DNA from: Candidatus Bathyarchaeota archaeon
GTDB lineage: Archaea > Thermoproteota > Bathyarchaeia > Bathyarchaeales > DTEX01
Length of the DNA stretch: 32,727 nt
Direction: 5' to 3'
Assembly: GCA_018396555.1 (NCBI GenBank)
Contig: JAGTQL010000005.1
Coordinates: 1 to 32,727, forward strand
Translations under genes and position numbers: made by a program
In this document: piece by piece, positions 1 to 32,727 of the stretch
How the letters are laid out: each line of letters starts with the position of its first letter
Numbering within the stretch: position 1 is the first letter of the stretch
Notes under the pieces: model-generated
Databases searched by the model: none
What the model was told of the DNA's origin: nothing
What the model saw: only the letters and a program-made list of their open reading frames with translations

Positions 1-47
1 GAGTAGTAAAAGAGAAATTGTTGGCATAGAGAATTTTGATTCACTAT

Positions 48-827
48 CTAAGGGGGATTTTCAGTTCCAGTTGTAACAGCGGATTCCTTCAGGCTCTCAT
101 CCGCCTTTATTTTTCTTATTGCTTCAATAATGCCATTTACCCATGCTTCAACAAGTTTTTCGCCCTTTTCTCTAGTTGCCTTCGTCGGATCCCCCACGTA
201 CCCCTCCGGGCAATATATGACCCAGTCGAATGGCGTGATGATAGGGGTCTCCTCTAAAGGTTTAGTTTTTGTTTTAGCGATTTTAGCCCGTTCCATCCGG
301 CAGAGGCTTGGATATAAATAAAGCATGAAGCTTGTTTCTATTTCGCAGGCATGACCAATTTCGCTTGTTTCTCTAATTTTGGGCAGAATTTCCCGTTCGA
401 ACGCCCAGGGTTCAGCCAGTATATAGAGTGAGTAATCGGTTTTTCTTGTCAGTCTGCTGGTGGCGAAGAGCCTTAAGATATTTGTGTTTCCCCCATGGCC
501 GTTTATTATCAAGATTTTCTTAAAACCGTTTCTAGAGATTTCTTCGCAGATGTTTTCTAAAAAGCTTAGGAGAACATCTTCCCTTATGTTTATGGCCCCT
601 GGAAATTGACGCATGTCTGCCACATAGCTATAGAATAGCGGAGGGAGCACTATGCTTGGCTCCTTTTCAGCAGCCCTTAACGCAACCTCATAGGCTACTA
701 ATCCATCAGTTCCAAGGGGAAGATGAGGCCCATGTTTCTCCAGCGAGCCTATTGGAATGACCGCAACGATGTCACCCCTCTTGGCAAGGTCGGACAGTTC
801 ATCCGCTGTGAGCTCCTCCCATCTCAT
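48..827 (-). CDS. Creatininase-family amidohydrolase
   Basis: A creatininase/creatinine amidohydrolase family protein (PF02633 type), predicted to be a metal-dependent cytosolic hydrolase of a cyclic or linear amide. The motif GSLEKHGPHLPLGTD near residues 32-46 (numbered from an upstream ATG at 842) gives the expected Glu, His and Asp metal ligands. INGHGGN near 113-119 supplies another ligand, and GHACEIETS holds the family Glu. About 260 residues is normal. I chose the ATG at 827 because GGAGTGA lies 5-6 bases upstream of it; the ATG at 842 has no ribosome site. It starts just after the amidohydrolase gene and is probably co-transcribed with it. Archaeal members include the riboflavin-pathway enzyme ArfB, but the amidohydrolase partner favours catabolism. 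The substrate is unknown. The stop is TAG. Confidence 0.88.
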   Translation of the reverse strand: MRWEELTADELSDLAKRGDIVAVIPIGSLEKHGPHLPLGTDGLVAYEVALRAAEKEPSIVLPPLFYSYVADMRQFPGAINIREDVLLSFLENICEEISRNGFKKILIINGHGGNTNILRLFATSRLTRKTDYSLYILAEPWAFEREILPKIRETSEIGHACEIETSFMLYLYPSLCRMERAKIAKTKTKPLEETPIITPFDWVIYCPEGYVGDPTKATREKGEKLVEAWVNGIIEAIRKIKADESLKESAVTTGTENPP

Positions 828-843
828 AATGATCACTCCCATA

Positions 844-1728
844 TTATTTCAAGCCTAGAAATCTAAGCGCGTTTTCACCCATTATCTTGTTGACGACCTC
901 CATTGAGGCGCCTATAACCTGTCTTAAAATAGATGCGTCCCTTGCGATATGGAGTCTTCCATGCTCCAGTCCGCCGGCAACGCAATCTGTGCCGAAAAGC
1001 ATATGATCTTCCGCTCCGTAGGCTATAAGTTTTTGAAGGGAATCTTTCCTATACATCAATGGGGTGCCAGGTGTTATGTCTATAAACATCTGCATTCTCC
1101 TTTCGCTGCCTCCGATCTCTTCAAGGGCCGCTCTAAACCTGCCCCATAGAGCTAAGCATTCGTCAACCCAGGGCCAGCTTATATGCGCTAAGGCGAACCT
1201 GAAATTTGGAAAGCTTAGAAGAACCTCATAGTTTACTGGTCTGCAGAATCTTGATGAATCCTTAAAGCCGAACAGTATGCCGGAGTGAAAGATTACTGGA
1301 ACGCCGAGAGCCTCGATTTTTTCATAGATTGGATACATGAACTCATCATATGGGTACCAGTGGTCTGGGATCATCTTGACGCCCCTGATCTCCCTTGATG
1401 AAACTGCCCACTCTAAAATTTGAGCGGCATCTTTCAGCCTCGGCTCAAGCCAGACAAAACCTATGATTCTGTCCGGCGCCTCCCTCTGAAGCCTAGAGAT
1501 GAACTCCACAGACTCTCTCTGCTTCTCAGATGTCACATCGGAATAACTGAACTCTAAATGCCTAGTTACGCCAGCAACGGTTTTAGGAATTATCCTATCG
1601 CTGGGAACCGAAACCGGGTAGGGTGAGAAGATCACCGCCTTATCTATTCCAGCCCTATCCATCCCTTTAATAACAGCATCAACCGTTTCCGAACCCAAAC
1701 TATGAATATGGCAATCAACAATCCTCAT
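844..1728 (-). CDS. Amidohydrolase (TIM-barrel, amidohydrolase_2 type)
   Basis: A metal-dependent hydrolase or decarboxylase of the amidohydrolase superfamily, 294 residues. The start MRIVDCHIH carries the HxH metal motif at residues 7-9. A His follows in VIFHSGI (mid-protein), another in ALAHISWPW, and the catalytic Asp is in LFGTDC near residue 250, which is the usual order. The ATG is preceded by AGGTG at 8 bases, and a TATA-like CTTATATAG lies further upstream at about 1744-1752 on this strand. It ends one base before the upstream ATG of the creatininase gene, so the two probably form an operon for breakdown of an amide, lactone or cyclic compound. The superfamily is too broad to name a substrate. 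Confidence 0.85.
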   Translation of the reverse strand: MRIVDCHIHSLGSETVDAVIKGMDRAGIDKAVIFSPYPVSVPSDRIIPKTVAGVTRHLEFSYSDVTSEKQRESVEFISRLQREAPDRIIGFVWLEPRLKDAAQILEWAVSSREIRGVKMIPDHWYPYDEFMYPIYEKIEALGVPVIFHSGILFGFKDSSRFCRPVNYEVLLSFPNFRFALAHISWPWVDECLALWGRFRAALEEIGGSERRMQMFIDITPGTPLMYRKDSLQKLIAYGAEDHMLFGTDCVAGGLEHGRLHIARDASILRQVIGASMEVVNKIMGENALRFLGLK

Positions 1729-1912
1729 ACAGATGCACCTAAAACTATATAAGCTAACATATGATAAAACTTTTGTAGGCTTTCACCCTAGAAACAGGAC
1801 ATTAATTTGACTAGGCACAGAATACGCCGGAATAGTTTAAGAAAAGATAAAAATTATTAAAGACTAAATAAACACAATCTTAAAGATATTGTGAGAAAAA
1901 AAGACTTTGGGC

Positions 1913-2012
1913 GGGCCGGTAGTCTAGCGCGGTTAGGACATCCCTAACTTAGGAACCTAAAGCAGCCCTTACGAGGCTGAGGTCGCCGGTTCAAGTCCGG
2001 CCCGGCCCACCA
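1913..2012 (+). tRNA. tRNA-Val(UAC) with a non-canonical intron
   Basis: A complete cloverleaf after removal of 22 bases. The acceptor stem GGGCCGG (1913-1919) pairs with CCGGCCC (2002-2008). The D stem is GTCT/GGAC (1922-1925, 1936-1939). The anticodon stem CAGCC/GGCTG (1963-1967, 1975-1979) closes the loop CTTACGA with anticodon TAC at 1970-1972. The T stem is GCCGG/CCGGC (1985-1989, 1997-2001). The discriminator is A2009 and CCA is encoded at 2010-2012. A TATA-like CTTAAAGAT at 1879-1887 is about 26-34 bases upstream. The exons agree closely with the tRNA-Val(CAC) gene at 23 kb. Confidence 0.9.
1940..1961 (+). other. 22-nt tRNA intron between positions 25 and 26
   Basis: The intron sits at the base of the D stem, not in the anticodon loop. 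A bulge-helix-bulge fits. TAGG (1934-1937) pairs with CCTA (1956-1959). The 5' bulge ACA is cut after AC (1939), and the 3' bulge AAG is cut after AA (1961). Splicing restores GGAC-G-CAGCC, which has the same GGACG as the CAC isoacceptor. The inner helix is weak (TCC/GGA with one unpaired A), so this is a relaxed motif of the kind the archaeal splicing endonuclease can accept. Confidence 0.78.
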
Positions 2013-2145
2013 AAATCTTAAGAGAGGCTTGAGATAGGGCTGTTCCCGCTCAGTTTTGATTTGGGGATCATGTAAAAAATAGGCGTTATTTTTATGGAAA
2101 AATATAAAGATAAAGAAAACCACATGAAAAGTGAGGTGAAGCATT

Positions 2146-2448
2146 ATGGTAGTTGATGGCGTCTATGAGATTACGATGCAGACCCCGATGGGAGAACATA
2201 GGGGTAAATTAACGCTTAAGACGTACGGTAATGTTCTAATGGGCACGAATGAGACCCCGCTGGGCACTATTAGTTTTACAGGCACAGTAGAAGATGATGA
2301 GATTCAGTAGGCAGAGCGTTTGGAAACTCCGATGGGCTCGGTAACTATAACCTGTAAGGGCGTTGTAGAGAGGGATAAAATATTAGGGCAAGTAATCACT
2401 CCATTTGGCAGCATACCCTTTGAAGGCGAGCGGAAAAGTTGTGAGTAG
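2146..2448 (+). pseudogene. Small beta-rich protein with TPxG repeats, interrupted by in-frame TAG
   Basis: An ORF of 100 codons plus stop, starting at an ATG with GAGGTGA 6 bases upstream. It is coherent throughout except for TAG at 2308-2310 (codon 55). Both halves carry the same pattern: TPMG near residue 13, TPLG near 38, TPMG near 61, TPFG near 84, and the ending PFEGER. This matches a family of about 100-residue hypothetical proteins built of short repeated beta hairpins, function unknown. From memory of that family the interrupted position is usually Trp (TGG), which one G-to-A change would turn into TAG. It is probably a recent nonsense mutation, with sequencing error or readthrough as alternatives. 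It stands alone between tRNA-Val and the dehydrogenase, with an AT-rich promoter region upstream. Confidence 0.65.
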
Positions 2449-2527
2449 AAGAAATTGTAAATCCGCGCTTTGCTTTCTAACGCGCTAAAATTATCTATGC
2501 AGCCGTTTTTCTTGGAGGTTGTTGTTT

Positions 2528-3508
2528 TTGGGAAGATTTAGGGTTGTAATAACCGATTCGGATTATGGTTCTCATGAAGTTGAGGAGGAGGTTCTATCCA
2601 GTATAGGCGCTGACCTTATTAAGTTTCAATGTAGAACCGAAGATGATGTTATTCGATGCTGCAGCGACGCCGATGGATTACTGAATCAGTACGCTCCGAT
2701 AACTAGAAGGGTTATTGAGGGTCTTCAAAAGGCGAAGATAATTGTTCGATATGGAGTTGGAGTTGATAACATAGATGTTGATGCGGCCACGGAGAAGGGA
2801 ATATTTGTTGCAAACGTCATATACGATGTTACTGATGTTGCGGATCATGCCCTTAGCCTAATTTTATCATTGGTTAGGAAAATCGTTTGGGCTGATCGCA
2901 ATGTTAAGGGGAATAAATGGGATTGGAAAACTGTTCAGCCGATATCTAGGCTGAAGGATAAAATTGTTGGCATAATAGGTTTCGGCAGGATTGGAAGAAA
3001 GGTTGCACAGAGACTTAGAGGTTTCGAAGTTAAAATAGTGGCTTACGACCCCTACGTTCCAAGAGAAACATTCAGAGAATATGGTGTCGAAAAGATTGAC
3101 TTTGAAGCTCTAATCAAGGAATCGGACATAATTACAATTCACATACCGCTCACTAATGAAACGAGACATATGATAGGTGAGAAGGAGCTTAAAAGCATGA
3201 AGCGGGAGGCCATCATAGTTAATGTTTCCAGGGGCGGCATAATCGATGAGAAAGCGCTGTGCAAAGCCCTTGAGGAGAGGCGGATAGCAGGAGCAGGCCT
3301 AGATGTTCTGGAGGAGGAGCCGCCGGCTAAAGATAATCCGCTGCTGAGGCTGGACAACGTAATAATTACGCCTCACATGGCTTGGTACTCAAACAGGTCG
3401 CTGGATGAGATACGTAGAAAAGCCGCTGAAGAAGTTGCCAGAGTTCTAAGCGGTCAGATCCCAGTGAACCTGGTGAATAGAGATGTGCTTAAGAAACTGA
3501 ACCTTTAA
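2528..3508 (+). CDS. D-isomer-specific 2-hydroxyacid dehydrogenase (PGDH/CtBP-like)
   Basis: An NAD-dependent 2-hydroxyacid dehydrogenase of the phosphoglycerate dehydrogenase / C-terminal-binding-protein group, about 326 residues. The Rossmann motif is GFGRIG, near residue 155. The catalytic triad is visible as Arg in NVSRGGIID, Glu in LDVLEEEP and His in ITPHMAWYS. The ending KLNL, with no ACT domain, makes a short-form enzyme. Several TTG codons open the frame; the one at 2528 is 9 bases from GGAGG (2514-2518), whereas the TTG at 2519 directly abuts it, so I chose 2528. It overlaps the end of the convergent membrane gene by about 20 bases. The substrate (phosphoglycerate, glyoxylate or another 2-oxoacid) is open. 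Confidence 0.88.
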   Translation: MGRFRVVITDSDYGSHEVEEEVLSSIGADLIKFQCRTEDDVIRCCSDADGLLNQYAPITRRVIEGLQKAKIIVRYGVGVDNIDVDAATEKGIFVANVIYDVTDVADHALSLILSLVRKIVWADRNVKGNKWDWKTVQPISRLKDKIVGIIGFGRIGRKVAQRLRGFEVKIVAYDPYVPRETFREYGVEKIDFEALIKESDIITIHIPLTNETRHMIGEKELKSMKREAIIVNVSRGGIIDEKALCKALEERRIAGAGLDVLEEEPPAKDNPLLRLDNVIITPHMAWYSNRSLDEIRRKAAEEVARVLSGQIPVNLVNRDVLKKLNL

Positions 3509-4002
3509 TGAAAAATCTCCTATAGGCAAGATATACGTAAAAAGCCACGCCTAAAAGCCCAGTCCATACGCAGAAACTATAGATTTCCAGCGTTAATGCG
3601 GGCTCATAAAGCGGATTAAGCATTAATGGATAGAGCGGCTTTATGTCGCCATATAACGGCGAGTCCAGTAGAACATGTAGCACCATGCCGGAGATTCCAG
3701 CAACCATGAAAGGTTTAGCTTTTGCCGCCCGTTCCTCTTCTAGTAGGAAAGATTTGAAAAAAATCATGAAAGATCCCCTTTATGAAGAACATTATGCAGC
3801 CTAAGGCTAAACCCAGGATTGACGCGGAAAGAAACGTGTGCACATACCCATGCAGTGGATAATGAAGACCAAAGACAAAAACTATGAATGGTTCAACATC
3901 CACAATAATGTTTGCCAGGAAAAATGTGGGGGCATGCATACGTTTTCTAAGAGGAAGCCCAAAGCATAGGGCTGGTCCAAGATGAAATGGTGTAAATGGC
4001 AG
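3489..4002 (-). pseudogene. YdjM-like (DUF457-type) membrane protein, split by a frameshift
   Basis: Two overlapping reading frames together make one multi-spanning membrane protein of about 170 residues, of the metal-dependent-hydrolase-like YdjM/DUF457 type. The N-terminal part reads PFTPFHLGPALCFGLP, then LANIIVDVEP and YPLHGYVHTF. The C-terminal part has GISGMVLHVLLDSPLYGD and LYPL. The His and Asp residues in these membrane segments are the family hallmark. The frames change at a run of seven T (minus strand, near 3758-3764); six T would restore one frame. No ATG precedes LPFTPF: a TAA lies two codons upstream and the only codon in place is CTG (4000-4002). It may be a real pseudogene, a homopolymer sequencing error or a slippage site. 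Confidence 0.65.
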
Positions 4003-4064
4003 CTTTTAGCCAGCTCCAAGTTTAATATTTTCTTCATCATATTTGTGGCAAATTAGGCTGCGCT

Positions 4065-5072
4065 TCATTTAGGTTTAGCGCCTCTCCTTTTAGCAAGCAG
4101 CAGTGTAAACTCTACGGCGGCGACGGTAGCAGCCACAAATGTTGCTGCCTGAAAAGCCGCTAGCTGATTTTTTAGGCTTTCCGCTTCAGCCTTTAAAGAT
4201 TCAGTGAGCTTCTTAACTTCCATTTCCAGTTCCCTCATAGCCCTCCACCTCCTTAAGCCCTCGAAGAGTTGTTTAGCATTATATCGGAACATTTGCGTTA
4301 AATTCCCGGTTCCAGGGATTGCTCCGGGAAAGTTTGTTAGAACAACATGTTCTGCTCCAACCTCAGAAGCTATTGAAGCCCCAAATTCAGCGCTTATCTG
4401 AAGATTATCGATTATTAATGCAGCGCTTTCATTACGCGCTTTATCAATAATGTTTGCTATGTCGCTGGCTGAGAGGGTTTCAGGCGGATCATATGTTGCG
4501 ACAACTTTAAACCCAATCCACTCAACAAAGGTTTTTTGCCACTTCATGCATATTACGCTGACGCCCTCAACGCCTAAGGATTGGGCTTCTCTTCTTATCT
4601 CATCCGCCACAGAATCCGCAGCGTCAAGCATACTTGATACTTTGCTGCTGAAATCCTTTGAGAGCGCCATGCTAAGGTTTCCGCCAATTATTCTTATGCA
4701 GCTTTTTGCACCCGCAGGCGTGTTATATGTCCCAGGAACCTTAACTTGCATTAGATCTTCGTTAACAGCAGCCTCAATTAGATCTCCAAGCCAAGGTTTC
4801 TCGCCCGGTATGTCATGATAGAATAGTATTTTTGCTTTGCTTAGGGCGTATATGTCGCTTGGCTTCATATCGTAGTCGGTTGGGCAAAGGCTCGGGTTCA
4901 CTAGGACGATGACGTCCAAATCGTCGCCGGCAATCTCCTTAACTATTGAACCTAGAACATTCGTCGTGCATACTATTATCGGCTTCTCACCTTCTTCAGC
5001 GGCTGCAGCTGGCAATATAGCGCTTAAGATTAAGAGCGCTGCCAAAAACATTGTTGCCTCATTAACCTTCAT
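4065..5072 (-). CDS. Membrane-anchored metal ABC transporter substrate-binding protein (ZnuA-like, altered ligands)
   Basis: The extracellular binding protein of a metal-type ABC importer, 335 residues. A signal peptide (residues 1-25, ending PAAAA) precedes the start typical of the family, PIIVCTTNVLGSIVKEIAG. Other family landmarks are KPSDIYALSKAKILFYHD and RYNAKQLFEGL. The usual four metal ligands are not evident: the DPHxYEPTPSD position reads CPTDYDMKPSD, the DPHVWL and HDAFGYF positions are replaced (the latter reads MKWQKTF), and the final Asp is Asn in LTNFPGA. Candidate replacements are Cys, His and Asp nearby. The C-terminus is a charged coiled coil (about 280-307) and a transmembrane anchor. 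It overlaps the permease gene by 11 bases with GGAGGTGGAGAA before its ATG. A NikR site at the operon start suggests nickel. Confidence 0.82.
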   Translation of the reverse strand: MKVNEATMFLAALLILSAILPAAAAEEGEKPIIVCTTNVLGSIVKEIAGDDLDVIVLVNPSLCPTDYDMKPSDIYALSKAKILFYHDIPGEKPWLGDLIEAAVNEDLMQVKVPGTYNTPAGAKSCIRIIGGNLSMALSKDFSSKVSSMLDAADSVADEIRREAQSLGVEGVSVICMKWQKTFVEWIGFKVVATYDPPETLSASDIANIIDKARNESAALIIDNLQISAEFGASIASEVGAEHVVLTNFPGAIPGTGNLTQMFRYNAKQLFEGLRRWRAMRELEMEVKKLTESLKAEAESLKNQLAAFQAATFVAATVAAVEFTLLLAKRRGAKPK

Positions 5073-5889
5073 TTCTCCACCTCCTTCTCCTTTTAGGTGA
5101 AAGGATGACTGAGACTGCGAATATTAGGGTTGAAATGAGGGCTATGCATGAGCCTATGGGTATGTCGAAAAATAGAGATGCGAAGAAGCCGGCTATACAT
5201 GATGCGGTCCCGATAATCGGTGAGAGAAAAATAATTTTCCTCATGTCATGCAAATATTGAAGAGCCGATGATGCAGGGTTAAAAAGGAGCGCGTAAACAA
5301 GCAATCCGCCTACGAGCTTCAATGATAAGGCCACAGTTATCCCGGCTAGGAAAATCATGAAGTATACGAATATCTTAGTATTTATTCCATCAGCCTCAGC
5401 CATCTTCTTATCGAACATTATTGTGAAAAGCTCTTTCCAGAAGAGGTAGATTAGGGCAAGGGTTATGGAGCATAACGCTATCAAGTAAACTAGGTCTCTG
5501 TTTGTTATGGACACTATGCTTCCCCAAAGAACGCTTGCAACCTCGCTTGAAAGCCCAATCTGAGGTGAAAACGTTAAGAAGATGAATGCTAAAGCCATGT
5601 TGAGCGAGAACGCTATGCTTGTTATTGTGTCGATGGGCAGCCTGGCTTTATCAGCAGCCGGACCTATGAAGACAGCGGTGGCCGCTGAGAAAACTATGGC
5701 GGTTAACAGGGGGTCAACGGATAAGGCTACGCCTAAAGCTGCGCCTGCAAATGCGCTATGCGACATTGAATAGCCTATAGTTGAAAGTCTCATTTTCACA
5801 ACGAATACCCCTATTAAGCCGCCGAGCAAGCCTATGAATACGCAGCCTAAAAGCGCCCTTTGAAAAATCGCATACTCAAGATATATCAT
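5062..5889 (-). CDS. Metal ABC transporter permease (ZnuB-like, ABC-3 family)
   Basis: The membrane channel of the same importer, 275 residues, of the ABC-3 (ZnuB/MntB/TroC) family. It opens with YAIFQRALLGCVFIGLLGGLIGVFVV. The conserved MRLSTIGYSMSHSAFAGAALGVAL is the usual region where the ATPase docks. Seven to eight hydrophobic segments follow, with GGLLVYALLFNPASSA as a recognisable family stretch and a final helix near 245-265. Its ATG overlaps the ATPase stop (ATGA), and its 3' end overlaps the binding-protein start, so the three genes are translationally coupled in the order ATPase, permease, binding protein. The metal cannot be read from the permease itself. Confidence 0.88.
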   Translation of the reverse strand: MIYLEYAIFQRALLGCVFIGLLGGLIGVFVVKMRLSTIGYSMSHSAFAGAALGVALSVDPLLTAIVFSAATAVFIGPAADKARLPIDTITSIAFSLNMALAFIFLTFSPQIGLSSEVASVLWGSIVSITNRDLVYLIALCSITLALIYLFWKELFTIMFDKKMAEADGINTKIFVYFMIFLAGITVALSLKLVGGLLVYALLFNPASSALQYLHDMRKIIFLSPIIGTASCIAGFFASLFFDIPIGSCIALISTLIFAVSVILSPKRRRRWRNEG

Positions 5890-6668
5890 CCATTATGCCT
5901 CCAGAAACCCGAGAAATTCCATTTTTCAATCAGCGCCAGCGCCTTTCTAGGTTCGCAGTCAGCAATTATCCTACCGCTATTCATGACTATTGTCCTGCTG
6001 CATGATTCCGCCATCTGACGCAGATCATGGGTGACTATTATCGTGGTTAAATTATGTTCACTACTTATCTGGGCTATTAATTTAGAAATTTTATCACGTG
6101 ATTCAGGATCAAGGTTGCTGAACGGTTCATCCAGCAAGAGTATTTTCGGCTCCTTAGCTATGGCTCTGGCAATCATAACTTTCTGCTGCTGTCCACCGGA
6201 AAGCTTCCCAATCGGTTTGTTGGCTAAATCTTCGATCTCCAGAAGCCTCATGGCTTCGATCGCTTTCTCTTTATCCTCCTTACTGGGCCTACTTATAACC
6301 CCGATCTTACCATATCTGCCCATTAAAACAACATCTAGGGCAGTGTAGGGCTCTCCAGGGTCGACCATAAAGTCCTGCGGCACATAGCCTATTTGACACC
6401 TAACCTCCCTTCCATACTTCTGCACGTCTAAGTTTAGAACCGAAATATGCCCCTTAAATATCGGCAGTAAACCATTTATCGTCTCAAGGAGGGTTGTTTT
6501 TCCAGCGGCGTTAGGTCCTATAACATAAGCAAACTCGCTCTTCTCAAAAGCAAGATTAACATCCCTAATTGCAGGTCTCTTCTCGCCCTCATACACTGTT
6601 GAAACATCCCTAAGTTCGATCACCGATGCCATCCTGCTCAGTCGCCGCTTTAAACGCTTACCATCCAT
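5886..6668 (-). CDS. Metal ABC transporter ATPase (ZnuC-like)
   Basis: The cytoplasmic ATPase of the importer, 260 residues. It has Walker A GPNAAGKT near residue 53, the Q-loop GYVPQDF, the signature LSGGQQQK near 158, Walker B ILLLDEP and the H-switch VTHD. The N-terminal 12 residues (MDGKRLKRRLSR) look unlike the family, and the ATG of MASVIELRDV is an alternative start. The upstream ATG would suit a nearly leaderless transcript, because a TATA-like AATTTTTAAG lies at 6701-6710. The NikR-type operator at 6670-6697 sits between that box and the start codon, so NikR with nickel would be expected to shut the operon off. Confidence 0.9.
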   Translation of the reverse strand: MDGKRLKRRLSRMASVIELRDVSTVYEGEKRPAIRDVNLAFEKSEFAYVIGPNAAGKTTLLETINGLLPIFKGHISVLNLDVQKYGREVRCQIGYVPQDFMVDPGEPYTALDVVLMGRYGKIGVISRPSKEDKEKAIEAMRLLEIEDLANKPIGKLSGGQQQKVMIARAIAKEPKILLLDEPFSNLDPESRDKISKLIAQISSEHNLTTIIVTHDLRQMAESCSRTIVMNSGRIIADCEPRKALALIEKWNFSGFWRHNG

Positions 6669-6669
6669 G

Positions 6670-6697
6670 ATGTTACTAAAAAATTATAATGTAACAC
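6670..6697. promoter_or_regulatory. Candidate NikR operator
   Basis: ATGTTAC (6670-6676), 14 bases, then GTAACAC (6691-6697). This differs at one base from GTGTTAC-N13/14-GTAACAC, the NikR site I recall from comparative-genomic work on archaea and deltaproteobacteria. It begins two bases upstream of the importer ATPase start and overlaps the expected transcription start. A complete nikR faces it across the same intergenic region. Pairing of the operator with this particular promoter is seen; repression is inferred. Confidence 0.72.
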
Positions 6698-6972
6698 AAA
6701 CTTAAAAATTTAACCCCTAAGGGCATGTTCAAGCGCTTCTCACAGCCATCCTAAACCTACCCCTTCCCCCAGCATGCTAGGACCAATATAATAAGCGAGA
6801 CTGATATAACCATAAAACTTTACTGACCAAACAGCCTAGGGGTTCTCTTAAAATTCTTTACATTTAAAAAAGGTTCTCGGCGCTTCAGTGCACGTGAGAA
6901 ATGGAGCCCTTAGGTTTTAGGAATTAAAAAATTTTAACTATAACCATACCCCAAATTATCTTTGGTGTCTGA
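6698..6972. other. Intergenic region between the importer operon and nikR
   Basis: This is the remainder of a 304-base gap. It holds a TATA-like element for the leftward operon at 6701-6710 and an AT-rich stretch at about 6924-6945 that may serve nikR. I see no ORF, RNA fold or further copy of the NikR site in it. Confidence 0.5.
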
Positions 6973-7389
6973 ATGCAAGATAAAGCGGGCGTTGTACGTT
7001 TTAGCGTTTCACTTCCACCGACACTTGTTGAGGAATTTGACAGCGCCTGGAAGAGCATGAATTATGAGAACCGTTCTAAAGCCGTTCATGACGCCATGCG
7101 AACCTTTATAAGCGAATTTAAGTGGACACGCGGGGAAACGGAGCAGATGGCCGGGGCAATACTCATCCTATACTATTTAGATAAGCCCAACCTCCTAGAG
7201 AAGATCATGGAAATCCAGCATAAATTCAGAAATATAATATCATCAACGACGCACATACATCTAGAAGAGGATAAATGCCTAGAGATGATTGCAGTTAACG
7301 GTAAAGCTGGCGAAATAAGAAATCTAGCGCAGGAGTTAATGGCTAAGAAAGGCGTTAAGCAAGTTAAAATTGCTGTGGTATCGCCCTAA
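6973..7389 (+). CDS. nikR: Nickel-responsive regulator NikR
   Basis: A ribbon-helix-helix DNA-binding protein with a C-terminal nickel-binding ACT-like domain, 138 residues, the standard NikR length. The N-terminal strand VVRFSVSLPPTLVEEFD and the following helices (to about 50) form the DNA-binding part. The four nickel ligands are all present at His83, His94, His96 and Cys102, with exactly the spacing of E. coli His76, His87, His89 and Cys95. The ATG has GGTG about 5-9 bases upstream. It is transcribed away from the ZnuABC-like operon, whose promoter carries a NikR-type palindrome, so that operon is the evident target. No such site is seen directly before nikR itself. Confidence 0.95.
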   Translation: MQDKAGVVRFSVSLPPTLVEEFDSAWKSMNYENRSKAVHDAMRTFISEFKWTRGETEQMAGAILILYYLDKPNLLEKIMEIQHKFRNIISSTTHIHLEEDKCLEMIAVNGKAGEIRNLAQELMAKKGVKQVKIAVVSP

Positions 7390-7420
7390 CAGAATCCCTC
7401 CATATTTCTTCTCCAAGCGG

Positions 7421-7452
7421 TATATAACGCTTAAATACGACTATTCGTAATT
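7421..7452 (+). promoter_or_regulatory. Promoter and palindromic operator of the dtxR-type/feoAB operon
   Basis: TATATAA at 7421-7427 is a good archaeal TATA box. Fourteen to thirty bases further lies the imperfect palindrome AAATACGA-CTAT-TCGTAATT (7433-7452; inner arms TACGA/TCGTA perfect), between the TATA box and the expected start near 7450. That placement is typical of a repressor site. The adjacent DtxR-type protein is the natural candidate to bind it (inference). Confidence 0.55.
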
Positions 7453-7487
7453 CTATTTTAGAAAAATCGTAAAAAAAGGGCGCGGCA

Positions 7488-8150
7488 TTGCCATCGAAAG
7501 TTTCCGATGTAATTGAGGAGTATCTTGAGGTCATCTATAGGCTTCAGGAGCAGAGAGGCTCAGCCAAAACAAGCGACCTAGTTAGGATTTTAAGCGTTGC
7601 ACCCGGAACCGTAACTAACACTATTGAAAGACTTGAGAAGAATCTTCTGATAACTCATGCGCCTTACAAGGGAGTGCAATTGACGGAGAAGGGATTTAAA
7701 ATAGCTATGGGCGTCATTAGGAAACATAGGTTACTTGAGTGCCTCCTTGCAGATTTCTTAGGAATCGAATGGTACGAGGCACATGATGCGGCTTGTCAGC
7801 TTGAGCATTGGATATCGGAGGAGATTGCGGAAAAAATTGAGGCGGCTCTTGGCTATCCGAAAACCTGTCCGCATGGAAATCCTATTCCAACAGAGCGTGG
7901 CGAAATATTTGAGGAGGAAACGCAATCTCTCATCGAACTGAATATTGGAGATGGGGGCATAATTACAAAGATAACTGACGAAGGAAGCCCCCTTCTGCAG
8001 TACTTTAGCAGGATTGGCATAAAACCGAAAAAACGCATTGATGTGATTGATAAGGCCCCCTTCAATGGTCCAGTGACTATTAAAGTAGATGGAAGAAGCC
8101 AAGCCTTAAGCCGTGATTTAGCCTCGCTTGTGAGGGTTCGCAAAATTTAA
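7488..8150 (+). CDS. DtxR-family metal-dependent repressor
   Basis: A three-domain regulator of iron or manganese genes, 220 residues. It has a winged helix (1-65), a dimerisation and metal-binding domain (about 70-140) and a C-terminal SH3/FeoA-like domain (about 150-218). His80, Glu84, His99, Cys103, Glu106 and His107 match the DtxR ligands, each shifted by one. Cys103 (not Glu) argues for iron, while Glu11 replaces the DtxR Met10 with an acidic residue as in MntR, so the sensor site is mixed. The TTG start at 7488 is the only suitable start near the N-terminus, with a weak AAAAGGG upstream. It overlaps feoA (TAATG), so it heads a dtxR-feoA-feoB operon and probably controls itself and iron uptake. 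Confidence 0.92.
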   Translation: MPSKVSDVIEEYLEVIYRLQEQRGSAKTSDLVRILSVAPGTVTNTIERLEKNLLITHAPYKGVQLTEKGFKIAMGVIRKHRLLECLLADFLGIEWYEAHDAACQLEHWISEEIAEKIEAALGYPKTCPHGNPIPTERGEIFEEETQSLIELNIGDGGIITKITDEGSPLLQYFSRIGIKPKKRIDVIDKAPFNGPVTIKVDGRSQALSRDLASLVRVRKI

Positions 8151-8431
8151 TGTTGACTTTAGAGGTGGTTGAGATGGAGCTGCCGCTGACGGCTTTGAGA
8201 GAAGGTGAAAGCGGGGTAATCACGTCAATAAGAGCCAGTTTTGGATGGGGGAAAGGTGGAGGGTACGGGCTTCAAAAGAGACTTATGGACATGGGTTTAA
8301 CACCCGGCACAAAAATAACAGTTGTTAAGTCGGCGCCCTTTCACGGACCGATTGAAATTAATGTGAGAGGCTACCGGCTGGCAATCGGCAGAGGGATGGC
8401 TGAAAAGATTCTAGTGGAGGTTCAAAAGTGA
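8150..8431 (+). CDS. feoA: Ferrous iron transport protein FeoA
   Basis: A small cytosolic SH3-like partner of FeoB, up to 93 residues. It has the family pattern PLTALREGESGVI, then RLMDMGLTPGTKITVVKSAPFHGPIEINVRGYRLAIGR, with the basic and Gly-rich turns typical of FeoA. The first ATG overlaps the dtxR stop. The internal ATG of MELPLTAL, 24 bases on, follows GAGGTGG and may be the real start. It overlaps the FeoB GTG start by four bases (GTGA), so expression is coupled. A Gly-rich insertion (WGKGGGYG) lies between the first and second strands. Confidence 0.92.
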   Translation: MLTLEVVEMELPLTALREGESGVITSIRASFGWGKGGGYGLQKRLMDMGLTPGTKITVVKSAPFHGPIEINVRGYRLAIGRGMAEKILVEVQK

Positions 8432-10374
8432 CAGAAAAGAAGCTGAAGATCGCATTAGCGGGAAACGCGAATGTTGGCAAGTCTGTAATATTTAATCAGC
8501 TGACTGGTTTGCATCAGCACATTGGAAACTGGCCCGGCAAGACTGTTGAAAAGGCTGAGGGCACTCTTCACTTTAAGGGCTATACCATAGATATTATTGA
8601 TTTACCAGGCATATACTCGCTGTCAACCTTCTCCCTGGAGGAAATTGTTTCCAGAGAGTATATAGTTGATGAGAAACCAGATCTGGTCATAAATGTTGTA
8701 GATGCGTCTGCCCTTGAGAGAAATCTTTTCTTCACCCTACAGTTAATGGAGCTTGAAACCCCGCTTATTATAGCCCTAAATCAAATTGATATGGCTGAGA
8801 AGAAAGGGATAAAAATAGACCTTAAAAGGCTTGGAGAAAAACTTGGAGTGAGCGTTGTCCCGACAATCGCCATAAAAGGGAAAGGAATATACGAGCTGCT
8901 TGAAAAAGCCGTTGAAGTCATTGAGAAAGGCGCAGCGAAGCCTTCGGCGATAAGTTATGGTGAAGAAATCGAAGAAAGAATTCGCCGGCTCACGGAGGCG
9001 CTAGGAAAAATACGGCTTAAGTATCCAGCTAGATGGACGGCGATAAAACTTCTAGAGGGCGATGAGCAAGTTAAGAAGGAAATATACGATTTAAGCCCTG
9101 AGATTCTGCAGGTGGCTGAAAACCTCGCTAGGGAAATTGAGGAGATTCACGGTCATCCCTGCCCAACAGTGGTCGTATCTGAACGTTACGAGGTTGCTGG
9201 CAAAATTGCGAGGGAAGTTCAGCAGATTCTGCCAAGGATAAAGCCCCAGTTAGGCGAAAGACTGCATGAAGTGACAATACATAATATTCTAGGTTATCCA
9301 ATAATGATTTTGATTTTTCTTGGAATTTTTAACGTAATCTTCATGCTGGGAGGTTACATGTCGGAAATTCTCAATGGTCTGCTCTATGGGTATGAACCGC
9401 TTTTTGAAAATCTTTTTGGATTAAACCCGCTTAAGGAGATAATTTGGGGCGGGATTATGGAGGGTGTAATAGCCAACATTACCATCGCCCTGCCGTATAT
9501 AATTCCATTTTACCTAATTTTATATGTTCTTGAAGATTCCGGCTACCTTGCCCGGGCGGCCTTTCTAACAGACACCTTAATGCATAAAATGGGCTTACAT
9601 GGTAAAGCCTTCATCCCCCTGATGCTTGGTTACGGATGTAATGTTCCCGCATGTTTAGGATGCAGAATAATGGAGACGGAAAGAGAGAGGCTTCTCGCCG
9701 GCTTCGTTGTCACATTAATACCGTGCGCTGCAAGAACAACTGTAATACTTGGGCTTGTTGGAAGCTTTCTCGGGCTGCACTGGGCATTAACGCTGTACGC
9801 CATTAATCTTATAATAGTTTTCCTGCTGGGGAAGCTAGCGTTTAAAGTTCTTCCCGGGGAGCCAACGGCTTTAATAATGGAGATGCCGGATTATAGGCTT
9901 CCACATTTTAAAACCGTAATTAAGCAAACATGGTTTAGGCTTGAGGAATTTCTTAAAATATCCTTCCCACTAATAATTTTAAGCGGACTAATAATTAAGT
10001 TCATGGAAATCTTTAATCTTTTAGAGCCAATTTCAAGATTTCTAAGTCCTGTAACAGTCACTTGGCTTGGGCTGCCGGAAATCACCGGTGTAACATTAAT
10101 ATTCGGGATATTAAGAAAGGAGCTTACGCTGGTAATTCTTGCAACGTTACTTGGAACAACAAATTTTCAAGAGGCCTTAACGCCGCTACAAATGTTCGTC
10201 TTCACTTTAGTGGTGATGCTTTATGTGCCATGCGTCGCAACCATAGCGGCATGCATAAAAGAGTTTGGATGGAAAAAAGCCGCAATAATATCTTTGCTTG
10301 AGATAATACTCACGATCAGCGTGGGCGGATTAGCCTATAGAATTTTAGCGATATTAAATTTATTAGAGCATTAA
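8428..10374 (+). CDS. feoB: Ferrous iron transporter FeoB
   Basis: The membrane permease for Fe(II) with an N-terminal GTP-binding domain, 648 residues. The G domain has G1 GNANVGKS at 12-19, G3 DLPG near 58 and G4 NQID near 120, followed by a helical GDI-like region to about 270. The membrane half carries the two Gate regions and the conserved Cys cluster [13 protein letters not shown], plus [13 protein letters not shown] near the C-terminus. It starts at GTG overlapping feoA. It ends at [11 protein letters not shown] without the Cys-rich FeoC-like tail of enterobacteria. Regulation is probably by the DtxR-type repressor at the operon head. Confidence 0.96.
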
Positions 10375-10389
10375 ATAACGGAAATTTAA

Positions 10390-10665
10390 GTTTGTAGCGC
10401 TTGCGGTGCAGATGTAAACAGCGATTGTTCGCATGATTTAGTTATGAGCGAGGCAAAAAACGACGATAGTAAGCTGATGTAGTTTGAGAACCCAGATTAT
10501 AAAATGCACATTATTGAGGGTTCCCTTTTTCATCCTCGCAGTCTCACTGTAGCAGACTTAAATCTATTAAAACAAGGCTTCACGCTTGAAACGTTCCGCT
10601 CAAGTTCTAGTTTTAGGATAGAAAAAGTTAATTACTATAAGCATGTTATATCCTTCTTTGGGTGA
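10390..10665 (+). pseudogene. Decayed small CxxC protein with in-frame TAG and no start codon
   Basis: The 341-base gap after feoB contains a reading frame that looks like real protein. It opens CSACGADVNSDCSHD (one CxxC pair plus a further Cys), and then TAG interrupts at 10480-10482. After that it continues coherently (FENPDYKMHIIEGSLFHPRS..., then LLKQGFTLETFRS) to TGA at 10663-10665. A TAA lies just before the Cys segment (10387-10389) and no ATG, GTG or TTG opens the frame, so the gene seems to have lost its start and gained a stop. The frame ends inside the presumed ribosome site of the next gene, an operon-like arrangement. I do not recognise the family; a zinc-ribbon start is likely. 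Confidence 0.5.
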
Positions 10666-10715
10666 GATAAACGTATCCACCATGCGAATCAATTGGGCGG
10701 CGAATAATTCCAATA

Positions 10716-11003
10716 TTGAGATCCTATATCGCTAGGGAACTTATTGAAAAGCATAGGCTTACACAAGTTGAGGTTGCAGAGAAGCTTGGAACCACACAAG
10801 CGGCTATAAGCCAATATCTCCGTTTAAAGCGTGGGCATAAAGGCTTAACACAGTTTGAGAACATGTTGCCCGTAATTCAGGAAGCGGCGAGAGAAATTGC
10901 GGATAAAATAGCGAGTGAAAATGTAAGCTCGGAGGAAATAATGCTGAAAATCTGCGAACTATGCCTATCTATGCGAGGCAAACCTCTAAAAAATAAAAGA
11001 TAA
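10716..11003 (+). CDS. XRE-type helix-turn-helix regulator
   Basis: A small DNA-binding protein. The helix-turn-helix is LTQVEVAEKLGTTQAAISQYLRLKRG, the pattern of archaeal Cro/XRE-like regulators. It is followed by a helical tail of about 50 residues containing CELC. The minimal start is TTG at 10716, but the frame stays open upstream to 10671 and there encodes YPPCESIGRRIIPILRS, which resembles the normal N-terminus of this archaeal family. GGGTGAG at 10660-10666 points to a start at 10671, where the codon is ACG, not ATG, directly after a TAA. So the natural start may be mutated or non-standard. Its target is unknown; thi4 lies 105 bases downstream. Confidence 0.75.
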   Translation: MRSYIARELIEKHRLTQVEVAEKLGTTQAAISQYLRLKRGHKGLTQFENMLPVIQEAAREIADKIASENVSSEEIMLKICELCLSMRGKPLKNKR

Positions 11004-11108
11004 AAATATCGTTCCACAAAAAAGGTTAAATTAAAGGGCTTCAGAATATTGTAAGCCAAAAATACAATTTGGAAATAGTTGGAAATGAAAAAGAAGGGGA
11101 TGATTTAT

Positions 11109-11918
11109 ATGAGCGTGAAAATGAAGGAAATTGAGGAGCATATAATAACTAGGGCAATAATACAGAAAGCCATGGAAGACTGGATGAATATCGCTGAAAC
11201 AGACGTAGTGGTGGTTGGCGCCGGGCCATCGGGGTTAACCGCTGCCATGTACATGGCGAAAGCCGGGCTAAAAACAGTTGTATTCGAAAGGAGACTTTCC
11301 TTCGGAGGTGGGATTGGAGGCGGCGGAATGCAGCTCCATAAAATCGTTGTTGAATCGCCGGCTGATAGAATTCTCAAAGAGGCCGGTTGTAGATTAGAGC
11401 AGCTGGAAGAGGGATTATTTATTGCTGACGCAGCCGATTTGATGGCTAAATTAGCGTCCAAAGCCATCGATGCTGGAGCAAAGATAATTTTGGGCGTAAC
11501 CGTTGACGACCTAATTTATAGGGAGGAGCCGCCTAAAATCGTCGGCGTGGTGGTTCAGTGGACATCGGTTGTAATGGCTGGACTACATGTTGATCCACTT
11601 GGGATCAAGGCAAAGGCTGTTGTAGACTGCACGGGACACGATGCAGAAGTTCTATCAGTTGCCTCCAGAAAAATTCCAGAGCTGAACATAGCTATCAGAG
11701 GTGAGAAGTCAATGTGGTCGTCGAATGCTGAGAGGTTAACTGTTGAGGGCACAAGAGAGGTTTGTCCAGGCCTATTCGTCGCCGGCATGGCTGTTGCAGC
11801 AATAGATCAAACCCCGCGTATGGGTCCAATATTTGGGGGAATGCTGCTGAGCGGAGCTAAGGTGGCTCAGCTCGTAATAGACAGCATTCTGGGAGATAGG
11901 GGGTCAAAGATTACGTAA
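11109..11918 (+). CDS. thi4: Thi4-type thiazole synthase, sulfide-dependent form
   Basis: Makes the ADP-thiazole precursor of thiamine from NAD, glycine and a sulfur source; 269 residues from this start. The dinucleotide motif [13 protein letters not shown] is near residues 33-45, followed by the Thi4 stretch [14 protein letters not shown]. At the position where yeast Thi4 has its sacrificial Cys this protein has His160 (GLHVDPLG), as in methanogen enzymes that use free sulfide catalytically and are not suicidal. The C-terminal [17 protein letters not shown] is also typical. I chose ATG 11109 because GGGGATGA is 5 bases upstream; an in-frame ATG at 11079 lacks one. The XRE-type gene immediately upstream could be its regulator, but only by proximity. 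Confidence 0.92.
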
Positions 11919-11963
11919 TTTAAATTTTACGTTTTTCGTAATTATTTATCGATTTAAGTAAAA

Positions 11964-11971
11964 TTTATATA
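11964..11971 (+). promoter_or_regulatory. TATA box of the pckG promoter
   Basis: TTTATATA lies 111-118 bases upstream of the pckG ATG, so the mRNA would have a leader of roughly 85-90 bases. About 23 bases further upstream, 11927-11941, is TTACG-TTTTT-CGTAA, an inverted repeat. Its right half (TTCGTAATT) is also present in the operator before the iron operon at 7444-7452. Confidence 0.5.
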
Positions 11972-12081
11972 CATGCTCTCTTAATCATAGGAGACTAGGT
12001 AAGATCGGCAGATAAAATCTGAAGAGGATAAATAATAAGCGGATTTAAGGATCCTTCAGAGAGGAGGATAGAATTAGAGAA

Positions 12082-13980
12082 ATGCAGAGGATAAACATAT
12101 ACCTAGAAGCGCTAAAGCACAGAATGAATTGGGATAACTTCGAGAAGCTACGTGCAATACCTAATCCCAAAGTCCACCAGTTCGTTGCTGAAGCTGCTGA
12201 GCTCTGCAATCCCAAAGACATCTTTATCTGCAGCGACATGCCTGATGAGATTGCGCATATCAAGCATATGGCGATTGCCAGCGGTGAGGAGTGCGCTGCC
12301 TTAGCGATACCTGGACACACTTATCATTTCGATGGATACTATGATCAAGGGCGAGATCGTGAGATAACAAAGTTTCTTGTTCCTAAGGGAAATTCTCTAA
12401 GCCCAGCTCTAAAGCAGATCGATAGGGATGAGGGGTTAAACGAGATTTTGAATCTGCTTAGGGGTTCGATGGCTGGGCGTACGATGATAGTGAGGTTCCT
12501 AATTCTGGGCCCAGCCAACTCCATATTCACGATTCCATGCATGGAGTGCACGGACTCTTGGTATGTAGCCCATTCTGTAAGCCTACTTTATAGAAGCGGC
12601 TATGAGACTTTTCTCAATATGAGCGTGGACACCGACTTCTTTAAGACTTTACATTCGGCTGGAAGGATGAATGAGAGGATGATAAGCATTGATCATGACA
12701 AGAAGCGCATCTACATTGATTACTTGACAAACACTGTCTATAGCGTTAACACACAATACGCTGGCAACTCCATAGGCTTCAAGAAGCTCGCGCTGCGCCT
12801 GGCAATTTGCAAGGCCTATCGGGAGGGTTGGCTTGCAGAGCACTTTATGATAATGGGCGTTCATGGTCCAGGCTATAGGAAAACCTATATTGGGGGGGCC
12901 TTTCCAAGCGCATGTGGTAAAACCTCAACGGCTATGCTTCCGGGGGAAACAATACTTGCCGACGACATCGCCTATGTACGCAATATCGATGGGGTCTGCC
13001 GGGCAGTAAATGCTGAAGCCGGAATCTTCGGCATTCTTCAAAACATTAACCCGATGGATGATCCGCTAATTTATAATTTGCTTAATAGCCCAAACGAGAT
13101 AATATTCTCAAACGCCCTGATTAAAGATGCTAAGCCATGGTGGCTCGGCATGGGATGCAACCTTCCAGATGAGGGAGTAAATTTCTCTGGAAGATGGTTT
13201 AAAGGTAAGGTGGGATTAAATGGTAAAGAGATACCTCCAGCAAGTGAGAACGCCCGCTACACGATATCCCTCAAGGCATTGCCAAACTGCGATCCGGAAT
13301 TAGATAATCCTTTAGGAGTTGAGTTGGGCGCCATAATATATGGGGGCCGCGATTATAGGGCTTACGTGCCCATACAGCAGGCTTTCAGCTGGGAACACGG
13401 GATAATCGCTTATGGAGCTTCGTTGGAGACTGAGACGACTTTCGCCATAACCGAGGAGAAGGGCAAATATGAGATAAACGTGATGAGCATACAAGACTTT
13501 GTTTCTATACCTCTGCGCCAATATATAAAGCATTATCTGGAGTTTGGTAAGCGCCTTAAGAAGCCGCCATTAATCTTCGGAGCAAACTACTTTCTGCGCG
13601 ACTTAAAAACTGGTGAGTTCCTAAATGACCGCAGAGATAAGCATGTCTGGGCGAAGTGGATAGAGCTCCGCGTGCATAATGACGTGGGCGCCGTAAAGAC
13701 TCCAACAGGTCTAATCCCAAAATATGAGGATCTGACCAAACTATTTAGGCAGGTGCTGAATAAGGATTATGCAAAGGAGGATTACGTGAGGCAGTTCACT
13801 ATACGCGTTCCAGAAAATCTGCGGAAGATTAAGCGGGTGAAGGAGTTTTGGACAACTCAGGTTTTAGACACGCCAGCGGAGCTCCTTCAAATATTGGATG
13901 AACAAGCCGAGCGCTTAATTAAGGCTAGGGAGCGCTTCGGAGACTATATACCGCCAGATAGATTTAAGGAAGATTGTTAG
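12082..13980 (+). CDS. pckG: Phosphoenolpyruvate carboxykinase (GTP)
   Basis: Interconverts oxaloacetate and PEP with GTP/GDP, for gluconeogenesis or anaplerosis in the cytosol; 632 residues. The GTP-type kinase loop FPSACGKTS is at residues 274-282 with the reactive Cys278, followed by the metal-binding ADDIA. EGVNFSGRWF, ENARYTI and the C-terminal FGANYFLRD fit the GTP family. The first in-frame ATG is used. GAGGAGG (12061-12067) is 14 bases away, longer than usual, so the ribosome site is imperfect. The gene has its own TATA box and leader and appears monocistronic. The stop is TAG, followed three codons later by TAA in the same frame. Confidence 0.96.
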   Translation: MQRINIYLEALKHRMNWDNFEKLRAIPNPKVHQFVAEAAELCNPKDIFICSDMPDEIAHIKHMAIASGEECAALAIPGHTYHFDGYYDQGRDREITKFLVPKGNSLSPALKQIDRDEGLNEILNLLRGSMAGRTMIVRFLILGPANSIFTIPCMECTDSWYVAHSVSLLYRSGYETFLNMSVDTDFFKTLHSAGRMNERMISIDHDKKRIYIDYLTNTVYSVNTQYAGNSIGFKKLALRLAICKAYREGWLAEHFMIMGVHGPGYRKTYIGGAFPSACGKTSTAMLPGETILADDIAYVRNIDGVCRAVNAEAGIFGILQNINPMDDPLIYNLLNSPNEIIFSNALIKDAKPWWLGMGCNLPDEGVNFSGRWFKGKVGLNGKEIPPASENARYTISLKALPNCDPELDNPLGVELGAIIYGGRDYRAYVPIQQAFSWEHGIIAYGASLETETTFAITEEKGKYEINVMSIQDFVSIPLRQYIKHYLEFGKRLKKPPLIFGANYFLRDLKTGEFLNDRRDKHVWAKWIELRVHNDVGAVKTPTGLIPKYEDLTKLFRQVLNKDYAKEDYVRQFTIRVPENLRKIKRVKEFWTTQVLDTPAELLQILDEQAERLIKARERFGDYIPPDRFKEDC

Positions 13981-14035
13981 TTAAAGTAAAACTTTAATCC
14001 TCCTTCCACCATTATTTTAGTTGGGATGTTTAAGG

Positions 14036-14305
14036 ATGAGCAGGCTAATCTTCACATTGATGCTTAATGAAGTTTTAAATAGAAACGGAATCAGAATTAG
14101 CCTTAGCGAATCCGAGAAAGACCGCCTCTATATGGAGATGCTAAACTATTTTGGGCTGGCTGGCGGGCTGAATGTTTGTGAAGCGCTTGAAAGCGCATGG
14201 CAAGATCCATATAATAGAGAAAGGATTGAGGAATTTATTGTTGCCTGGCTTAAAAGAAAGATGAAGAAAAATGTGCTGGGTGAATCCGCAACCGGGATCA
14301 TTTAG
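14036..14305 (+). CDS. Small protein of unknown function
   Basis: About 89 residues from the ATG at 14036 (MSRLIFTLMLNEVLNRNG). The in-frame TTG at 14021 is an alternative start. The protein is predicted largely helical, with an acidic and basic mix (SESEKDRLYMEMLNYFG, RERIEEFIVAWLKRKMKK) and no signal peptide, Cys motif or transmembrane helix. It lies 55 bases after pckG on the same strand and could be read through from it. I do not recognise the family. The stop is TAG. Confidence 0.6.
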   Translation: MSRLIFTLMLNEVLNRNGIRISLSESEKDRLYMEMLNYFGLAGGLNVCEALESAWQDPYNRERIEEFIVAWLKRKMKKNVLGESATGII

Positions 14306-14408
14306 CAAAATGAAATTGATGTTAAATCTTTTTCATCTTTAAACACTGTTCTAATCTATAGTTTAATATTCCTCATATTATTATAGAAGAAGTGCGCTTG
14401 TAGCCCTG

Positions 14409-15137
14409 GTGAAAAGGTTGAAGATCAAAAGCATGCTAAATAGAATCTTGGCTGGGATCTTGGCCTTATTTAACATCGTGCCCTCAATAACGGTAATTTT
14501 TAATCCGCTGTTTTTCATAATGTTTTTCCCATTCGGCGCCTATTTTATTCTCACGTATCCCTGGACTGTTCTGAAAGATATACCTGATCCATTCCATCCT
14601 GGTGAAAGCCTATATTGGCTGACTTACATTTTTCGGGTAGAAGACAATATTTTTCTTCCATCGCTTTTCGGATGGGGAATTTTAGACTTTTCCCTTTTAG
14701 TTGCCGGCTTACTCATATTCATTATAGCGTTCGTCACATGGTTAAAAAACCTGAAGAAGGGTTTAATCACCCATGGAATTTATAGGGTTGTTAGACACCC
14801 GCAATATTTAGGAATAATTATTTTGACGCTTGGGGTATCAATTAGATCCCTAAGGCCTGCCTCACTTATAGCATGGTTAACTCTCTTATTTGGCTATCTG
14901 ATATTAGCGAGTCTGGAGGAGAGAACCTTACTTAAAACTTACAGTGAGGAATACGGTGGATACTGTGGGAAAGTGCCCTTTATGATCCCATTCCTGAGAT
15001 TAAAGGTTCCTAAATGGCTGTCCCCTGAAAGACCTTATAGATATTTTCTGCTCCTAGTACTTTGCATGTCTTCTATAACAGTCCTGTTAATCTCGGCAAG
15101 AAATATGGTGGTTGCACTAAGGGCGGTTTTCTCCTGA
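14409..15137 (+). CDS. Isoprenylcysteine carboxyl methyltransferase-family membrane protein
   Basis: An integral membrane methyltransferase-like protein of the ICMT/PEMT family, 242 residues. Three hydrophobic segments lie in the first 120 residues. The conserved C-terminal catalytic region is GIYRVVRHPQYLGIIIL (near 134-150), then EERTLLKTYSEEYGGYCGKVP, the SAM-binding and EE-type motif, and a final transmembrane helix at about 210-230. The start is GTG with no strong ribosome site. Archaeal members probably methylate small lipophilic or isoprenoid compounds; the substrate is unknown. It converges on the exporter genes to its right. Confidence 0.82.
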   Translation: MKRLKIKSMLNRILAGILALFNIVPSITVIFNPLFFIMFFPFGAYFILTYPWTVLKDIPDPFHPGESLYWLTYIFRVEDNIFLPSLFGWGILDFSLLVAGLLIFIIAFVTWLKNLKKGLITHGIYRVVRHPQYLGIIILTLGVSIRSLRPASLIAWLTLLFGYLILASLEERTLLKTYSEEYGGYCGKVPFMIPFLRLKVPKWLSPERPYRYFLLLVLCMSSITVLLISARNMVVALRAVFS

Positions 15138-15163
15138 CAGTTAATATCTTCTCTGTGGCGACC

Positions 15164-15934
15164 TCACTCAATTATGCGGCGTAAGCTCACTGAAGCCAGA
15201 GTGAACATCGTAATGTTGAAAATTGCTATTGCAATCAGATCTATTAGAAGATTTGAGAGGTTTCCTGTTATCAGTAGCCCTCTTACGGCGTCAACAACAT
15301 AGCTTAGGGGGTTATATGCTGAGAATTCCCTAAGTATTGACGGCATCATCTGAAGCGGATATAAGGCGTTACTTGCAAAGAAGAGAGGCATAGTGATTGC
15401 TTGACCTATCCCCATAAATCTTTCTCTGGTCTTCATAAAGGAAGCTATAAGAATCGAGGTTGCTGCGAACCCTCCGGAAGCAAAAAATATTACTATAAGG
15501 GCTAGAAGGAAATAGGCTGGATTTGGCACGAACCTTACGCCGATAGCGAAGGCTATTGGCAAGATTATTAAGGCCTGAAATATTGCCCTCACGCCTGAAG
15601 CCATGGATCTTCCCACCACAACGGAATATCTAGGCGCTGATGTAACAAGCAGTTTCTTCAGAATGCCTGAGTCCCGCTCCCATACCATTGTTAACCCGTA
15701 GAGTATGCTGACGAAGGTTGTTGTTTGTATCATAACGCCTGGTGTGATGAAATCCGTATATGGAACTCCGCCTGTTGGTATAGCTCTAGCGCTGCCCATT
15801 ACTGGACCATATATTGTCATCCAAAGGATCGGCTGAATTGCCCTCGAATATATTTCCGTCCTGTCATGCCACAACCTTCTCATTTCAAGTTCGATCATAA
15901 CCAGCATATTTTTCAGGGCTTTTAGCATTCTCAT
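15164..15934 (-). CDS. ABC-2 type exporter permease (DrrB-like)
   Basis: The membrane subunit of a two-gene ABC exporter, 256 residues. A cytosolic N-terminus (ELEMRRLWHDRTEIYSRAIQPILWMTIYGPVMG) is followed by about six transmembrane helices. The family stretch ITMPLFFASNALYPLQMMPSILREFSAYNPLSYVVDAVRG near 195-235 is diagnostic of the ABC-2/DrrB family. Its ATG overlaps the ATPase stop (ATGA), so the two genes form an operon. DrrAB-type pairs export hydrophobic drugs, lipids or polysaccharide precursors; the cargo here is unknown. Confidence 0.88.
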   Translation of the reverse strand: MRMLKALKNMLVMIELEMRRLWHDRTEIYSRAIQPILWMTIYGPVMGSARAIPTGGVPYTDFITPGVMIQTTTFVSILYGLTMVWERDSGILKKLLVTSAPRYSVVVGRSMASGVRAIFQALIILPIAFAIGVRFVPNPAYFLLALIVIFFASGGFAATSILIASFMKTRERFMGIGQAITMPLFFASNALYPLQMMPSILREFSAYNPLSYVVDAVRGLLITGNLSNLLIDLIAIAIFNITMFTLASVSLRRIIE

Positions 15935-16929
15935 CCCCTCCTAATCATACGTCTAGTATGCACCACATCGCTGATTCTGCCTTTTTCTTCAAACCTCATT
16001 CCAGCGTGCTTTAGGAAAACATCGTCTAGAGTGGGCTTAGATATTGAAACTTTGCTCACAGGCATTTTTTCATTTCTTAGAATGTCCATAATGTAGGGTA
16101 ATGAATCCTCCGCATTATAAACAAGTATGCTTATGCTCGTATCGTCGATAGATATGTCTTTCACAAAATGCAGTTTCTGTATCTCTTCAAGCATTTCAGC
16201 GTTAATAGGGGTTTTTTCCACAGTGAATGTTATGAGTTCGCCGCCTAAAGAATGCCTAAGGCCCTCGCTTGTGCCCCTTGCCACTATTTTTCCTTGGCTA
16301 ATGATAGCTATCTCATCCGCATATAAGTCAGCCTCATCCATATAGTGCGTATTGAAAAATATTGTTACCTCATAATCATTTTTGAAAACATTAAGCCTCT
16401 CCCATACAGCCTTTCTGGCCGCGGGATCTAAGCCAATAGTGGGCTCATCTAAAAACATAATTCTCGGTTTAATAAGCATGGCGCATGCTATTTCAAGTCT
16501 CCTTATCATCCCGCCGGAATACGTTCTAACCAGATCATCTTTAACTTTAATTAGACCCATATTTTCCAACGCTTCATGGATCAGTTTTTCTCTTTCATGA
16601 TGCGGTATGTCAAAAATTTTTGCGTATACTAAAAGGTTCTCGTAGCCGCTAATATCCGTCCAAACGCTCATTTCTTGCGGAATATAGCTTATCAGTTCTC
16701 TAACCTTACTTCCTTCATTAACCACATTAAGTCCGAAAACGTAGGCTTCTCCCGATGTGGGCTTAATTTGCGTTGTCAGAATTCTCATCAGCGTTGTCTT
16801 TCCAGCGCCATTGGGCCCCAGCAATGCGAAGGATTTGCCGGCCTCAACGGTTAAGTTAACCCCATCTAAGGCTCTTACTTTCCCATTATAGACTTTAACA
16901 AGCTCATTAATCTGAACGGCAAGATCCAT
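15931..16929 (-). CDS. ABC exporter ATPase (DrrA-like)
   Basis: The ATPase of the DrrAB-type exporter, about 332 residues from this start. It has Walker A GPNGAGKT at 38-45, the Q-loop YIPQEMSVW, the signature YSGGMIRRLE, Walker B IMFLDEPTIGLDP and the switch NTHYMDEAD. The C-terminal 90 residues (from about TPINAEMLEEI to the end) are the usual DUF4162-like domain of this family, ending KPTLDDVFLKHAG. I chose the ATG at 16929 because AGAGG lies about 9 bases upstream and the family starts there. The frame is open further up to 17076, but that part does not look like ABC sequence. Confidence 0.9.
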   Translation of the reverse strand: MDLAVQINELVKVYNGKVRALDGVNLTVEAGKSFALLGPNGAGKTTLMRILTTQIKPTSGEAYVFGLNVVNEGSKVRELISYIPQEMSVWTDISGYENLLVYAKIFDIPHHEREKLIHEALENMGLIKVKDDLVRTYSGGMIRRLEIACAMLIKPRIMFLDEPTIGLDPAARKAVWERLNVFKNDYEVTIFFNTHYMDEADLYADEIAIISQGKIVARGTSEGLRHSLGGELITFTVEKTPINAEMLEEIQKLHFVKDISIDDTSISILVYNAEDSLPYIMDILRNEKMPVSKVSISKPTLDDVFLKHAGMRFEEKGRISDVVHTRRMIRRG

Positions 16930-17191
16930 TAGATGCTGCCTCTGAAGGTAATAATTAACATTTTTACAAGCCCAAAAACTTTTTGGAAAAATAATAAAAA
17001 TTCCGCTCATATAAAGGAGACGGTACATAGCTTCTAAATTACATTCTTCTTCATGATTTCTGTTCCGGCAGAGCACGTTTTGGTCTTATTTTAGAGGAAT
17101 TGTGGAATGGAAAAGACCATGTATCATCAGCTTAGTATGAGCGAAAAATTCTATTTAATGGAAGAGGCTAATGAAGCGCAGTTTTTCTGAT

Positions 17192-18244
17192 TTATATCTC
17201 GTCTATTTTTACTTCCCTATTCAACCTGGCTGATTTATAAGCCATTTCAATTATCTGCATAACTTTTAAGCCGTCTTCGCCCGGGGTTTTTGGAGGCTTA
17301 TCCTCTAAGCATGCCCTAGCAAAATCCTCGATTAGGAGACTTTGAATTAACCCCCAATCAATGGATAAATCGTAGGATAAGGCCATGCCTCTGCCATCCT
17401 TCTCGGTGAAATAGGTGAATGGGCTAGGCCTGTTAAGCATCAGCCCGCCTTTAGAACCAAATATAAGTACCTCTTGATAGGGGTTGAGGTTTGCTGCCCA
17501 CGTTGTCTCGAAAGATGAGGCTAAGCCGTCCTTAAATCTAACGAAAACTGATGAGTGCTCCTCCACATCATATTTTGCTTCCATCTTAAGTCTTCCACCA
17601 ACACCTCTAAATATAATAGCGCTTACAGAGAGTGGTTTTAAATCTTCAAGCAGATACAACATGAGATCAATGTCATAGCAACCGATATCCATCAGCGCGC
17701 CTCCGCCAGCCTTAGATGAATCTAAAAACCATTTAGATTCTTTCAATATATCTATGCCGGGTCGCCCCCTCCGTCGGATACTGGTGAACCTTGTATAGTA
17801 GACTCGGCCTAACTTGCCGCCGGAAATATATTCTTTAGCCATTTCAGCATGAGGCATTAACCTTGATCTGGCGCTGCAGATGCCAAGTTTCACACCGGCC
17901 TTGTTGCATGCCTCAACCATTTTAGCAGCCTCTTTAGAATTCATAGCCATGGGTTTCTCGCATAAGACATGTTTGCCAGCTGAAGCTGCGTTGCAAGCTA
18001 TTTCAGCATGATTGAATGGGGGAGTTGATACAACAACGGCGTCTAGGTCTTTTAAGGCTAAAAGTTCATGGTAGTCGGTGAAGCATTTCTCAATCTTGAA
18101 CCTTTCTGCAGCCGATTTAAGGGCTTCCTCGTTTATATCAGCTATTGCTATTACCCTAGCGTTCTTCTGGTTAATTGATGCTTGAAGATGGGATCTGCCG
18201 ATGACGCCGACTCCGATAATGCCGAGATTTAAAATTTTGTTCAT
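17192..18244 (-). CDS. Gfo/Idh/MocA-family sugar or cyclitol dehydrogenase
   Basis: An NAD(P)-dependent oxidoreductase, 350 residues. The N-terminal Rossmann fold has GIIGVGVIGRSH at 8-19, DINEEAL at the second strand and the signature CEKPMAMNSKEA near 95. The C-terminal alpha/beta domain has GGGALMDIGCYDIDLM, where the usual catalytic His of the GxxxxDxGxHxxD motif appears to be Tyr. The ATG has GGTGG 5 bases upstream. It is divergent from the sugar isomerase/epimerase gene across 99 bases, a common pairing in inositol and uncommon-sugar breakdown. The substrate (sugar, sugar acid or inositol) is not set by sequence. Confidence 0.9.
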   Translation of the reverse strand: MNKILNLGIIGVGVIGRSHLQASINQKNARVIAIADINEEALKSAAERFKIEKCFTDYHELLALKDLDAVVVSTPPFNHAEIACNAASAGKHVLCEKPMAMNSKEAAKMVEACNKAGVKLGICSARSRLMPHAEMAKEYISGGKLGRVYYTRFTSIRRRGRPGIDILKESKWFLDSSKAGGGALMDIGCYDIDLMLYLLEDLKPLSVSAIIFRGVGGRLKMEAKYDVEEHSSVFVRFKDGLASSFETTWAANLNPYQEVLIFGSKGGLMLNRPSPFTYFTEKDGRGMALSYDLSIDWGLIQSLLIEDFARACLEDKPPKTPGEDGLKVMQIIEMAYKSARLNREVKIDEI

Positions 18245-18343
18245 TTACACCACCTATTTGAGGATTATGCTCTTAACGCTTTTATAATTATGAGGACTAC
18301 AAATAAATATTCTTTTATAAGAAATTATTTTTAGGTGAAATAT
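18245..18343. promoter_or_regulatory. Divergent promoter region
   Basis: This 99-base spacer serves both the dehydrogenase (leftward) and the isomerase (rightward). It has AT-rich TATA candidates for both directions: TTTTATAA at about 18314-18321 for the rightward gene, and TTATAATTATG-type sequence around 18279-18290. A GGTGA lies before each start. No convincing operator palindrome is seen. Confidence 0.4.
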
Positions 18344-19105
18344 ATGGCGAGGATAAAAATCGCTCTGCAATTATGGTCTGTTCGTGAGGATTGCGCACGC
18401 GATTTGAAGGGAACTCTTGAGGCTGTAGCCAAAATGGGTTATGAAGGCGTGGAGTTTGCTGGATATTACGGTCGAACCGCCGATGAGTTGAAAAAGATGC
18501 TTGAAGATTTAGGTCTCGAAGTGGCTGGAACACATACAGGCATAGACACGCTTATCGGTGAAAAACTGAAGGAGACGATAGAGTTTAACCGCATATTGGG
18601 CAATAAGTATCTTATAGTGCCATGGCTACCTGAAGAGATGCGGGCCTCCAAGTCAGCGTGGCTTAAAACCGCTGAATTGATGAATGAAATCGCTGATAAA
18701 CTTAAGCCCGAAGGAATGCGCATAGGATATCACAATCATGCAATCGAGTTTAAACCGATAAACGGGGAGATTCCCTGGTATATATTCTTTGATGCAGCCA
18801 AGCCGGAAGTAATAATGCAGCTGGACACTGGGAATGCGATGCATGGAGGAGTGAGCCCGGAGGATGTATTAAATATTATTAGGCGCTATCCTGGGCGAAG
18901 TGTAACAGTGCACCTTAAAGAGTATTCCTCAGAAAATGAAAACGCATTGATCGGAGAGGGCGAAATGAAATGGAAGGAAGTCTTAAAGCTTTGTGAAATC
19001 ATAGGTGGCACAGAATGGTACATCATTGAGCAGGAGACATACGCTTATCCACCATTAGAATGCGTAAAAAGATGCATAGAGAATCTAAAGGCAATAATGC
19101 AATAA
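18344..19105 (+). CDS. Sugar phosphate isomerase/epimerase (xylose isomerase-like TIM barrel)
   Basis: A metal-dependent TIM-barrel isomerase/epimerase (AP-endonuclease family 2 fold), 253 residues. IALQLWSVRE is the typical first strand. Metal and substrate residues appear in order: GYHNHAIEF (His), QLDTGN (Asp), VHLKEY (His) and WYIIEQETY (Glu). It is most like the IolE/IolI and hydroxypyruvate-isomerase-like groups. The ATG at 18344 is preceded by AGGTGA at 5 bases; a GTG nine bases earlier overlaps that site and is less likely. It faces the Gfo/Idh/MocA gene, so the two probably act on the same cyclitol or keto-sugar. Confidence 0.88.
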   Translation: MARIKIALQLWSVREDCARDLKGTLEAVAKMGYEGVEFAGYYGRTADELKKMLEDLGLEVAGTHTGIDTLIGEKLKETIEFNRILGNKYLIVPWLPEEMRASKSAWLKTAELMNEIADKLKPEGMRIGYHNHAIEFKPINGEIPWYIFFDAAKPEVIMQLDTGNAMHGGVSPEDVLNIIRRYPGRSVTVHLKEYSSENENALIGEGEMKWKEVLKLCEIIGGTEWYIIEQETYAYPPLECVKRCIENLKAIMQ

Positions 19106-19289
19106 CAATGTAATATCCACTTAAATCAATCATCCATATTTTTATCTCTGAAAATCATCGCCTTGCAGTTTAATTCTTTATTACTTAATCTCGCCTCTAC
19201 TTTTATGCCCATCCTCCCATAATAGGATTAGGATAATGAACCTAGTAAGCTATGGGACTGGGATGAATAGGATACTAGGTTCGGGTAGT

Positions 19290-20717
19290 CTAAAAGGAAA
19301 GTAAAATCTGCCAAATAAACAGATATCCGAACGACTCGATCTCCTCCCAGATTCTCTTAAAAATACTTTCGTCGCCAGAGATTCGCGGTAATTCTTTACG
19401 CTTCTCCTCCCAGGGAATACATATGCCTGGTTTAACCCTTGATTTTGAAGAGTACGGTGCGCTGCTACTTTTATTCTCATTTTCATCAGGAGAAATTTTG
19501 GTTTCTGAACCTTGAGATTGTTCTAGAGGATACTTACCATATTTACGTGTGAATTCAGTCATCGCTTTAATATTCTCAGTTTTTGCATCATTTTGAATGA
19601 TAGCTGACGCGTCCATTATGTATCCGCCCTCTGAGGCCAAGCTATCAATTACCTTCTGGCAGTAGCGGCGCACTTCTTCAGGGGTTCCAAGGGAAAGTAA
19701 CCAATTAGGCACTCCCCCACTTAGGCAGAATTTATCTTTTAATTTCTTACGCGCCTCAGGAATATCGGTTTTATCTAAATGGAAGATTATGCTGCCCTCG
19801 GGCAGCTCGGCGAATCTATCAAGATGCGGAGTCCAGTCTCCCTCAGCGTAGAAAAGCACTTGATGCCCGTGGCTCCAGATTTCTTCAATGATGGGCCTTA
19901 GAGTGCGCCAATGAATATTGTTAAAATGATTCATGCTTATGAAGGGCACATAACTTCTATGCATCCAAAAAGCTACGGGCAGCTTCTTTTCCGGGTCAGC
20001 GGTCATGAGCGCAACCTTAGTTAGGTGAGGAGCGAGAGATTCGCAGGCTTCAAGAACCTTCCCAGGCTGCTTATGTAGGTCCCTAATTAAACCCATATAT
20101 CCACGTAGCTTATCAGCAATTATGTCAAGCGGTGCCTTAAGAATCCCAGATATGGCTGATACCATTCCCGCCTCCCGCCTCATCCTCTCAACTTGCAGCC
20201 CCAAAGCGTTAAAGTAGTCATTCATGGCCATAGCGCCTTTTACAAGAGCAAGCTTGCTCCGATATGAGGTTAACTCCTCGGCCTTTATCTCGCTTGAGAC
20301 CCGCGGGAGCCAAACATTGTATAAAAACGACGTTGGATCATCTATAAGCAGATCATACTCGTCCGGTTTCATGAACGCCCCTTCCTCAGGTGGCTCAAGA
20401 TATTGAAATGGGGTATCTGGAGGTATGTCAATGCCGGGAACAGCGTAGTATTTCAGGCCGAGAGCTTGCGTAAGACCTGTCCATACATAAACCATGCTGG
20501 GCACCATCGCATCCCAATCAAAATCTACGGCGCATCTAAGCACCGCTTCAAAAGCCTTTCTATAATCATGCGTCACCTCTTGGCATGTGTAACCCGCATA
20601 CTTCGCAGTAAATTCAGCAACGAACGGGCGGATCGGAATGGAATCCGGCTTTTCATTACGCATAGCGGTTAAATAGCGTTTTAACCGCTCCTGATAAAGA
20701 CGCTCCATTTCATCCAT
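19290..20717 (-). CDS. UroD/MtaA-superfamily protein, long form without zinc motif
   Basis: A uroporphyrinogen decarboxylase/methylcobamide methyltransferase-fold protein, about 475 residues, longer than the usual 340-370. It has recognisable blocks (PDSIPIRPFVAEF, VDFDWDAMVP, FNNIHWRTLRPIIEEIWSHGHQVLFYAEGDW, CLSGGVPNWLLSLGTPEEV), and then a C-terminal extension with a low-complexity Ser-rich linker near 415-440 and ending GYLFIWQILLSF. The HxC zinc motif of MtaA is YAEG here and no late Cys is present, so methyl transfer by zinc is unlikely by the known mechanism. The ATG at 20717 follows GGAGTG by 5 bases. The stop is TAG. The function is unknown. Confidence 0.8.
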   Translation of the reverse strand: MDEMERLYQERLKRYLTAMRNEKPDSIPIRPFVAEFTAKYAGYTCQEVTHDYRKAFEAVLRCAVDFDWDAMVPSMVYVWTGLTQALGLKYYAVPGIDIPPDTPFQYLEPPEEGAFMKPDEYDLLIDDPTSFLYNVWLPRVSSEIKAEELTSYRSKLALVKGAMAMNDYFNALGLQVERMRREAGMVSAISGILKAPLDIIADKLRGYMGLIRDLHKQPGKVLEACESLAPHLTKVALMTADPEKKLPVAFWMHRSYVPFISMNHFNNIHWRTLRPIIEEIWSHGHQVLFYAEGDWTPHLDRFAELPEGSIIFHLDKTDIPEARKKLKDKFCLSGGVPNWLLSLGTPEEVRRYCQKVIDSLASEGGYIMDASAIIQNDAKTENIKAMTEFTRKYGKYPLEQSQGSETKISPDENENKSSSAPYSSKSRVKPGICIPWEEKRKELPRISGDESIFKRIWEEIESFGYLFIWQILLSF

Positions 20718-20802
20718 CTCTCTCACTCCTGATTTTAAATCCGTTAATTTTATGGTTTAATCTAAATTTTTTATTTGTTGTTTTCAGTTTATGTATTGAA
20801 AG

Positions 20803-20975
20803 TCTGTTGATGAGAAGCTTGTTGGAAGCGGTGTGCTTGTTCGTCCAGGATCATTGAATTGATAGGTATGTTGCGGTGGAGAACAGCATCCTTCAACCTT
20901 TATTTGCAATTCAGGAGATGCTGTAAAATTTGAGGCGGATTCAAGCGATAAAAAATTAGAAAATGAAAAATTGGG
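20803..20975 (+). other. Possible frameshifted gene remnant
   Basis: In the spacer between the UroD-like gene and the GH4 gene, opposite in strand to both, short protein-like stretches appear in two frames. VDEKLVGSGVLVRPGSLN occurs from about 20806. IDRYVAVENSILQPLFAIQ follows in another frame from about 20859, and then SGDAVKFEADSSDKKLE in the first frame again. Together they read like a beta-domain fragment broken by two frameshifts, with no start codon. This could be chance; I do not recognise a family. Confidence 0.25.
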
Positions 20976-22349
20976 TTATTTAAAGTGCTTAGCCATCTCT
21001 TCATTTTCTGGAAGCGATAGTAGGTTGTTTATCACTTCTTCTACTTGTTTTGTGGATTTTGTCCTTGTGTCCATTATTAACCAGTCGAAGAGTAGGTCTC
21101 TGCCCCCCTCTAGGAAAGCCTCCAGCGCCCACTCCATCCTCATCATTCTCGGATAGATGGAGTAATTCATTATGCGCTTAGGTAACCCCTTCACGGATAT
21201 CCTATGAACACCTTTACCGTCCACTTCAGCTGGAATCTCGACAGCCACATCATCGGGGATGCCGCTGATTACACCTTTATTCAGCACATTCACTTGATAT
21301 GTGCCCTTCTTATCGTTCGCCATGGAACTAATTATTGGCACAACGGATTCCTGGCTCATTTTTGGAGGTAGAAGCTTTGTTAACCGCGTTTTAGTGTCGC
21401 GTATGGCTTCAATAGCCCGGTTAAGCCATTTCTCATGATTATCTAAGTATATTTTCCAGCCGATTTCCGAGTCTGGCCCGCCGGTTGGACCAAACCAGTT
21501 CTTTTTGGTCCTTAAGTTCCAGTGATACTTCCATGTGCCCTCCCTTACCGAGTCTCCTACCGGAAATAGCCCATACGTCTTATACATGTCTATTGCCGCA
21601 GGAGACATTTGTATGTCAAAGGGGTTCTTCTGTCTTCTCCGCCACCTCTTCCAGTATTTCTCAACTTCTTTCTTGATCCACTCGTCCAGAAGCGGATAGG
21701 CATCTTTATCTTCATAGAGGAACTTGGTTAACCAAATTAGGTGATTGAAACCTATCGCTTCAAAGTTAACCTTTTTCACGTTTAAACCTAAAGCCTCCGC
21801 TATTTCTTGGTATCCCAGATGCCCATGGCATAGACCTATCACGTTAACCTTAGTTTCCCTTGAGAGAAGGGTTGTGCCCTCGAAAACCGGGTTTGCTAGT
21901 AGGAGTAGCCACGCGTTTGGGCTTAAGTCCTCTATCTCTCTCGCTATCTTCATCATCAGTTTAAATTGGTAATAGCCCCAAATGGTATGATAATCTGAAA
22001 CCATGTTCCATTCTACGCTGTTGATTCCCCTATAGTATCCATGTTTTTCAGAGATAGCTCTCATCTTCTCATAGTATTGATGTCCTCCAGCCATAGCCGT
22101 ATTTATTACGAAATCGGCGTCTTTCACTGCCTCACGTGAGTCTAAGGTTTTCTCAAATTTTAAGTCAGCCTTAACCTCGGAAGAGTATCTTTTCGCAAAC
22201 ATGTATATGTAGTCTAAGCGCTCCTCATTTATGTCCATAAGTGCAATAGTGCTGCCCCATAGCTCTTTTGTTAAAGAGAGGTCGCGCACTAAAGTTGCAG
22301 ACCACGCGATGCTTCCAGCGCCTATTACGCCTATCTTAACTTTAACCAT
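20976..22349 (-). CDS. Glycoside hydrolase family 4 protein
   Basis: An NAD- and metal-dependent glycosidase of family GH4 (alpha-galactosidase, alpha-glucosidase or galacturonidase type), 457 residues. The Rossmann start GVIGAGSIAWSATLVRDL is diagnostic, followed by MDINEERLDYI. The metal-binding Cys and His are in GLCHGH near 173-178 and the second His is in GFNHLIWL near 201-208. GH4 cleaves glycosidic bonds through oxidation at C3, needing NAD and a divalent metal, so either anomer may be attacked. GGAGG is 6 bases before the ATG. There is no signal peptide, so it acts in the cytosol. The sugar specificity motif (CHS in classical MelA/AglA) is CHG here, so the substrate is open. Confidence 0.9.
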   Translation of the reverse strand: MVKVKIGVIGAGSIAWSATLVRDLSLTKELWGSTIALMDINEERLDYIYMFAKRYSSEVKADLKFEKTLDSREAVKDADFVINTAMAGGHQYYEKMRAISEKHGYYRGINSVEWNMVSDYHTIWGYYQFKLMMKIAREIEDLSPNAWLLLLANPVFEGTTLLSRETKVNVIGLCHGHLGYQEIAEALGLNVKKVNFEAIGFNHLIWLTKFLYEDKDAYPLLDEWIKKEVEKYWKRWRRRQKNPFDIQMSPAAIDMYKTYGLFPVGDSVREGTWKYHWNLRTKKNWFGPTGGPDSEIGWKIYLDNHEKWLNRAIEAIRDTKTRLTKLLPPKMSQESVVPIISSMANDKKGTYQVNVLNKGVISGIPDDVAVEIPAEVDGKGVHRISVKGLPKRIMNYSIYPRMMRMEWALEAFLEGGRDLLFDWLIMDTRTKSTKQVEEVINNLLSLPENEEMAKHFK

Positions 22350-22533
22350 GAAGAGCCTCCGAATATCATATTATGCTATGCCTTGTTCAATCTGAATCAT
22401 TTATTCTTATTTGTTAAAAAGATTTTGCCCAAAAAACGGTGAAAAACAAAACACGATTAGGGAGTAATCAGTAACTCGCAAATTTTTAATAAATAGTCAT
22501 TCATATCACTTATTGCTTGAGAGGTGTAAATTT

Positions 22534-22803
22534 ATGTCTGAAATTGAGGATAAAATTAATGAATTGATAGAGGAGCTAAGCCGATACAAATATTTCTCAC
22601 GCGAAGTCGGAGAAGCCATAGAGAATTTTGAAAAACTTAAAGAACAAATAAAAAATTTAACTAAGGAAAACATCGATGATATCATAAGTGGGGTGGAAGA
22701 GGGCTACAGAAGTAGCTTACCTTACTCCGGATTTATTCCTAAGACCGTGGCAAACTTAAAGTTCATTAAAGAATGGCTTAAAAACAAAAGGGCTGAAGTC
22801 TAA
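22534..22803 (+). CDS. Small helical protein of unknown function
   Basis: About 89 residues from the ATG at 22534, which follows GAGAGGTG by about 8 bases; the in-frame TTG at 22513 is less likely. The N-terminal two thirds are strongly charged and helical (SEIEDKINELIEELSRYKYFSREVGEAIENFEKLKEQIKNL), compatible with a coiled coil. The rest contains GYRSSLPYSGFIP and a basic C-terminus. There is no Cys, signal peptide or membrane helix. It has an AT-rich promoter (TTAATAAATA near 22487-22496) and stands alone. I do not recognise the family. Confidence 0.65.
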   Translation: MSEIEDKINELIEELSRYKYFSREVGEAIENFEKLKEQIKNLTKENIDDIISGVEEGYRSSLPYSGFIPKTVANLKFIKEWLKNKRAEV

Positions 22804-22967
22804 AATATTAAAGAAAATTATGAATCTGTCATTCAGCGGATTGAGGTATAAAAGGGTGAAAGCGGAGAAGGGTCGAGAAGGAATGTAACCCTAGCTCTAG
22901 CAACATTCTCAAACCAACGCCAACATCAACATCCTCGAGCAGATAGCCCAACTAACCAGTGCCCACT

Positions 22968-22978
22968 AAAAAATAAAA
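22968..22978 (-). terminator. Poly-T terminator after tRNA-Val(CAC)
   Basis: On the minus strand this reads TTTTATTTTTT, starting about 31 bases after the encoded CCA of the tRNA. T-rich runs of this kind end transcription in archaea. The 205-base gap between the small ORF and the tRNA holds no other gene I can support. Confidence 0.45.
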
Positions 22979-23008
22979 TGAACTCTTATGCTTAAAGAAC
23001 CCGAGAGA

Positions 23009-23141
23009 TGGTGGGCCGGGCCGGATTCGAACCGGCGATCTTCGCCGATCTCTATGGCTTAGCATTTTTATTGGTGTCTGCATAGGGCGGATTTTTCACC
23101 ATTTGTGAGGGCGACGTCCTAACCAGCTAGACTACCGGCCC
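23009..23141 (-). tRNA. tRNA-Val(CAC) with a canonical intron
   Basis: The acceptor stem GGGCCGG (23141-23135) pairs with CCGGCCC (23019-23013). The D stem is GTCT/GGAC. The anticodon stem TCGCC (23114-23110) pairs with GGCGA (23046-23042). The T stem is GCCGG/CCGGC (23036-23032, 23024-23020). The mature loop is CTCACAC with anticodon CAC at 23107-23105. The discriminator is A (23012) and CCA is encoded at 23011-23009. A TATA-like AAAATATAAG lies about 34 bases upstream on this strand. Mature arms are nearly identical to tRNA-Val(UAC) outside the anticodon arm. Confidence 0.92.
23048..23103 (-). other. 56-nt canonical tRNA intron (37/38)
   Basis: The intron interrupts the anticodon loop after position 37 (A, 23104) and before position 38 (C, 23047). 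ATGG near its 5' end can pair with CCAT near its 3' end, and CTC of the loop can pair with GAG just before the 3' splice site. This gives a relaxed bulge-helix-bulge. Confidence 0.8.
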
Positions 23142-23181
23142 GCTTTTCATGTAGAATATTTGTTTAGTTTCTCTTATATTT

Positions 23182-24672
23182 TTAGTTTAGTATAGCGTTT
23201 AGCCTATAGTGTTGCTGCCTTCGTCGCTTTCTCGTTTTTATGCTTCCCAAGGTTAATAGCGTTATGATCCAAAGGGCTGCGCTGATGTAGGCTAGGTTTA
23301 TTCTCCACCTGCTGAGTTCACGTTCAATTGTTGAGAATAGTTGAAAGTTTCCATGTTCAGCCGCTGGTTTAAATGGGTAACAGACATCTTCAATTTTCTC
23401 TCCTTTAATCTCAATTTCATGTAAATCGTTTGTTCCAAGCCCTAGCTGGTTGGCGAGACGTAGAGTTGGCACCTTCTCTGGGTCAAAGCCCATTATTGCG
23501 GATGCAACAGTGTCAGTTGCAACCGGATCGGCCCCAACTATTAACAGGCCAAGTTTTACCGGGTCGCCTTCATGCGGTCCTTGTCCTTCCATTGCGGTTC
23601 TGCCATCGATTATTGCAAGGTCGATTTTTCTGGCTCTGCATAGGTCAACTATTACGCCCGCCATATACTGATCACCCTTTTCTTCTGCCTTTTCATGCAG
23701 AATCCATTTTGTTGGGCTGGGTGGATATCCATATATTGAACCGGGAGCTATTCCTATGAGGTTCTTCATTGTTAATGTTACAACGGCTTGACTGTGAGTT
23801 TTCATGCATGCTAAAGATATGAAGACATCAGCCTCCATAACTATGCGGTTAAATAGGAAACTATTGAAGATAACACCCCCTCCTGGAACAGATACGTTAA
23901 TCATTTCGCCGTAATTTAGGTCAACAAGTATGGCCCCGGTCCTCTGGGCAACCGGCAAGTAGCCTAAAGACTTAAAGTTTTCAAGTGTGTTGCCCTCGCC
24001 GCTTCCATCCGCTATCCAGATTACAGATGGATTTTTACGTTTTATAATGTTGATTAATGCTTCAACTATGGCTGGATCCGTTGTATCCGGCGGCTCCTGA
24101 TTTCTAACAATGTTTGGTTTGATGAGAACCTTCGACCGCGGCGGTATATAATAGTCGATTCCGCCTATAAAATTGATGGCTTCTCTCAAAGATTCTTCAA
24201 GGGAGCCGCCGTTAACGCGTATCAATGAAACCGTTGTTTTTCTCCCTGTTGATGCTACCCGCTCACTTAACACTGCCCCAGGATTAATAATTATGTTAGC
24301 GTAAACCGCCAAGACCGAAACTACCAGTGATAAGGATGCTAGGAAAACGGATAAGACCTTTCTGCCGGAAATCCTTTGAGCGCGAGACGATATTTTCAGG
24401 AGCTTTTTAAGAAAAATAAATACCGGCATGAGAAGCGGATATATTAGAAGGTGGAAACTTATGGTCGCAGAGGCTCTTTGACATGGATAGGTGATGCGTG
24501 AAGGTTTGGTTCCGGTTCTGAAGAGAAGCCATAAAAGGCTTACAAACCCTAAAAAATATGGGTTTCTCATCAGATTTTTCAGGAATCTTTTAACTCTATT
24601 CAAGATTTCTCCACTCTTTTTTGAAGGAGAAGGAAGATAAATACTTATGGGGAAAACAAGCGCCATCTGCAT
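23182..24672 (-). CDS. DUF362-family membrane-anchored protein
   Basis: A DUF362 protein, 496 residues, function unknown. The N-terminal part has three hydrophobic segments (about 37-52, 70-90 and 105-130) around FRTGTKPSRITYPCQRASA, a sequence typical of DUF362 proteins with a membrane N-terminus. The DUF362 domain follows: VLIKPNIVRNQEPPDTTDPAIVEALI, IWIADGSGEG, ISLACMKTHSQAVVTLTMKNLIGI, IDGRTAMEGQGPHEGDPVKLGLLIVGADPVATDTVASAIMGF. A C-terminal membrane helix and a very basic tail follow. There is no ferredoxin-type Cys cluster. The first ATG may be too early, since the first 30 residues are poorly typed. It is not in an obvious operon. Confidence 0.85.
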   Translation of the reverse strand: MQMALVFPISIYLPSPSKKSGEILNRVKRFLKNLMRNPYFLGFVSLLWLLFRTGTKPSRITYPCQRASATISFHLLIYPLLMPVFIFLKKLLKISSRAQRISGRKVLSVFLASLSLVVSVLAVYANIIINPGAVLSERVASTGRKTTVSLIRVNGGSLEESLREAINFIGGIDYYIPPRSKVLIKPNIVRNQEPPDTTDPAIVEALINIIKRKNPSVIWIADGSGEGNTLENFKSLGYLPVAQRTGAILVDLNYGEMINVSVPGGGVIFNSFLFNRIVMEADVFISLACMKTHSQAVVTLTMKNLIGIAPGSIYGYPPSPTKWILHEKAEEKGDQYMAGVIVDLCRARKIDLAIIDGRTAMEGQGPHEGDPVKLGLLIVGADPVATDTVASAIMGFDPEKVPTLRLANQLGLGTNDLHEIEIKGEKIEDVCYPFKPAAEHGNFQLFSTIERELSRWRINLAYISAALWIITLLTLGSIKTRKRRRQQHYRLNAILN

Positions 24673-24715
24673 ATGGCTGATTCACTAGGTTTTCGTTTTC
24701 CAACCCGGCGCTATT

Positions 24716-24937
24716 TTAAATTAGCTCCACGCATGATACTTTGAAGACCATGAAGACCCTTGAACCTACGTTGAACCCCATCTCATTGAATAATCTTTTA
24801 GTTATTTGAACCGTAGGAGATTTTCCATCTTTAGTTTTAATCCTAAGCCTAACTAGGGATCCTATATCCATTATCTGAGTTATGGAGAGACTATTAGGAT
24901 CTTTAATAGATTTGCTATTTCCCAGGATCCAATTCGC
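24716..24937 (-). pseudogene. TOBE-domain fragment of a molybdate/tungstate-type ABC ATPase
   Basis: A short open frame encoding IMDIGSLVRLRIKTKDGKSP, then VQITKRLFNEMGFNVGSRVF and a final strand ending VELI. This is the C-terminal oxyanion-binding TOBE domain found at the end of WtpC/ModC ATPases. The ATPase core is absent; the frame is closed by TAA at 24938-24940. An internal ATG at 24871 would give a 51-residue protein, but I see no ribosome site. A free-standing mini-TOBE (Mop-like) protein is possible, but a relic is more likely. Ribosome-site absence and neighbouring fragments favour decay. Confidence 0.55.
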
Positions 24938-24959
24938 TTATCTCTTTTTTCTTGCATCT

Positions 24960-26030
24960 TTAAATGTTTTGACCGTACCTGTAGCCTTCATCATACATGG
25001 CTAGTATGTTCCCTATGGGCGTTATGGGTTGTATATTATGGCATGGCGCAAGTATGTATCCACCTTCCCTGCCGAGTATGCGAATGTTATCCCTAACCTC
25101 TCGCCGAACATCTTCTTCTGTTCCGAAGGGCAGCGTTTGCTGATTGTCCATTCCGCCGTGAAATACGACTTTGCCACCGAATTCTCTTTTAAGCTCCTCC
25201 CGATCCATATCTCTGCATCTCCATTGGATTGGATTTAGAACATCTATGCCGGCCTCAATCATGTCTGGAATGATTTTTCTGATCGATCCATCGCTGTGGA
25301 AAAATACATAAACACCGTGGTGATGGGCTAAATCAATCATGCGCTTTATTCTCGGCAAAAAGAATTCCTTAATCTGTTTCGGCGAATATAATAGCCCCAT
25401 CTGCGATCCGAAATCCTCAGCGACATATGAGAGCAGAACCTTGCCCGGGATCTGTTCATAAATAAACTTCGTGTTTTCATAGCAGAAATCGAACAGTTTG
25501 TCAAGACAGTAATGCACAATCTCCGGGTTAACTATTAAGTCGATGTATGACTGCATCTGCCCACGCAAGTTCTTATAGGTTAAGAATGGCTCAGACCCGC
25601 CGCCCTGAACTGGATAGTCCTCCCATTCAGCTATCTGCTTAGGGATAACTGAATAATCATATAGGTCGACAGTTGGCCAATTATAGTTTTTCTTAATCTC
25701 TTCGAGAGTTCTATATTTGGCTAAGGGATGGTAGACGCATTCTCTGTAGATACCTGATTTATATTCAATGTTCCTATAGCGGCAACCATATATGTCTGAA
25801 TCCTCAGGTATAGGCGGCCCAGCATATTTGGGCCAAACCGTTATGACGGCGTCTATATGCAAGCGCTCATACATTTCTCTCAGGCTTTTACATCCCAAAT
25901 GCTTCTTAAGGGCGTCAGTAACCTCGCTTGTACCCCAGTAATCCATGGGGATTCTGTCAGGCTTTCTTCTCCTTAAAGTAGCCAACCACCTTTCCCTAGG
26001 AGTCAGATCTTCTTCAATACTGCTCTGCAA
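24960..26030 (-). CDS. UroD/MtaA-superfamily protein with H-x-D...C site
   Basis: A methylcobamide:CoM methyltransferase/uroporphyrinogen decarboxylase-fold protein, 356 residues. It begins LTPRERWLATLRRRKPDRIPMDYWG, the usual start of this family. The zinc site HxC of MtaA reads FFHSDG here (His245, Asp247). The late Cys is present in APCHN (Cys330), and GGMDNQQTLPFGTEEDV is a family block. Metal binding is therefore plausible with Asp replacing Cys. The start is TTG with GGAGG about 8 bases upstream, clearly supported. The gene lies upstream of the DUF362 gene and downstream of the dehydratase. The substrate is unknown; such proteins are abundant in anaerobes that use methylated compounds. 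Confidence 0.85.
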   Translation of the reverse strand: MQSSIEEDLTPRERWLATLRRRKPDRIPMDYWGTSEVTDALKKHLGCKSLREMYERLHIDAVITVWPKYAGPPIPEDSDIYGCRYRNIEYKSGIYRECVYHPLAKYRTLEEIKKNYNWPTVDLYDYSVIPKQIAEWEDYPVQGGGSEPFLTYKNLRGQMQSYIDLIVNPEIVHYCLDKLFDFCYENTKFIYEQIPGKVLLSYVAEDFGSQMGLLYSPKQIKEFFLPRIKRMIDLAHHHGVYVFFHSDGSIRKIIPDMIEAGIDVLNPIQWRCRDMDREELKREFGGKVVFHGGMDNQQTLPFGTEEDVRREVRDNIRILGREGGYILAPCHNIQPITPIGNILAMYDEGYRYGQNI

Positions 26031-26254
26031 GGTAAAACCTCCTTACATTAGCATTACCTTTCGATTAAAAACTTCTCTAGCACTTGAGATTAATGTAAGT
26101 TAAGAGCATTTAAATTATTAATCATAAAGCTAGGCGAGAAGAGTTAAGGTAAAGATGCCGTAAAAGTTTAGATGCCTTTATAAGGTATAATATTATTTTT
26201 AGAATGATGTAAATTTTTAGAATCACTACTGGCGACTGAAAGGAGCGGACGCTT

Positions 26255-26401
26255 ATGGAGCTATTTTGCATTGGCTTCACGGCGAGCCTCTTAGCTGGCT
26301 TAGCTACCGGCGCCGGCGCCCTACTAATGATCTTAGTGAAAAGGGTTCCGGATAGCGTACTTGATGGTGAAGCGCCAATCGTAAGTCAATTAATATTTTA
26401 A
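26255..26401 (+). pseudogene. Truncated ZIP-family metal transporter (N-terminal fragment)
   Basis: A 48-codon ORF with a good ribosome site (AAGGAGCGG before ATG). The protein GFTASLLAGLATGAGALLMI, then LVKRVPDSVLDGEAP, matches the first transmembrane helix and loop of ZIP transporters, which normally continue for another 200 residues. Here it runs into unrelated sequence and stops at TAA 26399-26401, overlapping the stop of the convergent dehydratase gene. The intact start and promoter imply a recent deletion, or rearrangement with the neighbouring gene. Confidence 0.6.
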
Positions 26402-27564
26402 GTCTGCTCTGATATAAGCCATTTCATATCCGGCTCGAATCCAAGCCCAATTTTTCTTGGCGCATAAAAGTACCCTTTAGATGGCTCCAGCTTCTCTTTA
26501 TTAAAGGTTTGCTGTATAATTGCAAATTTTAAGAGATATTCAATCATTGGGCAGACAGATTGCGGATGGGAGAAGATGATTGCTTCAGCAGGCTCCGTCC
26601 AGCCTGCGTGTGGAATAACCGGTATTCCCTCCGATGATGCCAGTGCACAAATTTTTCTCATTTCAGTTATGCCCCCCACCCATGTTACATCCGTCTGTAA
26701 TACATCTACCGCTTCATTCTTCAGCAGTTCCCTTACACCCCATCTGGTATATTCATGCTCTCCTCCCGCTATTGGAATATCCGTCACCCTTCGAAGTTTA
26801 ACGTAGCTATCAATATCATCCGGCATGAAGGGTTCTTCAAGCCATGCTGGCTCGTACCTTTCGATCTTCTTCACAATTTTAACGGCATATGGCAGTGTCC
26901 AGCTCATCCAGCAATCAAGCATCAAATCCACGTCGTATCCAACAGCGTCACGAACCGTTTTCATAAGCTCGATGTTTTTCTGCATTCCGGAGGGGCCGCT
27001 TCCAGGACCGTGGCGGAAAAACCACTTCATAGCCGTGAATCCTTCCTCAACAACCTCTAGGCTTCTCTTAGACACTTCTTTTGGGTTTAGGGAAAAACCG
27101 AGCATGCTGGCGTAGGCTGGCACCTTCTCCTGAACTGGTCCGCCTAATAATTTAACAACCGGTTCATTCCTGGCCTTTCCAATCAGGTCCCAAATTGCGC
27201 AGTCAATCGCGCTTATCGCTATGATGCATTCTCCCTTCCGCCCATGAACCCGATATCTATACATGATATCCCATATTTTTTCAACAGCGAAGGCATCCTC
27301 GCCGATGATGAGACGCTTTAGATCTCGCGTAATGATATTGGCAATATTATCTGATATGGGACCAAAAATTCCCTTAAAGCCTTCATCAGAGGAGATTTCC
27401 ACAAAATTTTGCTCAAGAGTTGTTGCTCCACCGAGAACTTTAGGGCCCTCATTTCTAAAGCGTTCATAAATATCAACCGGTCTAGATAATCGCTCCTCCC
27501 AAAAATCTTCACTAATGGCTTCCTGTTTACGCAGTTTAAAGCAACGTACATCTACAATCTTCAT
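26398..27564 (-). CDS. Enolase-superfamily sugar acid dehydratase (mandelate racemase-like)
   Basis: A mandelate racemase/muconate lactonizing enzyme-like protein, 388 residues, probably dehydrating a sugar acid. The N-terminal capping domain spans about 1-125 and the barrel follows. The barrel has AMKWFFRHGPGSGPSG, a stretch I associate with rhamnonate-dehydratase-type members. The metal ligands are LMLDCW (Asp), WLEEP (Glu) and AGGEHEY (Glu). The catalytic Asp and His are in QTDVTWVGG and IPHAGW. The ATG has GGGAG about 9 bases upstream. It lies 71 bases after the DegT aminotransferase gene on the same strand and is probably co-transcribed with it. The exact substrate is unknown. Confidence 0.87.
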   Translation of the reverse strand: MKIVDVRCFKLRKQEAISEDFWEERLSRPVDIYERFRNEGPKVLGGATTLEQNFVEISSDEGFKGIFGPISDNIANIITRDLKRLIIGEDAFAVEKIWDIMYRYRVHGRKGECIIAISAIDCAIWDLIGKARNEPVVKLLGGPVQEKVPAYASMLGFSLNPKEVSKRSLEVVEEGFTAMKWFFRHGPGSGPSGMQKNIELMKTVRDAVGYDVDLMLDCWMSWTLPYAVKIVKKIERYEPAWLEEPFMPDDIDSYVKLRRVTDIPIAGGEHEYTRWGVRELLKNEAVDVLQTDVTWVGGITEMRKICALASSEGIPVIPHAGWTEPAEAIIFSHPQSVCPMIEYLLKFAIIQQTFNKEKLEPSKGYFYAPRKIGLGFEPDMKWLISEQT

Positions 27565-27635
27565 CTTAATGCTCTCCCAATAATAATGTTAAAATTTTAA
27601 GGGGATTGAGCCCTATTTTATTTATTCCATCCCGC

Positions 27636-28871
27636 CTAGTTTTCTCCAGCGATCTCATCTATATTTCCTTTTATTTTTTCAAATGCTGAAATTACGTCAT
27701 CCATATCGTCCCTGGAGCCTAAGAGGACATATTGCGGCAGCCATAGGCCCTCATTGTAGCACGCTTTCTCCGCCGCGGGCATTTTCACATTTGAATAGTC
27801 CATTGATTTACCGTAGTGTGGGCATGAGAGAGGGCACTTTTTAAAGTATTCTAAGTACGGCTCCTTGTAAAGCGGCCTAGAATATCCAACGCTTGCAGGT
27901 ACGCCTTCTGCCTGTAAAGCTCTTGCAAATGTTGATTTCGAGATTCCGCCGAAGGCTTCGGGGTTAAATCTGAATATGTAGAGATGGTAGGCGTGCCTTG
28001 TTATGCGCTCATCGTCTTTTAGGGGTTTTATACCGTCTATTTTGGAGAGCTTACTGTTTAAGTATCTGGCGTTTTCTATACGTTTCTCGGTTTGCTCATC
28101 AAACCGCTCCATCTGGGCTAGAAGCATGGCGGCTTGGAACTCAGTCATGCGGTAGTTTGCTCCTGGAAGATGGTGCTCGTACCATGCTCCTTGGGGCATC
28201 CTTCCGCAATTATGCAGGGACCATGCCTTAACGTATAGATCCTCGCTGTTGGTTACTATTATGCCACCTTCTCCGCTAGTTATATTTTTGCTTGATTGAA
28301 AGCTGAAAGCCCCCATTTCACCTATTGCTCCAACCCTTAAGCCTTTCCATTCTGCTCCCCATGCTTGACATGCGTCCTCAACGATGTATAGGTCGTGTTT
28401 TTTCGCCAGCGAGAGAAGAGCATCCATATCAGCCGGTCTGCCGCCTATGTGAACTGGCAGTATCGCCTTTGTCCTTTCAGATATTAGGGCTTCAACGCTT
28501 TTCGGATCTATATTATATGTCTCCGGGTCTATGTCGGCGAAAACTGGAATAGCATTTACGTAGAGCACTGTGATCGCCGTCGCCATGAACGTGTAGGATG
28601 GAACGATAACCTCATCGCCGCATCCTAACCCGAGGGCTCTAAGCGAGATTTCAAGGGCAGTTGTGCCGCTTGTCACAGCAATACCATATTTGGCATGCTG
28701 GTAGGCCGCGAATTTTTCCTCAAACTCCTTTTTCCTTGAGCCTCCTACACCCCAAAATCCGCTTTCCAAAACATCTTTTAAAGCCTTCATTTCTCTCTCG
28801 CTGAATATGGGCCATTTTGGAAAGGGTTTTTTCCTAACCGGCTCTCCACCCTTTAGGGCAAGCTTAGCCAA
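27636..28871 (-). CDS. DegT/DnrJ/EryC1-family PLP aminotransferase
   Basis: A PLP-dependent aminotransferase of the sugar-aminotransferase type, 411 residues. Landmarks are GGEPVRKKPFPKWPIF at the start (common to a subset in sugar and cyclitol clusters), VTSGTTALEISLRAL, EDACQAWGAEWKG and the PLP-binding Lys in FSFQSSKNITSGEGG. The start is TTG with GGGGGAAA 5 bases upstream. It precedes the dehydratase gene and probably acts on a keto-sugar or keto-cyclitol produced there, or on a nucleotide sugar. The stop is TAG. Confidence 0.9.
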   Translation of the reverse strand: MAKLALKGGEPVRKKPFPKWPIFSEREMKALKDVLESGFWGVGGSRKKEFEEKFAAYQHAKYGIAVTSGTTALEISLRALGLGCGDEVIVPSYTFMATAITVLYVNAIPVFADIDPETYNIDPKSVEALISERTKAILPVHIGGRPADMDALLSLAKKHDLYIVEDACQAWGAEWKGLRVGAIGEMGAFSFQSSKNITSGEGGIIVTNSEDLYVKAWSLHNCGRMPQGAWYEHHLPGANYRMTEFQAAMLLAQMERFDEQTEKRIENARYLNSKLSKIDGIKPLKDDERITRHAYHLYIFRFNPEAFGGISKSTFARALQAEGVPASVGYSRPLYKEPYLEYFKKCPLSCPHYGKSMDYSNVKMPAAEKACYNEGLWLPQYVLLGSRDDMDDVISAFEKIKGNIDEIAGEN

Positions 28872-29064
28872 TTCTTTCCCCCAATCTTATCTTCCAATAA
28901 CCTTTATGGTTGCCCTTTAAAAAATATTTTATTGGTTCTCCTCGTTTTCTTAGTTATTTTTTGCCGCTTAGTTTCTTCTGAAAATCGTTTCGGCATTTAT
29001 GCATTCAAATATTTGACGTTTCAACCTTAGGGATTTAATTGGCGGGCTCTTTAGGAAGCGGTAA

Positions 29065-29757
29065 TTATTGCGCTGTATTTGATTCAAGCGCAATAGCTCT
29101 TATCCATGATGAATCTAGATGTGCAATTTTCAGCGGTAACCCGATGAAGAAGACCCTTTTCTCCCTTATCTTGTCCAGATTGATCAGGCCCTCTATTATT
29201 GGTATTTCGTTTTCTAGAAGAGCTATGTGGGTTGCTGGCTTAATATTTGAGTTAGGCTTATAGGCTCTTGGGTCATCCGGCTGGACACCTTGAACTCCAA
29301 GCATCTTTATATGTTTACTTGCAAGGTATTCAGCTGCTTCCGACGTCACGTATGCTCCGCCTGGGCTCCACATGAGCACGATATCGTCTTTCTTAACCTC
29401 CGTAAGGTGTTCTGGTTTTATGGGGAACCCTGATTCATCTGAGCCCTCAGTGCCCGCCGCTTCAAATTTTAAGACTATTGCCTCGCCCATGAACTTTTCT
29501 AGGGGGATCTCCATGCAGGATTTAAGTCCCTCACGGAGATGAGATGGTCCCTCAACATGCGTGCCAATGTGGGATTCAGACTCGATAAAATGCATGTAAG
29601 TTTTATCCTCGGCATTTATGAATTGTTGAAGATTGAATTTCCTAATTTGATTCCCACGGATAAATTCTCCGTTAACTTTTAGAACGTTAGGTTTGACCTC
29701 CGCGGATAAATCGACGATCCTATATTTTTTAATTGATTCAACTATATCTTTAACCAT
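29065..29757 (-). CDS. Cyclase-family (kynurenine formamidase-like) hydrolase
   Basis: A metal-dependent hydrolase of the cyclase family (PF04199), 230 residues. The signature SHIGTHVEGPSHL near 63-75 matches HxGTHxDxPxH with Glu in place of Asp. YRIVDLSAEV is the usual start, and LGVQGVQPDDP plus FFIGLPLKIAHLDSSWIRAIAL are the conserved C-terminal blocks. GGTGA is 5 bases before the ATG. A perfect 8-base inverted repeat lies 37 bases upstream, a likely operator. Members hydrolyse N-formylkynurenine, isatin or other cyclic amides; the substrate here is not known. The 193-base gap after it holds no gene. Confidence 0.87.
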   Translation of the reverse strand: MVKDIVESIKKYRIVDLSAEVKPNVLKVNGEFIRGNQIRKFNLQQFINAEDKTYMHFIESESHIGTHVEGPSHLREGLKSCMEIPLEKFMGEAIVLKFEAAGTEGSDESGFPIKPEHLTEVKKDDIVLMWSPGGAYVTSEAAEYLASKHIKMLGVQGVQPDDPRAYKPNSNIKPATHIALLENEIPIIEGLINLDKIREKRVFFIGLPLKIAHLDSSWIRAIALESNTAQ

Positions 29758-29793
29758 TTAATTCACCGAATAAAAGTAGTTTTTCTTGCATTT

Positions 29794-29820
29794 ATTACTT
29801 TTAGGAATAAAGAAAGTAAT
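29794..29820. promoter_or_regulatory. Palindrome before the cyclase-family gene
   Basis: ATTACTTT (29794-29801), 11 bases, then AAAGTAAT (29813-29820) form an exact inverted repeat centred about 50 bases upstream of the cyclase ATG and about 205 bases upstream of the M81 gene on the other side. The position suits a repressor or activator site in this divergent 255-base region. The rest of the region is AT-rich with possible TATA elements (AATATTAATATT near 29948-29959). Confidence 0.5.
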
Positions 29821-30012
29821 GATTGATTAATATTAAGGCTTGCGGCGGATCATCAATTCAAAACAGATTCATAAATCACGGAAAGAAGACGTTAAGATAA
29901 GCTGATAGAGATGACTGAAACAAGAATTTTTGTTTTCATTTTTAAGCAATATTAATATTCAATTCGATAAGTTAATGCAGCGTGAACTGCGATATTAACG
30001 AGGGGATCTGGT

Positions 30013-31413
30013 TTGAGGATAATAGTGGGCGGCATAAGGCATGAGACTAATACGTTTTCAACCCTTCATACCGGCATTGAGGATTTTCAAATTAAGAGGG
30101 GTTCTGAAATTTTGAGTGAGGAGCCGTGGCTTGATTTTAGAGAGGTCGAGTGGGCTCCCACGCTTCTCGCCTATGCTTTCCCCCATGGATTAGTTGAGGA
30201 GAGAGCCTACCTGAGCCTTAAAAGCGAGCTTATTAACTGCATAGATGCTTCCCTCCCAGCAGATGGAGTTCTCCTAGATCTTCATGGGGCTATGGAGGTT
30301 GAGGGGATTGGAAGTGGGGAGGTCGACCTAGTTAAAAGCATTAGGGAGATTGTTGGTGTGAATACGCCGACAGCGGTGAGCCTAGACCTGCATGGGAATA
30401 TTTCGCATGAGTTGGCGGAGAAAACCGATGTTTTAACAGGGTTCCGCACCGCTCCACACGTAGACTCGACGCAGACTAAGGTTAGAGCTCTGATGCATCT
30501 TATGGAGTGCATTAAGAAGGGGTTGAAGCCCCTAAATATAATCGTGAAGCTGCCCATGATTTTGCCGGGTGAGTTCGCTGTAACCGATATGGAGCCGGCG
30601 AGGTCCCTCTATGGTAGACTTTATGAGATTGAGCATGTGAATGGAATTATTGACACATCGCTCTTCATAGGTTGCGCATGGAGCGACACCCCCAATACGT
30701 CGCTTTCCGTCGTGGTTGTCGCAGGTGGAAGGGAATATGGTGAAAAAGCGCGTAATATGGCCAGAAGCCTAGCCCGAGAGATATGGGCTAGACGCAGGGA
30801 GTTTGCGCCTGAAGTTACGCCTCTACCGGTTGATGAAGCTATTGAAGCGGCCCTCAGATCTAGGGATAAGCCCGTGCTTATTTCTGACACTGGTGATAAC
30901 GTGACTGCCGGAGGGGCTGGAGACACCGTTGTTCTTCTTGAAAAGCTCCTTCAGGCTGAAGCCGCTAATGCTCTGGTGGATGGAATAGTCGATCCGGAAG
31001 CCGTCTTCATGTCTGCTCAAGCTGGAAAGGGCGCAAGGGTCTCTCTGGATCTAGGTGGAAAACTTGATAGGCTTAACAGTCACCCCCTAAGCGTGGAGGG
31101 CATAGTTACCTACGTGGATTATCCCAAATTAGCCGTATTAAGGGTTGATGGGGTTGAGGTGATCGTAACTTCGAAGCGCAGGGTTCTTACGACACTAAAG
31201 GAGTTTGAGGAGGCTGGAGTGAATCCGCTTAAGAAGAAAATTATTGTGGTTAAAGTCGGCTATTTATTCTCTGATCTACGTCAAATAGCCAAGAAGAACA
31301 TTTGGGCTTTGACCCCAGGCTTCACATCATTGCAGATTGAGAAGCTGCCCTATACGCGGGTTAAACGTCCAATATATCCCTTAGATGAAGAATTCGAATA
31401 TTACGAATCTTAA
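30013..31413 (+). CDS. M81-family metallopeptidase (MlrC-like)
   Basis: A metallopeptidase or amidohydrolase of the M81/MlrC (microcystinase C-like) family, 466 residues. GGIRHETNTFS at residues 7-17 is diagnostic. LDLHGAM near 88-94 and SLDLHGNI near 123-130 provide further conserved Asp and His. LISDTGDNVTAGGAGDTV begins the C-terminal domain, and TPGFTSLQIEKLPYTRVKRPIYPLD is the conserved end. The start is TTG with GAGGGGAT upstream. Natural substrates of this widely spread family are mostly unknown. The context of creatininase, amidohydrolase and cyclase-type enzymes suggests breakdown of amide or peptide-like compounds. Confidence 0.9.
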   Translation: MRIIVGGIRHETNTFSTLHTGIEDFQIKRGSEILSEEPWLDFREVEWAPTLLAYAFPHGLVEERAYLSLKSELINCIDASLPADGVLLDLHGAMEVEGIGSGEVDLVKSIREIVGVNTPTAVSLDLHGNISHELAEKTDVLTGFRTAPHVDSTQTKVRALMHLMECIKKGLKPLNIIVKLPMILPGEFAVTDMEPARSLYGRLYEIEHVNGIIDTSLFIGCAWSDTPNTSLSVVVVAGGREYGEKARNMARSLAREIWARRREFAPEVTPLPVDEAIEAALRSRDKPVLISDTGDNVTAGGAGDTVVLLEKLLQAEAANALVDGIVDPEAVFMSAQAGKGARVSLDLGGKLDRLNSHPLSVEGIVTYVDYPKLAVLRVDGVEVIVTSKRRVLTTLKEFEEAGVNPLKKKIIVVKVGYLFSDLRQIAKKNIWALTPGFTSLQIEKLPYTRVKRPIYPLDEEFEYYES

Positions 31414-31429
31414 ACGTTGCCCTCCCTGA

Positions 31430-32500
31430 TCAGCAGGGGAATTTTTCTCCCTCATCTAGCATTGCTAGGTAGTTTTCTATAGGCGTGTAGTTTGTTATTG
31501 TGTTTCCTGAGCCTAGGGCGTATCCTCCTCCCGGAGAGCATTTTTCAAGTATTTGCCGAATGTAGGTTCTAAGGGGTTTTATTTGCAGTCTAGACAGTTT
31601 ATCCACATCTACGCCGCCCAGTATGGCCATCCTATCGCCGTAATTGTTTTTGGCTTCCCATACTGGCTCTATTTCATCTTGGAAGGAGTGTTTGGCGTCT
31701 ATGCCTACGTAGCCTATTAAATCATCCATTATATTTTTGAGGTTTCCACATGAATGGAGAATGAACGGCAGTCCTCTCCTGTGGGCTGCGTCTGCGCATT
31801 TTTTCTGCCATGGGAAAACATATTTTCGTAGAATGTCAGGCGAGAGAAATGTTCCCTTCTTATAACCCATGTCGTCGCCCATTCTCAACGCAATAAGCTT
31901 GTTTGTTCTCAATATTTTCTCGTCAACCTTAACTATTATTGACCCTACCCTCTCAAACATTTTCTCTACAAGCAACCTATCCGTGTAGAGAGCCTTGCAG
32001 AGAGGCACCAGTCCCATAAGCCAGCTCACATGTTCGAAGACCCCGCCTGCAACGCCGCCCACTATACCCATATCTTCGGGTAAGAGTCTCTCCAGCATGT
32101 CGAAGTAGGTTAGGTCGGCTGCATCATCCAAGTCAGGCCATGGGTAAGCCTCAAATTCCTCCATGGTTTCTATTTCGCCTCTGTTCTCATCCTGCCATTC
32201 CCTTACACCCCTAGAGAGGGGCGCTGTATCTCTGGCCCTAAGCCTGTTTGTTCTTGGAAGATTAAGCGGGATCTCTAGGGGGACATAATCGTATCCCATT
32301 TTGCGATAGAATTTTATTAGGGCGGCTACATGTTTCCTCTTCAATTTGGGGTTGAGGTTCTGGTTTATTGCGGGCATCTCTTCACCTAAAATTGTCTCCA
32401 TAACCTCTTTATCTACAAAATGCTCGTAGAATGGAACCTTGTCAGGTTCACCCTCCCTCCTAAGAATAGTTGTAAGTCTACGGTAATCAGGTTTCCTCAT
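31430..32500 (-). CDS. UroD/MtaA-superfamily protein with H-x-C site
   Basis: A methylcobamide methyltransferase/uroporphyrinogen decarboxylase-fold protein, about 357 residues. YRRLTTILRREGEPDKVPFYEHFVDKE is the family start. ILHSCGN carries the HxC zinc motif (His252, Cys254 counted from an in-frame TTG at 32509). GGVDVDKLSR and GGGYALGSGNTI follow, but the third zinc ligand, a late Cys, is Ser here. I chose the ATG at 32500; the TTG at 32509 directly abuts GGCGG. It converges on the M81 gene with 16 bases between the stops. No corrinoid protein gene is in the window, so methyl transfer is only a family-level guess. Confidence 0.85.
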   Translation of the reverse strand: MRKPDYRRLTTILRREGEPDKVPFYEHFVDKEVMETILGEEMPAINQNLNPKLKRKHVAALIKFYRKMGYDYVPLEIPLNLPRTNRLRARDTAPLSRGVREWQDENRGEIETMEEFEAYPWPDLDDAADLTYFDMLERLLPEDMGIVGGVAGGVFEHVSWLMGLVPLCKALYTDRLLVEKMFERVGSIIVKVDEKILRTNKLIALRMGDDMGYKKGTFLSPDILRKYVFPWQKKCADAAHRRGLPFILHSCGNLKNIMDDLIGYVGIDAKHSFQDEIEPVWEAKNNYGDRMAILGGVDVDKLSRLQIKPLRTYIRQILEKCSPGGGYALGSGNTITNYTPIENYLAMLDEGEKFPC

Positions 32501-32584
32501 GATAAGCAAGCCGCCTTAAACCTCGCATGTTCATATAAAAGTTCATTTCTGCCTTGCTTAAAGCCTTAACGTCTTTTAATTCTC

Positions 32585-32727
32585 TCAACGATATTCCTCA
32601 TTCTCTTTATGGGGTTCCCAGATGCTCGTCTTGGCAATTTTCGGCATTAACTCTTCTAAATATCTTTTAGAATTGATGTACATGGCGTCAAGTTCCCTTC
32701 TCATTTCGGCCTTTCCGCCTCCCCATA
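32585..32727 (-). CDS. C-terminal end of an unidentified protein (runs off the window)
   Basis: An open frame from the right edge to TGA at 32585-32587, 46 residues visible. It contains MRRELDAMYINSKRYLEELM, then PKIAKTSIWEPHKENEEYR, charged and probably helical. It lies 84 bases upstream of the UroD-like gene on the same strand and may share its operon. The visible part is too short to assign a family. Confidence 0.5.
   Translation of the reverse strand, partial: WGGGKAEMRRELDAMYINSKRYLEELMPKIAKTSIWEPHKENEEYR

Follow-up and report, generated by a model that had tools for sequence, protein, structure and literature searches.

A NikR-linked operon of the zinc/manganese ABC importer family is a probable nickel importer in Bathyarchaeia

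Within a 32,727-nucleotide stretch of a Candidatus Bathyarchaeota archaeon genome (hereafter the window), the three genes of an ABC importer of the zinc/manganese type start beside a candidate NikR operator and face a divergent nikR gene. From its sequence, we read this operon as a NikR-repressed nickel importer of the cluster A-I type, with a probability of about 0.84, and we give the same weight to nickel as the cargo, to which the regulator, the operator and the gene context point. The operon is very probably a kind of nickel importer not recorded before: the cluster A-I family is known, and its turning to nickel under NikR, over a wide range of lineages, appears to be new.

Results

The three genes lie on the minus strand and overlap one another. 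They encode an ATPase of 260 aa (5886..6668; Pfam ABC_tran, E=1.4e-29), an ABC-3 family permease of 275 aa (5062..5889; PF00950, E=1.7e-56), whose gene overlaps the first by 4 bases, and a binding protein of the cluster A-I type of 335 aa with a C-terminal anchor helix (4065..5072; PF01297, Pfam ZnuA, E=2e-25), whose gene overlaps that of the permease by 11 bases. An ABC-3 permease and an ABC ATPase in one operon, together with a PF01297 protein of TroA/ZnuA fold, characterize cluster A-I importers, and the window permease clusters with permeases linked to the same binding-protein family. The operon has one ABC-3 permease and not the NikABCDE-type architecture of a peptide/nickel binding protein with two permeases. 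An earlier reading of the sequence alone (the sequence-only reading) had described three coupled genes of the zinc/manganese-type importer family starting two bases from a palindrome. The description of the genes holds and so does their closeness to the palindrome, but not the figure of two bases: the most upstream ATG (6668) lies one base away from it, and since conservation of the ATPase starts at residues 8–17 in most relatives, translation could equally well begin at Met13 (6632).

The palindrome, ATGTTAC-N14-GTAACAC (6670..6697; GTGTTAC-N14-GTAACAT on the minus strand), is a candidate NikR operator. It has a single mismatch to the published consensus, GTGTTAC-[N13/14]-GTAACAC (PMC545781), which is delta-proteobacterial. 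The sequence-only reading had placed the palindrome one base from the NikR consensus, and the published consensus bears this out. No other site with at most one mismatch occurs in the genome of 1,736,240 bases; two sites elsewhere have two mismatches, and a reversed control pattern gave 4. A possible TATA-box, TTAAATTTTT (6704..6713, minus strand), can be read next to the operator, and its placement could put the start of transcription inside it.

Is the operator conserved? We collected 80 related loci (81 with the window) with a binding-protein profile from a species-level genome collection that includes MAGs. These loci span Bathyarchaeia, Hecatellales, Theionarchaea, Thermoplasmatota, Archaeoglobi and Methanothrix, and also Bipolaricaulota/Acetothermia, Atribacteria, Aerophobetes, WOR-3, Syntrophus and others. 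We then counted half-sites in pairs (GTGTTAC, GTATTAC or their complements, allowing up to one mismatch per pair) for all gaps of 4 to 40 bases. In the DNA upstream of the operons, these pairs peaked at gaps of 13, 14 and 15 bases (8, 25 and 10 pairs, respectively) and other gaps were nearly empty. Altogether, 43 pairs with 13–15-base gaps fell in 33.9 kb of upstream DNA, as compared to 11 in the remaining 805 kb of the loci. Such a site was present upstream in 40 of 76 usable loci, which are related by descent and thus are not independent trials; dinucleotide shuffles yielded a mean of 0.10 loci with a site (maximum 1), and control gaps yielded 0–2. The same-genus relatives (L030–L034) keep the operator before the ATPase gene. 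By the half-site criterion, a number of remote family members (Archaeoglobi, Methanothrix, some Bipolaricaulota and Syntrophus) had no site. A chance palindrome was rejected, given the uniqueness of the site in the genome and an upstream conservation far above that of the shuffles.

Depending on the lineage, the half-sites are inverted, direct or everted, and simple descent of one sequence is therefore not a sufficient explanation for their conservation. Direct or everted repeats with 13–15-base gaps were observed in L095, L101, L113, L117, L118, L100, L110 and L104; to judge from these sequences, they are apparently interchangeable with inverted repeats in NikR sites. For Desulfotalea, everted NikR sites had already been described in 2004 (PMC545781). 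The half-site can be written as GTRNYAC, which is a quasi-palindrome; a likely reason for the freedom of arrangement is that a ribbon-helix-helix dimer of two-fold symmetry could recognize it in either direction. An operator of the NikR regulon is marked by a pair of half-sites spaced by about two helical turns and kept upstream of orthologues. The sequence-only reading had staked itself in advance on conservation of the palindrome upstream of orthologous operons, and the paired half-sites, found in a number of phyla and in more than one arrangement, bear this out.

The regulator gene itself (nikR, 6973..7389, plus strand, 138 aa; NikR_C, E=8e-26) is divergent from the importer genes. Its product carries the NikR_C domain after a ribbon-helix-helix N-terminus, as NikR proteins do, and exceeds the cut-offs of three full-length NCBIfam NikR-type models. 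When aligned to what we take to be the E. coli NikR sequence, it has H, H, H and C at positions H76, H87, H89 and C95, and these ligands are kept in 59/59 aligned NikR copies. The earlier statement that the operon is faced by a nikR with the full set of four nickel ligands is thus confirmed. In the NikR tree, the window protein lies among NikRs found beside importers of the same family and beside an unnamed NikR-linked membrane protein. A nikR gene was present in 19/81 loci, in 18 of them within ~1.5 kb, and the loci that bear it belong to Bathyarchaeia, Thermoplasmatota, Bipolaricaulota and one further bacterium.

Two other NikR neighborhoods were observed. In relatives that lack the importer operon, the gene opposite nikR has a NikR-type box and encodes a multi-pass membrane protein of ~180 aa (L166 5944-6516, L167 5889-6458, L169 1621-2211, L176 1843-2442 and L179 4548-5168), followed in two cases by FmdE. 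This small protein had no Pfam or NCBIfam match; by eye it is ECF S-component-like and is possibly another nickel importer. The genome of the window also encodes a second, divergent NikR paralogue facing a heavy-metal P-type ATPase (L048 6089-8557, contig C29). The same pair occurs in L173, L174 and L178, and these NikRs form their own clade, which possibly controls metal export.

Is the binding protein a zinc protein? Its AlphaFold model (mean pLDDT 93, from a 70-sequence alignment) has YfeA, MntC, PsaA and AztC as nearest PDB folds (E about 1e-14), and in the libraries searched the importer family was matched only by zinc/manganese models. At the level of the metal site, several features emerged: (i) by profile alignment, the first canonical His position is taken by T65 (in most family members Ala), the second by G114 and the third by M176 or the variable K177; (ii) the window protein has no His-rich loop, so that the zinc-specific signature of ZnuA (three His ligands and an acidic residue, usually with a His-rich loop) is missing; (iii) the NCBIfam equivalog cut-offs for ZnuA, MntC and AztC were not reached (best score 46.9 bits, cut-off 350); and (iv) C63, D68, N223 and N247 are invariant over ~80 family sequences, with M176 and D222 nearly so. 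With altered ligand positions and no equivalog reached, the protein thus belongs to the fold and importer family and, by its ligands, falls outside the ZnuA zinc subfamily. We infer from the sequences and the model that C63, D68, M176, D222, N223 and N247 bind nickel. The subfamily is recognisable by the signature CPAxxD ... CMxW ... DNxQ ... TNFP.

The gene context of the relatives points to nickel enzymes. In one bacterium (L112), nikR and the genes for binding protein, FmdE, ATPase and permease lie among hypF, the [NiFe]-hydrogenase large subunit gene and further hydrogenase-type genes. In three Thermoplasmatota loci, hypA and an Mrp-type ATPase gene, which we take to be hypB-like on the assumption that archaeal HypB is Mrp-like, directly follow the permease gene (L140, L143 and L153); the two lie slightly farther on in L142 and L152. 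HypA serves as a metallochaperone for nickel (Pfam description), and archaeal HypB has been reported to be of a novel type (Sasaki et al. 2013, as cited in PMC7055735). Within the taxonomic order of the window archaeon, nikR adjoins NikMNQO in L171 and hypA/hypB-like genes in L054, L058 and L059. In a WOR-3 bacterium (L157, 1744-5212), a perfect NikR box precedes the gene of a TonB-dependent receptor, which runs into the binding-protein gene, followed by that of the ATPase.

The genome of the window, a MAG that is ~90% complete, encodes CdhC (acetyl-CoA synthase), HypA and four matches to PF00374 (hydrogenase family). A search of this MAG for nickel importers covered CbiM/NikM and NiCoT/NicO (PF03824) and gave no match to either. 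Of 17 relatives with the importer operon, 13 lack both CbiM and NicO and 4, all of one genus, have CbiM. A strict replacement between the operon and NikMNQO was considered and rejected: each occurs in 17 relatives and both in 4, when ~4.7 would be expected if they were independent. As this overlap is what chance predicts, we do not count the absence of CbiM in relatives as support.

Which partners accompany the importer? An FmdE-like gene (PF02663), absent from the window operon, is present in 45/80 related loci, often between the genes of the binding protein and the ATPase. In one FmdE crystal structure, a His/His/Cys/Cys site holds mixed zinc and nickel, the protein having been purified on nickel resin (PMC2954224); that the partner hands over nickel is a guess. 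SAM methyltransferase genes also recur beside the operon (L122 9463-10603, L097 3639-4391 and 5302-5329, and L084-L088), some with their own NikR-like box (L122 and L097), and in L097 an FmdE with a zinc finger has such a box too. One possibility is that these methyltransferases serve to make a metal-binding small molecule. The box of L122 was considered as a counter-example, being near a canonical ZnuA operon, and was set aside: it lies immediately in front of a methyltransferase gene that points the other way.

These neighbors bear on the cargo. Under NikR control, the importer could carry cobalt, or a nickel- or cobalt-organic complex, instead of Ni(II). The loss of the canonical ion ligands from the binding protein would fit, as would the recurrent methyltransferases with their boxes in L122 and L097 and the TonB receptor that heads the operon in L157, TonB receptors usually taking large chelates. 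However, the recognised context consists of nickel-enzyme genes and not of B12 genes, and the methyltransferases are not universal among the loci, which leaves this reading unlikely.

An importer of zinc (or manganese) under a zinc-sensing NikR homologue is quite improbable. The permease and the binding protein belong to zinc/manganese families, and in 2011 nikR was described next to znuABC in Methanothermobacter (MTH603-606), with the suggestion of a zinc-responsive NikR (PMC3087415). In related genomes (L160–L163), a NikR paralogue, which is a candidate zinc-sensing NikR by its sequence context, is divergent from and adjoins a canonical, His-rich ZnuABC operon. However, these paralogues group in a clade of their own (100/98), and the window NikR sits in another; their ZnuA proteins keep the His ligands and the His-rich loop, whereas the window protein has lost those His. 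The hydrogenase and hypA/hypB-like neighbors of the relatives also speak against zinc and for nickel. In these genomes, the pairing of a NikR with a canonical ZnuA therefore falls outside the NikR clade of the window, and zinc under a zinc-sensing NikR was set aside as improbable.

Next to nikR lie the overlapping or abutting genes of a DtxR/MntR-type regulator fused to a FeoA domain (7488-8150), feoA (8150-8431) and feoB (8428-10374), all on the plus strand and assigned with Pfam/NCBIfam. Together (7488..10374), they are probably an iron unit separate from the importer. A second ZnuA-like ABC operon in the same genome (L164 2334-5374, contig C118) has its own DtxR-type regulator gene and is likely a Mn/Zn/Fe system. 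That the window operon itself is an iron or manganese importer controlled by DtxR/MntR, with nikR and the palindrome incidental, has almost nothing left to recommend it: the DtxR-feoAB order adjoins nikR in the window, L030, L031 and L033, and feoB is found in 14/81 loci, but feoAB is absent beside the operons of L034 and L035, NikR-type sites recur upstream across phyla, and the L164 operon has a DtxR-type gene to itself.

Discussion

The nickel link of a NikR-linked Znu-type operon, which the sequence-only reading had proposed, is supported by the hydrogenase and hyp neighbors, by the lack of NikM/CbiM and NiCoT matches in a genome that encodes CdhC and HypA, and by the lost zinc/manganese ligands; its novelty is limited by the earlier report (PMC3087415). 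The chances are about even that the family as a whole forms a further class of nickel ABC importers, in no fewer than seven lineages of archaea and bacteria: a zinc/manganese scaffold whose Cys/Asp/Met/Asn site would hold nickel or a chelate of it, an FmdE-like partner in many lineages, and NikR half-sites in inverted, direct or everted arrangement at a spacing of two helical turns.

What could be the mechanism? We infer nickel binding, nickel transport, NikR binding and repression, and the promoter position in the following scheme. When nickel is low, the operon would be on, and nickel would be captured outside and pumped in. The membrane-anchored binding protein would capture Ni(II) or a small nickel complex in the cleft that holds zinc or manganese in its cousins, here lined by Cys63, Asp68, Met176, Asp222, Asn223 and Asn247, and the ABC-3 permease, as a homodimer, would carry the metal inward together with the ATPase, supplying CODH/ACS and hydrogenase-family enzymes. 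As cytoplasmic nickel rises, the NikR tetramer would bind it and set its two ribbon-helix-helix heads on the two half-sites, two helical turns apart, bridging the presumed transcription start and turning the operon off.

Bathyarchaeia and their neighbors carry nickel enzymes (CODH/ACS and hydrogenase-family enzymes), and neither ECF nor NiCoT importers were found in the genome of the window. If our reading is true, it would explain the nickel supply of such lineages and correct the automatic naming of a recognisable subfamily as "zinc/manganese transporter". The subfamily would also be a natural test case for the conversion of a zinc/manganese binding cleft to another metal.

How does the operon compare with known systems? 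The sequence-only reading named NikABCDE, NikMNQO and other nickel carriers as NikR targets, and no ZnuABC-type one. A nikR-znuABC pairing had been described in the 2011 report; as regards a NikR-linked nickel importer of the Znu/Tro type, nothing beyond that report (PMC3087415) was found in the literature searched. In Methanothermobacter MTH603-606, nikR adjoins a Znu-type operon in an archaeon as in the window; that operon was assigned to zinc (PMC3087415), and its binding protein may be either of the window type or of the canonical one. NikABCDE is likewise an ABC importer under NikR (PMC7055735), but its binding-protein and permease families differ from those of the window operon. NikMNQO, an ECF-type system, shares the NikR operator and the nikR neighborhood and is found in the same taxonomic order (L171); its transporter architecture is unrelated, and NikM/CbiM was not found in the MAG of the window. 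The closest relatives in build are the cluster A-I importers (ZnuABC, TroABC, MntABC/PsaABC, YfeABCD and AztABC), which have the same ABC-3 permease, ATPase and PF01297 fold. In contrast to these, the window binding protein has none of the three alignable canonical His and a Cys/Asp/Met/Asn set instead, and the operon has a NikR operator, not one for Zur or MntR, with an FmdE-like gene often present in its relatives.
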